Positions 1 through 64,000 of a stretch of 64,000 nt of DNA are shown in pieces; positions within the stretch are counted from its first letter, which is position 1; each line of letters opens with the position of its first letter. The DNA is taken from NCBI GenBank assembly GCA_014898415.1, contig RCTD01000001.1, positions 3,410,001 through 3,474,000 on the forward strand. The letters run 5' to 3'. Origin of the DNA: Stromatinia cepivora (lineage: Eukaryota > Ascomycota > Leotiomycetes > Helotiales > Sclerotiniaceae). Under the pieces are notes generated by a model. It did not search any database. It had not been told where the DNA came from and saw nothing but the letters and a program-made list of their open reading frames with translations. The translations under genes were made by a program, and so were the position numbers.

Positions 1-186
1 GGGTTGAGTAAGCAGTTAGAAGAAGCTAAAGTGAAGGAAGCTCTAGCTATGAGTTTGTATGGTGAGAAGGACAAACTGCTGAGATGTGTCAAATTGCAAC
101 CTGAGCTAGTGAGGGGTGTTTTGGAGGATGCTCTTGATGATGGGTTGGTCTCATATGAAGCTTTGTCTGCTATAGGTATTGCATAA
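1..186 (+). CDS. 3' end of an unrecognised protein-coding gene
   Basis: The window opens inside an open frame that runs 61 codons to a TAA stop. The visible C-terminus is charged and probably helical: it starts with a Glu/Lys-rich stretch (QLEEAKVKEAL) and ends in SYEALSAIGIA. No intron signal is seen in this piece. I do not recognise the family. The gene is truncated by the window edge, so the start, length and domains cannot be judged. Codon use looks like that of neighbouring real genes, and the next gene lies in the same orientation more than 900 bp downstream. Confidence 0.55.
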   Translation, partial: GLSKQLEEAKVKEALAMSLYGEKDKLLRCVKLQPELVRGVLEDALDDGLVSYEALSAIGIA

Positions 187-1119
187 GAGCTGCTTGGTAC
201 CGCAGAGTCTTAGATATGGAACAGTATTGTGGTCTTAGCCTTTGACGGTACAAATAAAACTTTTCCGCTTGAATACTTGTCAAATGATCTGGACTTCAGT
301 CTGACTTAAAACTTCCTAATTTTCGAAAGACAGTGAATTTTGAAGAATAGTTGGATTACTGGACTATATCACAATTGTTTAAAGGTATGAATAATGATAT
401 TTATAGTCTTTAGGCCGAATGACCAATTAATTAATATGATTCCATGATAGCTTCTATTTCAATGATGTTGTTCATTATCTTTAACCCTTAAATTGGGGTT
501 TTGATTATCAACAGACTCAATTATCTAGGTTCCTGAAGAATGTTGAAACACATTGACATATAGAATATCCTCAAAATTCACTTCATCTCACTCTTCACAT
601 CCAAATCCCTGTACATTATCTCCATCGATCCTGCACGGACCTTCGATGCCTAAGGCTTGGTGACGGGAGTTCTAGTTTTCGCTTATGAATTTGTAAAATA
701 ATGGAGATTTGAACAGCTTCATGAATCGCCCACCATCAACATCCTCAAGAAAAATTCTTTTCGATATCTTCTTACATCTCAAAACACATTTACCTACATT
801 TTAGAAGCTTCTTTTTGTTCTTCTAATCAAATCCTCGCCATAATACTCGTAATATTGATCCCCAAATATTTAAAGCGGTCATCCTCTTCAGATTCCTCGA
901 ATACCTTCAACAAACATACCCAAATTTTCTAAAGTACACCGATTTTTGTGACAGGACCCTATTTTATTCTGTTCACTCAATCTTGAACTTTATTTAAAAA
1001 TATCTGCGACAGTTCACTTCAGCTGTTTCCAATCCTTTAACGACATCTCTCCGAGACCCCTCTATCTTCTAATTCTTGTAAGGTTGACAAAAGTCTTCCT
1101 TCCCCACCTTTCCAGAATC
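187..1119. other. Intergenic: 3' flank and promoter of the NTF2-RRM gene
   Basis: No convincing ORF is present. The distal part is AT-rich. The last ~100 bases before the next ATG are pyrimidine-rich, as is common for fungal leaders. A GTAAGG...TTTCCAG pair at about 1078-1115 could be a very short leader intron, but it is only ~38 bp. Confidence 0.5.
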
Positions 1120-2870
1120 ATGGCAACCAATGGTACCTTCAATCAACAAGATCAATACAAGACCACCGCCACCGAACAGTACCCAGCTACTTCAGGTGCC
1201 ACTGGCTCTTCAAGTGGAGGTGCTTCTGGTGGAGATCTATCCAAGGATGAGGTTGGATGGTACTTTGTTGAGCAGTATTACACTACTCTAAGCAAGTCTC
1301 CAGAAAAGCTCCACGTAAGTTTAATGATTGCTATTGTGGAAAATACATTTGCGCTAACATTTCATAGCTCTTCTATGGAAAGAAATCCCAATTCGTTTCT
1401 GGTCTTGAGGGAGCTCAAGCTCCAGTATCCGTCGGCCGAGCTGTAAGTTCTGCGCGCTGTGTTATTTGTAAATGTGACTAATTCTTTAAGGGTATCCAAG
1501 AACGTATCCGCGACCTCGACTTCCAGGACTGCAAAGTTCGTGTCACCAATGTCGATTCCCAATCTTCCTTTGACAACATTGTCATCCAAGTTATTGGTGA
1601 AACATCCAACAAGTCTGCCGAACCCAAGAAATTCGTCCAAACCTTCGTTTTAGCTCAACAACCTACCGGATATTTCGTTCTCAACGACGTCTTCAGATAC
1701 ATCAATGAGGAGGTTGAAGAAGAGCAAGTTGAAGCTACTGAGGTCAAGGAGGAGTCTGCGCCTGCACAATTAGTCGACGATGTTGAAATGCCTGCTGCAC
1801 CGGCTGCTGTCGAGGAGTCCGCAACTCCAGAAACTACTTTGGACGCCGATGTAGTTGACAAGAAGTTGGAAGAGACCATCGAGGCCGAGCCCGCCACTGC
1901 CGAACCAACTACAAATGGAGACTCAGCTGAGGCTACTGCTACCGAAGTTGAGGAGAAGCCAGAAGAGCCAAAGGTTGAGGAGAAAGTTCCTACACCAGAG
2001 GAAATTGAGGAGGCTGTTGATGAGGAAGTCAAGGAACCAGAAAAGCCAAAGGATCCTGTTCCAACACCAGAACTCTCCAGACAACCTTCTGCCACCAAAC
2101 CCGCTCCAGTTCAACCAGCCACCCCAGCTAAGCAATTGAGTTGGGCAGCTCGCATTGCAGCTTCAGCTGGCCCAGCACCGAAACCCGCTGTTCCAGTTGT
2201 GCAACCAAAGGCTGCCGCTCCAGCTGCACAAAAGCCCGCTGCCACTCAACCAGTTAAGCAACCAACTACCCCTGCAACCACCGCTGCTACTCCAGCAGCT
2301 GAGAAGAAGGAAAACTCACCAACAGGCTCTGCTGGATGGCAAACTGCTGGAAGTGATGCTAAGCGACAAAACAGACCACAATCAATCTCCCAACAACCAA
2401 CAGAAGATAAGGGAACTTTGGGATATGTTCGCAATGTCAACGCTTCAGTCAAGGATGATGAATTGCGCTCAGTTTTGAGCTCTTTTGGCGAGTTGGTCTA
2501 CTTCGACATCAACCGTGCTAAGGTATGCCATATTATTTTCGTTCCATGATCATAACTGATTTACTTCTAGAACTGCGCTTTTGTCGAATACGCCAATGCC
2601 TCCGGTTACCAAGCAGCAGCTCAGGCCAACCCCCACAAGATTGGTGAAGAAACCATCTATGTTGAGCCACGCCGACCAAAGTCTACTGCATACGGTGGTA
2701 ATGGTTATTCTGGCGGTGGACGTGGTGGAATGAACCAACGTCCCCGTGGTGGATTCGAACAAGGTCGTCCTGGCAATCAACCTGGCCGTGGCAACTTTGG
2801 AGCAAACCGTGGACGTGGAGGTGCCAATGGACCAAGAGGAGGTCGTAGTGGTGCCGGCCAAACAGCTTAA
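1120..2870 (+). CDS. NTF2-like and RRM domain protein (G3BP / Nxt3 / Bre5 family)
   Basis: Four exons (1120-1314, 1368-1442, 1491-2522, 2571-2870) give 533 residues. The N-terminus carries an NTF2-like domain at about 45-165 (DEVGWYFVEQYYTTLSKSPE, then LFYGKKSQFVSG and QPTGYFVLNDVFRYI). A long Pro/Ala/Glu-rich low-complexity centre follows. An RRM lies near 405-480 (GTLGYVRNVNASVKDDELRS; NCAFVEYANA) and the tail is RGG-rich (GGRGGMNQRPRGG). This order is diagnostic of G3BP-type proteins. Known members bind RNA, nucleate stress granules and act as cofactor of the Ubp3/USP10 deubiquitinase; I infer the same role here. The intron inside the RRM sits directly after the RNP2-proximal strand. ATG 1120 was chosen over the upstream open frame because it is the first ATG in it. 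Confidence 0.9.
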
Positions 2871-4594
2871 ATGCAAATTTCAACAAAAACTCCATAAGTC
2901 AAAACGTCGCATTCAATACCCACAATCATCAGAGTATGAAACCTTCGACGATGTATCATATTCAGTCACCTTGGCTACGAGACCCAAGATCCTTCCACCT
3001 TGTACTTTACTTGATCACGAAAATTTCTCGAACCCTTCCTTTCACGTTCATGTTTTTAGGACAGCAAAAGTTCAGCAATTTGATTATTGGCTCATACTTT
3101 ATGCGGTATCATATGGTATATTGAATGGGTTTATGCTTTTCTTTTTAACGTTAAAAAATCTGAGGATGGATTGGGTGCACCTTTCTTTTTACGGGCCACA
3201 AAATTTATGCAATTTATGATGTACTTTTTTGTCTGGTCTTTGTGGTATTGCAAGAATCTGATTTCCCGCACGTTTGATATGCTCTTTTGCCATATTACCT
3301 ATTCTTCATTTTCCTTCTCTCTTTAAGTTATAATGCATAGCATGTTCTGATGATTACGGATGGATGGTGGGGCGTGGAGTGTAGGGTTGGTAATGGAAAA
3401 TTATGTGGTGGGCCTATAGGGTTGAGGGTTGAAATGATGATGAATGGATTGTCCGGATGGAATAACATGGGTTGATTGATGACGGATGGCTGGATACTCC
3501 GGTGTGTAGGCAGGGAAAAGGGTATATGAATTGATAGTGGATGTGAACAACTTTGGCTACTTGCAACTTGCAACTTGCTTGCTAGTGATATTATGGAGGA
3601 GAGTAGATAGAGAGTAGATAGGGTGGGAATGAATGCAAAAGAAAAAACCATAAGAAATATTAAATATTAAATAAGATAAAAGATAAATGATAAAAGAGAT
3701 CCAATGTGTGAAAAAGTAAGATCTTATCATGTATTGTGCAAGGAGATAAATGAGATTCAAAATGAGTGTGTATAGATAGGTAGTAAGAGTAGAGAAAGGC
3801 AAGACATTAGCAGAGGATGAATACATATGATCATTAGAAAGAAATGGAGCATAGGGAATACCTAATAATATATTGACTATATCATTTATTATTCTCATCT
3901 AATGATTCCCTATACCCTCCCTACCTCACCTACCTAATTAACGCGTACTATCTTTCATCTATTTACAATATCATCGAAAGAAAAAAAACCTCAAGCACGA
4001 ACAAAATTCTAAGTCTTGCAAGGTTGAAAAAGTTCATGGATTCAACTTTTGATTTCTGAGGTTGGTTATTTCTGATCAGGTATGTATGTATGGATGTGGA
4101 TGGGTATTTGTATTTTGGTATTAATATTATATCTGCTAAGATCTTATATACGCTGTGCTCGAAGTATACCTAGTATACCTAGTATGTATACAAAAAGCTC
4201 TTTTTTGTTCAATGATCGCTGTGCACTTACTTGATAATGTAGTGATTCGATTCGATTCTGTTTCGCTGATGTCAATATCGAGCTATTCAAACAAATATAT
4301 ATATTGATTGGTTGGTTGGTTGGATGTCGAAATATCGAGTATCGAGTATTAAGTTGAGAGAGATGTTGATCTTGATGTTGATATTGGTTGGGCTGTGATA
4401 TCCAATTTCATTGCCCATTTGACGCTGATCCAAATGTAACTTCGCTACATGAACGTCTTTAAGCCCACGAACTGATCGATGGCTTAACCTCACAGAATCG
4501 ATCCCTCTTAATTCTTCTCACATCATTCGCTCCAAATCCGGGACGAGCCAACATTATTCCAGACATTGCAAAAACTCGCAAAATACCATTCCAC
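2871..4594. other. Convergent intergenic region
   Basis: This holds the 3' UTR of the NTF2-RRM gene and that of the large zinc-knuckle gene on the other strand. It has several short low-complexity runs, including (GGTT)n at about 4306-4325 and a repeated TATACCTAG near 4160-4185. The ORFs in it have no domain-like content. Confidence 0.5.
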
Positions 4595-7500
4595 TCAAAC
4601 AGCATCAGGACCAGCATTCTCATTCGAAGAAACACCATCAGAGCCTAAAATAACAGCCGCATTATCAGGACTCGCGCCACACCACAAGCAACATGTATTC
4701 GTGGCAAAATTCCAATAATCACACCTGTTAGATCCGCATTTCCAGTCACCGGTATAGAAAGGTACGATAGATCCATCATCTCTCATTGCGCCGGGAGGAT
4801 GAGTAGGACTTGGATGTTTTCTTTCTAGCATATTCTTGTCTTCTTCTTCTGAAATACTTCTCTGCTCCATCTCATTATCTATTGCTGGAGTCGGGAATGT
4901 ACTAGTATCCTGGCGCGGGGTGGATACACATTCGCCTTCCATTCCATGGTTGGGATTGTTGTCAGATATCGCAGCGCTATGGTTAGTTCCTTGAATTAGA
5001 GGATTGAAAACGCTCTCTGGACATTCGTATGTAACGTGTCCTACTTCATTGCATTGCCAACAGATAATGTTTTCACATTCATCTGCCCACGAGCTGTGTA
5101 CTTCTTGAATGGCTGGATTAGGGTTAGATATTGTGGCATTTGCATTTGCTTTTGCATCATCTTGATTAGAAGAACTTTCTGAGAATGAATCGAGTTCGAA
5201 CGAATCGGGTGGGTTTAAGGCTGGGGATTTCATCGTATCATTTTCATCGTCGCTTAATCGAAAATCGTCTGGATGTGGATGGTGAAATGAAATATCAAAA
5301 TCATCCGGCTGGGGAAGTTCAAATGAAAAACCCGTATCACTTAAAACTTCAACAGAAGAATTTGCAATAGACAATGTTCTCGATGATGCTTTAGATGACC
5401 CGGTAGAATTATGAGCGATACCTATTTGAGGAACTGCGATTGGAGGAACCAGTAAAGACTGTATTTGAACTGGTACGGAGGCACCAGAGGATAGAGCACG
5501 TCGCTTTTCGCGTCTTCGCAGAGTTCGGGTTTCTTTTTGCTGCAAATTTGTAGAGCGTGGGCTGGTTGATCGACTGATATTGTCACGGAGATCCACATCT
5601 TCCGCATACGGATTTGGTGGCGTTGAAGAACATCTTCTAGTTGAGCCTTCCGGGTACTCCGTCGGCGGGAACAGCAATTGTTGATTGTTCAGAACCGGAC
5701 TGTGCAATGGCGATGCCTGTTTTGGCTTTATGTCCTGTGATTTAGGGGGCACGCTACTACTACTTGAGCTCTCTTGAATTCCTTCGAGTACAACGCTCAA
5801 TTTTGGAGAGCGTGAATTGAGTTGATTTAGCCGTGACTTAGGGGATCCAGCAATTAGAGGATTTTGAGTCCTAGCTTCATACGAGAAAGTGCCCATGGAT
5901 CCTGAAGATATTCGCCTCTTATTAAGCGAGTTGGGGTTAGAAGATAGTCGGGATTCAACGTCTGATGTAGAGGAGAGTTTTCTCTTTGCGGGTGGTACAT
6001 AGGCATTGGTGTTTCCCGTTTGTAATGACGGCGACGGTTTGATGTCAGAAGAAGATGGGATCCTTCTCTTTTGCGGTGGTACATATGCAGAAGAAGTTGA
6101 TTGCTGTTCCACAGATGAAAGAGCACCTGTTTCATGGAAGACTTCCCCAGAGCCGGAAGCTTTTGATGCGGGGTTGGAGGTAGACGTCGATTCGTTCTTC
6201 ACAACAGGAGAAGATTGAATATCATTCAACGACGAGTCTTCATCTTGAATTTCATAAACAGGAGGCGGCAACTTTGACTTAAGAACTTTAAAGCTAGCTT
6301 TTGCATCCTGACTAGCTTTCCTAAGGCCGGAAGCTATATGGGCATAGCTTGTGGATGATTCCGACTCATCGCTTGCTACAGGTTGTGCTTCTTCCATTGC
6401 AATCACTATCGGAAACGGATCTTGACTTTTAACAACAGTAGGTTTCTTGGAAACTTCTAACTTGGTGCTTGAGGCAGATTGTGCTTCCATTGCACTTAAT
6501 ATCGGAAACGGAGCTGGAGTTTTAACGACAGTAGGTTCCTTGGGGTGTTCTAATTTGGTGCTTGCTTCAGGTTGTGCTTCTTCTGTTTCAGTCAGTGGAG
6601 GAAATGGATCTTGACTTTCAACAACAGTAGATTCCTTGGAAGATTCTAACTTGGGTGATATTGGTTCTTGCACAACCTTTTTAGCATACGATATTTCTGG
6701 AGCTCGATTGATGACATCAGAGCTTGATAGCTCGTCCTGAGAACTCATGACAGGCCATTGTTCCTGTGCTGAAGGTACCTTACGGGTTTCATGACGCTGC
6801 TCTGTTGGAGCTTCTAAGTCGGGTGTTTTCTCTCCGACCTTTTCAGCATATGACATCGTTAAAACTTGTTTGGTGAAGTTAGAGTTTAGTTCTTTTGCTT
6901 CTGAACTCATGGCAGGCCATTCTTCCTGTACTTTAGGTATAATGAGGGTTCCGCGATGCTGCTGCTCTGGCGGAGCTTTTGGCTTGGGTGGCATTTGCCC
7001 AGCTTTTTCAGCATATGACATTACTGGAGCTTCCTTGACGACATCAGAGTTTAGTTCTTTTGCTTCTGAACTCGTGGAAGGAAATTCATTCTGTACTTCA
7101 GGTACAATATTTATTTCGCGACGCTGCTGCTCTGGCGGATTTTTTGACCTGGGTAGCATTTGCCCAGCTTTTTCAGCATAGGACATTGTTGAACTTCCTT
7201 TGGTGATACCAGTACTTGCTTTTTTATCCTGGGAACTCGTTGACGGCCATTCTTCCTGTTTTGACGAGACTTTTTTGTTTCTGCGATATTCTCTTAGAGG
7301 CTCCAACTTCGGTGGTACATGCGCAGCCTTTCCGGCGTAAGAGTCTGCTGGGACTCGGCGTTTAGATTCAACAGCTTTCGTTTGAACATTATTCACTTGA
7401 CTAGGCAAGGGCGGTAGTGAGTCGATTGAAGACGAGGGAGTGACCGATGACTTCAATTGTGCAGCAGTAGATGGTTGTCCTACTTCAGATCCAGGGCTGC

Positions 7501-10098
7501 TTCCTGGTTTTCTTTTCTGTTTGGCTTGTGCAAATCTGGAATTATGGCTCTTTTGGATTTTATGTATCATCCGGGTAATATGTGATTTTGGACGATTAGA
7601 GTTTTGGCGTTCGCGCAACCTTTCCAATTCCGCCTTCTTTTCTCCTTTCTTCCCAACTTGCTGAAGCTGTTTGGTGGTTAGAGTCTCTGTTCTTTTCTCA
7701 AAACCTTCGATTTCCTTAATCTCTCTCTGCAACTCTAATATCTCTTTCTCTAATGTCTTCTGTTCCTTCGAGAGCGCAACCTTATATTGTACACTACCTG
7801 CCAATTTTTCTTCCGTGGGTTTACTTGGGTCGCTTGATGAAGCAGCTGTATTGACGGGGACACTGGATAGGTCTTTTGCTAGAGGTAATAGACCTTTCCA
7901 GTTATAAGAACTACGATTGCGTCTGTAGTTTTGTTCATAGGTACGATACATATCTTGATTGTCTGAATGCCTGTTGAGGATGTTGCTGTTTTGATTTGCT
8001 GTATCCTTCGGCTCCATAGTGCGATTCGATATTGCCTCAAGATACTTGGGAGATTCTGGAAGTGGCGCTTCTATAAACGGCGTTTCTGAAGGCGGCGATC
8101 CCTGCGGCGGCATATAATGCAAAGCATGAAATGAAGAATATGCGAAATCGCGGAAATCGGTGCAAGATGTGGTCCTCTCATTGTCCAGAATAACGAAGGG
8201 TTCAGGAGACAATGAGAACCTGCGGCGGTAAACGCCAAACCAAATTTTCAGAATTTCCTCTTTTTCACTCAAGGTCGCGATTTCTTCAAGAATAGCATCC
8301 CGTAGGCTCACGCCATTTTGTTGCATGGTCTCAAAATGTGCAAGCCTTAGAACTTGGTTTAACAACCTCCTAATTCTTTCCTTAAGTTCCATTTCATCAT
8401 CATAGGAAGCATGAAGCTCCTGTAGATAACGATCGAGTCTTTCTTCCAAGTCCATCTGTCTCGCTTTCTTCGTCTTAATCGTTTTTGCCTCCTCAAGAAG
8501 CAAAGCCTCCCCTCTAGCTTCCTTCATCTCTAAATCCGCAATATAATCAAGGCGTCTGGCTAGAGTCAATATGTCACGCCGCTCTTCTAGCATCTCTGGT
8601 GAGATTTGACTGCTCAGATTTAGAAGTTCATCGAACTTTTGACCTAGGAGGGTTGAATTTTGGTCCAAGCGCTTGCGAAATCTTTCCAATCTACGTAGAT
8701 GGTCTACAGTGCGTGGATGTTCCAAATCTTCTTCAACAAGTTTTTTTAGTTTTGATTCCTCTCCTTGACTCATGTCTTGGACCGTTTGCCCTGGATAAGC
8801 TTGAGAGGGAATTGTATCAGGATTATCCCACGCCGGATCATAAACTGAATTATTCTCTGGCCGGCCACTGTTACCATATGAGGTTCCAAGTTTACTTGCT
8901 TGCTTAATAGAGAATTCATATGTCCATGGACGCCTCGACTGATTCCAAAAATCAGGTATCTCGCGGAAATCCTGTGCCCAACGAATTGGAGGACGATTAT
9001 GTCTGAGCTAACCTCAAGAAGTCAGCTATGTGTTCCCAATGTGATCAAAGATTGATCATCTATACCGAGACTAGATAACGTAAATATGACGTCCATATAT
9101 TTTTCTTTTGTCTAGGACAGTGTTCGAATAAATGCGTCGTGGTGTTGCATCGAGGACAACCTGAGATGAAACCGAATTTATCCACGGGACCCATGCAGAA
9201 GTGCAAGAGGTGATCTTCTGCATCGCAGTTTGCACAACGGTCCTCTCTTTCCTGTCGCCCAGGTATGTCAATATGATCTCCATTGTTGGCACGTGGTTTG
9301 TATGGAAATGGAGATTTCTTGGCATCGGCAACCGCATGAGGCTCATCCTTGATATCATGGTTCGCACCATCGTCAAGGCCATCAAACTGCGATGTTGTTT
9401 TAGCTGTAACAAGTTCATTGTCTGATGGCGTAGGAGCATGCAATGGTGCAACTGGTGGTTGAAATGTAGAAGGGAGTGAAACGATTGGTTTTTGGCCTGA
9501 TTGTTCTGTTGGCAAAGATTTTAATGGACCTAGTGGAACGACTTCTTCTTGTGATGCATTCTGTTCTATCGGCAATGGATGTGCACGGCTTACTGAACTT
9601 GAAGTAAAATCTGAAGCAAAACGGCGAGCAGAGCATGTTGCGGTAGCTGAGGAGCTTCGGGCTTTTCTTGGCCGTGGTGCTTCAACAATATCATCTAAAT
9701 ACATTGGAGTATCATCAGCTAAAGTGAGTCCAGGAGACGACGGTGGCTCCTCCGGAAGCGTTGTGGTTTGGTAACTTTGGTTCTGGGCCTCGTGATCAAT
9801 GGGTGGTTCCCTGGGGTTTCCTGTGGGTATACTCGCTAGGAAAGCTTCATTGGGCCCTAGATCGAAGTTAGTATGCACGGCGAATTTCTTTGGGCGTGTT
9901 TAACTGACAGAAATATTTCCATGTCTCAACTTGAGCACTCAATGGTAGAAAGCATTGAGGTATATTCGATCCATCGCTTTGGAGCCGGTCAAGTATAGAC
10001 CCATACCGGCTATAGAAGGATTTGTATGGTATTCCTTGCGTGTGTGCTTTGCGGCCCATTACCTCCAGTTCACACATGTGATTATTATGACCGTTCAT
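4595..10098 (-). CDS. Large zinc-knuckle / RanBP2-finger protein with internal repeats
   Basis: Three exons join in frame: 10098-9909, 9856-9066 and 9007-4595, 1797 residues. The 52-bp intron has a perfect TACTAAC branch site; the 58-bp one has GCTGAC. Two CCHC knuckles lie near the end of exon 2 (CANCDAEDHLLHFC, CPRCNTTTHLFEHC) and a third sits near the C-terminus (CWQCNEVGHVTYEC). A RanBP2-type finger follows (W-x-C-x4-C-x3-N-x6-C-x2-C). After about residue 405 there is a charged coiled-coil stretch, then a basic segment, then five ~55-residue repeats carrying SYAEKAGQ and EWPxxSS, then three shorter DPFP repeats, and two AYVPPxKR motifs. Most of the rest is Ser-rich and disordered. The fingers suggest RNA or ubiquitin-related binding, but I know no characterised orthologue. 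The start codon is the least certain point. The gene is divergent from the gene at 10497. Confidence 0.75.
6660..7350 (-). repeat. Five tandem ~55-codon repeats inside the zinc-knuckle gene
   Basis: The core SYAxKA recurs at about 7338, 7168, 7003, 6842 and 6683, a spacing of 159-170 bp, each time with a Pro/Glu-rich linker and an [EN][EQ][WF]P-x-x-SS block. A second set of three ~32-codon repeats with [DA]PFP and TVVxxxxPFP follows at about 6640-6400. The copies have diverged, so this is an old in-frame duplication. Confidence 0.75.
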
Positions 10099-10496
10099 AT
10101 CGATATTTGATGTATGAAATATGTTTGAAGAATAGTTTTGATATTGAATAGAATTGTTGGCGCCAAATGATACATGCTTGAAGAATGATATTGATTTGAA
10201 AAAGAATTCTAGGCGTTGATTGTTGCATAAGATAGGTGTAAATGGTTGGCTCTTGCCATGTATCCTGTTGAAGTTTTAGCAAGCGCGAGTATCCCCTTTC
10301 CCCACTTACTGCAAGTAACTTAGACGGCTATTTCTTTTCCTGTTGAGATAAATCACATATCTTTAGAGTATTATCAAACTTCTCAACATCAGTTATAGCC
10401 AACATTCGTTCTATCAATTCAACGGGAACATTCGCTTAAATTCGCCTTCTTACATTCTTAGATCATAGCCTAGTTCTATGTTCCACCAATATCAAA
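10099..10496. promoter_or_regulatory. Divergent promoter region of two genes
   Basis: A 398-bp gap separates the start codons of the zinc-knuckle gene (minus) and the acidic protein gene (plus), so both promoters must lie here. A short minus-strand ORF (10085-10282) overlaps it but has no recognisable content. I see no clear TATA box. Confidence 0.4.
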
Positions 10497-11348
10497 ATGC
10501 CATCCTTCGCTGAACTTCTCAAGAAATCATCTGGAACATCGAGCAGAGACCATGTCTCTCCTATCCGTCCTGCCCGAGGATTGAGTGAACTCCATTTGGA
10601 AAATCACAAATTGCCAGATAGTATTAGTAACCTCAGCTTAAACCCGATGTCTACTTCCAAGGCGAAATCAGGAATGGCAGGAGCAATCGCTGACTCCAGC
10701 TATTGTAGTCTGGATTTGGGGTACTCTAATGGAAATGATAGCAATGTTTATGCTTCCCACCATGATTCTGAAAAGAGATGGCAGTCTGAAATCAATGACT
10801 CGGGTCGTACAGACAAGGGTCGCCGTCTAGACTTATTAGCTGAGATCGATCTCGATAATGGCCGGCTGGAATATTTGCAATCAAGACGCAGTGATCTGTC
10901 GGGAATCCAAGAAGTAGTGGAGGAGGAGGAGGAATTGTATAATTCGGAGGAAAATTCTCTCGAAGCTTTTATGGCATTGTTCGACGTTGATATGGACAAT
11001 CGTCGTAACAAGCTTCAACTCAATGTCTCTAATATTACACTAAAGGAAGACGACTCCGACGATAGACTTGAACTCGTCGATTCGCGCTGTGCTCTCCTAG
11101 CACCTTCCGGTACCCGATGGTCAGCTACAAATCTGGCTGAAGATAATGAGCAATTTTCGGCATCTGCTTTGATCAAAAGATTGACCACATTGAAGAAACA
11201 TCAAGAGAGCGAAAAGGGACTGCGGAGGAGATTGATGATAAAGATGAATCACAGACGTGAAGACTGGAGGGTTTTCAGCAGGTCAAAAATGGGTATCAGT
11301 AGATCTGCAAGGAAACATATGGAACTGAGAACGAAGGCAGAGACATAG
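10497..11348 (+). CDS. Hypothetical protein with acidic central segment
   Basis: A single exon of 283 residues beginning MPSFAELLKKSSGTSSRDH. The N-terminal third is Ser/Asn-rich. The centre has a strongly acidic run (EVVEEEEELYNSEENSLEAF), and the C-terminus is basic (KRLTTLKKHQES, RRRLMIKMNHRRED). No signal peptide or membrane segment is visible, and no domain is recognised. The ATG follows AATATCAAA, a reasonable fungal start context. The charge asymmetry would suit a nuclear or scaffold protein, but that is only inference. Confidence 0.6.
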   Translation: MPSFAELLKKSSGTSSRDHVSPIRPARGLSELHLENHKLPDSISNLSLNPMSTSKAKSGMAGAIADSSYCSLDLGYSNGNDSNVYASHHDSEKRWQSEINDSGRTDKGRRLDLLAEIDLDNGRLEYLQSRRSDLSGIQEVVEEEEELYNSEENSLEAFMALFDVDMDNRRNKLQLNVSNITLKEDDSDDRLELVDSRCALLAPSGTRWSATNLAEDNEQFSASALIKRLTTLKKHQESEKGLRRRLMIKMNHRREDWRVFSRSKMGISRSARKHMELRTKAET

Positions 11349-11749
11349 ATATGGCAGCAGATCATACGTCAGTTTGTGAGGCAAAGGATTGAGTATGATA
11401 TATCAGTCCTTTCAGCGATACTCAAGGTATTGATAGCGTTGTATAAACTACCTACTTCGACGAAGTACCCCGAAGCGAATGAGAAGGCCAGTTGGGCTAT
11501 TGGATTGTCAAACCCGGATTAGAATATTGAAAAGTGAGAGGGTTGGGTATACTTTGTATGAATTTAATTTTGAATTCGAACGAAGGTCAGAAATTCTTCG
11601 GGAGGCCCAATGTTTCTGTGGATAAACCCCGGCATGAAAAAGATGCTGAATCCCTCTTTGCTACAACTCTCTCCCACCTGTTTTGTCCCACCGTCGCTCA
11701 TTATAATAATCAATCTTCCCCAAACACCCAAAAACTCCATCATATGAAG
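11349..11749. other. Convergent intergenic region
   Basis: 3' flanks of the acidic-protein gene and the dehydrogenase gene. Only short ORFs without domain content are present. Confidence 0.5.
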
Positions 11750-12772
11750 TCAAATCTCCTTCCCCATAGCACTAATATCCTTGACAGCATCTAACTCTCC
11801 TAAAAACCCCTCATATTTCTGTCTAATTAATTTCCACGCGGTGGGCCCTAAAGGAAGTCGAAGTGGCACTTTCTCTCCACGACTAGCTATCATGTAAATA
11901 GTTTCTGCTATTTCAGTAGGCTCGAGCATACCAATACCGCTTTTGATACCCATATTTACCCATTTTTCGAGTGTGCGAGCGGGCATGTCGGAAGCGGTAT
12001 AGGCGGGATGAGGTGCGGTGTGGGCTTTCCCGTGGCCTTCGAAATTGGTTTTAACACCAGAGGGCTCAATTATACAGAAATTAACTTATGAGGAGACAGG
12101 TTAGGTAAAGCTTAAAACTTGGAGAAAATATAAACCTACTATTCCAATCAGGATGCATCTCTCGTGCTACAGACTCAGTCCAACCTTCCACGGCATATTT
12201 ACCGGCATGGTAATAAGCATTACCAGGAAATGAACATAATCCAGCAAGGGAAGAAATCTGGTAAATTACACCTCCTCGATGTTCTTTATGCTGGCGCATT
12301 ATCTCAACGGATTTCATTGTAACTCTTGCAGTGCCGAAGAACAACGTCTCGATTTCTAAATGCGCTTCTTCCTCAGTTGCGGATTCTGTGTCTCCGGAAA
12401 GAGAATAACCAGCATTATTGATAACAACGTCGAGATGGAAAGAATCACCGAAATGCTTCGAGGCTGTAGCAAATGCCTCGTTAACGGAAGTAGGGGAAGT
12501 TACGTCGAGGGCAAGTTTGAGGATATTGGGGTTGGAGTCAGGGAGATAAGAAAGGTCTGAAGGGTTGCGAGCTGTAGCAATCAAGCGCTGATTAGGTTTG
12601 CTGGCAACTAATTCCGAGATAGCGCGACCAATACCAGATGAGCAACCGGTAACTGTTCAGGTAAATAATTAGTTTATTGCTTGTCTGAAGTTATCTTGAT
12701 AATGAAGAGAATCGTACTTAACCAGGTTGCATCGACAGGTAGCTCGTAAGGCTTGGTGTTGACTGGATTCAT
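11750..12772 (-). CDS. Short-chain dehydrogenase/reductase (classical SDR)
   Basis: Exons 12772-12718, 12652-12140 and 12084-11750 give 300 residues. The intron joins restore all expected SDR motifs. The first 65-bp intron falls just before the cofactor loop, giving TGCSSGIG at 20-27. NNAG follows in VINNAGYS, and the catalytic Ser plus YxxxK are in QISSLAG and YHAGK. The 55-bp second intron joins HPDWN to NFCIIEPSGVKTNFEG, where the post-catalytic PG of classical SDRs is normally found (here PSG). The TGxxxGIG fold and the length fit an NAD(P)H-dependent oxidoreductase of the retinol-dehydrogenase/oxidoreductase type common in fungi. The substrate cannot be inferred. No signal peptide is seen, so it is probably cytosolic. 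Confidence 0.88.
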
Positions 12773-13864
12773 CTTGCACCACGTGAGGCGTTCGACAACA
12801 ATTCTTCTAATACTCAAAAATATGATGCTCTGTGAAGCTGTTGGATATTCGACTTTCCAATATGGACGACTTTGGGTATCTTATATTCCTCTCCCCATTA
12901 ACCCTTACGTGGTGTTATATCCAAATATAAATCAATAGTACCGAATCTTCACGTACTATTCCATTTAGCCAAAATCAGTACCCCTATCGCGATCTTCGCT
13001 TCGCGGCGAGCTCAATTAGTTTCCCCGGTCGCAAAGTGGGTTGAGGAAATGAGTGGAGAGGAGTGAGTCAGCCGGTAAATGCTACAGATCCCGGCTTAGC
13101 GATCCCGTGATCTATCTTGGAACTTCTCCAATCACTATACTGCTGCTGTAGAAGTTTTGTTGCATATCTTCAAATTTGAAGTTATTGGTCAATTGAGTGA
13201 GCTGGAAATATTGTTTCAAGTGGTGGGTGGATATGGCTGTGCGCTGCCTAGTGCTCAGACAATACTCGTGAAATTTCCGTTCCAACTTCGACATTGATGA
13301 AGCAGTTGTCAAAAGTCACCTACATAACTTTTATGTCAGACTCGGCTTCGGTTATCGAATTTCGATTCTTTGATTTATAAGCAGTTAACGTGAGTAAATA
13401 AATATCTTTGGATAGAGAGAACTTTGTAGAAAGGATCTTGAGGCAGATCACGCCAGTTCTCAGTCGCTGTAATGTCAAAATCACTGGGCGTTCTCTATCC
13501 TTATTGTGGCTCGTAAGAAAATTACTGGGGCCATGTGGGATCGAGTAGTTATTTAAGAATGAAATCTTAAAGCGTTCAGAAACGTGGATGCTGCATCCTG
13601 TGTGATATCTCAGCGACTGGACTGTCGATATTATCTAGTGGTGTCCTCTAAATAATAGTACGATGTACTATACAAGCAATATTTCCGTGCTTTAACACAT
13701 CTATCACGAATTTGAACGATGATTTTCAGATGAATCAAGTATGCGCAATTCCATTTCCATCTATCCCACTACCCCCAATAACATTCACACAAGCGGTTCC
13801 CCCATCTTCACAACACATCTCAACCAACCCAACCAAAACAAAAAAACCCTAATTGTTAAACTCC
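12773..13864. other. Intergenic region, ~1.1 kb
   Basis: Upstream of the dehydrogenase and downstream of the secreted repeat-protein gene. A minus-strand 66-codon ORF (13112-13312) has no supporting features. The last 120 bases are C/A-rich. No gene is supported. Confidence 0.45.
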
Positions 13865-14815
13865 TCAAAAATGAGATCTTCCAGTCCCCTCAGGCCCAAC
13901 CCCAATAACTGTGGATGTCTTACTTCCAAATGACATCGTCTCGGTCTCGGTCTCGGTCTTGAACTCAAAACTCTTGCTTTTATGTGTTCTAGTGAATTCA
14001 GGGATTTGTGAATGAACGCCAGTTGGTTTAGCATGATCATGTTCGGCGCTAGTACTGGTGGGCTTGACATGGCCACTCTCGTGGACATTAGTTGGTTGAG
14101 CATGGCCGCTTTCGATGGCACGAGCCAATTCTTTATGCCCGGTGGGTTTAGCGTGGCCGGATTCGTGAACCTGGGCGTGTTCTTTGCCTTTGGTACCAGT
14201 GGGTTTGACATGACCAAATTCATGTTCCTTGCCTCCCTTGCCTGATGCCTTAGCATGTCCGCTTTCACGTGTTTTACGATCTTTAGTTTCAGTAGGCTTA
14301 GCATGTCCACTCTGACGAGGTTTTTCATGTTTGTAAACACCAGTTCCAGATGGATGAGCAATTTCTTTGTTTCCACTACCTGTAGGCTTAGCCCTCTGAA
14401 GTTTACTCACAGTACTACCTTTGACAATATCGCCTTCGACAGCCCTTTGGGAGACATGTCCACTTGGCTTTGAGTGGTTACTTTCGTGTGATTTGAATAC
14501 ATGAGAAGTTGGTTTTGGACCGTCGTAAGGTTCGATACCGGTGCCGGAGGGTCGGAAATGATGGGGTCCGGTCTTGCCACCTGTGTGGTGGGTGGTGAAT
14601 TTGGAGTTTTCTTCGCCGGTGCAGGTAGGGATTGGTTTCTTGGGGTTGAAAGAGCCGGTAGGGTGGATTTTGAAGGAGTGCTCGATGGAGCTGGTGGGTT
14701 TGACGTGGACGGATCCGCTGGGATGAATGGTATCGTAGGTCAGAGCGATGGGAGAGGCGGAGATTATAGAGATAAGAAGGGCGGCAGTTGCGCTGGAGAT
14801 CTTGGAGAATTGCAT
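13865..14815 (-). CDS. Secreted His-rich tandem-repeat protein
   Basis: A single-exon ORF of 316 residues. The first ~20 residues (MQFSKISSATAALLISIISA) form a typical signal peptide with a likely cleavage near ISA-SPI. The rest is low complexity, rich in His, Lys, Gly, Thr and Ser. From about residue 165 to 270 there are seven tandem units based on SGHAKPTG, with spacers of variable length; earlier HPSGT and HxKPT blocks look like degenerate copies. Only one Cys is present and there is no GPI-type hydrophobic C-terminus, which argues against a GPI-anchored wall protein. There are few KR/RR sites, so it does not look like a Kex2-processed peptide precursor. Likely a secreted matrix-like or effector-like protein, possibly metal-binding through His. 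Another frame is also open over the repeats, as often happens with repetitive DNA. Confidence 0.65.
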   Translation of the reverse strand: MQFSKISSATAALLISIISASPIALTYDTIHPSGSVHVKPTSSIEHSFKIHPTGSFNPKKPIPTCTGEENSKFTTHHTGGKTGPHHFRPSGTGIEPYDGPKPTSHVFKSHESNHSKPSGHVSQRAVEGDIVKGSTVSKLQRAKPTGSGNKEIAHPSGTGVYKHEKPRQSGHAKPTETKDRKTRESGHAKASGKGGKEHEFGHVKPTGTKGKEHAQVHESGHAKPTGHKELARAIESGHAQPTNVHESGHVKPTSTSAEHDHAKPTGVHSQIPEFTRTHKSKSFEFKTETETETMSFGSKTSTVIGVGPEGTGRSHF

Positions 14816-17062
14816 GATGATAGATGTTTATCTGCGTAACTTTTGGGGTTGAGAAGATGAATGGTTGATTGAGATGGAACGAGAATGCTTGAAGTGAACT
14901 CAAAGTAAGGACCGGCCGATATTGGAGAAGAAAAATTTTAGGAGTGTGATAATTAAAAACCTGAAAGGTAGAAAGCAAAGGTGAATACTGTGTTGGAACC
15001 GATGAAGTAGAAAAGACATATAGGTAGATGATCTTGGCACACACACACATATATACTATGGCACGCAAAAGAGTCTAGACTGGGCCTAGACTTGCAGCAA
15101 GCCACTCATCCTCATCTCATCATTCAGCAGCCTCTAAATCCTCCCTCATTTGCGCCACCAATATCATGACATATTCTTTTCTAGGGAGGCTGTTTAATGC
15201 TTCCCATAAGCTGGTCAGATAAGAGTATTCGATAAGCGAAACAAGGGGATTTAGAAAGTAGGATCGAAAGATTGACCAAAGTATATAAAAAGAATCGGTA
15301 TCGGATTTAAGCAGACCGATTCACCAGAAAATATGAAACTGACCCCTTCAAACCCATAAAACCCATCATGTCACAATAAAAACAAACGTAAAATACCAAT
15401 TATGGAAGGTGGAAAAAATCGAACGGAAATCCAGAATGAATACCAATGAACAATGCATAAAACCAGGGATAATCAGTTCGATCAGGCAGTGCAATTAAAT
15501 CCTTCCACCACAAACTCGAAACAAGCCCAACACGTGCCCCGGTGCTTAACAGCCCTGGATCTTCAGAATACCACCTGCCATCTCATGTAGGAAAAAAGTA
15601 CGGACGATATTATAAGAATTTATAATAAGTTTATTAAATCACTTAATAATATTAACCGAACCGATGGTTATATGATCACGTGATATATTAATAATATAAT
15701 TTAATATTATTAAATTTTATTATTATACAAAATCTTGATCATATATCATATTAGAATGATTTATAATGGAATAGAATGTGATGGAAGCATGTAGAACTTT
15801 CTTATTTCTAAGGTTAAATATTACTGGTTATTATTTCATTTCATTATATAAAATGATTCTATAAGATTCGATTTAAATCGATCTTATTTATAATCATAGA
15901 ATATTATAGAATTTCATAGAATCTTATCAAATACTATAAATAAGAAGATTTTCTTCAAAGAATTCTTCTGAAAAACAAGCAAAATAAATTCAATATTCAA
16001 TACACTCATATTTTGACTTCAACCATTATATATTCGATTACCCTTTTAAGCTATATAACTAAGTCTTCCACTATAATAATAGTGAATAGTATTATTATTA
16101 TATTATTCATTATTATTAACCAATCAACCTCCTCCAAGAGATATAATCTAATCGTGACGGAAGGCCTGGCATAGCCTACAAGAAGGAAGAAACGAACACC
16201 AGTGGAAGCCCTTGGGATATACCAAGCTTTGCGGGAGGATCGGAGAAATGCTTAATTATTGGTCGGTGAAATTAGTGCTTGCGCGTCTTTCTGACATCTC
16301 GGAATTTAATTGTAGAATAAGCTGGGGAAGTTATTCAGGATCTGAAAGTTTTTATCCAGACGCTGACATGCACACTTCAGCACAACACAACTTGAAACTG
16401 ATATATCCTCAGATCTATTCAAGAATTTTCAACATTTCCCGCGCACAAATTCACAAATTCACATATCAGTATGACGCAACGAAAGGCATAATGTTTAAAA
16501 GAGGAAGACATTAGGTTCGTCACCTTGACTTACCAGGCGAAAATAAGACATTCAAACGCAGAGTAAAAAAATCCTCTACGTCTCAGCGAATGATGAGTAT
16601 ATTTTGGGCACCAGGAAGAGACTTCAATGATTGAAACACAGCCAAACGATAGCTCAAAGTACTGTGGTATTCATACCGTTAAGCGAAGGATATCATCTCC
16701 AGTTTCAAAACTACGAAGCAGCTGCTGGTGAGACCGATCAAACTTGACCGGTTAGGAAATTAACTATTAAAATTCGCTGTGCGTTTCAACTGGTATCTTC
16801 TTCGGTCGCGCAGCAGAATACATACAAAGCAGTAATCCCTCACCTGCACCAGCTGGCCACAAATACTAAAAATGCCATATATTCTCCACCCATATTCCTA
16901 TCCCATCATATCATATCTTCACGCCAATAAATACCAATGCAAAAAATGCATCAACAAACACTCGGAATGCCCGTGAACCCACCCCATGAAATGGGCCAAC
17001 TATCTTAAACCATCTTGCACCAATTACAGTCGAAATCGCTAAATGCATCATAATCATATATC
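14816..17062. other. Long intergenic region with AT-rich island
   Basis: About 2.2 kb between the secreted repeat gene and the septin-like gene. The middle (about 15600-16130) is very AT-rich with imperfect palindromes and is listed separately. Short ORFs at 16212-16514 (plus) and 16911-17111 (minus) have no domain evidence. Confidence 0.5.
15600..16130. repeat. AT-rich island with palindromes, possible degenerate mobile element
   Basis: A run of ~530 bp consisting mostly of A and T, in sharp contrast to both flanks. It contains inverted-repeat tracts: around 15690-15715 (TAATAATATAA facing TTAATATTATTA) and an imperfect ~45-bp palindrome centred on TTTAAA at about 15873. Its edges are abrupt. 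It could be a relic of a small transposon or solo LTR mutated by RIP (C-to-T change in repeats, known in Pezizomycotina), or simply an AT-rich spacer. No coding potential. Confidence 0.4.
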
Positions 17063-19366
17063 TCATCTCCATTCCACAAATCTTTGGATACCAATCCAAT
17101 CTAATCCCCATATGCTGGCTCCACTAGGTTGCCAATTGCGGTTGATCCAAAATGCTAAGCCACCAATGATACCAAAACTGCTTACTATTTGAAGGGCGAC
17201 GATGCCGCGCCGTTTCATGTCTTCATTGAATTCCAGAATCCCAAGAGGATCGTGCGTGTTCAAAATCGAGCCAGAAGACGTTGTTCGAGAATATGTTCCT
17301 CGCTTAATCACAGCTCCAGCATCGTAAGATCGTTGAGGTTGATGTGCTTGAGAGATTGGAACGAGTGTACCGTCCTGTACGCATTCCCCTAGTCTTTCTG
17401 TCAACCATACTGCCCTCTCACTTCGCGCTAAAGTCTCAAATCTAGCACGCTCATTTTGAAGACTCCTTTGTAAGTCAGTGGCCCATTTCGAAAGTCGCAC
17501 TTGTGCAAGCTTCTCTTCACGTTGAGTATGATCTGTTATACGAGCCAACGCGTAAGATGTTGTAGCACCAACAGGAGCAGTAAGTACTTGTGAGGTGGAT
17601 GACGACATCATTGATTGCGCCAGAGGTCGATATAGACTTTGTGGTTTCTGCACGGTTGGATTATTTCGCCATTGTACAAATTTTTTCGCGGCAGAATTTC
17701 TGAGCCATGCTATGCTATCTGGCTCGAATAGTTGATCGACAAGAGCTGTGAGTTCCGATTGAACCAATGGTTGAATGTAGTCCGAGCTCATGAGAAGACT
17801 TGCATCCATGGTCTCATGATCCTTCGACAACATAGTGGAAATTGCATAAGGCGCAGCTGGTTGAGAGGAATGTAGAGCATCATCAAAAGACAGTCCGAAG
17901 AGAAATGGTCGTATATTGGCCGCTTGAAGCTCGCCCAATACATGTCTTTTGACGCTAGCCAGATCCTCCAGAGACAGAACTTCTGATCGTGCTATGAGAG
18001 GGATAACATTTGTCATGGGGGATATGCGTCTTAGGTATTCAATATCAACAGGTTTGATTCCTAATTATGAATTAGTTGCTTGCTTACATGATTTTATAGA
18101 GACTTACGATTTATGATGATGTAGAATACAACATCTACTTGAGAGCCACCATTTCCACCAAGTAAATGTATCATATCAGAATCGGTCATCCCATCTTTAG
18201 ATTCGACCTTTTGAAACTGAGATTCGATATAATCGACAACTGGAGAAATCGCTTCTAGACACTGGAATAATTAGCTAATAGTAAGATCATAATAAAGCGA
18301 AGCTCACAGAAGTCTTGTTGCCATAACCAGGAGTATCAACAAAGCATAGATTCCTTTCAAGAACCGAATCACCCATGCTCTTTCTTCGACGTAAGACCTT
18401 GCTTTCGTCAACCTCTGACCACCAACTAGGATATGCCTTCGTGCTAGCATATATCTCCGTGATCCGAGTTGTGCTCTGCATATCACCCCCTCCATATCTA
18501 GCTTTATATTTGGAATGCCGCCGTTTCTCGGAGACCCGTGCTGGTGTAGTAGACAGGGGATCGACATGTACAATATCTTCGCATACTTGTACGATAGCTT
18601 TGATTAAAGATGTCTTGCCCACACCTTATGAATATTAGAACAGCAATTTGCGATGGAAGAAGGTGTACTCACCTGAATCTCCAGCAATTAGGACCTTCAG
18701 CCTCCCCATGTTCTTTCCCTTCTCCGTAAATGGCCGCCTACTAGGCATTTTTATACTTGGCATAACCAGTTGAGGGGCAGAGCCACTATCCACCATCGCC
18801 GGTACATCATTTTCGTCTTCTTCGCCAGATAGAATAGCCTGGCTTGATATTTCGTCATTCAATGATTCTGTGTCCGAAATCCTCGAACCAGGACTGCTAA
18901 TAATAGAACATGCAGCCGCAGAATATACAGACATAGGAGTATAAGGTCTGGAAGCTTCGGTAGTGGAAGGGCGGACCGGAGACGTGGTTCCACTAACATC
19001 GTATGATGGTTTTCGGGAACGAGACCTCGAATCTCCTACAGACTGTAATTTCTCTGCCAAATTCTTCTTGAATTTCTCCCTAGCTTTGTCATATTTTCCA
19101 TCTTCATCACCGCTACCTTCAGAGAAAGAGCTAATTGTTGTTTCAATACTCTCCACACCGTATGTACTATTCTTCACAGAATCCCTTGGTTTTAAAGGAA
19201 AACGAATAGGCTGAGCTTCTCCGGATTCTAATGTTTTCTCATCTGCAAGAAAGTAGCTCATCTGCGGAGCTTGCGTTCTTGTTGCAAGTGGTGTTAAGTC
19301 GTTATCATTAATACTCGTACTCCGAGATCTCCCCAAGTAAGCATCGTCGCCTGGTAAAGGGCGCAT
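17063..19366 (-). CDS. Septin-like GTPase with C-terminal membrane segment
   Basis: Exons 19366-18673, 18624-18308, 18261-18108 and 18060-17063 give 720 residues; all three introns are 46-48 bp. A ~220-residue Ser-rich N-terminal region precedes a septin-type G domain. The P-loop GDSGVGKTS is split by intron 1, and the switch-II motif is FVDTPGYGN. The usual G4 motif (AKxD) appears as the degenerate ARSE in VIPLIARSEVLS. A hydrophobic segment near the C-terminus (IVALQIVSSFGIIGGLAFWI) could be a tail anchor. The protein resembles the divergent septin-like group found in filamentous ascomycetes rather than core septins, and it lacks an obvious C-terminal coiled coil. Weak G4 suggests altered nucleotide specificity. 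Membrane or cortex association is inferred. Confidence 0.8.
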
Positions 19367-20197
19367 TTTGATTGTTGATAAGGGATCGATAATGGTAAAA
19401 GCGGGGAAATAGGTTTATATCATTCTTTAAATGTTCTTGTATAGTAGTAATTTAATTTCTTCAAAGATGAAGATATTCAGACACTCCCTTTATTGAAACT
19501 TGAAGTTGTCTCGTAATACGGTCTAAGGTATGTAGCATATGGTACCCCGCCGCGTGATATTGAATGTTATTCAGTCATTGAGGCATACCGAGTAGAGGAG
19601 TCGATTAGCGGTGAAATCTTATCTCCGAAACTAAGATACCGGCATTAGTGTCAAAATCTGTCAAAGCACTCCAGCTCCCTGGGCATCAATGGAGGGAGGA
19701 GAGGATAAGATAAGGCATCAATTTATTAAGCGCCTTCATTGAATTTAAGCGCCTTATTTAGCTTTAATTTAGCTTAATTTATCCAAAAATGAATGGTAAA
19801 TAAGGACTAAGCTAGATTTAGTTACTTTATCAACCATTCTTGTCATTGTATCACCCATACATATATGATAATTGGAAGCATTTTCCGACGATCCTTTTCG
19901 AATAAATTAATCCCTACCAAATATTACTCCGTTTTTTCTTTCCAGTGGAAAGGATCTCCAGTTTAAATACAATCAATCAAAACGGCTTCCCACGGGTCGA
20001 AAGACGCGTTGTCGATCCTAGATCAACTTTGCACCCCCGCCTCCATTTTGTTCAATTCACGATATACAACCCTCAGAAGATCTTCGATAAAGCCTCCTTA
20101 TACATTTCCTCCATCTCCAACAGCGCAGCGACTTCTTCACTCTCTGCCAAGTTTCATCAGCGTCCACAACCTCGACACCGAACACAATATACACGAA
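19367..20197. promoter_or_regulatory. Divergent promoter region (septin-like / CDK)
   Basis: An 831-bp divergent spacer. It includes the CDK leader, which is pyrimidine-rich from about 20050 on. A repeated AATTTAAGCGCCTT/TTTAGCTTAATTTA block occurs near 19730-19790. No gene is supported. Confidence 0.4.
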
Positions 20198-21308
20198 ATG
20201 GACAACAAGAGACACCCCAGTTCGTTCCAGCAGCTGGAGAAGCTGGGAGAGGGTACATATGCTACTGTGAGTACAGAAGGGAATCCTGAGATTCAGGTTC
20301 TGCAGCACGACTTGTTCCCGAGAAATTATTCCAATATGGGCTGTTTCTGCAGCGCATTCGTATATGTTTCTCGAAACTGACTCATACAAGGTTTTTAAAG
20401 GTAGAAATAGACAGACAGGTGAACTTGTTGCTTTAAAAGAAATCCACCTCGATTCCGAAGAAGGCACACCATCGACTGCGATTAGAGAAATCTCGTTGAT
20501 GAAAGAGTTGAAGCACGAGAATATCGTCAGCTTACACGATGTCATACATACCGAGAACAAACTCATGCTGGTCTTCGAACATATGGACAAAGATTTGAAG
20601 AAATATATGGATACATCAGGAGACCGGGGAGCGTTACCACCTCCTACAATCAAGTCATTCATGCATCAACTTCTTAAAGGAATCGACTTTTGCCATCAAA
20701 ATAGAGTCCTTCACAGGGATTTGAAGCCTCAGAATCTCCTCATCAACATGAAGGGCCAACTTAAACTTGCAGATTTTGGTCTCGCGCGTGCATTTGGTAT
20801 TCCTGTCAATACTTTCTCCAACGAGGTTGTTACTTTATGGTACCGAGCCCCAGATGTTCTCCTTGGAAGTCGAACCTACAATACCAGCATCGACATCTGG
20901 TCTGCGGGATGCATTATGGCAGAGATGTATACTGGACGACCATTGTTCCCTGGTACAACCAATGAGGATCAATTGGTGCGGATTTTTCGGATCATGGGTA
21001 CACCTTCTGAGCGAACATGGCCTGGAATCTCTCAATTCACCGAGTACAAGTCAAACTTTCAGATGTATGCAACTCAAGATCTACGAGTCATCTTGCCTCA
21101 AATTGATGCGGTTGGTATCGACCTTCTTCAGAGAATGTTGCAATTGAGACCAGAATTGCGAATCAGTGCACATGATGCTTTGAGCCATCCATGGTTCAAC
21201 GATCTCCCAGGAGCAATGAGACGTCCACAAGTACAACAGGGACAGATGCCGATGCAGAGGGGATATGCACCACAAGAAGTAACACAGGGAGGTTACCAGC
21301 AGTATTGA
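20198..21308 (+). CDS. Pho85-like cyclin-dependent kinase
   Basis: Two exons, 20198-20266 and 20391-21308, encode 328 residues. The 124-bp intron falls inside the glycine loop ([11 protein letters not shown]). All kinase landmarks are present: GEGTYATV at 17-24, Lys39 in VALKE, a perfect PSTAIRE helix at 50-56, [11 protein letters not shown], and WYRAPD in place of the more common APE. The Gln/Met-rich tail ([13 protein letters not shown]) is typical of fungal Pho85/PhoA-type kinases. In yeast and Aspergillus this kinase, with Pho80-type cyclins, controls phosphate sensing, glycogen and morphogenesis. Conservation supports an active enzyme acting in nucleus and cytoplasm. ATG 20198 gives the usual short N-terminus; upstream in-frame codons lack similarity. 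Confidence 0.93.
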
Positions 21309-22157
21309 TAGATTTCTTTTGGCATTGCGGATTTATGATACCTCCTATCATTAAGGAAAGGCGTTAGACAGGATGGCATGGAGAGAGACTTGGGTGCGTG
21401 CGTTTGATAGGTGGTTATGACCCATGATAATGAATTTCTTTTGCCTTCGAATGCATGCTATATCTATATACTGAGTCCGTCTCCATACCATAGAACATGC
21501 TTTCCACATTATGCTACCTCCGCTCTGTGCCCACAGGCTCGTATCCGACACTTATGTTGCATATCTGAAGTCTGGGCTGTGCAAACTTGTTGCCACTTCA
21601 TGTTTCTTGGCTCAGCAATGCCTCTCCGAATTATATAGCCCCGTGCGCAACTTGAATTTGGCCTCTTACAATTAAACAAACATGCAACGACGGGATAAAG
21701 CAACCTCGAAAATTAATGTACGGGATCAGATCCTCGATTCGAATATGGAAGTGAAATTTTGGTTCAAAGCAATGATTTATTTTCAAATATATCCATCCAA
21801 TCCAATCGAAATAAGAGGTTCTTGCTGATTTTCAGTTACATAGAACAAAGGTACAATTCGCATCGTTGAGTTTCTGCGTTGTTAGAGTTTGTGCTACTAG
21901 TGATACAACTCGGCACAAATCTCGATATTCGGGTGGAAACCTTCATGGAACAAATTACGGTACATTTGATAACCTAATACTGATTAAAAAAATTCAAATG
22001 GGTATCTTCTAGTACCTACACAAACACAAGCCATGGAGTGCGTACAATCTGATCCATACTAGACAAGAACCTGCAATATACACTTCACTTCCGCTGATTG
22101 ACCTGCAGGTCAAAGCGAAATGATGTCCGGCAGGTACAATTTTGCTTCCGATCACTC
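21309..22157. other. Convergent intergenic region
   Basis: 3' UTR of the CDK, then ~700 bp without a credible ORF, ending at the decayed metallopeptidase gene on the other strand. Confidence 0.45.
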
Positions 22158-23268
22158 TCATAGTGACCAGAAAGGTTTTCTGGCGAGTCTTTTTCTGATT
22201 CTACGATTAATCGGTGGCGTTGGTCGGGTAATGAATTCAAGCCTTCCATTAGTTGCTCTTGTGGCATCCTGAGCCAGACGAATGTTCCGCTTGTTAAGTA
22301 GAGCCAGCATTCCAAGATATGCTGAGAGTTTCCAGTCAGTTATACTTAAGCTGAGCTAGTCTTACTGGGCATAGCACCTACCATACGAGTCTGCTGTATC
22401 TAAAGCCTCTTTGGCGTCAACTTGAATGATTTCATCCCATCCGAAAGGCTCGTCTCCGTCCCCTGGAGATATATCTTACAGTTGTCATTCTTAGAGGGCA
22501 AGAAAAATCCGAAGTTGGTTACCTACTTGCAACTTGTTGTCAAGTGACAAAGCTATCACCACAATAATTAGTTTTTCGTGAAGAAATGTCAGGAAAGACT
22601 TGCTTGCCTCATGAAATATCGTGATACTAAGCAGATAGCTCAGATCATTTACGGTTGTTGGATCTGAACCTGCTGTATCCGGGACGTCTTTTTGGATAGG
22701 TATTTCGTTCAGCAAGGCTGGCCGAGCCGCGAATGAGGTATTGCATATCTATCATACATCAGTGTGCATACGAAGTGGCCGAATTGCTCCACAAACAGTA
22801 ATAGTTTCCCTATTAGGGTTTTAATCGTTGTCTGAGTGCTTGGCGTTTTTGGGTTTATGTGTCTGTCCTAGCGTTTTCGCGTCTGGGTCTTGACAACCCA
22901 TTGATCCAATTTTTCGGGGAATCTGATTCCCAGAATCCCACCACGTTTGTAATTCGAAAGGTTTCTTGGAGTTTTTTGATTTTTTTGGCGGCATCTTAAA
23001 GGTCAGGCAAGGGCGCCCATCGCTTTCCCTGTCCAGCAGAATCGTTGTCGCAGTAAATCCGAACATCGGACCCCCTGCACTTGGATGTGGCCGTCATTCC
23101 GGCGATAGTATCGAATGCGCCTGTAAATTATTGTTATCTTTGTCTCTTCAGAAGCATGGGATGCTTACCGGCTGTATTCGACTTATCTACCATGAAAAGC
23201 CGTCTGAAAGCAGTTGCCGTAATTTGATCATCATCGTTTCTTAGTCTGGAGCTCCCTTCCGAAGCCAT
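22158..23268 (-). pseudogene. Decayed secreted metallopeptidase-like gene
   Basis: Reading the minus strand from ATG 23268, blocks typical of a fungal secreted metalloprotease-like family (lysine-specific metallo-endopeptidase/deuterolysin-like) appear in order: VRIYCDNDSAGQGKRW, GCQDPDAKTLGQTH, ETIT|ICNTSFAARPALLNE, the zinc-helix position, PFGWDEIIQVDAKEAL and ADSYAYLGMLALL. Several introns can be placed with good splice sites, for example 22749-22796 and one joining DSY to AYLG. The gene seems broken. The frame shifts by one base near 22995 and there is an in-frame TAA at 22821-22823. The expected HExxH reads HEASK (22613-22599), losing the second zinc His. No signal peptide is visible in the first exon. 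The family assignment rests on motif order recognised by eye. Confidence 0.55.
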
Positions 23269-24530
23269 GGATTTGACTTCTTCAATTACTGTTTGGGTGA
23301 TCGCTCCAGAGCAGGTAGAATCCAGATAATAGTGTGAGAGAGTTGGGGTATCAAGGCTTAATACGTGGCTAGCTCATAGACATATGGTTATATAACTCTT
23401 TGTAGTTAGATATAAGAAAGAGCTCCACTCCTTTCTTTTTAGAATAATCAATCGTTTTCTATTAATCTTTTTGTCTACCATTTGTGTACAATCTAAACCA
23501 TTGTTTAATTTACTAGTTCTACTATTTGAAGTCTCTACAATGTAATCTAATCAGTTCCAATCCCTATTCCCCCTTGCAGCGTGCTATCGGACGCATGTAT
23601 CTCGACCTACCTCTTTCACAATGGGAGAACGTGGCAGCTTGAGATAGGAGAGCTAAGTATAGCCATAGGATAATATAGTTTGCAAACATGTTAAAGGGCT
23701 GGAAATTATCTGATCAAAACACAAGTAACGGTTTCCTTCACTGACATGCATATCTACCAAAGATAGAGCTCCTGTTATATGGGCTGTCATTTCCATATTT
23801 CAGTCTTCATTCCGTCCGTAAACTCACTCACTCTTCCAGGACATTTTGTGCCTCATTTCATGGCAGTGCTTTTGGCCTTAAAATAAATATTTCTTCCCGT
23901 ACCTTCGAACACAACATTGACACCAACACTGAGATATATGGCACGTTTCAGAAGCACAATATAAATAGAAATATGCTATTCAGCGCGTTGATGAGGATGC
24001 ATGGTTGTGAAGGAATGGCAAGTGACAGCGAAAAGCATATGTTCCACTAGACAAGTAAGAGCCAGAACAAATAACCTAAACAGTACTACTTTGTCTAATA
24101 TTGTCCTGTTTGTGAATCAATCACACCAGAAAAGTTTAAACGTACAGTTTATTAGGAAATTCAACGATTTAATTGTTTCCGGTGTAGGGATAGATCAAAA
24201 ACAAGTACTCTCCTTATCCCACGGTCATTTGCTTCTACTCTTAACGTTCGTACAGGCTTGGAATCCTGGTAGGATCAGGGTACTGACCAGTAGGTTTATA
24301 TTTGAGATACAAACTGCGGTGTTTTTGTGCGCGGGGGCCGCGGAGTATATTTTCTTGGTTGGTATAGGGGATTGGAGCATATTAAGAGGCAATTAAAGGA
24401 TAATTAATGAGCGACGGAAAGAGTATGACGCCGATGGGCCAGGTCAGAACCGAGCTGCGATCAGAAGGAGCTTCCCCGGTCCCATGGAACGTCTTCTCGC
24501 TAGGAGTCGACACAAGCTTCTGTGAAAAAC
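23269..24530. other. Intergenic region, ~1.26 kb
   Basis: AT-rich with no supported gene. A 131-codon plus-strand ORF (24001-24396) has no recognisable domain and odd composition. It may contain remnants of decayed sequence, as on both sides. Confidence 0.4.
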
Positions 24531-25217
24531 ATGGGGAAGAACAAAACTAATCAAGTTGGAGACGTCGTGGACAGCGAAGGCAACTCCATTCCCATCAAGG
24601 CCGTCAAGCTAGCAACTTCAAACTCAACAAGTGTACTCGGCAGGTCTCCACCAGCGAATCCTGATGATTATGCGGATTAAATCTTTGCACTTGTCTGGTC
24701 TGGAGGGGATGATTCATGCAATGATAATTGCACCGAGATGTATTACACAACGGCGCAAGGCCCCTGTCGACACACCGGAAGTGGACAAGAAAACATGGCT
24801 CACGAGGCATAAATTGACACAGGCTGTGGTATATATTCCTACTCAATTTTTGGTACTACACAGCCAATAGCGATACCAGCGCCACCACCGCCTCTTTCTC
24901 CACCAAGACCTAAGAAGACCACCAGCTGCACTGATCATTTACAATACGTACCATTTACACTCGAGGAAGCAACAGATTCAATTTCTAAATTTTGCGCTGC
25001 AGATCTCTCTAAGCCAGTGGCAGATGGATATGTGCTGAAGGATGTTAAGCTTGAGCTTCTGGTGGATTGGTCGCAGGATCAAACTGGATGTCAACCCAAA
25101 AATAATCAATTTTTAACCAAGGATGAAGGCACCCAGTACTTCCTTTCTGTGGTGAATGATTTTAGGTTTTTACTCCTCCAGATTTGCGTTGACTTGGCAA
25201 GTTTGACTAACATATGA
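24531..25217 (+). pseudogene. Relic of a secreted cysteine-containing protein
   Basis: One frame carries protein-like content over ~680 bp but is cut by TAA at 24678-24680 and again at 24810-24812. The stretches between read as real protein: GNSIPIKAVKLATSN, then WSGGDDSCNDNC and GPCRHTGSGQENMA, then DTGCGIYSYSIFGTTQP, a Pro-rich linker (IPAPPPPLSPPRPKKTT), and a C-terminal part with VDWSQDQTGCQPKN and TQYFLSVVND. The Cys spacing and Pro linker suggest the C-terminal part of an extracellular enzyme, perhaps of the class V chitinase-like type, but I cannot name the family with confidence. Two nonsense codons in one continuous frame and no credible start make a pseudogene the best reading. Confidence 0.5.
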
Positions 25218-25933
25218 GTTGCTAGGCGATATAAATACAAGGACGACAAAATATGGCTCTAGACCTTTGGTTTGGTCAAGTCCAAGAGGCTGTATAGAGT
25301 TTTTCATTTTTGGTGATACAGTCGAGTAGATAATACTGGAAGAAAAGAAAGAAAGGATCGGAAGATAGGTATTCAAACATTTTCATTTGCGAGCTATTCA
25401 TTAAGACAAAATTTCAGTAGATATAACCTTAGATGCTTCACAATGCCAATTTTATTCAACACGACAGTTATCCTTTTTATTTCCCAAACAATTTTGCCCA
25501 CATCTTGTCCCAACTGTTGGCGTTGGCATGTCGAGGATGCATTATTCTTATCAGAGCAGTAGAAAACTGGACGATAAAAACTGATTTTCCTCAGTTGTGT
25601 TAATTAAGGAGATGTAAATGCGATACTATAGCTCCAATATTAATAACGCGGAAGCTATAAAAGTAGGCCAACGTTCACCCTTTAACCTTATACCCACCGA
25701 TTATCAATTATACAGCTCATATCTTTTCGGACTTCGATCATCATCAATACCATACAAAGATAAGTAGATTGCTCGAAGCTGTAATAATTCCGGACCAGCA
25801 GTTGGACTTTGCTTTGATTTGTCAAAACTCAGATTCCAACAGTTGGATGACTTCGTAGCAAAAGTTTTCCATCCAATAAGAGTACATCCCGAATCTAACT
25901 TCAATTCAATCACAAGCTCAATCAAAGCCAAGA
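25218..25933. other. Intergenic region, ~0.7 kb
   Basis: No supported gene. A 90-codon minus-strand ORF (25704-25976) overlaps the start of the transporter relic and is regarded as chance. Confidence 0.4.
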
Positions 25934-27269
25934 ATGGATAGTACGATACTTGATATTTCGTTACAGGAAGAAGCATCGGGAACGAGGTTGAACTAAAATA
26001 TTGCCAGAGTCTCTGAAAAGCCAGAAGCGGATGAAGCTCAAGTGACGTCTGAGCTTCAGGAAAATGATGAGAATGTTGTTGATTTTGAGGATAATGATTC
26101 AGAAGATCCTCTCAATTGGCCTTTGTGGCGCAAATGGTCAATTGTTAGTTGTACAGCGTTGATGTACTTGTTGTGGTATGTTGATATCTTCTTTTCACTC
26201 GATTATCTCCTCCCATGCGACTTGACTTTTGATATTTCTGGATGCTTTCAATCATATTATGTCTAATCCCTAACTCATAGCAATCTCGGCACCATCACAA
26301 TTGTACCAGCCGTACCACGAGTAATGGAAGAGTTCCACTTCACAAACCAATTGTACTCAACATTGCTCGTGTCAATCTGGGAACTCGGTGAAGTCTTCGG
26401 ACCATTCTTAATAGGACCACTTTCCGAAATATACGGTCGAATGCCCGTGTACCATGGTGGCAATATCCTCTTCATTCTATGTCCTACAGGAGGAGCATTG
26501 AGTACCAATATGTCCATGCTCATCGGTTTCCGATTTCTGACTGGATTCGTTGTGGCCTCAGTGACTTTGGGACCGAGTATTGTCGGAGATCTTTTCAGGA
26601 AAGAAGATAGAGGGACCGCTATGTCGGTAGCTATTGCCTTTCCACTATTAGGACCATTTGCTGGACCAGTAGTCGGTTCTTATATCATCGAAGCAAAGGG
26701 ATCTCGGTGGACTATTTGGATCGTTGTCATTGCCGTCGGAGCAGTTACGTGTTTTGGGTTTGTTGTGTTTCGGGAAACATACAAGGCGATACTTTTACAG
26801 CGGAAAACCGAACGCTTGTGCAAGATCACAGGGAACGAGAGTCTGAGATCGAAGTATGATAGTCCGGAAAAACATACGAATTGGAGGAAATCTCTGGTGC
26901 GGCCAATCAAAATGTTGTTCTTCTCGCCAATCGTTTTCATCATATCTTTCTTTACGGCGCTTGTTTATGGTATATCCTACCTCATCCTTACAACACTTAC
27001 GCCAATCCTGGAAAATAATTACGGATTTGGACAAGGTCCTGTGGGACTTGCATTCTTAGGAAGAGGTACGTACCCCCACCTCATTAGGCAGCAGAATAAC
27101 AAAACTAACTTCTACAGCTGCTGGAAATGTCATCGGTATGATTCTGTATGGGGTCTTCTCCGATCGATACATCAAATACAAAAAGTCCCAAGAAGGCTAT
27201 CTCAAACCCGAACATCGAATCTCAATATTTGGGCTGGTCATTCTCGTCCCCTGTTCCACCGACTCTTGA
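25934..27269 (+). pseudogene. Truncated MFS multidrug transporter (DHA1-like)
   Basis: The N-terminal half of a DHA1-type drug:H+ antiporter is clear: DPLNWPLWRKW, NLGTITIVPAVPRVMEEF, GPLSEIYGRMPVYHGGN (the loop 2-3 signature), RFLTGFVVASVTLGPSIVGD, then the cytoplasmic loop, LVYGISYLILTTLTPI and NVIGMILYGVFSDRYIKYK. Introns at 26176-26280 and 27066-27117 join in frame. The frame stops at 27267-27269, after about seven or eight membrane segments, and no frame downstream supplies the rest. At the 5' end, ATG 25934 opens a frame that hits TAA after 20 codons. Reaching the main frame would need a 21-bp intron, too short to splice. Relatives normally have ~500 residues and 12 segments. Probably inactive. 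Confidence 0.65.
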
Positions 27270-28162
27270 TATCTTTCTCATCTCTCCACTCTCTGATTCT
27301 TCATCTATCATTTCGCCAACATGGACCTCTACATTCTTCCCCACGAACTCTGCTCCTCCTCAATATTTTGGGAAACTTACGCCAATAGTAGGTCTTGATA
27401 CAACAGTGAATTCTTTACCATGCCCTGGAAATGGTGTGTTGAGTTTTGTATTTAGGTTTGCGGGGGGGGTTGAAGGAAATAAAGCTGTGTATGAAATTTG
27501 GCCGCAGTATCCTGTGGGTTTATCTGGAGGCTTTCCAATGACGGGTGTTTATTTGACGATGTGTTGATATTGTTATGGGCTCGGGAAGGTATGGAGGTTC
27601 GGACTTGGATGTGGATGTTGTGGTTGTAAATCTGTTGAATGGTGTCAGCGGATTGGCGATTACTTTTTATTCTATATCCCGGACCATGTAGAATACTATT
27701 CACAATTTTAGTGAAATGAGTATTGCTTTGTGCTTTGGACATGAGGGAGGGCTCTTATGGAAGTGATGTTGTATTTATCGTCTTCAATACGGAAGGTGAT
27801 AGATGTATCATTGGGAATACTTCCAAGTCCGATTCATTTAAGCTTGTCGTGAATCTCTTGATAATAAACTGTCACCAGGTGTCTAGTATCAAGATAAAAG
27901 ATTTGTAGAGCGTGATAAAGCACTATTGAAATACATTTACAATATCATCTGAGATCGAAAACTTGCCATTCATTGATAACCCCGGGCATTTGTAGCACAT
28001 AAATTGATGCTGTATATAGGTGACTTACGGAAGTACTTACCTAACCAACACCCATTCACGCTAACAAATCCATTTCCATCCCACCCATGATATTTCCCAC
28101 TCCAAGCCCTTCCATCCACCACAAACCCCCCACAAATCCCATAACCAGAGCCTCTCAACAAA
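27270..28162. other. Intergenic / eroded 3' part of the transporter relic
   Basis: The first ~300 bp keep a long open frame (to ~27567) but do not resemble MFS segments 9-12. The rest, up to the methyltransferase relic, has no supported gene. A G-tract of nine lies at about 27461-27469. Confidence 0.4.
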
Positions 28163-29064
28163 TCATTCAAGCCCCTTTCTCGCCGTGCAAACAATCCTCG
28201 GAATACACAACGCAGCCCCCATCTCGGCCTCCTTCTCCGCGCGTTCAATCAACCCATACCACGTATCCGCCACATCCCTCTTCCCCATTCTCCCCAAACT
28301 CGACGCAAATTCGTCCATCGTCAAAAGATGCTGTTCATTAAACGCTCTAACCAATCTATCCTCATCTCCAAATTTTTGCATCCGCACATCCTGAAACCCT
28401 GCTTCTGTCAAAAACTCGGGGATTTTTAAAGTCCAATCATATCGCCCATTCGCCCAGGACATTTCTCTAATTTTTTCTAGAGCAGGCGCTTTAATATCGG
28501 GAGAGGAAGTGGGAAGTTTAACATGCATGTTAACGCAGTCGAGTTCGTCCCATTGGAGATATCCTGTGCTAATTAGCTATTGGAAATTTTCTAGCTTGGA
28601 GATTTGGTATCGAACCTCCAGGTTTCAACATCCTCAAAAGTTTCTGGATGAACGCTTGATTATTCCCCTCCAAAACCAACACAAGTAACCTCACATGAAC
28701 ATAATCAAATTCCCCCACCATCTCATCCGGTAAATCCGTGAAGATATCCCAATGTCTCATAGAAACATTTTCCGGCAACTAATTTGTATGGGGCGCCTGA
28801 CTTATATCATTATCGAAACCATGAATTTGAGCTTGCGGAAAATCGCGAGCAATGTCTAGTAGCCAAGCTCCTGTTCCAGTTGCCACATCCGCAATTACGG
28901 CATTGGGGGATAATTGGATGGATGGATGGATGTATGACGAATTGAAGAGCTTCTTTCCAGAGATAATATTGTAGATTGAGGCGACAGGCGGCGATATGAC
29001 TACAGTTAAATACGTAGCCGTGGCCATCGGTTAAACTCCAGTCTACTTTTGAGGATTCTGACAT
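28163..29064 (-). pseudogene. Disrupted SAM-dependent methyltransferase (LaeA/UMTA-like)
   Basis: Reading from ATG 29064, the order is HIAACRLNLQYYLWKEALQF, then SAM motif I (NAVIADVATGTGAWLLDIA), FPQAQIHGFDND, MRHWDIFTDLP, FDYVHVRLLVL, LRMLKPGG|YLQWDELDC and a C-terminal GAALCIPRIVCTARKG. This is a class I methyltransferase of the type common in fungal secondary metabolism. An intron at about 28565-28609 (unusual GTTCGA donor) joins KPGG to YLQWDE in frame. Two lesions are visible. A (GGAT)n tract at 28916-28932 has one 4-bp unit too many, shifting the frame just before motif I. A TAG at 28781-28779 stands where relatives have Trp (N-W-L-P-E-N), a TGG-to-TAG change. Everything else is well preserved, so inactivation looks recent. 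Confidence 0.75.
28916..28932. repeat. (GGAT)4 microsatellite causing a frameshift
   Basis: GGATGGATGGATGGATG within the methyltransferase relic. Removing one 4-bp unit would restore one continuous frame across the site, so a slippage expansion is the simplest cause of the break. Confidence 0.7.
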
Positions 29065-29999
29065 GTCGATCAAGAGGATGAATTAGATGGTGCTTCAATG
29101 ATTTCTTGGAGATAAGGAAATGCTGTGTGTGTGTTTGATTTCAGGCAAACTGAATAATCAAGCTCGGAAGGCCAGGTGGAAGATCATAATGAGGGGAAGA
29201 AACCGTGTCTACACGTTTCTGCCCGCTAGTCTGCACTGCGCCACAAGACATATCCTCTGGTCCATTAATATATATATATGAAATGACACGCGATACATTT
29301 TGGTGAATATGGGTGACCCATCGATGACTGCATCGGCCCCATCACCAACCGTTGGTTCCTAGAAACGGAATTTTGGTCCCGAGATAGTTACGCCGCACTA
29401 GCGATTGCATGTACTAATCCCAATCTAATCCACTGTGCATAAGTGTTAACTGTTGGAACACCTGCTCTACTTGACATTGATAACCTCAGATATGAAAATG
29501 ACGTAACGAAAGAATGAAAGAGTGAACCTCATCCCATCAATGATTCCCTGAAGGTTAGATTAATAACTGTGGTAATTTCAAAAGCTAAGTTCTTAATTCG
29601 TTTCCCCTCGATCGAATAGAATACAGATATCAGGTAGCCTCCGGCCCTTTGCCTACCATAATGTCCGTCCAAAGATATCATACAAACACCGGAACCCAAA
29701 AATCCTCCTGTGTCCACAGACGAAGTGCCACACCAACATTCCAGGTCATCGGAGTATATCATTTATTGCGTGTCTAACGAAACACGACGGGAAAGCTTCA
29801 CCAGCCATTTCCGGATTCGAGAAAAAAAAATCGATTTAAGGCAAGAATTCAAACCCTAGCCCTCTCCTCATTGCCAAATTTCGTAATTCCGTACGTTCCA
29901 TCAATCGTTCTAGCGTTGTATCCCCCCCACCCCTACATTATTCATCACAACCCCAAATCCAAATTAGGTGACCACACCTTACTACGCATCAAGCTAACA
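29065..29999. other. Intergenic region, ~0.9 kb
   Basis: Upstream of the methyltransferase relic and downstream of the membrane-protein gene. The minus-strand ORF 29529-29762 has no domain evidence. A (TA)n tract lies near 29270. Confidence 0.4.
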
Positions 30000-30975
30000 T
30001 CAAGTCAACCTCGTCTTTCCATACCCATCACCACTCAATTCCCCCACAGGGCAAGACACAGGCATTTCAAATTTATGCTCCGGAGCATACATTTCAAAAG
30101 CCACCGGTTCCTGAGGATGAATCTGCGAATAATCCGTCGACGATACAGCCGCTATCATTTTTTCATTCATATTCACATCTGATGGATAAACCGTGTAATC
30201 CGTTTCCTTTGCTTGTCGTTTTCGGCGCCAGAAGAAAAAGCCTGCTGCTAATGCCAAGAGAGCTATTATTGCGATACCGATGCCAATTCCTGCTTTTGCT
30301 CCACCTGAAAGACCACCCGTCGGTGTATTATTACTATTCGAATTGGCGGCTGAATTTGGAGATGTAGTGTTGGAGCTAGCATCGGAAGAAACAGTCGAAC
30401 TTGATGCAGCGGTCGTAGTTGCAGCACTACCATCCGACGAAGTAGTTGGAGTCGATGTCGCCGTCGTTGAAGTCGTAGTTGACGTCGTCGCCGAATCCAA
30501 TCCCAAAGTTATAGGCATCGCACGTTTAGTCTGCTCGACGGTGAAATGCGGACTATTCGCACCTAAACCACCCGAGGAGTTTGGTTTCAGATCAAACCAA
30601 CACGGAGATCCACCGAGCCATCTGAAGTTTATGGGTGCAGTACCATTATAGGCTTTGACTGTAGTTTGGCTTTCTACGAGATGAACTATGAGTAAGTCTC
30701 CATGTCCCTTCCACATAACGTTATTTAATGGAATTTTATGATGAGAGCTCACCGGTAATTAATGGAGCCGTAAGATCCGAAGCATTTTGGCAGAAAATCC
30801 AAAGTTCAGGTTCGGGGAATAGAGATGTGTAGGTTACGTTAATCGTATCAAGATAGTTGACCGTGAGATTTTTCGGTGGATAAAGAAACACAACTCCATG
30901 GTCATCGGCGACAGCATATCCTAAGCTCCACCACAAGGAAAGAAACGTGAAGACGTGATGGCGTGAGCGATGCAT
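30000..30975 (-). CDS. Single-pass type I membrane protein with Ser/Thr stalk
   Basis: Exons 30975-30753 and 30673-30000 encode 298 residues; the 79-bp intron has phase 1. A signal peptide (about 1-23, FLSLWWSLGYAVA) precedes an ectodomain with several N-x-T/S sites (KNLTVNY, TINVTYTS, QNASD, YNGTAP) and a conserved-looking FRWLGGSPCWFDL block. A Ser/Thr/Asn-rich stalk of ~70 residues follows, then one membrane helix (AGIGIGIAIIALLALAAGFF), a basic stop-transfer sequence RRKRQ, and a ~60-residue cytosolic tail with Tyr and Pro. This layout resembles Mid2/Wsc-type wall stress sensors, though no WSC cysteine domain is present. Cell-surface location is well supported; sensing is inference. Confidence 0.75.
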
Positions 30976-31689
30976 CCTGATGATTGCAAAGATTCGACGT
31001 CCTAGTTTAAGTTTTACTGAGGATCAAAATCATTCCAAAATTCCATGTCGGATACGTGAAAGATTTGAATCTCGTGGGAAATGTTGCACGAGGGTATGAG
31101 CCTCATAGATTCGAAGGCTAGGCCTATGCCCAGACCAGATAGATGGGATATATGGGATCCCTTCCTTGCTGCCATGGAAATTTCATCTAAAATAGTGGAG
31201 ATCTGATACTTCATCCTCCTGTCAACTTTCTTCATGAGGAAAAGAACGATAAGCATATCCATATCCATCCCGCGAAGATGGGTTCTTGATTGGTTTAGCG
31301 AATTTCATTTTGGGGTATTTTTACACAAAGAGTGGGATAATGCATGGTTAGCTATTTTCTAATTGGCTGGTACCAACTCAGCCAAGTCAACCTTTTTAGC
31401 TTTCCGAAATTAAGCTTATTCCTTCCACATCCCCCTGCATCACTTCATCGTCTCATGTAAGATTTATGTTTCGAAGGGTTGCACCGCCTCAAAATTAAAA
31501 CTTGTATGAATCCCTCGTTTCTCAGGATAAGACTTAACGAGTCGGCTCCCATATTCTCTGCTTCAAAAGGAAGTGAACACGGGCTCAACAGCACGGACAT
31601 GGTGTTTGTTGGGTCGAAGTGGAGCACATCTCTCATCAAACAGGATTGGATGTTCACCAGCGTTTAAGGATGAAAAGATGGCCAGATTT
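30976..31689. other. Intergenic region, ~0.7 kb
   Basis: Promoter of the membrane-protein gene and 3' flank of the locus to the right. A minus-strand 84-codon ORF (31014-31268) sits close upstream of the membrane-protein gene and lacks supporting content. Confidence 0.4.
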
Positions 31690-32999
31690 TCACGAAGCCC
31701 GCGTTTGCCAAGTCATTGCCGCTAAGGTTGCAACACTTGTGACATAGGCAGCAACTGCTCCTTGGACGTCCTTTTCCGACATTGTCCAACAGATCGCAAA
31801 TGCTATCCCTAAGATTGAGGAAACAATAAACATAACGGTCACAGCCAAGGATGTATTTAATCCTTCCACAAAGTGTAATCCCCAGCCTAGGTTGTCGTTG
31901 AGCCTGTTTGCTTTAAAAGCGATCGGTTCAATCTTCTTGCGGGGGATTCGTTGAAGGTAAAAATTTGAATTGACCTGAGATATTGCAGAACAATTTTGGA
32001 AAAGGTGCAACATGTGCTGTAAACCTATAGGGGGAACCATTTTCGGAGGTGGTGGGGGTGCGAAGTCATATTCATCCGTTGTCGGTGGAATATCATTGGG
32101 TTTGATATGATCAACACCGTCATCCGGGCATGCTTCGAACTACGCAAAGTCAGCAAAAGTCATATAACACGTTATTTTAGTTGAGATAAATTCGTCAGGC
32201 GTTGAATAGCCGATCTGCAAGAACCATTACATGTCGCTGCTCAAGTTCTAGACGAACACTTCGCCGATATTTTCCAGTTATTGAAAAAAGTGACCGTCAT
32301 GTTCAACCGCATTCGAAGAAAAAAATACGGGGACTTCTAGACAAGCGAAATACCATGAAATTTCTACCAGGAACGGGGAGATCATACACCTATAAACTCG
32401 ATTTTCTCCAGTTTGATGATCAACCAATCTTTCCACGTCTTTTCCTCAGAATAGGCGTGTTTGAGAGCTTTAAAGAACGTTTTGTCGGTTAAGGGATTTT
32501 GTTCGTCGTCCTTACAAACATGAAGTGGCTTCAGGTAGGTTGCATATGGTCTTTTCTTCATGCATAAATGAAGCCAGCGGCATTCATCGGCAGGGAGGCA
32601 TACTAGGATTTTTTGAGAATTCGATTTCACAAATGTTGGTAGGGACGTCTGGCGAATTCTGGAAAATTTTCCGGAGATGAGATTCAGGCCGTTTTGGAGC
32701 TTTCTAGGAACCCAATTGTTCGTCCTCGCTGGTTGGCTTGTTATCTGGGCTTGGGTTATGTAGCCTGCTTGCATCAATTCTTTTGCGAACTCTACAATCG
32801 CACCCTCCTGGCCTGGCAACTCGGTGAAATCATCATACGAGGTACGTCCGCATTTCTACTCAATACAGTGTTAGCGTGAAGTTAAAGCCTTAAGTATACA
32901 TTTATATAGGATTATTCTTACACATGTCCAAATCATGCGCCGAGTGCCCCTTTGTAGATCGGAGTTTCTACCGAATACTCTCTTCAGGCTAGAAATCAT
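31690..32999 (-). CDS. Fungus-specific two-TM protein with zinc-ribbon-like motif (C-terminal part of a larger family)
   Basis: Exons 32999-32922, 32855-32388 and 32139-31690 form an open 331-residue model with introns of 66 and 248 bp. The N-terminus has MIWTC|KCGRTSYDDFTEL, where the intron separates the Cys pair. The C-terminal part has IGLQHMLHLFQNC, YLQRIPRKK, NLGWGLHFVEGLN and two hydrophobic stretches around SEKDVQGAVAAY (VTVMFIVSSILGIAFAICW and YVTSVATLAAMTW). This block is a known C-terminal module of long fungus-specific proteins of unknown function, in which it usually follows the sequence found in the adjacent upstream ORFs. So this may be the 3' end of one disrupted gene spanning to 34859. 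The start ATG overlaps the end of the upstream frame, which supports that view. Confidence 0.55.
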
Positions 33000-34859
33000 T
33001 CTGTCCTTGATAATAATTGTGTGAAGGCGATTTTGCTAGATCAGAATATAGTGTTTCGAATATGATCTGGGGCCCTTCGCTCTGATGCTTGTTATTGCGC
33101 TTGCGGTTCTTTGACAAATATTCTCTATTCTTGTTGATACCAGACGTTATAGACTTGTCGATCTTTTTAGATCGAATTTCCGAATCGTCTAGAGGCGAAG
33201 ATGAAGATGAAGGTATCAAGCGTCTAAAGAGTCTTTCGGATCTTTTCCTGCCTATAACATCCACTTCCAACTTTGGGCTTTGTTCGAATTGTTCTTGGGA
33301 GAATAACTGAGATTCATGCTGGTATACGCGTCTCCACGTTTTCAGAGCATAATTTATGCAGACGCTCGCCTCCGAAGGAGAATATATAACCCAGAAGTAT
33401 TCTCTATAACCCATACATATTAGGTGATCTATACGGTGCCAATCCAGCACTTCCCATGGGTTCTTTTTGATCACACGAAGAGATGGAGGCTGCTGAAAAA
33501 CTTGCAACAGCAAAATGAATCTGGGTTTCCTATTCGAAGGCAGCCATGAGGTACGCTCAACGTCAAAATTGGGTGTATCAACGAAACTATTGAATGTGTC
33601 ATGGTAGTCAATGTCGAAAAAAGCGGGATGCTGGAAGAAGTTGATTTTACCGTATTTTCTATCAAGTGACGAAGATTTCTTAGCCTCCGCATATAATGTG
33701 ACCTTGTTCAAAGAGGGTGTTCATACCTATCGCGCCACAATAGTTCGTGGACATAAATTCCGCAGATTTCCAAAAGATACTCAATTGGAAAAGCCTGAGC
33801 ATTTTGCACATTGTAGAAGAGCAAAAAAGGATGAAGAGAACCTGAAATACGGATTGGAAGTGGTGGATCAGCAACCCGGCGTAGAGCATTGTTCATCCGG
33901 AGAATATGATCTGACATCAGTAGAGGTTTTGGAATAGATGCCTCTTCATGTATTGCCTGTATGGAGCCGGTCGTCGATCCCCGGTACCCGATATCCATGC
34001 TGTGTTTGAAGAATTTTTTGAGAGGCACACCAAACCTATGAGCAAGATAACCACCCGATTGAATCAAGGAAATTGCGTCGAAGACCCAAATGACGGCTTC
34101 GTCTTCAATTTCGAGAGGAGCGTGTCCCATCTTGTCAACGGTGAAAAATAAAATCTCTAAGTTGTACGGAGAATGATGTCCATGTTGCCTTTTCACCAAG
34201 AATATGACTTGTGTTTTGTCCATATAATCACGGAAAATGTTACTCTGGCAAGTTGGAAGCGATCGTGAAATATCATTAGCCTCCTGGCGCATTTCGTCAC
34301 AGCCGCCGCGGGCTGCAATATCTAAAGGCCCTACGTTCCCAGCCCATGGTTCGGCCAGGAAACTGGATCTAGCAGAGAACGGTGTCCGTGGCTCTGAACA
34401 GGGTGGTGTCCACCATGGCTCTTCTGGTGGAAAAGCTGCGGGTAATTGAAACCTTTCCAAGAAGTGGGTAACAACTCCCCAAAGCACTGACGATGATTCT
34501 TCTTCGGCGTCAGGAGTAGCAGGTCGCGGACGCAATTCTAATTGTTCCCCCTTCTCTTGATTTCCTCCAACCGAAGAACTGCTATTGCGATAATTTCGTA
34601 ATCTAGATGGCGACTTCAAATCCTCTAGATTGAAGTCGGACATGAAAGCAGAGGCGGGCGGAACATCACCGTCAAATAAATTCCACCCAGCGGACTCAGA
34701 AGGATGGGTTCTCGACGACACCTCTTTCGAATTGTCCAGTCCTTCATCGCACGATGCATCGTGAATTTCCTGCAAATTTTCCACATCGGACGATCCATCC
34801 TGAAATTTCGACGACTTCTTCCATACCGGATGCCCTGCATTCACCCTCGATAATCTCAA
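32989..34859 (-). pseudogene. Fungus-specific gene, N-terminal part, frame interrupted
   Basis: Two protein-like frames follow one another. 34859-33708 includes ERFQLPAAFPPEEPWWTPP, GPLDIAARGGCDEM, VIFLVKRQHGHHSPY, EDEAVIWVFDAISLIQSGGY and EICGIYVHELLWRDR. 33711-32989 continues with VTLYAEAKKSSSLDRKYG, INFFQHPAFFDIDYHDTF, DHLICMGYREYFWVIYS and EGPQIIFETLYSDLA. The switch between frames at about 33708-33720 has no usable intron, and the next switch at ~32995 has none either. The first frame has no ATG until residue ~73 (MSDFNLEDL). Two unexplained shifts and a missing start suggest a decaying gene, although assembly error or an unseen small exon cannot be excluded. Function unknown. Confidence 0.5.
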
Positions 34860-35715
34860 TTATCTCGACTCAAAAGTCCAAAAACTCATGAAATCCAAAT
34901 ACCAATTGCAATTCGCGAAATTTCGCAAGAGATATTTTATTCAGCAGAACAGAAGCCTAAATAAACCACAAGCCACAGAGGCTTCATGGTAGGCTCCGCA
35001 CAGCCTTACTGAAGTCCCTTTACACATATATATGACACTGTACCATGCCGTGTAACCATCCTTCTCAGCCCTCACAATCTCACCACAACCTCAACCACCA
35101 AGTTCACAACTTCGTCAAAAAACCCAGAACTTTCATATTACAAAATATCCGCAAAGATTCTCATAACAAGTATCAAAATAACCATACAAAACACCTAGAT
35201 ATAAAACCATACCCCAATCAAATATCAAATCTGCACTACCGAGATGGATCAAGATGAGATAGGTTGAATTTGATTACTCGGTATAGTCACTTGTTATTAT
35301 ATATTCCGGAAAAAACACGAAAAGTTCCGTGAGGGGGGAAATATGACGTTGTTTTGATATTTGATAAGAGGGTAATTAGGGCTAGTTTAATTTTAGTTTC
35401 GTTGCTATTGATTTATTGATTTATTAGTTTAGTATTTATATAGACATATTATATAAAGAATAGATACGTCGCAAGCTAATGAAAGTATTGGATAGTTATA
35501 CACTTACTCGGTTAGAAGGAAAAAGAATAAGATGGTATAATAGATTATATTGATCGAGTCAGTTTGCGAGATATTATTGTAGATTAGGGTTCAATCAATC
35601 TACCTCTTATTCACCCCATCCAATCCATCTAATCCCACCAACCTATCTAAGAACCAATTACCTTCCGAAGGTCAACAACGCTCCATACCTCATCATCACC
35701 TCACTATTTCTACTT
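34860..35715. other. Intergenic region, ~0.85 kb
   Basis: AT-rich spacer upstream of the interrupted locus and downstream of the ligase gene. No supported gene. Confidence 0.45.
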
Positions 35716-37494
35716 CTATTTCACATCCCAATTCCCCCCCGCCCACTCCCTCAAAACATTCTTCTTAACCTTCCCCGTACTCGTCTTTGGTAATTCCGAC
35801 ACCACAATGACTTCCTTAGGAACCATAAACCTACTAATACTACTTTCCTCCCTTGCCCACCTAACCACATCTTCACCTTTGAGTTTGCTCTCTCCCTTTT
35901 CCCCATCCCCACCGCTACCCCCATCACCACCCTCCCTAACCGTAACAAAAGCCACCGGAACCTCCCCCCATTTCTCATCTTTAACTGCCACCACACCCGC
36001 CTCCAGTACTTTCTCATGTTGCACCAGCATAGCTTCCAACGCCACACTACTTATATTTTCACCTCCACTAATAATAATATCCTTCGCGCGATCCAAAATC
36101 TGCGCACTCCCATCCTCATACCAAACTGCCAGATCACCACTATGTAATGCACCTCCGGCGAACAATTTCGCCGTCGCTTCCGGATCATTATAATATTCCT
36201 TTGCACAAATATTTCCCACAAAGATGATTTCACCAATTTCTTTACCGTCGCGAGCTACGTCTATGAGTTTGTCGGGCGGTTGATCGGGTTTAATAATGCG
36301 AATATTGAGCGAGGTGAGGAAACCGTGGCCTTGACGAGCCATGCGGGCGTATTTTTCTTTCGCGGGAAGGTCTTCCCATATGGGCATGTGATAGCCTTTT
36401 GTAATGGGACCGTAGGTTTCTGTCATACCATAGACGTGAACTGGGATGAGATTGAGATTTGTCATGGTTTCGAAAAGATGAGCTGTAGGTGGTGATGCAG
36501 CGACTGTGACGCGGACTGGATTTGAGAGCTTGGTTGCTTCATTAGAGGCGCAGAGAAGTGTGTTTACTGTAGGTGCGGCGTTGAAATGGGTGATGGGTTG
36601 GGATTTTAATAAGTTCCATATCAAAGGGTAGTCGATTTTGCGGAGACAAAAATGGGTGCCCCGGACAGCTGTTACAGCCCAAGGAAAAGTCCAACCCACG
36701 GCGTGAAACATAGGGAGTGTCCAAAGATATCCACATCTTCCTTTGTGAAAATTCAATCCCGATTCCACCACATTCCCCAAAGCCGCAAGATAAGCACCTC
36801 GATGCGTATAAACCACTCCCTTTGGTTTCGCCGTCGTCCCACTCGTAAACGGAATTGCAATCGTGGCATCCTCATCATCGGCCTGCGCATGTAATCCATC
36901 CCATCCCTTTCTTCCAGTCTCCCCATCATATCTCAAACCCTCCAAAACCGCCTGATCAAATTCTCCTTCATCTTTATCCGTATCCTCGTCAACAATAATC
37001 CTGACACCCTCATTCCTCTCCCTAAAACCCTCCAACAACCCCACAAACTCCCTATCCACAATAATACAATCCACCCCCGCAAACTCAAAGATATAAATAA
37101 CGTCCTCCTCCTTTAACCGATAATTAACCCCTACATGTATGGCCCCAGCAGCCGCTACTCCAAATATACTTTCGAGAAAAGTAGGAGTATTCGGACATAA
37201 TATCCCTATTTGAGAGAGCTTATGTTTTTTGAGATAATATGCTAAACCACGAGAACGATCTGCAAATTCTTGATATGATCGTCCAATTGTTTGTCCATTT
37301 GCTGTAACATGGTGGATGGCTGGGGCATCAGGTTCAATGGCTGCTGCGCGAGGAAGGAAAAATGTAGGTGAGAGGGTATGAATGTGATGTTTTGGGGCTG
37401 GCGGCGACGTAGGAGTTGCAGGAGATGTTTTCGATGCAGAAGAAGGTAATAAATGATTAACCAAGCTTTGAAGCCTAGAAGTAGGACCCGACAT
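35716..37494 (-). CDS. AMP-forming acyl-CoA ligase
   Basis: A single 592-residue exon of the ANL superfamily. The order is complete: P-loop TSGTTAKPKGVVYTHRG, LPMFHAVGW, AAPTVNTLL, VYGMTETYGPIT (A5), HSGDLAVWYEDGSAQILDR (A7), KDIIISGGENISS (A8) and PKTSTGKVKKN with the catalytic lysine (A10). The sequence is closest in feel to the plant/fungal acyl-activating enzymes that act on short- or medium-chain acids, so it should adenylate a carboxylate and load it on CoA. A Ser/Pro-rich ~30-residue N-terminus (SSASKTSPATPTSPPAPK) may be a mitochondrial presequence or simply disordered. There is no PTS1 (ends NWDVK). A Gly/Asp/Glu/Lys insertion (GGDGGSGGDGEKGESK) near the C-terminus is unusual. Substrate not predictable. 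Confidence 0.9.
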   Translation of the reverse strand: MSGPTSRLQSLVNHLLPSSASKTSPATPTSPPAPKHHIHTLSPTFFLPRAAAIEPDAPAIHHVTANGQTIGRSYQEFADRSRGLAYYLKKHKLSQIGILCPNTPTFLESIFGVAAAGAIHVGVNYRLKEEDVIYIFEFAGVDCIIVDREFVGLLEGFRERNEGVRIIVDEDTDKDEGEFDQAVLEGLRYDGETGRKGWDGLHAQADDEDATIAIPFTSGTTAKPKGVVYTHRGAYLAALGNVVESGLNFHKGRCGYLWTLPMFHAVGWTFPWAVTAVRGTHFCLRKIDYPLIWNLLKSQPITHFNAAPTVNTLLCASNEATKLSNPVRVTVAASPPTAHLFETMTNLNLIPVHVYGMTETYGPITKGYHMPIWEDLPAKEKYARMARQGHGFLTSLNIRIIKPDQPPDKLIDVARDGKEIGEIIFVGNICAKEYYNDPEATAKLFAGGALHSGDLAVWYEDGSAQILDRAKDIIISGGENISSVALEAMLVQHEKVLEAGVVAVKDEKWGEVPVAFVTVREGGDGGSGGDGEKGESKLKGEDVVRWAREESSISRFMVPKEVIVVSELPKTSTGKVKKNVLREWAGGNWDVK

Positions 37495-38981
37495 CTTTGC
37501 TTCTGGTTTGGTGTTCAGGTATAGTTTGGCTGTCTGACTGGTGTTAGTGCCTTGAATAATCTCGTCGATCTGTCTATTCTAGACAGCCTCCACAATCTCT
37601 CGAACTCCGACAAAGTTCCAAAGTTAGCACTACAGCTCTTCCTCAAGCACAAAGCGTTGACCGCCGTCTTCACAATCCGCCCAAACAAATCCAAATCCGT
37701 CGTCTCACACTTTCCGGGCGGTTTTAATTTGTATCGCCCTTCTCCAACTGTATCGTCCAATATGCGTATCAATCGATATATAACCTCAATCGACGTATAA
37801 CCTTCATCCAGCCACCTCACAACATAAAGAACCAAAATCCGATCCCAATATTTCAAACCAAACCAAACCAATCCAAATCAATCCAATGCAATTCTCTCAA
37901 AAAGAATCAACCTAGATAAGGTACAACAAAGACGCGATCATAAACAAGCAGTACTCCGTACAACTCTGTACTTTAAGTTCTCAAAAAGTAGGTGAGCACC
38001 AACTCAAGTACTACCTACCTAAATAAATAAATAAATACTACCTACCTAGGCAGAGAGCTACCAAGTTCCCGTGGAGTTACACTTGTACTACCCCACAATC
38101 CGATCCAAACCACCAATCACACATCCCAAATATCATCCTCGGCAATCCCATCCTTCCCCAAAAAGGAAAGGAAACATCAAAAAGGAATCAATTCCGCCCC
38201 GCCCGGCCTTCGGGTTCGGGTCTCCGGAGCCTAACTTCTTTCATCATGCTTACCTCATCGTACATACAATACTTAACTTGACTCATGCTCTCGAGAGTTC
38301 ATGGGTGTCAATGAATAGGTATCTCGATTGGAATCATGTGCATATAGTGGAGAAGGGTTGTGGGAAGGAAATGCATGGAGATAGGAGATGGGAGGTAGGT
38401 AGATGAACAGCATTCCAATCAAACAGAGGAGCAGAGTAGGGAAACAATTCAATCCTTGGAAGTTTTGAAGTCTGGAAATCTTTGGTTCTACCTATGGGTA
38501 TATCAGTCGAGCTGTTAAAGGTATCCAATAAAATTACATCATGATGATCTTGTCATCAAACTCTCTCCAAAAAAACTGCTCTTTGAATTCACAAAGAATT
38601 AAAGTAACTTGTACCAAACCGATGCTCATTCATAAACTGTAGCTAATGGATTTCATTATTAATTTTCACAATTCCACTCCCATTTCCACAATGACCAAAC
38701 GCAATGTATTCATTCTTGATTCATGCCTTGGGCTTTTCATTTTGCTATGAACTGCATGCAAGCCGAAGCAATACACATCAGAGTTCCTTTCTGCATCAGA
38801 CTCCTTGTCGTCGTAGCATTTCCCAATATCGTGTATGGTAAATGAATACCAGGCTCTGAGATCTCCCAACAATTGGTCGAACAAAGCATTGATGTTGTTA
38901 TTGTTGAAAAGAAGAAACCGTTAAACAACCCAATCCATCCACCCAGCAGCGCAAAATCACATCAAATAAGGTCCAGGATAT
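37495..38981. other. Intergenic region, ~1.5 kb
   Basis: Upstream of the ligase gene. Contains a 118-codon minus-strand ORF (37515-37871) directly in the expected leader, a TACCTACC-rich patch (37995-38050) and a short GC-rich palindromic patch near 38195-38230. No gene supported. Confidence 0.45.
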
Positions 38982-39996
38982 TTAGTAGCCGAGAGCAGCC
39001 AACTCAGACTTGGTCTTATCATCGATCTTAGCAGACTTCTGGGCTTCTGAGAGCTGCTTGCGTGCTGCCTTCTTGCGTTCGTAGTATGCTGCGCTCTTAA
39101 CCTTTCTTCTCTCCTCAAGTCTGTGATAATCCGTATTAGTATCCAACTCTAGAAATCCTCAATCAACCCAAACCGAAGGAAATTACTAACCTAGCAACAA
39201 CATCTTGGTATTTCCATCCGACCTCGTGGCTCAATCTGCCGACAGTGCAGTATTTGCGTCCAGGCTTCAATCTCAACACTCTCAAAGCTTGGGGAACGAC
39301 GACGCGCTTGACTTTGTCGTATGGTTGTGGAACACCCTCGAAAACCTTAAGTCTCTCCATGGCGGCGGCACCACGGGCGGTCTTGTGAGGAATCATACCA
39401 CGGACGGTCTTGTAGAAGATTCTGGATGGGGCACGGAAATGGAAAGGACCTATTCGAAGAAAGTCAGGATACCTCCCATGTATCGAATGCGATCAATTGC
39501 AATCGCAATTGGTGGGGTTTGATATCTTACCTCCACGGGTTGGGTTGTATCTGGTCATCTTTCGGAGGTAGGCGTGGTACTTGACTATTATCGAAATTGA
39601 ATCAGCCTTCCATCATTTCACACATTCCATCCATGCGCAACATCGAATCCATCGTATCCAATCCCATCGCAATTCAAATAAAGGTATAACGTACGCTTCG
39701 CACGGAAGAACTCTCCGGAAATGTTCAAGGCCTCACATCGCACAACGACGATCTTCTGGCCGTTAAGCAACTGCTTTGCAACAGTGCTTGCGAGTCGACC
39801 AAGAAGGTGACCCTTGGCATCGATCGTGATCTAATAGAAGAAATCCAACATCAGCAATTCGTTCCTAGTCGTATTTCCTCATGTCGCTGAACCCAAAAGT
39901 ACTATTTCCAATCGTTGTTGTCGCGAAATATTGAATTGGGTATTGGTTGCCATAGATAAAGGATTGAGCACTTACGACTGGCTCGAAGGTCGACAT
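38982..39996 (-). CDS. rpl16: 60S ribosomal protein uL13 (L16 / L13a)
   Basis: Five exons (39996-39976, 39830-39695, 39584-39531, 39449-39191, 39120-38982) give exactly 202 residues, the usual fungal length. Diagnostic blocks are [90 protein letters not shown] and [17 protein letters not shown]. The 145-bp first intron after seven codons is typical of ribosomal protein genes in filamentous fungi, where 5' introns are often longer. Structural protein of the large subunit. Splice phases are 0, 1, 1 and 2, and all joins restore conserved sequence, so the model is secure. Confidence 0.96.
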
Positions 39997-41340
39997 TGTG
40001 TCCTGGATAAAATGTCAGAATGAATTCGAAAGGCGTACAAAAAATCAATATGCTCTACCTTCGTTATTTGGTGAGGGCGGTGTCGTGTTTTGTCGGTTGG
40101 TCGTTGTCTTCGAATTCCCTCGCGGTGGATGAGATTCTCCAAATTGACACTGGTTTTCGCGCTAAAATATTAGCCGAATCCCAGGTCTAACAACCCTAAT
40201 TTGAAGCAAAATTGAAAAGAATTATTTATTGAGGCAAAATGAATATGATGAAATCAATTAATTTTTTTTTAATGCCAATGTCTATTTGATTTTATGTTCA
40301 ATGTACTCGGATTATATTTGTTCTGTATCATTGAAAAATATGAAGTTGAAGATAAATTTTTGCGGTTACGGTTACAGCCTTGTCATTTTCACCATTGACC
40401 GATGTCAACAAATCTTTTCACTTCAATCAAGCCTCGCAAACCCCGGATTTATATGGCTGCTATTAAGGCTGCAATCTAATGTTACTGCTGTATTGAATAG
40501 AGATGATAGATACATTTTGAATCTCGTTTGGTACATTTGAGCAAGTGGCGGTTTTTGTTAACTGTGCATGATGTAATGAGATACTAGTTAGGTACCTGGA
40601 TTTGTTGACATGATTTTGACATTAGTACTAGTGGGAAGTCCAAGACTACTTGACTATTGAAGTATCCAGAAGAGAGTTGAATAGGTATTAAACCATTTTG
40701 AAGCCATCAGTTCAAGAAAATAGATATAGACCTGCGGTAGATTCTAATTGTAGCACGCAACTGTAGAAAAGAGTACAATGATACCAAGTACCTAGCAGTA
40801 AAGGCAGAATGTAGCTTCTTTTGTTTGCAAGTAAAGTCGAGTTTTAAAATCACACGTAGCGAAAGGCAAAAGGAGTAACAACGCAATACACCGGAATTTT
40901 GACATAATTTCAATTCTCCTATTCTCTCCCTAATATAACACAGCCATATGGCATGCAGATGCATCTCCGATGGATCAAAAAGTATGTAATATCATGCTTC
41001 ATGCTGCACTCGGAATGATCAGCCCTCTCGCATCTTCCCCTGTGACAATGACGCTCACCCCTGTACTTCGTTCAAAACCCCTCTTTCCCTATCAACAATT
41101 TATTAATATCCATACTATCTATGAAAGACGCCATGCCAAACCTCGCAAACTCTGCAATAAATGACCCTCTGGAATCGGGGAAGCCCGATCACACCCAGCA
41201 TATGCATAGCATCCCGATAGAATAAACTTCATAAATGCAAACACAAGATAGATGCATTTTCGATGTATAAGGAAACCGGAGTTGAAACCGAAAGACCCGT
41301 TCCATCTTCAAATAAGGTATAATAACCGGAACGAAAGATC
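39997..41340. other. Intergenic region incl. ribosomal gene promoter
   Basis: The right half of the first 200 bp is the promoter of the uL13 gene (a telobox-like element is listed separately). The remaining ~1.1 kb is AT-rich, with no supported gene, and ends at the 3' flank of the BAG gene. Confidence 0.45.
40192..40199 (+). promoter_or_regulatory. Telobox-like AACCCTAA element upstream of the uL13 gene
   Basis: AACCCTAA lies ~196 bp upstream of the uL13 start codon. Telomere-repeat-like boxes bound by Myb/Tbf1-type factors are known in ribosomal protein promoters of several fungi. A single 8-mer is weak evidence by itself; the location is the main support. Confidence 0.35.
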
Positions 41341-42480
41341 TTATTCTTCAGCAGGAACCTTCGAATCAATATCATTCAAAACATTCTGCGCTTTCTTCAC
41401 AAGAGCTTTCCTAGCTTCCCTGGCTGTTTGATCTCCCTCCGTCTCCACCGCATCCAACTTCAAAAGTACCTGTCCCATAATCGTCTCACTCAACTTCTTA
41501 TGTTCAAAATCCCTTTTCTTTTCTTCCTCTGGAGGATTTGCCATAAATGCTTCTGCTAATGGTAAGATTTCGAAGTTCAGGCAGTCTGAAATAGCATTTA
41601 ATTTCTCGATTGGTGTTTGGGGTGTTGAAGGTGGAATTGGTGAAGCTGTTCTGGACGTCGCAGATGAATCCATTTGTGGTGCTTTGAGGTAATTATCGCT
41701 CTTCTTCTTTCCCTTCTTATTCTTCGACTTGCGGATTCGTTTTTTGAGCTTAGATGCAGTTCCTTCTTGAACTTCTTCACTCTCATCTCCTGAATCTTCA
41801 CTCCCAGTTGCTGCATCCCCGACAATGCAAAGAATCTCCGATTCATTTCTTAACCCGTAGCTTCGACAAAGTGCATGATCATCCTTCAATTGTTGTCCCT
41901 TGTAAACCAATTTCAACTTCCTCCAATTCGAAACATCCATCAATGCCGCGGCTCTCTTCCTTACATCACTAACTTGTAATTTTCCATCCCCAATACTGTA
42001 AGCTGGGAATTTGACTGGATAGGTGATTCCCTTGCTCTTCACCAATAACACATCATCTTCCTCTTGTGCAGAAGGAGGTGGTCTCGAATATGGATCATAG
42101 GTTCTCCTCGGTTCCTCCAAATCCCCACTGGTAATATATTCAAAATCCTCATCTTTTACCTGCGGCGGATTACTTCGACTCGAGAAAGGACTCAAACGAC
42201 TGGTACCACCACTGAACCAACTATTTCCCCAGCGACTCATACTCACAGTAGCTGCAAGTATAACAAAAACACTACCCGCTAACGCTGTAGGAGGAACCCG
42301 ATCGATATGTGTGAATTTAGCAGCTTGTCCAATGTACGCTTGAGCGGGTCCAGGCAGTTGCGAATAGACAGATTGGAGATGGTGAGAAGTGGTATCGAGA
42401 TAGCTTTGTAGAGAGTCAGGAAGATGATGAATGGCAGAAAACAGGGAGCCACCTTGCGAGACGAAATCGCGGGAAGCCAC
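41341..42480 (-). CDS. BAG co-chaperone with membrane anchor and ubiquitin-like domain
   Basis: A single exon, 379 residues. A hydrophobic helix at about 64-82 (PTALAGSVFVILAATVS) is followed by a ubiquitin-like domain at about 148-225 (ITYPVKFPAYSIGDGKLQV ... KLKLVYKGQQLKDD ... YGLRNESEILCIVG), a Lys-rich nuclear-signal-like stretch (KLKKRIRKSKNKKGKKKS) and a C-terminal BAG domain at about 285-370 (PIEKLNAISDCLNFEILPLA ... LSETIMGQVLLKLDAVETEG ... ARKALVKKAQNVLNDID). BAG domains bind the Hsp70 nucleotide-binding domain and release ADP. The combination resembles S. pombe Bag101/Bag102 and yeast Snl1 taken together: ER or nuclear-envelope anchored Hsp70 exchange factor. Function by family; location inferred from the helix. 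Confidence 0.87.
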   Translation of the reverse strand: MASRDFVSQGGSLFSAIHHLPDSLQSYLDTTSHHLQSVYSQLPGPAQAYIGQAAKFTHIDRVPPTALAGSVFVILAATVSMSRWGNSWFSGGTSRLSPFSSRSNPPQVKDEDFEYITSGDLEEPRRTYDPYSRPPPSAQEEDDVLLVKSKGITYPVKFPAYSIGDGKLQVSDVRKRAAALMDVSNWRKLKLVYKGQQLKDDHALCRSYGLRNESEILCIVGDAATGSEDSGDESEEVQEGTASKLKKRIRKSKNKKGKKKSDNYLKAPQMDSSATSRTASPIPPSTPQTPIEKLNAISDCLNFEILPLAEAFMANPPEEEKKRDFEHKKLSETIMGQVLLKLDAVETEGDQTAREARKALVKKAQNVLNDIDSKVPAEE

Positions 42481-42952
42481 CTTGTCTGATTTTTATCTAG
42501 TCCTGTGGAGGGGACTTTTTCTTTGAGGAACTTGCGATTATTATGATATGACAAGACTTTCGATATATGTGGCTCACGATGTAGGGTTTAAGGTGGGGTA
42601 ATTGAATTGCCTCGTATATTAATGACGAAGCTCGAAGCTGATGGAAGAACCAAAGAATTGTACCGGTAGTGTAATTGATGAATGGGGTCAACGTTGTCTT
42701 TTTCATACGAATTGTTAATGGATAGCGGTGAAGTATAACCTTAACCAAGCGAGTGACAAGTTCTGATTTGAGGTTGTGAAAAATGCCCGAGGGAATATCA
42801 GAGAGTCGATCTTTGATACAAATGGTGTAGCAGAATTATATTTTATTTCTATCTAAAGCGGGAAGATCTTGTTCACATAATTGATTTGATTTGCCGCTTT
42901 TTAGTTGCCTCTAAGGACTACCTCCCGATACCGTACCTGTTACCGTCTAAAC

Positions 42953-43085
42953 CAATGAATAAAGGCATGTAACTGAAGATTATTCGCATACCTCACTCTA
43001 CCTCCTCCCCTTATCAAATTCTACTGTAGAATCAATGAATAAAACATGAAACTGAAGATTATTCGCATACCTCACTCTACTACCT
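42953..43085. repeat. Imperfect tandem duplication of ~80 bp
   Basis: CAATGAATAAA...CTGAAGATTATTCGCATACC appears twice, ~80 bp apart, differing by a few bases and an indel. The second copy runs directly into the (CCTA)n tract, suggesting slippage-driven duplication. Confidence 0.7.
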
Positions 43086-43130
43086 ACCTACCTACCTACC
43101 TACCTACCTACCTACCTACCTACCTACCTA
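43081..43130. repeat. (CCTA)n microsatellite, about 12 copies
   Basis: Uninterrupted TACC/CCTA tetranucleotide repeat. The ORF running through it (YLPTYLPT...) is only the translation of the repeat. Confidence 0.9.
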
Positions 43131-43932
43131 CTACCTACTACCTGTTAAAAGCCAAAATAACTCACCAAGAACTTGGACTACTAATTCATTCATTTCCAAA
43201 TAAATCACAGGGCTTGCTTCTGCAAGTTATACATGCCAACACACGTTTTTCAGTACTCTGTAGATCAATCGCAAGTACCATTTTACTTGTGTACTCCGTA
43301 CGAGTAAACCATTGTTAAATCAACAAATCAAAAGTCTTTATTTCCAAATATACTTTTTGGCCACTTAAAGATCATTTATTCTTTGCTGACAAAGGCTATC
43401 ATAGTTTCTTACTCACCTCAGTACCTACCCGAATACCAACCCGTACCAAAATCTTCAGTTATAATATCATCTACCCGGTATCTGTAAAGGCGGTCTAATA
43501 TTCATCCGAATTTACCGCAGAGTATTCCATAACTCCTTTTGAATAATTTTTGATCCCAGCTGATGTGCCTTCCCCTGCCAGTGACGCAATTTCCCAATAA
43601 AATCAGTCATTCAGCACATCCCACATCCTTGTCATCCTCCAACTCCAACAAATCACATCACATCTAGAACCTCCCCACCAAACAAAAATTGCTAATCAAG
43701 CCAAGCACCCCCTCACAAATCCTCACAAATCCTCACAAATCAACCACCGTGTCCCTCGACCCGCCATCCAAATCACTCACCAAAACATCATCATACTCCG
43801 GAACTCCCCAATTTTAACATATAAACAACCACTTCCCACCTGCAGACCTAGGTACAACAGGTCTTTTACAAATCGCCCATCATTAATTTCCTCCGTCGTT
43901 TTTTTACCACAACTCCTATTAGTGCCGCCAGA

Positions 43933-44631
43933 ATGTCTGCTGCTCAAACAAAGGTTGATAGCATTATTGCTGAGAATGCTGTTGGTATGTGTTTTATTTT
44001 CATTTGCATTTTCATTTTCATTTTCTGATTCCGTTATGCTCCGGACAAATCATTTTACCCCTCCTTTCCTTGGAATATCATGAAGTTGTTATGAGGTATT
44101 TAATGATTCTGTGGATGAGGGGCTTCTCGAGTGAGATGTATTACTCGGTACCTTCTATCATTGGGATGTATTTGTGCAGTTGGGGATGAGAAATATATAT
44201 TACGAGATAGCTAACAAACTCGATGTCTAGCCTTATTCAGCAAATCTTACTGCCCATACTGCAAGGCCACCAAGAAGCTTTTGAGTGAGTTGGGGGCTAA
44301 TTACTATACCATTGAATTGGATCAAGTCGGTATGTTTTCTCCTTTCAGGTCCTCCTTTCTCCCGTCCTTTTCCGCTTTATTTCCCTTCTATCTCTCCTCC
44401 ACCCGCCGCCCTCTTCTCTCGCACTTTTCTCTTGCCTCACACAACTTGCTAACACCACACACAGACGATGGATCCGATATCCAAACCTACCTCAAAGAAA
44501 AAACCAACCAAGGCTCCGTCCCAAACATCTTCATCGGCCAGAAACACGTCGGTGGAAACTCGGATTTGCAAGCGAAGGACAAGAAGGAGTTAGAGGCGCA
44601 GTTGAGGGAGTTGAATGCTATTGTGGCTTAA
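43933..44631 (+). CDS. grx1: Dithiol glutaredoxin (class I, CPYC)
   Basis: Three exons (43933-43984, 44231-44329, 44465-44631) give 105 residues. The active site SYCPYCKATKKLL is followed by YYTIELDQV, the cis-Pro loop GSVPNIFIGQKHVGGNSDL and a C-terminal helix. It is a glutathione-dependent thiol-disulfide oxidoreductase that reduces disulfides and glutathionylated proteins; no presequence is visible, so it is cytosolic. The introns are unusually long for this window (246 and 135 bp). The second is pyrimidine-rich, and the first begins GGTATGT directly after a GTT G split codon. All motifs are intact. Confidence 0.94.
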
Positions 44632-44875
44632 AGGGATACTGTGTAAACTGTGGAAGAGAGGATATTGGGTTAGGTGGATTGATTACATGCATGATGGGAT
44701 GACGGCCATAGAATGTTTTTTTTTGATGGCATTCGAGGACTGAATGGAGAATATGATACATGAAAGTTAATTTGCTCTGTTTTTGTTTTGTGATATGCCA
44801 TAACATCCGCTTCATGTCATCATAACCATAATCATACAAGCATGCAATACAATACAATACAATCCAAGCGAGTCT

Positions 44876-45976
44876 TCATACATGAACCTGCCCCTCCACC
44901 GTCCCAACCGGTCTCTCCACGAACCCCATTACCCCCTCCACAATATTCCTCCTAGCCTCCTCACTACTAACCTGTGCACCCGCCAAATACCCCAACCAAA
45001 TCCCCCTACTAATCCTCTCATCCATTACCTCCCCAAGCCTCTGACTCCCATTCTTCCCATCCTCATACCAAACACTCAAAAGACCCCTCGCATCCCTATT
45101 CAGTAACAATTCCCTCCCCTTCGGCACACTCCCCCTATTAAACAATGCCTTAAACTCCGCAATACTCCTCCCAAACACCTCATCTCCGAATTCCTCTCTA
45201 TTTCTCTGCGCTCGCGCCGTTAATCCACGCACCCATGCATCTCTCAAATGGTGAAAATCCGTATTGCGCGTCGGTACTATCCGAACTATTGTTTTCACCG
45301 CCGCATTTTTCAATATATCGTTCCAGATTTCTTCGCTTTGTGTTTCATGCATGAGCATTCTTTTCAAATCATCTTTTTCTCCAGCGACAAGTGTGGATGC
45401 GCCGCCCGGAGCGGCTTTTTGCAGGAGAGAAGATTGGAGTGAGGAGATTGAGGAAGTGCATATGTAGAGGCCGACGACGTAGACTTGGATGTTGAGGAAT
45501 GAAACGGTGCGGATACCGAGACCGAGGAGTTGGTATGTTTCTTTTGGGGAGGAGGGCGAGGGGGAATATTGTATGTATTTTGGGAAGGTGGGGATGGTGC
45601 TTGTTCCTGTGGGGACGAGTTCGATTTCTTCTTCGGTGGATTTTTCACCGGGTTTCTGGATGATTACTTGGGTAGCGGCTGAGAGCGAGTCGTGTGGTCG
45701 TGAACTGTCGAGTTTGGCTGCGGGGACGTCGATGGAGGTTGCGGTTACCCATATACAGATCATTCCGACCAGAAATCCGGTGGCGGAGTAGATGGTTCGT
45801 CGTTTGTAGTGGGCGCGCCGGGTGGCTTCGAGGCGGTGCAGGGAGATGGGGTCGAGTTGGGGAGTGGTGGGTTTGCTGGTTAATGTGCGGAGACGGATGC
45901 GGATTGGGTTGAGGCATTGGGATTGTGGGCGTGGGAGGGTGCGTAGGATGCGGGAGGTTTGAGGGAGGAAGGACAT
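44876..45976 (-). CDS. aim18: AIM18-like mitochondrial chalcone-isomerase-fold protein
   Basis: A single exon of 366 residues. The first ~40 residues are Arg-rich and acid-free (MSFLPQTSRILRTLPRPQSQ), a mitochondrial presequence. A membrane helix follows at about 64-82 (IYSATGFLVGMICIWVTATS). The rest matches the chalcone-isomerase-like fold of Aim18/Aim46: LLGLGIRTVSFLNIQVYVVG, KTIVRIVPTRNTDFHHLRDA, WVRGLTARAQ, FGRSIAEFKALFNRGSVPKG, RGLLSVWYEDGK and RGIWLGYLAG. The family sits in the mitochondrial inner membrane or intermembrane space and is not an active chalcone isomerase; some members bind heme. The 3' end lies less than 250 bp from the glutaredoxin gene in convergent orientation. Confidence 0.85.
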   Translation of the reverse strand: MSFLPQTSRILRTLPRPQSQCLNPIRIRLRTLTSKPTTPQLDPISLHRLEATRRAHYKRRTIYSATGFLVGMICIWVTATSIDVPAAKLDSSRPHDSLSAATQVIIQKPGEKSTEEEIELVPTGTSTIPTFPKYIQYSPSPSSPKETYQLLGLGIRTVSFLNIQVYVVGLYICTSSISSLQSSLLQKAAPGGASTLVAGEKDDLKRMLMHETQSEEIWNDILKNAAVKTIVRIVPTRNTDFHHLRDAWVRGLTARAQRNREEFGDEVFGRSIAEFKALFNRGSVPKGRELLLNRDARGLLSVWYEDGKNGSQRLGEVMDERISRGIWLGYLAGAQVSSEEARRNIVEGVMGFVERPVGTVEGQVHV

Positions 45977-47475
45977 TTTGGGTGGGTGGTTGTGGTGTGT
46001 GTTTTAGAGGTGGAGGATAAGGGAATGAGGGATGAGGGGTTGTTTTGTGAAGATGGTCTGATTTGATGATGGAGCTCGCGTACGGAATACTGACTGGTAA
46101 GTACTGTATCTAAGCGTTGGTGGAATCTGGGGAAAAGCTACAATTTCGAGATGAGTGTTGATGGTTTGCAAGGATTTATATTGTCTGGGTTTAAAGGTTC
46201 ATGATCTTATAGATATTTGGGTGAATATGTATTTCATTCCTATATTACATTGAGTTAGGTCTTTTGTATTAGATAATTCGAAGAGTGAAGTAATTGAAGT
46301 AGTTAGTGAAGCTATCTTTTAGCTCGCCTACTCTCAGCATTTAGACGTCTTGAAGTTCTACTTCTCTAATTTCTAGTCTCTAATCTCTTATTGAATCCTA
46401 GATAGGTATCCCTTTTCCTGACATCATGAACCCAGAAAGAGACTCCTAACCACACTTTGTAATCTTACGAACCAATGAAGTAAGTATTCTTCAATGTACT
46501 ATTCACCAAAAAGGATTCAAAAGACCTCCTCCTATTTTGCCTGAACAACATAAGTTCACAATCAGGATAGTGCAAGGCCTGTTCCACCATCATATATCCT
46601 TCTCAAAGCTTTCTAAAACTTCCTGGGGATTGTGGGGAGTCATGTTGCTCAGTTCCAGATTGGCCGTTCACATCTGATCTATAAATAGATATGCACCTCG
46701 AATAGTTTTCATCACTACAAGGAGTTCAGGATTGTAGATGATTTGATGGTTGTATTTGTTGATGAAGTAGGTAATTGATTAGATTTGGAATTATGAGATT
46801 TGAAATTTCGTTTTGATGGAAGTAAGGTTATAAATATATTTTTTAATTATGATGATTATAATGTTTTTCGTTGATAGAGATATATACCTAGATATATATA
46901 TCAGTCACAAAAGCCTGCTTACTAATGATACTTTACCATTTCCATCATCACCTCTTCTTACCTGAAGCTTAGCACAGTCCTCCCACTAAACACCCTGTAA
47001 CACAACGTCCAGAACGGAAGTACATTCTGCAACCAAACCAATTTAGAGCCTTAAAACTTAAAACGAGAACACAACACATCAAATAATAATATTGTGTTCC
47101 ATCGCTCATTTTCCCTGGCAAACTCTACAACAAACAAACCTTTTCCAGACAATAATATATCAGCAAATGGAAATCAACTTCGTCATTACAATTATTCCTT
47201 CAGTCTAGGAAAATTCGCGATATTCTTAACCTTCCCTTCCTTACCTTTCAAATTCTAGGAAAATCTCCCATGATATCGACGAGGCTGAGCCAATCCACAA
47301 TTGTCAGCAAACCTCCTCATTTCACCCACCCCCTTGAACGGCATTCAACTTAATATCGATTCATCAAGAGCATCAAAAATATATCGCGAACCCTAGCAAA
47401 GCCATCCGGCTATTGCTCCATTGCTTCTTCCTAAATCAAATACTTCACCACATAATCTCCCTTCATTCATTCACC
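45977..47475. promoter_or_regulatory. Divergent spacer between AIM18-like and Grr1-like genes
   Basis: 1.5 kb, AT-rich with several poly-purine/pyrimidine tracts. No gene supported. The distal part must hold the Grr1 leader, since an in-frame upstream ATG occurs at 47413. Confidence 0.45.
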
Positions 47476-49482
47476 ATGAAGAGTCGACCTATTAGGATGC
47501 CTCTCATTAACTCCGGATTTCCATCTCGTGCGACTCCTGAGATGGGTGATGATTCGCATTCATCTACAAGTAATTCACCCGCGCGTGCTGATTATGAAGA
47601 ATCCGATTTTTTTACCGGCAATAACGATTCGCAGTCTTCAATCGGTGTGCCAACTTTCCAAGATATGGCTGTTACAGAGACGTGCATATCAGCATCGAAC
47701 AGACTGCCCGCAGAAGTTCTCATCAACATATTCGCAAAACTCACCCATCCAAACGACCTTCTATCTTGCATGCGAGTATCTAAGAAATGGGCTAGGAACA
47801 GTGTTGATTTATTATGGCACCGACCCGCATGTTCGACATTTCCGAAACTTGGGCACATTTGCAACACACTTACTTTGGAGAATCCCTACTTCGCATATCG
47901 GGATTTTATCAAAAGATTGAATTTGGCCATTTTAGCAGATCGCGTCAGTGATGGAACCGTTCAACCTCTTTCCGTATGCACAAGGGTGGAACGATTAACA
48001 TTAACCAACTGCGAGGGGATCTCAAATAGTGGATTAACTGGACTCATTACTGATAATAGTCACCTACTTGCTCTTGATATTTCTGGAGTCAAACAAATCA
48101 CCGACACTTCTATGTTCACTTTGGCGGAGCACTGTCGTCGATTACAAGGTCTGAATATATCACAATGCGTTGGAATTACTTCTGAATCTATGGTGAAAGT
48201 GGCAGAAAGTTGCCCCCACCTTAAACGTGTAAGTTAGCACAGGTTGATTCAAGATCTATACTGACATAATTTTAGCTTAAATTGAATGAATGTGAGCAAT
48301 TAGACGACAGAGCCATCATGGCATTCGCTGAAAATTGCCGTAACATTCTCGAAATCGATCTCCACCAATGTAAATCTATTGGAAACGACCCAGTTACTTC
48401 TCTGCTCACAAATGGAAACGCTCTTCGAGAACTTCGATTGGCGAATTGTGAACTGATTACCGATATGGCATTCCTCAACCTACCTCATAAAGCGACATAT
48501 GATCATTTACGGATATTGGATCTCACAAGCTGTCATCGTCTCACAGATGCTGCCGTCGAGAAGATTATTACTGCTGCTCCAAGATTGAGGAATTTAGTAT
48601 TTGCAAAATGCAGACTCCTGACAGACCATGCAGTCAATTCCATTAGCAGGCTGGGAAAAAACCTTCACTACCTGCACCTTGGACATTGTGGACAAATCAC
48701 TGACACTGCCGTTATCAAACTTGTTCAAGCATGCAATCGTATTCGTTATATCGATTTAGGTTGTTGTATTCACCTCACAGATGCATCTGTCACAAAGCTA
48801 GCCACCCTCCCAAAGTTAAGGCGTATTGGTCTAGTTAAGTGTTCATCTATTACAGATGAAAGTGTTATAGCATTAGCTGTCGCGCAAAAACAACGGCAAT
48901 TAGGTCACCGAGGACATCATATCGACGATGCATCCTATACTGGAAGTTGTCTAGAAAGAGTACATCTTAGCTATTGTACTCATTTAACACTTTCGGTAAG
49001 TGGAAGATCAACACGATTGATGGCTTATTGCTAATGACAACATAGAGCATAATTTTATTACTTAAGAATTGTCCGAAATTGACCCATCTGAGTTTGACTG
49101 GTGTTCACGCTTTTCTTCGACGAGATCTCGAACAGTTCTGTAGAGATGCCCCGGCAGGTAGATTATTCCCTTCTCATACTTGTCTCGTATTTATTGACAC
49201 TTCATAGAATTCAATGAACATCAACGCAATGTATTTTGTGTTTTCTCCGGACCTGGTGTGAATGGTCTACGTAATTTTTTGACTCGAGATGAACGACCAA
49301 TTAGCAACGAAGACGAAGATGATATTGTTATTGAACAGGGTATGGATGCACCAACTATTCCAGACCCTGATGACGACCAAACAATGACTGGCATGATGAA
49401 CGCTACCGGGCTCAATAATGAGGAAAACGACGCTGATGATGACGAAGTGTTAGATGATCAGCAGTTCCCAGTATTTCCATAG
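47476..49482 (+). CDS. grr1: F-box / leucine-rich-repeat protein, Grr1 orthologue
   Basis: Four exons (47476-48228, 48276-48995, 49046-49157, 49208-49482) give 619 residues; all introns are 47-50 bp. An F-box at about 75-120 (NRLPAEVLINIFAKLTHPND ... KKWARNSVDLLWHRP) is followed by about 12 cysteine-containing LRRs (for example LTLTNCEGISNSGLTGL, LDLTSCHRLTDAAVEKI, LHLGHCGQITDTAVIKL) and the Grr1-specific tail CPKLTHLSLTGVHAFLRRDL / FCRDAPAEFNEHQR / FCVFSGPGVNGLR, then an acidic disordered end. Grr1 is the substrate receptor of an SCF ubiquitin ligase acting on G1 cyclins and nutrient regulators (GrrA in Aspergillus affects ascospore formation). The insertion QRQLGHRGHHIDDASYTG is usual in filamentous fungi. 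An upstream in-frame ATG (47413) would add 21 hydrophobic residues and is less likely. Confidence 0.95.
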
Positions 49483-51707
49483 TACTCATATCGAGATCCA
49501 CGTAGCCCAATATCTTAAAGCACCTCATTAGCTATCACCTTAAGGATACCAGGCATACGAAGAATTCGAATAGAGGTCAGCGAGCGAACATTGACACATC
49601 CAATCATTGGGAAAATGGAGTTTAGGAGTTGGCAAGGTTTAATTATGGACGAACATACCCATTTCATTACGAATCATTTTTCGTACACCAATCGGTTTTG
49701 GAATGCACTGAATGTATTATGATTGCCTTCATGGTACATAGATATCTTTTTCTTAAGCGAGGGGGAAGTGGGGATAGGAAAGGTGTATTATTTGTATATA
49801 CGCATTTCTTGGCGCTTTGGGTGAAAGTTGATCGTGGATTTGGAGGGAGTCTTTCGCGTTTCTAACTTGGGTGCAACCTGCGATGGGTGGGTAGGATGGG
49901 GGGCTGGGGGTAGGCTGGAGGCACAATTCTATTACATTCAATCAATTTTGAGTGATTACCCTCAAGATTCATACAGCTTGTTGATTACGTCTAGATTAGG
50001 ATTCACGTCTAGATGAGGAGTAATTGATGCGTGGTACTGTTCCCGCCCGCTGTTTAATGTCTATGTTTACGTTTGAATGGATGAAGGATGAATGATTTCG
50101 GAAGGGGGAAGTGGGAAGTGGGATGTCTGTGACTCCTTGTTAGTTGATAGCGATGCAAGAGAATACAGTATAATGCAATACAGTACAGTACAGTACAGTA
50201 TAATTCCATAATAGTAGTTTTTTTTTCTAGGGGTGATGTTAAAATCTTCATTATGTTCGTTTTGTTGTTGTTTTTTTTAATGTTGATTTTGATTTTGAGT
50301 ATGAGAGATACTTGGAAGGAAAGAGGGGGTGGGGGTTATGATGTGGGGTGCTAGCTCGGCTGTTTTGGGGAAGGAGGAGGGGGGAAGGAGGAGGGGGGAA
50401 GGAGGAGGGAGGGGTTATGTAGAGGGGTAGAAAGATAGATGCTCGGCGAACCTTTTTATTTGTTGTTTATATGGTTTGGTTTGGTTTGGTTTGGTTTGGT
50501 TTGGTTTGGTTTGGTTTGGTTTGGTTTGGTTTGGTTTGGTTTGGTTTGGTTTGGTTTGGTTTGGTTTGGTTTGGTATTGCTTCAAGTCAGAGTTGTTCAA
50601 TAATTGAGGATTTTTATTTGAGAGGTTGGAGGGTTGAGGTTTGTTCATTCTGGTGGGATGGTGGAGGTTGTTGTGTTTGGATGGGTGGGTATTTATGAGT
50701 ATTTGTTTATTTATTTGTTAACTTCAAGTGGATAGGAATTAGGAACCCACGTATTTCGAGAGGGAAGGAGGCTGGCTTTTGGTGTTGAGGGGTGGGATGG
50801 GGCAGGATAGGGTAAGATTGTTTCGAGTAAGACTAGTGATTTGATCTTTTGATCACTTTTCGATGTTTGTTATGGAAGTTGGATTGGATATTCGAAGATG
50901 GGGAGGAAAAAACGAAGGAAGGGAAAGAAAGGAGTGAATGATTAGGAAAGAGTTATTGTAATAGAGTAAAAAAGCGAAGGAGAAGGCGAAGGAGAAGGCC
51001 AGGGGAGGAAAGAGGGGGGGGAAGAGAGGTTTCATATGCTCTTGTTATATGTAATATAAGGCTCACATTACCTTTTCGATTTGAGACTTTGAAAAGTTCT
51101 TTTTTTGTGTATATACCTAGTGTCTACGATACATGTCTTTATTAGATTGTAATACTATACAAATCGAACTCGGTTAGATTACCGATACATGGGTTAAAAC
51201 TAAAGTCCTTGGAGTGAGGAAATACTCGAAACGCACGAGATCCACGAAATTCAGGAAATCTACGAGATCTACGAAAGTACACGCAAACATGGATACCATC
51301 AAGTTTGTGCACTTTCCTCTTTTGTCCGTTCTGCATACTTTGTATACTTTATAAACCGCGCTTTCTCCGCTTAATATTCCTCATCCTTCTCAATCCACGA
51401 CCGAACCCCCCTCGAATTTGCTCTTCATCCTCTTACTTGTATCTTCATATTTTATGCATTCTCATTTTCCTCTCTTCTCTCTTCCCTCTTCCTCTTCCCT
51501 AGGTCCTCCCCCTCTCGAAAAGAAATACAAATACGAGGACTTTCATTGCTTTCCCATCATTGCCTTCTTCCCCCTCGTTCTTTTCTATCTCTATATATTG
51601 TGCTCTCTTTAGTCACTTTTCATTCTTTCTGTTTTGCTCTTTTTGAGGATTGTGTTTTCTTAGAAACTTATTGTTTGAACGAGGCTCCTGTCGTCGCAAG
51701 AGTTTAA
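49483..51707. other. Long repeat-rich intergenic region
   Basis: 2.2 kb without a supported gene. It holds a CAGTA repeat (about 50175-50205), three copies of a GGGAAGGAGGAGG unit (50367-50415), the GGTTT pentanucleotide array and, on the right, purine/pyrimidine tracts. The last ~400 bp are strongly pyrimidine-rich, which fits a highly transcribed gene's promoter/leader just downstream. Confidence 0.5.
50472..50575. repeat. (GGTTT)n pentanucleotide array, about 21 copies
   Basis: A perfect TTTGG/GGTTT array of ~104 bp. Because 5 is not a multiple of 3, all frames stay open through it and yield artefactual ORFs on both strands. Confidence 0.95.
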
Positions 51708-52248
51708 TGGATAGTTCGGTTTACTGATGTATTCGGGTATTGCAGGCACACGGGAAAATATATTTCTGAGAAGACTCAGGCTGTGGGGAAGGAGGCGAGT
51801 ATGAAGATCAATAAAAGTTAGTTGTTTTGTCTTGCATTTTTCTTCTTCTTATCTCTTTATCACCCCTCCTTCATCTCTCTGCCATAACTTCTTTTTCCTT
51901 TCCTTCTCCCTCATTGCTTTAATACTAAAGTCCCAAGCATAAAACAATCAACTGACACCATTCCAAATACAAGACATAGCAAAAGATTCCGCAGCTCCAG
52001 TTAGCACTCGGGCACGTGCGGCTGTTGATGTGGTTGGTGATAAGATTGAGAAACATGGTCATGATGTATGGATTTTCTTGCATTCTTTTCTTTATTGATT
52101 TTTCGACGGAAGTGTAAGGTTTGATGGGGAGACGGAAAGAAGAAAGACGCTTATCCATAATCCAATACAGGGAAAAGCAGAGTACCATAAGCAAGCCGTT
52201 AAGCAATGGCGGTTAGGATGGCGGTTGTGGGGATGGAGAGGACTTTGA
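51708..52248 (+). CDS. grg-1 / ccg-1-like small stress protein (start uncertain)
   Basis: Three linked exons are clear: 51746-51816 (TGKYISEKTQAVGKEASMKI), 51974-52065 (IAKDSAAPVSTRARAAVDVV then GDKIEKHGHD) and 52171-52248 (GKAEYHKQAVKQW). This is the layout of the small hydrophilic Grg1/Ccg1 proteins (usually ~70 residues; glucose-repressible, clock-controlled and stress-induced in Neurospora), with the hallmark AKDS...TRA.AA.D..GDKI...H and terminal HKQA. The pyrimidine-rich upstream region and long introns (157 and 105 bp) fit a highly expressed gene. The first exon is the problem. The only nearby ATG (51708) does not join in phase, so the start is missing or not recognised. The extended C-terminus (QWRLGWRLWGWRGL) is atypical. 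It may be a diverged or dying paralogue. Confidence 0.55.
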
Positions 52249-53863
52249 CGGTTCACTGGCGATGGATGGAAAGCAGGGCATGATATGTGATATGGCGGCG
52301 GCGTGGAATTTTTGGCCAGATGGAAGCAAGAGGGCGGACAAGTGAATGCAAAGTGCTGTTGGTGTTTATACCTGGGGTGGATAGCATGAGAGATTTTAAA
52401 CACTTGATTAGATTAGTCAACTAATCTTGCAGAATGAATCAAACTTATCTTCTTTAGTTGCGCTGGTGATTTATTCTGTTGCTCCGCACACACATTGTTC
52501 GGGTTCAAGTTTTTTTTGTCTCCAATGATTTGCTAAAAGTAAATTTAGCTACTCGTATCATGGTTACACATTCCCCCCATCTCTTTTCCGTTTCCTTAAC
52601 TCGGAGGTCGGGATTGAGGTGTTTATATGAGATATATAGTATTTTTTGTCCTGCATTTTTGAGGGCGTTATTTGAATTTTTGAGATCGATATACGTTGAT
52701 ACTATCTGCTGAAAGTAGTCAGTAGCCATATGTTCTGAAAGTAGAGCCGAATTGGGCTTACCAATTACCTCCATCAGAGCATATTCTTTTAAGATTCAGC
52801 CTCATTAGCTCCTGATCAATCAAGACAATGATGAAACTTTTCGTTTCAGGGACTAGCCCTAGTTGTATTCCATGATTATGATTGTGATCGATAACTTCAA
52901 CGCTATCGTATTCCTTTGATCTTATCTTTTTGCAGAATTTTTGGAACTTGAAGATTATTTAATATAGGATGTACTTTAGCCAGAATCAAGATTATTCCTT
53001 GATCCGATGGTTATGTTCATATTCATTTTTCGCATCCCTCAACTCTTCTCCTACTTAACCCTTCTCATCGCTTTCTCTCCCCTCTTCCTACTCACTTCAA
53101 TTAAAATCGACCTGATACATGACCGACCGGAATCAGGCAATGTTTTTGAAGGGAACGCTATATAGTATGTGTAGTGTTTAGAGACCGAACTTGAAGTTGT
53201 ATTGGTAAGAAAGTAACCAAGGCGAAAAGGAAAAAAGAATGAACGGATGGAGAAAATCAGCAGGCTAATGATCTGGGAGTCGGGCGATAGAGCTGGAATG
53301 TTAAGCTTGTGGGGGGGGGGGGGGGGGTGCCCGAGCCACGTGAATTACAACTTTACAACTCAACAACTCATTCAAATAAAAGTTTGAGACAACGTATCTA
53401 ACTCACTGCAATTATTGTATGACAGGCTGGAAGATGATGAGGAGTGAAATATGAGTTGATTGAGATATTAAGAGCTAGAATGAAAAGAACAAGATGAAAT
53501 AGAAGTTGAAGATTCTCTTTCCCCCACGTGAAGTTTAGATACATCATATCTAGCTCTTCGGCTCCACTTTCTTCTACTACGTTTCAATCTAGCCGCCTCC
53601 GTTTTCCCTCCTTCGGACAGATAGTATATTGTGATTTACACCATAGTCATGATAGCGTAACACTACAAAGATTCATCCTAACCGCTCCCGTATTCTTCAC
53701 GGGACAAAGAGCATATCCTAGTGTACACCTGTACACCTGTGCCAAAGTACAACACAACATAGCCGTAACACGTTGGAGGGCTGAGTTAGATAAACCGTTC
53801 AATTTACTCATAAGGAAATTCATCAGCAACCCTCACCTCTTTCCTGACCTTAATCTTTCTTGG
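52249..53863. other. Intergenic region, ~1.6 kb
   Basis: AT-rich spacer with a 17-base G tract at 53311-53327. The ORFs 52505-52774 (minus) and 53528-53881 (plus) have no domain evidence; the latter runs antisense into the rhodopsin-domain gene. Confidence 0.45.
53311..53327. repeat. Homopolymer (G)17
   Basis: Seventeen consecutive G, followed by TGCCCGAGCCACGTG. Length should be treated with caution because homopolymers are error-prone. Confidence 0.85.
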
Positions 53864-55306
53864 TTACAGATCTCTATGTAGGTCATCAACAACTGAATGT
53901 GTAGCCGTGTTGTCCATTTCCATAATCGCGTTGTGACCGCCTCGTAGTTCCGTGTTTGATGACTCGTCAATATTCTTGTATGCGTTTGCGCCCTTTGTAG
54001 TTGGGTTCCTTGAATCTCTGGATTTTCTGGAACGGTTTGAGCCGCCGGTTCCAGACTGAAGAGACTGCAGAGAAATGACACTTCGTAGGCTAGCGACTAC
54101 TGAGGCGATTCCTTGTGGACTGACCAGCGGCTTCAGAGTGGGAAGACAACATGCTACTAGAGCAAGACCTGCTTCTATTTGGCTCCAATAGAATACGGTG
54201 GATAGGGTGACTATAAATGTTAGGAATGTTACTTTGAAGGAATACGTCTAACATACGATTCTCATCAATGTGAAGAGTTGCGATGCTTTCAGTTGTCAGA
54301 CTGATAACTATCCCAAGCCGTATAATTGATGCCACCAGAGCCCTAAGATATGTCAATGAGATGGCCAAGTAGACCAAGCAGGCAAGAGGCGCACTTACAA
54401 GAACGCTAGTAGAAAAATGCCAGTCACAGCAAGCTTTCTGCCAAAGGGCATATGGAGACGCCAGATCTGTATAAACGTTAATTCAGAAGCCTGGATCTGG
54501 AAATATAAAGTGGTGACCTACCACCGGCATAGGCATGACAACGAGTAAGATATTGATCAAGAACTCTGAGATATACAGCCCTTCCTCCTTTCCTAAGCTA
54601 TTACTACAGTAGAGGATAAGGCCTGCCCGAGAACCCCAAGCTGCGGAAAAGTGCGTGCCGCAAAGGAAGAGGAAGAAAAAGAAGAAAGCAATGGTCCAGG
54701 CGACGACAATACCCAATGAAATCCATGTGAATATCCTGAACGCACTACCATTACCGACAACAAAGACGCGTCTGTAGAAGAGGATAATGCTACTTTTGAT
54801 GAAACCATATGCAAGAATCATCAACAGAGTAACTGCAAATTCAACCTGCTCGGCTATTGACGTTTTTGGATCTATCGCTGACAACACCTCTTCTGGCGTA
54901 GTTGCGGAACTCGGTGGGGTGGAATATCCAATTGCATGCTTTCTTACGCCTAAAGGGGAGGAACAAAGGTTAGAGTTTTGTGCATGATATCTGCTAGCTC
55001 TAGAGCAACTTACCTTCAACCAGTGTTGCTCCCATTCCAATGAGCATCAACTAGTGTCGCTAGATAGTTAGGACAACTGTGAGGATCTAGTATCAAAACG
55101 AGTTTGGGTTGACGTACCAGTGCGGGAAGAATCAAAATATCGTCCAAGCCCACTTTATTGCCTCTAGTGTTGCGTATATAAAACCTCAAGGCCACTGCAG
55201 TGGCTCCAAGTACGGGGAAAACAACGCCGGCAGCAATGACTTCACCTGCTGTCGCATAAGGAACAAAAATTGCGGTCCCATTAGTATGGAAGCCATATTG
55301 AGTCAT
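53864..55306 (-). CDS. Fungal rhodopsin-domain (Pth11-like) integral membrane protein
   Basis: Six exons (55306-55118, 55050-55014, 54949-54522, 54466-54399, 54342-54257, 54210-53864) give 321 residues. The seven-helix pattern and conserved fungal rhodopsin-fold blocks are present: VIAAGVVFPVLGATAVALRF, NKVGLDDILILPAL, EFAVTLLMILAYGFIKSSII with LFYRRVF, FRIFTWISLGIVVAWTIAFF, a Cys pair, ISEFLINILLVVMPMPVIW and YWSQIEAGLALVACCLPTLKP. The C-terminal ~100 residues are a Ser/Arg/Asn-rich cytosolic tail. Such proteins are related to the Pth11 receptors and to SAT20-type proteins often found in secondary-metabolite loci; ligands are mostly unknown. It is a few tens of residues shorter than many relatives. 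It lies on the flank of the P450/UstYa/peptide group. Confidence 0.85.
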
Positions 55307-56129
55307 GCACCAAGATAGTCGCTGAAGAAAGAAGAAAAAAACTTGATCAAAAACAAGGTCGGAAAGGTGCAGAAACTTGGATTTTGTCAACCTACAATCA
55401 CAGCAAAGGGGAAAGAAATCTCGTGTGGTGGCTTCGGGGAATGCACCTTCAGATCCACGCGCCGTAAATTCCTCGGTTTCCCAAATTAACACTTGCTTGT
55501 TTGAATCATTTAGCTAGGGGGGTTTCCCCTACCATCTATCTGTATGGGAATGGAGGCATCATAAAGGGAAGTTGGACGATGATACTTGCAGCATTTAGAT
55601 GGGGGTCGGCGACGAAAGGCTACATAGATGCGGAGATTGATGTTGATTATGGTAGTAGCAAGTCAGAAAACCTTGGGATTATGATAAGACGATGTGAAAT
55701 GATTCGAGGATTGGTATGATTGCAACAGTTGAGCGGAGTGAAAGAAGGTTGCGAGATTTATGTTGTTGGAAGTCAGTTGGTGGCACGGACCGGGTATTCT
55801 CCGGATATCCACATTCTTCATCCTGTCAATTATTGCATGCATGTAATGGGTGTATGCAAGCGGCGTGGGCACAATAATGACTAGTGATTACTTTTTTCAA
55901 GACCCTGTATGAATCCTCGCAGGTGTCTCATTACCCGCCATGTCATCGGGCCTGAAGTTCATCTTACTTCTAACCGTACTTTCTTACACAACCACTTCTC
56001 CACCCAGCCTTTACTCAACTGACTTCAACTGCTCAAGCGTTCTTCAGTTTGATACCTTTTATCTTTTGACAGTCTTATTACAAGTCAAAACTACCCGAGC
56101 TATCTAGCATCCTCACCTGCTCCCTAGTC
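55307..56129. promoter_or_regulatory. Divergent promoter region (rhodopsin-domain / P450)
   Basis: 823 bp between two divergent starts. No supported gene; an ORF extending the rhodopsin-domain frame upstream (to 55492) has non-conserved content and is taken as leader. Confidence 0.45.
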
Positions 56130-57714
56130 ATGGCTATTTCAGGGTTTCAGGCTGCCTTATCCATCCTGGGTTTGTACGGCCTGTATGTAATATCGGATCT
56201 AATAAGATACCGGTATGCCATGTACAAAGCGGGTTGCAGCGTTGCTGTACGATACCACCATAAAGATCCAGTTTTTGGGTTGGACCTTTTTCTCAAGCGT
56301 GTTGCTGCCATGAAGGAGGGGGTGTGGTTGGATGTGGACCAATACCTGTTTAGCAACTACGGAAAAACAGTTTTAACAAATGCTTCGGGGAAAAAACAGT
56401 ATGTCACTATGGACCCTCGGAATATCCAAACGGTTTTAGCAACAGAAGTGGACAAGTTTGGTTCTGCCCCTATGAACTTTACAGTCACCCGACCATTCCT
56501 CGGTGAGGGTATCATGAACACAGATGGTGCACGATGGAAACTCTCTCGCCAGTTTATCAACCCCATCTTTACTCGGGCACAGGTTTCCGAATTATCCACA
56601 TTCGAAATTCATGTTCGGCGGATGATAGATCGGATCCCTCGTGATGGTTCAACGGTCGACCTTCAGCCGCTATGCAAATCACTTTACCTTGACAGCACCA
56701 CGGAATTCATTTTTGGGAAATCTGCAAACTCGCTATCCCCTGAAACCAGCAATGTTATTGCACGCCGGCTCCCAGAAGTTTTCGATGAAGCACTGCGAGG
56801 CATGCTCACGCGATTTCTCCTTGGCAAATTTAGATTCCTTGCCAGAAACGAAAAAGCATGGGCTCGGCAATGTGCCGAGGTTCATTCCATTATCGACAAC
56901 TACATTGAAGAGGATATTGAGGAGAGAAAGAAGGCTGCGGAGTCGCGAGATACACCATATAAATACGTTCTTTTAAGGGAATTAGCCAAGGCTACCGACG
57001 ACAAGCTCTTCATTCGGAACGAGTTGATGAATATATTTTTCCCTGCACGAGACTCGGCAGCTGTTCTCACAAGTAATGTTGTCTTCTTGCTGGCAAGGCA
57101 CTCCGATGAGTGGAACAAAGCTCGAGAGGAAGTGTTGAGCATTGGAGCTGAGAAGTTGACATTTGAAAAGTTGAAGTCACTGAAATGCGTTCATCATGTT
57201 ATTAGTGAAAGTAAGTTGTGGTTCTATCCGAGTACTCGCTCACAATAGTCGAAGGTCACCATTTCAAAATCCCAATACTAAAATGTTACTAGCTCTTCGA
57301 ATGTTCAGTCCCGTGGTCCGCAGCTGGAAAACCTGCCTCTCTCCAGCGGTGTTACCTCATGCCGGAGGTCCACTAGGAAAGGATCCGGTTCTCTTAGAGA
57401 CCGGAGACCAAGTGGATATGGCATTTGGTTCTATGCATATGGATACGGATATATGGGGTAGCGATGCTCATGAATTCAAGCCAGCTCGCTGGGAGGGTCG
57501 CAAACAGGATTGGGGATACATACCGTTTCTCGGCGGAAGGCGCATTTGTCCTGCGCAACAGAACGTTTTGACAGATGTTTCGTATGTATTGGTAAGATTG
57601 ATGCAGGAGTTTAGCGCCTGTGAAAATCGTGATCCGTGTCATGAATATTTGTCAACACAAGTGTTCACCAAGGAGAGCAGGAATGGATGTAAGGTTTCAT
57701 TTGTCTCAGCCTAG
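56130..57714 (+). CDS. Cytochrome P450, CYP52-like
   Basis: Two exons (56130-57210, 57293-57714) give 500 residues. An N-terminal anchor (ALSILGLYGLYVISDLI) is followed by typical CYP52/CYP539-type sequence: PRNIQTVLATEVDKFG, FLGEGIMNTDGARWKLSRQF and RPF. The I-helix reads FFPARDSAAVLTS, with Ser in place of the usual Thr of the oxygen-activation D-T pair. The 82-bp intron splits the ExxR motif (E360-TL-R363), and the heme loop is PFLGGRRICPAQQ with Cys446, where Ala replaces the common Gly. CYP52 enzymes hydroxylate the ends of fatty acids and alkanes in the ER. Here the neighbour is a UstYa-family gene (convergent, 265 bp apart), so a role in a specialised pathway is possible. All essential residues are present; I judge it functional. 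Confidence 0.88.
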
Positions 57715-57979
57715 TCAATGAGCATCGGGTCCTTCACCGAGTTTACTTCTACATATCAAATGCATCTCCAAGTATGATTAGACTCATTTGAATCAGAAAT
57801 TCACATACTCGTACGTTTTAAAATTGTATCGGAAAGAAGTTGTTGATTTTCAAATTACTAGTAGGAAAACGCAGAGAAAGGCTAGGCGAAAAGCAAAGAC
57901 AAGCTCAAACCCCAGATTCTGCCAATTTTCAAATATCTTGACCATCGAGCCGTTGAACCAATAGACACAAAGTCCTCAT

Positions 57980-58984
57980 TCACACTTCGGCGTTGGAAGC
58001 AGTCGAATTATCGAACCAACTCCACACCTTTTCATCCGCGGGTCTCCAGTCCGAGCCTTTACTAAAGTACTCCCGTATCAATTCCAAGTCCGGATTTCCC
58101 TCTTGACAATACCGCATTCTGGGAATCTGGCTTGTCTTCTCATCTTCTACATTTGGGTTGCCGTATCGAAAACACCCTGGATGTGCCATGGTCCATGCCT
58201 CAAGGGCGTCCCAACTTCTACATTGTCGGATCTGCCCTTGGGCAGCCGTTCCGGGTCTGTCTGGAAATGTGACTCGAAGGGTATCGTCCGCCGTGCATAA
58301 TATATCTGTCTGTATCTGGTCAAGGCAATGAATTATGTGATGGTGAGAAAGAGACTGCTCGATGCCCATTCTATATTCCATGAATGATTTATAGATGTTT
58401 TTCTGGAATAAAGTTAGTTACTTCATTACAGCTTGAACGGCCAGTCAGGGACTCCGAAGACACTTACGACGCAGTGCAAAGCATGGTAGGCATTTACGAA
58501 GTAGATGGTCTTGTCAGTGCCCCAAGGAAACGTAGATCCCAATGGTAGGCCCTGTTCCAAGGCCCATACTTTAGGAACAGCGACAATTCCACTATCGTGG
58601 TTGATGGCATCCAAATGAAGATCCCTTTCCGTGACGTTAGGACTCGTGTAGACTGAATTCTGAACCCATTCCACAGAGACTTCGTTATCTCTCAGACCAG
58701 CTTCGAGGATGCTGTTAGCAGTGTGACGAAAGCTTAATATATCGGAATGAATTACCAAATTGAGAACGATACTCAAATTGTTTTGCATGAGAGGTGTGCC
58801 AAGGTATGGAAGCTCTAACAGTCGCTTGCAAAAGGTTGATGATAATTGAGAGTGTAAGAATGGCGATCAGAACAATGTTTCGTTGCCTTGTTCGGCGTTC
58901 AGTCGTATCTGCAGGCAATGCATCGGGCAAAGAAGACCCTTCAGGGTGACTGATAAGACGTTCTGATTCGTATTCCTTCGACAT
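57980..58984 (-). CDS. UstYa-family (DUF3328) oxidase-like protein
   Basis: Exons 58984-58756, 58700-58468 and 58402-57980 give 294 residues. A short cytosolic N-terminus is followed by one membrane helix at about 38-58 (IVLIAILTLSIIINLLQATV) and a luminal domain with WVQNSVYTSPNVTERDLHLD, IVAVPKVWALEQGLPLGSTF and the two family signatures: HALHC at 149-153 (YFVNAYHALHCV) and HIIHC at 176-180 (HHHIIHCLDQIQTDILCTAD). UstYa/UstYb homologues catalyse oxidative macrocyclisation in ustiloxin, phomopsin, asperipin and victorin-type ribosomal peptides, and some act in non-ribosomal pathways. Intron 1 uses an AG ten bases beyond the CTAAC branch site; the joins restore conserved sequence. The gene is divergent from the repeat-peptide gene and shares its promoter region. 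Confidence 0.9.
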
Positions 58985-59465
58985 TGTGCGAGGTCTTTCA
59001 GGCGAATCTGGAGAAAAGAAGAAATATGTGGGGCTTGAAAAAGGGTGAAGCGTTCTTGAAAATGCAAAAGAAGAACTTCTTAGTAGATGTGCAAAGGGAA
59101 AAAAAATAGACTCTCTACAGTACTGGTTCAGTAGTCTGCAGATAGCAACGGATCACCTAGCTACCCATTGTTCGCAAGCAAAAACCGCCGATCCTCAGAC
59201 TTTGGTTGCGGAGAAGTCGCCCCAGCAGATCCATATGGCATCCAATTTTGAGGTGCATGATACAACGGATGTACTTTGGGCACCAACTGCTCCACCCAAA
59301 TTCAGAGGGCAAACTATGGGTATATAAGATCAAAATCAAACTTCCCACCCAGGTTTTCTCCGAAATCTGCTTCCAAGTCAAAGTGAAATCCAGTATCTTA
59401 TCACACATATCAAAGCATTACTAGTTCAGAAGAGAAAACACAAAATTTCTGACAAAGCAGCAATA
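58985..59465. promoter_or_regulatory. Shared divergent promoter, UstYa-like / repeat-peptide genes
   Basis: 481 bp separate the two start codons. It holds a TATA box for the peptide gene (listed separately) and CCG/CGG triplets around 59185-59215 (ACCGCCGATCC ... TTGCGGAG) that could be half sites of a Zn2Cys6 regulator; such factors commonly drive fungal metabolite genes. The binding-site reading is inference. Confidence 0.5.
59321..59327 (+). promoter_or_regulatory. TATA box of the repeat-peptide gene
   Basis: TATATAAG lies ~140 bp upstream of the peptide start codon, a plausible position given fungal leader lengths. Clear TATA boxes are uncommon in this window, so it suggests strong, regulated expression. 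Confidence 0.5.
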
Positions 59466-59816
59466 ATGCTCCTCACCAGAACTCTCCTGATAGCTACTGC
59501 AAGCTTTACTGCTCTGGTTGCTGCATCTCCGCTGCCTAGTAAGCCCATTCCTCAAATTTACTTTACTAAGCCTTGTCTAACAATCTCAGATACTCAGGCA
59601 AAAGATCCTGTCCAAGCCGGAGATTTCGAAAAACCAGTCTCGAAAGCCATTTCTTTGAGTATTCCTGAGCCTGGTCTATTCGCCAAAAAGGACAAAAAAG
59701 TCCTCCTTCCAGCAAATAAGAAGCCAGATATACCTGAACCTGGGTTATTTGCTAAGAAGGACCTCCTTCCAGCAAACAAGAAGGCGGATATCTCTGAGCC
59801 CGGATTGTTTGCATAA
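59466..59816 (+). CDS. Secreted repeat peptide, candidate dikaritin-type RiPP precursor
   Basis: Two exons, 59466-59538 and 59590-59816, encode 99 residues. The 51-bp intron (GTAAGC donor, TCTAAC branch) is a multiple of three, so the unspliced frame is also open. A signal peptide (MLLTRTLLIATASFTALVAA) is followed by a ~35-residue leader and three near-identical blocks: IPEPGLFA, IPEPGLFA and ISEPGLFA. Blocks 1 and 2 are each followed by KKD and a spacer containing LLPANKK; the third ends exactly at the stop codon. Signal peptide plus repeated cores flanked by dibasic sites is the layout of UstA-like precursors, which are cut by Kex2-type proteases in the Golgi and oxidatively cyclised by UstYa-family enzymes; such a gene lies divergently next door. 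Differences: KK instead of the preferred KR, and no Tyr in the core (only Phe is aromatic). Alternatively a simple secreted repeat protein. Confidence 0.72.
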   Translation: MLLTRTLLIATASFTALVAASPLPSKPIPQIYFTKPCLTISDTQAKDPVQAGDFEKPVSKAISLSIPEPGLFAKKDKKVLLPANKKPDIPEPGLFAKKDLLPANKKADISEPGLFA

Positions 59817-60845
59817 CTAATTGACTAGGGCTCTATCAAATCGCCACACGATGGCAATGATATGGCGTGATAGATATGCAAGCGGTTTTTTTTGGCTCGA
59901 ATTATGGGGGAGCTGCAAAGGGCTCCGTATGGGTATTTCATTGTAATAGTGCTGTTTGAAAGCAACGGGGGTTGGTGATGGGATGGAGTTGCGAACGTGT
60001 CAATCATTTGATATTTCAGTAGCATGAACAGCGGTTATGGCATGATTTCGATTCTTGTAGTTGGGTAGTAACTGCCACCCTATCATGCTGCTACATTTAT
60101 GTTTGCATGAGGTTTTGATTACCTTGACAACACTAGTTCTACAAACTGCAGATTTAAGATTATTCATTACACACACCTTCCTTTTGAGTTTTATTGAAAC
60201 TGTGATGATGTGCGGCATTTTAGGCAAGGAGTGTCATGCTATGCCATAGTTTTCCAAAGAAATTTCAGGTCAAATCTCCATGAATGTCTTCAAATAGATA
60301 TCACTTATGGCACAAGAATGGGGTCTAGATTATCAGTACTGAATCGCAATGCAATTGGCTGAGACATGGGTATGGACAGTTCGTTGTTGAAGATATTGAT
60401 GCAACCAATTGCGACCACGTGCATTCAGCGACTGCATATGGCGCCCCAACGTTTTGGAGGATTACTATATGATAATCTTTGCAGAAACAAGAACCAACTG
60501 CAGCAAGCAGGATGTGATGGCAATTTTTCGACCGAGAGATTGCCTCGGCTTACACACGCAGAGTTTTCAGGGTCTCGAGGCATCCCCTGTGAAGTTTCCA
60601 TTTCACACAAAAAGAAAAAAGTGAATTTGACAAAGTAAAGGAAGAAATACATCAAGTAACAGGTCAAGCATACAAGGTATCCGAAGATTCTGCCCGGTGG
60701 ACTCTCCGGACTTTGTGTCGTTTCGCTAGGGAAAACGTCTAGGCACGAGTGTTGCTTCACCATCCAAAACTTCGTCAGGCTTCGCAATAACTATGGGAAT
60801 CAGAAGCCAGAAGGATTTCGAAGAGCGCTTTGATCAAGGGGCTAA
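59817..60845. other. Intergenic region, ~1.0 kb
   Basis: 3' flank of the peptide gene and AT-rich DNA. ORFs 60366-60638 (plus) and 60425-60787 (minus) lack supporting content. Confidence 0.4.
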
Positions 60846-61130
60846 ATGATAGTCACCATCTCTGACCCTGATGATACCTATCACATCGATGGAGATAAAC
60901 GTCGTCGTTCATTAATGAGGTCGTTCACCAACGTCGTCGGTCCATCTCTTCTTCAATGTTGGCTACGGCCTGAGACCCTTCAAACCTACGACCGTTCGCG
61001 ACTGCCGCAAGGTTTCTACAGGACGATCAACGAGGACTTATTGAGTCAGAGGACCCACGAATTGGACTATTTGGTAAGTGTCCCAAGTCAAGTAACGACA
61101 GGAGTTAACTAGTTGATGAGTCCCTTCTGA
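60846..61130 (+). CDS. Possible small gene or gene fragment
   Basis: 76 codons with coding-like composition (MIVTISDPDDTYHIDGDKRR ... VVGPSLLQCWLRPETLQTYD ... SQRTHELDYL) end at a good donor GTAAGT. A 39-bp putative intron (GAGTTAAC branch, CTAG acceptor) would lead to six more codons and a stop. The result is only ~81 residues, without recognisable domain. It may be a fragment of a larger decayed gene. Low confidence. Confidence 0.3.
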
Positions 61131-63030
61131 TCGTACAATGACGTGATAGCAATGCATCCCACGAAGTATAAGTGAATATAGACCTTCATCTCTCCAAGCA
61201 GGAGCTCGAGACCCAACCAACAACTGTTTGGCATATCCACAAACAGACAATAATGTGCGCCACTTCGGGTGATCGATGCATCTGTCAACCATCGAAGTTG
61301 CACTAGGATCGACAGGAAGAGATCGTCCATGCCCTATCAAAGCTGCGATAATTGACCACTTTCGCAATCAAACCTGAGATAAATGGGTACTTTGACGTCC
61401 CGAACGTCAATCAATACAAATCAGTGAAGCAAAATACTGGGAAATTCGCTTTTTGTCCATAGGTTCGGAGCATTATCCATCCGTTGATGCTGCTGCCGGA
61501 GCATGCACGAAAATTTTAGCTGTGAGTTGTCAGTAATTCGGTGATTGAGTGAATCCGGAAGGCTTTTTTTTCTTCGAAAAGACGCACCTCTTCAGAGTAG
61601 TGCATACAACTCTACCAACGTCCACCAGGTCCAGATTTCAAACCATTTCCCATACCACTCTTATACTGCATATGCTTCTCACTCTCGTCCTTGGAAGTCT
61701 TTTTCCTTTTCTGTCTTGCTCTTGAGTTCATCTTTGTTGTTCACTACCGGCCAGCTGCAGCTACGAATCGTCGATTGTCATTTCGTTGTCTTCCGCAACA
61801 GGAGAGGATCGGGAGAACAAATCGAGGCAATCACAGTACCTTTACGACTGCAAGAATATATTTACATGTATGAAATATAGGTAGGCACTTTGATAAGTAT
61901 CAGCCGTGGAAGGCGTTGTTTGCTTGCTTCGCTACTGAAGCAGTTTGTTTTCGTTGTGGCAAAAAGGGCGGTGAAACAATGCTGTCAGCTGCTTCCGTGT
62001 TCTCCATTCTAAATTGAACCTTTCTGCTCAAGTAATCAAAATAAGTATTTTATTTTAGTTAATTGAAGTTCTTTTTATTCTAAGAATTATTCAAGTGTGA
62101 ACATAGTGTAAGAATTTAAAAGTATGTAATGTTCTCACCTATAACTAAAAAGCATATGATATCTTTGATATTGTAGTCTCTTTTAGGCTATTAGCGTTGT
62201 TATAACTTATACTATGAGATTCTATCTTGTTATAGTTATTATAATTGAATTATTCATACACAAATCAATAGCCTACAATTTCAATTATATGTATAACTTT
62301 AGAGTATCGCGGTTAAATTCGGATGAAATAATATATATATATATTATTATTTTCGAAATTCACAATACTATATGTATATGTATACTTATATTTAATTTAA
62401 TAATGTATATTCAAAATTAGAAATTTTAATACTTTCACGAAAACATCTAAATGTTATAACTTCGAAATTCAACCCAATACAACTTTACTAAATCGAGCCC
62501 AATTCAATCGAAAAATGTATTTATATGCATATACAATTGTCTGTTAACTAATGGGTATCTTGATATACACTTCACATTCTTTTCGCACCCCTCCCCCGCT
62601 CACCCACTCCTTCTTCTCCCCTCTTCTCCTCTCCTTCTCCCTATCTCTCATCCTCCTTGTCCCTACTTCTCCTCCCATCACTCCTCTTTTCCTTTTCCCG
62701 CCTATTAGAATTAAACCACCAACCCAAACATCATCCATAAAGCCAAAATCAATTCATAAGCTCATCATAATTCATAAATCCATAAACCCAACCTCTCTCA
62801 CTTCCCCAAAAAAACAAACCCGAACCAGCAAATCCCAGATCCGCATCGCAAATAGCCAACCCGTGACATTCAAGAATAGAAACTTTGAGACTTCTGTACA
62901 AGATTGGGGTTCGCACCCATGGATATACCTTTTTCCGTTCATTATACCTAGATCATGCAACCTCATCTTTCCATCCTCTCATGTTCTCCTTGAGATAAGA
63001 AGGAAGCACCAACACTAACAATAAGCACAC
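61131..63030. other. Intergenic region with AT-rich island
   Basis: 1.9 kb without a supported gene. 62040-62540 is very AT-rich with an (AT)n tract near 62330-62345. 62570-62720 is almost purely C/T on the plus strand. ORFs in it are composition artefacts. Confidence 0.45.
62040..62540. repeat. AT-rich island
   Basis: About 500 bp dominated by A and T with a TA microsatellite, bounded rather sharply by normal-composition DNA. No coding potential. It lies between the peptide/UstYa group and a conserved methyltransferase gene. Confidence 0.4.
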
Positions 63031-64000
63031 TCAAACACTATTAGTCCTCCTCCTGACCACCACCGGTTTTTGCGCATGAATAACCACCAATTTAAAACTG
63101 GTATTCCACTTCTCGCATTCGTCTAGGATTTTTATATTAGCAAAGATACTTTTTGCTTCTTTTTCTTTTTCTTTTCTTTCTTTTCTTGTTTTGTTAGACT
63201 CTTTCTTGGATGCTGATGCTGACGCTGATGCAGACGAAATTAAAGAAGATTCATAACATCTCATATACCACCACCTTCCCACTTTGGCAACCATGCGCGT
63301 GATGCTTTCATCGGCAGATTCGGATTCATCTTTCATCATTTCGGCGAGACTGCGAGTGTCTTTTTGTCTTTTCCCTGACTGCTTTTTTCCTCCTTCTGTT
63401 TCTTTTCCTTTGCCTTTCTCATCAGCACTCTTAACCCTTTCCAATACTCCCGCAACCGGAATCCCTACTCGACAACTCTTCACATCCCCAAACCCTCTTG
63501 CACCCAATCCTCTAAGAACAACATCACCTAAACTCCCCAACACAACTCCCTCATCCCGACACTTCAATCTCGTTTTCAAACCACGAACTGCACGGCGAGT
63601 CCGCGGACCCATATTCAACATGTCTAAATCGAGCAGTGTGATTTCAATATAGCCACCGGGTTTGAGTACTCGGCGCGATTCGGATAGGATATGGTTGTAG
63701 GTATCGGTTGTGAGGGAGGATGGGAAGCGGAAAATGACGGTGCTGAAGGTAGATGAAGGAAAGGGAAATTTTGAGGTGCTGGTGAAGGGGGAAAAAGAGG
63801 TTTGACGGTGGTTAGGGGGTGGAAGGAGGTAGGCAGGATTTTGAGTGTCGGCCGAAGGAGGAGGAGAGGAGGGAGATAGGTTGTAAAATGTACAGGTTGG
63901 ATAGGTTTCGGCAGCGTAGAAAGACCAGTCGTCTAGATCTGTGTTAGCTCCATGATACAAGAAGCTGTCGGATTGAACATACCATTGCCAAGACCATCAA
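63031..64000 (-). CDS. SAM-dependent methyltransferase, 5' end outside the window
   Basis: The gene enters from the right edge: a short exon piece (64000-63983, encoding DGLGN) joins over a 44-bp intron to 63938-63031 (DLDDWSFYAAETYPTCTFYN). SAM-fold elements are FPFPSSTFSTVIFRFP, RRVLKPGGYIEITLLDLDML and MGPRTRRAVRGLKTRL. A low-complexity insertion rich in Lys/Gly/Glu (ADEKGKGKETEGGKKQ) and a short SASASAS run interrupt the C-terminal half, which ends with NTSFKLVVIHAQKPVVVRRR. The class I methyltransferase fold is well supported, the substrate unknown. The visible part is ~308 residues; motif I lies outside the window. Confidence 0.75.

Follow-up and report, generated by a model that had tools for sequence, protein, structure and literature searches.

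The locus raises the question of whether a gene for a repeat-containing, apparently secreted peptide, the UstYa-family gene opposite it and the cytochrome P450 gene beyond form a small peptide pathway, and how far such a unit extends. We analysed these genes in a 64,000-nucleotide stretch of a Stromatinia cepivora contig (the window) and compared them with the rest of the 55.7-Mb assembly. The KEP-type precursor gene lies on the forward strand at 59466-59816, and its two predicted exons (59466-59538 and 59590-59816, stop included) encode 99 aa. The predicted 51-nt GT-AG intron between them (59539-59589, GTAAGC...CTCAG) is located directly 3' of the predicted signal peptide; because its length is a multiple of 3 and it is open in frame, a 116-aa unspliced form is possible. 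The repeat region (59616-59816) contains three cores, SIPEPGLFA-KK, PDIPEPGLFA-KK and ADISEPGLFA-stop, separated by LLPAN-KK spacers. I-x-EPGLFA is invariant across all three, and the last core ends at the Ala that forms the C-terminus of the protein. All Kex2-type sites are KK, with KR and RR absent, and the core contains no Tyr. The original prediction had described three PEPGLFA blocks with KK-bounded spacers; the repeats and KK sites are as described, but literal PEPGLFA occurs only twice, the third copy reading SEPGLFA. By inspection, the three EPGLFA copies and their KK sites agree with the KEP definition of at least three repeats split by Kex2 sites, and the leader with repeated core/recognition motifs agrees with that of a dikaritin precursor.

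The hydrophobic N-terminus of the precursor passes one hydropathy filter, and a stricter hydropathy filter does not flag the precursor. The two precursor finders disagreed: one flagged a candidate at C5 and missed the gene at 59466-59816, its signal filter being too strict, and the second flagged this gene in its unspliced form and not the C5 candidate. Intron position is similar, on predicted structures throughout, in the C5 candidate (73-nt exon 1, GTAAGC donor) and in a precursor at C21 (64-nt exon 1). A precursor-like tblastn match in L047 was rejected, as it runs antisense to a frame that we take to be short-chain-dehydrogenase-like. A weak precursor match at C3:2647k (E 0.04) falls in a 189-aa frame that overlaps a 524-aa ORF.

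The EPGLFA-coding pattern matched the assembly three times, every match falling inside the precursor gene, and the same pattern read backwards, used as a control, matched twice. Comparison of the three cores revealed 16 pairwise nucleotide differences, all of them synonymous (14 at third and 2 at first codon positions), and EPGLFA was kept in all three cores in 0 of 200,000 random-substitution trials. These codon differences show that the core is under strong purifying selection. The literature search found EPGLFA in one paper, where it is listed on a PRDX4-derived peptide; the novelty originally claimed for the core holds only for the main texts searched.

The UstYa-family gene (DUF3328, PF11807) is intact and lies on the reverse strand at 57980-58984, with exons 58984-58773, 58711-58468 and 58402-57980 and a product of 292 aa. 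The spliced protein matched Pfam UstYa (4.4e-15, model positions 5-220 of 220) and carries two HxxHC motifs, YHALHC and HHIIHC, confirming that the precursor gene stands head-to-head with a gene bearing both signatures. A PDB search returned no relatives of this protein at E 1. The divergent start codons are separated by 481 bp (58985-59465), which may act as a promoter common to both genes; a TATA-like box lies 146 bp upstream of the precursor ATG. The next gene is, as predicted, an intact P450 gene on the forward strand (56130-57714; exons 56130-57210 and 57293-57714; 500 aa; Pfam p450 1.5e-41), presumably alkane-hydroxylase-like.

Divergent from the P450 gene lies an intact 7-TM gene of the PF20684 family (fungal rhodopsin / Pth11-like), at 53864-55306 on the reverse strand, with six exons (55306-55118, 55050-55014, 54949-54522, 54466-54399, 54342-54257 and 54210-53864) encoding 384 aa. 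It is the fourth gene of the locus and had been missed in the original prediction. The spliced protein matched PF20684 (2.8e-40, model positions 1-236 of 237) and has seven hydrophobic segments, the seventh barely above the cut-off; it thus combines the PF20684 domain and seven transmembrane segments that mark class XIV Pth11-like GPCRs. No match to CFEM (PF05730) was found in the spliced protein at E 0.01; the CFEM domain is present in Pth11 itself and absent from some Pth11-like proteins. PF20684 is a domain of Pth11-like GPCRs, and a ligand-receptor role of the 7-TM protein is putative. The 7-TM and P450 start codons are divergent and 823 bp apart (55307-56129). This region and the UstYa/precursor region have no 11-mers in common, 2 common 10-mers (null mean 1.3) and 12 common 9-mers, slightly more than expected (null mean 4.9, 95th percentile 10). 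The UstYa, P450 and 7-TM proteins share only about 28-52% identity with their own relatives.

Across the genome, a PF20684 gene was found within 8 kb of 12 of the 31 UstYa loci, against about 1 expected at random (binomial P 9e-11 vs uniform placement). This linkage could reflect the region only, if several large families keep their accessory genes in the same variable segments, and among 95 P450 genes that are not near UstYa, 13 also have PF20684 within 8 kb, where uniform placement would predict 3%. However, the rate at UstYa loci is significantly higher (Fisher P 0.004), also when the window's own locus is left out (11/30, P 0.008), and HET genes, another accessory family used as a linkage control, have a PF20684 gene nearby at 0/31 (0.62 expected). 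An MFS control, with 9 of 372 candidates scored, was discarded. Among PF20684 genes, 9 of the 28 loci matched by the 7-TM protein of this locus lie near UstYa, the other 19 lying away from it, compared with 2 of the 67 unmatched genes (P 2e-4). We therefore regard a purely regional origin of the linkage as unlikely.

UstYa, P450 and 7-TM genes occur together at 7 of the 31 loci, in varying order and strand. Of the 33 non-self P450 paralogous loci, 29 are away from UstYa and four have a UstYa gene no more than 8 kb off; these four are all in the nine best by summed bits. Of the 10 top-ranked paralogues, 4 are near UstYa, against 3 among the remaining 92 P450 genes (P 0.0015), the cut at 10 having been picked after the list was seen. 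No KEP was recognised at five of the eight UstYa loci that have a P450 (three of the five, C3, C8 and C11, covered in part). A precursor was recognised at 3 of the 12 UstYa loci with a 7-TM gene, one of them doubtful. C21 holds an independent UstYa-P450-7TM set with a clear KEP repeat precursor of its own, and at C5 such a set has a doubtful one. A 138-bp direct repeat at C5 was rejected as coding: it is open for 111 aa in one frame and, because that frame has no signal peptide, we read the repeat as non-coding.

These loci bear on whether the precursor might yield an unmodified linear secreted peptide, a pheromone- or effector-like KEP, with UstYa and P450 acting on another substrate. The absence of Tyr from the core would suit such a product, as would C1:3348k and C31:173k, where UstYa and P450 are paired and no KEP was recognised, and most catalogued KEPs (6120 of 7878) have no DUF3328 gene nearby (PMC7329392). 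Yet an intact UstYa gene directly adjoins the precursor gene divergently, and further repeat precursors lie beside UstYa at C21, C2:1395k, C28:571k and C1:933k, so that we consider an unmodified product improbable.

No methyltransferase, transporter or peptidase was found among 17 ORFs of at least 110 aa at 53.8-64 kb, a scan that could miss genes built of shorter exons; the single UstYa gene without adjoining methyltransferase or transporter was thus borne out. Further out are an O-methyltransferase ORF, some 16 kb downstream of the precursor, an MFS ORF at 26267-27385 and, about 119 kb off, the next UstYa match on the contig. No tyrosinase is near the locus (3.47 Mb): of 19 PF00264 exon matches genome-wide, the sole one on this contig is at 1.30 Mb. 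Having no tyrosinase, no core Tyr and a single UstYa gene where multiple DUF3328 proteins are called for, the locus falls outside the five-gene dikaritin definition of Ding (cited in PMC12048977). It falls within the later, class-defining-enzyme definition of Montalban-Lopez (cited in PMC12048977), here UstYa-based, as it encodes a DUF3328/UstYa enzyme with two HxxHC motifs. UstYa enzymes also act on NRPS and polyketide products (PMC12048977), and the UstYa, P450 and 7-TM genes could accordingly serve to tailor and sense a metabolite of non-ribosomal or polyketide origin, with its core enzyme elsewhere and the precursor as a bystander. The gene set does recur without a recognised precursor, and 16 kb left of the locus there is an ORF for an AMP-binding enzyme (35719-37578); however, this 620-aa ORF is stand-alone, with only AMP-binding and its C-terminal domain. 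Given also that no NRPS/PKS match was found in the ORFs scanned at 53.8-64 kb or in a selection of those in the next 20 kb, and that the C21 set has its clear KEP besides the doubtful one at C5, this explanation appears highly improbable.

We consider it likely that the locus encodes a small dikaritin-like (ust-RiPS) pathway with Kex2 release, UstYa/P450 oxidation and the 7-TM gene in the same set. The pathway itself is well supported because a KEP, UstYa and P450 layout is typical of a dikaritin/ust-RiPS-like locus and P450 relatives adjoin UstYa at four other loci; the predicted gene structures, the core conservation and the repeated UstYa-P450-7TM linkage are seen in the sequence. Counting against the reading are the Tyr-less core, the exclusive use of KK, the lack of a nearby tyrosinase and, among the ORFs scanned, of a transporter or methyltransferase, the five UstYa and P450 loci at which no KEP was recognised, the low identity of the relatives, and the many P450 and 7-TM paralogues away from UstYa. 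The precursor would enter the ER, and a Kex2-type protease, whose P-domain gene has one copy in the genome, would cut after KK, with trimming to give ten-residue peptides (P/A)DI(P/S)EPGLFA ending at Ala. The UstYa-family enzyme and the P450 would oxidise the core; as the core lacks Tyr, oxidation would most likely fall on Leu or Phe, as it does in victorin, and not give a Tyr ether, and the peptide may be cyclised. The 7-TM gene would belong to the same functional set and be co-expressed with it. Because the 7-TM gene is tied to UstYa loci genome-wide, the unit is probably larger than 56130-59816. The minimal peptide pathway first proposed is thus supported in part: as a pathway, by its KEP, UstYa gene and UstYa-linked P450 paralogues, but probably not within those limits.

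That 7-TM relatives often lie beside UstYa genes suggests that signal maker and receiver may be encoded together. UstYa-linked Pth11-like 7-TM proteins might then be cognate receptors of UstYa-modified peptides, each locus comprising signal, oxidases and receptor. The linkage, related subfamilies and shuffled gene order are compatible with this, but we offer it tentatively and think it rather doubtful; a role in transport, self-protection or membrane-bound biosynthesis fits as well. No literature linking the UstYa and PF20684 7-TM families was found in the papers searched. If the receptor reading is true, this genome may contain as many as a dozen peptide-receptor channels, each self-contained, and class XIV fungal GPCRs would gain ligands. 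According to a 2026 review, the Pth11-like receptors that it covers have unknown ligands (PMC13308352), and a fungal KEP survey describes the roles of cyclic KEP peptides as poorly characterised (PMC7329392). By itself the peptide locus is one candidate more among thousands of catalogued KEPs, and the 7-TM link is what matters: the recurrent set poses one concrete question, whether the peptide of the locus activates its 7-TM protein.

The locus resembles those of the dikaritins/ust-RiPS ustiloxin, phomopsin and asperipin-2a in its signal peptide, repeated cores with dibasic sites and adjacent two-HxxHC UstYa (DUF3328) gene. It differs in its Tyr-less core, lack of tyrosinase, three cores only and all-KK sites, and in having a P450 and a linked 7-TM gene. 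Victorin of Cochliobolus victoriae likewise comes from a multi-core precursor, and its core sequence differs from the EPGLFA core. The victorin ring joins an internal Leu to the side chain of the C-terminal Phe, and chlorination is one of its features (PMC9233826); Phe and Leu also occur in GLFA. Asperipin-2a, too, has a single DUF3328 gene (PMC7329392). Searches for the epichloecyclin gig genes gave only unrelated papers among the matches listed. Among KEP proteins (Le Marquer 2019; Umemura 2020), the precursor fits, by inspection, the KK branch of the published pipeline, with at least 4 fragments and at least 3 repeats (PMC6339444). A DUF3328 gene lies near 22% of KEP genes, DUF3328 counts peak at the position adjoining them, and Tyr occurs in 65.6% of repeats in UstYa-linked KEPs (PMC7329392). 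The 7-TM protein resembles class XIV Pth11-like GPCRs (PF05730/PF20684) in its full-length PF20684 match and seven hydrophobic segments, and differs in having no CFEM domain and in its linkage to a UstYa peptide locus. Cluster 55 of Trichoderma reesei, a predicted 22-gene region, also combines a putative RiPP precursor, a P450 and a PTH11-type GPCR (PMC7099791). In contrast to our locus, its figure legend names no UstYa gene, its precursor is grouped with amanitin/phalloidin, and section 9 of that paper does not present the GPCR as belonging to the pathway. A KEP/UstYa pathway is of a kind already known, but here the core is Tyr-less and no tyrosinase lies near.

The assembly searched comprised 55.67 Mb in 48 contigs (designated by C numbers), with the window at C1:3410001-3474000; its short introns and gene families suggest a filamentous ascomycete. 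The precursor gene (59466-59816, + strand; 99 aa) contains one predicted 51-nt intron (59539-59589); as this intron is in frame and open, both the spliced and the intron-retaining form would yield a protein. The signal-peptide protein with Lys-Lys-bounded spacers proposed in the original prediction was recovered, with a hydrophobic signal-like N-terminus followed by three copies of I-x-EPGLFA separated by LLPAN-KK spacers. The three PEPGLFA blocks were only partly borne out, since literal PEPGLFA occurs in two copies and the third reads SEPGLFA. Core copies 1 and 2 are closed by A-KK and copy 3 by A-stop, suggesting from the sequence that the Ala before KK or stop is the C-terminal core boundary. 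KK directly precedes copies 2 and 3, which would give clean ten-residue products, and no dibasic site directly precedes copy 1.

A degenerate EPGLFA pattern gave three matches in the whole assembly, all inside the precursor gene, and the reversed control pattern gave two. A search for repeats with dibasic sites covered 362,713 bases (overlaps counted) from the window plus 59 loci; its matches in the window were the precursor gene, the frame antisense to it and an ORF of 1470 aa whose repeats have a long period. Among the three cores, 16 pairwise nucleotide differences were counted over 54 compared positions, 14 of them in third and the other 2 in first codon positions. All 16 were synonymous, and random substitutions in equal numbers left EPGLFA intact in all three copies in 0 of 200,000 trials, indicating that the peptide was kept rather than the DNA repeat. 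The LLPANKK spacers are identical except at 1 of their 21 positions, and copies 2 and 3 of the core differ in 5 of 6 codons (59616-59816). Diverse core codons against near-identical spacers look as if the core DNA had been kept apart, or the spacers homogenised.

The UstYa (DUF3328) gene (57980-58984, - strand; three predicted exons, 292 aa) matched the Pfam UstYa profile as a spliced protein (4.4e-15, positions 5-220 of 220), and the two expected signatures, HALHC and HIIHC, were present as YHALHC and HHIIHC. When the exon carrying the second motif was aligned with three paralogous exons, the residues H27, H30 and C31 and a CxADD motif proved invariant. No UstYa relative was found in the PDB at E 1. 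The neighbouring P450 gene (56130-57714) was likewise confirmed as intact (500 aa; Pfam p450 1.5e-41), and the 60 listed of its 164 PDB matches were P450s such as BM3 (best 6.7e-20). All three members of the predicted three-gene unit were thus present, but an adjoining 7-TM gene (53864-55306, - strand; six exons, 384 aa), divergent from the P450, had been overlooked. Its protein has seven hydrophobic segments, the seventh barely above the cut-off, and matched PF20684, the 7-TM domain of Pth11-like GPCRs, over positions 1-236 of 237 (2.8e-40); a profile scan gave no CFEM match in it.

We then compared UstYa and 7-TM gene positions across the genome. The 52 UstYa exon matches fell into 31 loci, and the PF20684 matches, 129 from a scan that scored 150 of 161 candidates and 44 more contributed by a paralogue search, gave 96 genes. 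A PF20684 gene lay within 8 kb of 12 of the 31 UstYa loci (within 5 kb of 10), compared with 3.2% of random places (binomial P 9e-11). P450 genes away from UstYa provide a fairer background, with secondary-metabolism-like neighbourhoods; against this incomplete list (92 of 236 candidates scored), in which 13 of 95 genes had a PF20684 gene within 8 kb, the comparison gave P 0.004 with the window (12/31) and P 0.008 without it (11/30). HET genes, another accessory family, were found near none of the 31 UstYa loci; as only 0.62 was expected, this shows no excess and little more.

Subfamily comparisons agreed with this linkage. The 7-TM protein matched 28 non-self loci, nine of them within 8 kb of UstYa, versus 2 among the 67 PF20684 genes that it did not match (P 2e-4). 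Seven of its best eight relatives by summed bits, a cut picked after viewing the list, were UstYa-linked; the exception was the top one, C2:2024k. The window UstYa matched eight other loci, six with a 7-TM gene, versus 5 of the remaining 22 (P 0.028). Four of the 33 non-self loci matched by the P450 were beside UstYa, all within the nine best, although the top one (C7:581k) was not beside UstYa. UstYa, P450 and 7-TM genes occurred together within 8 kb at seven of the 31 loci: the window, C1:3348k, C3:209k, C5:429k, C8:144k, C11:226k and C21:503k. Gene order and strand vary among them and identities to the window proteins are about 28-52%, so recent segmental duplication is not the explanation. 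At C5:429747-430079, a direct repeat with a 138-bp period, apparently non-coding, lies between two UstYa genes.

On the boldest reading, the 7-TM protein would be the receptor for the locus peptide; the main alternatives are that it acts in transport or self-protection. C21:502731-511391 holds a second complete set, in which a P450 and a 7-TM gene accompany four exon matches to UstYa and a clear KEP (secreted repeat precursor with Kex2 sites); this KEP has a signal-like start, a predicted intron and four copies of TDGTQIAEGW-KR-type or TDGTQIAEGWKR-type units. The candidate at C5, about 0.65 kb away from the closest P450 exon match, is predicted to encode a secreted protein of 95 aa. Its three degenerate units read IIEPTPLCEF-KR, EAGTPLTTLAEF-KR and SEPSPLSEL, and, like the window precursor gene, it has a GTAAGC donor after a first exon of 73 nt. 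It is a plausible but unproven KEP precursor, flagged by just one of two finders; the same finder also gave a poor match in L045 and antisense or wrong-frame matches in L048 and L049 (extracted loci) and missed the window precursor. Counting against the peptide-pathway reading, no KEP was recognised in 10 kb each at C1:3348k, C31:173k, C25:585k and C15:222k, or in the examined part of the C3, C8 and C11 loci.

UstYa genes at C2:1395k, C28:571k and C1:933k likewise adjoin repeat ORFs containing dibasic sites, but these loci have no 7-TM gene within 8 kb. The first carries EDEDLSQVYKR-type units, and the last APWAEKRWEEKR-type units with X-Ala after some KR sites, recalling alpha-pheromone precursors. 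C28:571000-580999 resembles a classical dikaritin-type locus: its repeat precursor contains EEDIYPPYGMF units, seven in all, and is accompanied by UstYa matches and a tyrosinase (PF00264, C28:580k). At C23:409797-416957, UstYa matches lie between a tyrosinase and a PF20684-type 7-TM gene. Next to a UstYa-P450 pair in C31:168700-178699, G+C falls to 12-21% (locus positions 6000-10000), an AT-rich block of the kind that repeat-induced mutation may leave.

PMC7329392 reports that Kex2 cuts KEP precursors and that DUF3328 proteins are indispensable for cyclising the ustiloxin, asperipin-2a and phomopsin cores; a single Kex2-type P-domain gene is present in this genome (C28:605k). The victorin ring joins a C-terminal Phe side chain to an internal Leu (PMC9233826). 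With no Tyr in the EPGLFA core, against Tyr in 65.6% of repeats of UstYa-linked KEPs (PMC7329392), oxidation would be expected at its Leu/Phe.

According to PMC7329392, a DUF3328 gene is among the 15 nearest genes of 1758 of 7878 KEP genes, with counts peaking at the adjacent position, so the precursor, UstYa and P450 trio is a further case of a known arrangement. In the main texts searched, EPGLFA appeared in a single paper, listed as concerning a PRDX4-derived peptide. DUF3328 with rhodopsin appeared solely in a Pisolithus-poplar symbiosis study, and no paper among the matches listed contained both UstYa and rhodopsin or both Pth11-like and DUF3328. T. reesei cluster 55 comes closest as a precedent: its 22 predicted genes include a PTH11-type GPCR, and its figure legend names no UstYa gene (PMC7099791). 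The UstYa-P450-7-TM set is thus a variation on a known kind of locus, and the peptide-receptor idea is a testable extension of it.
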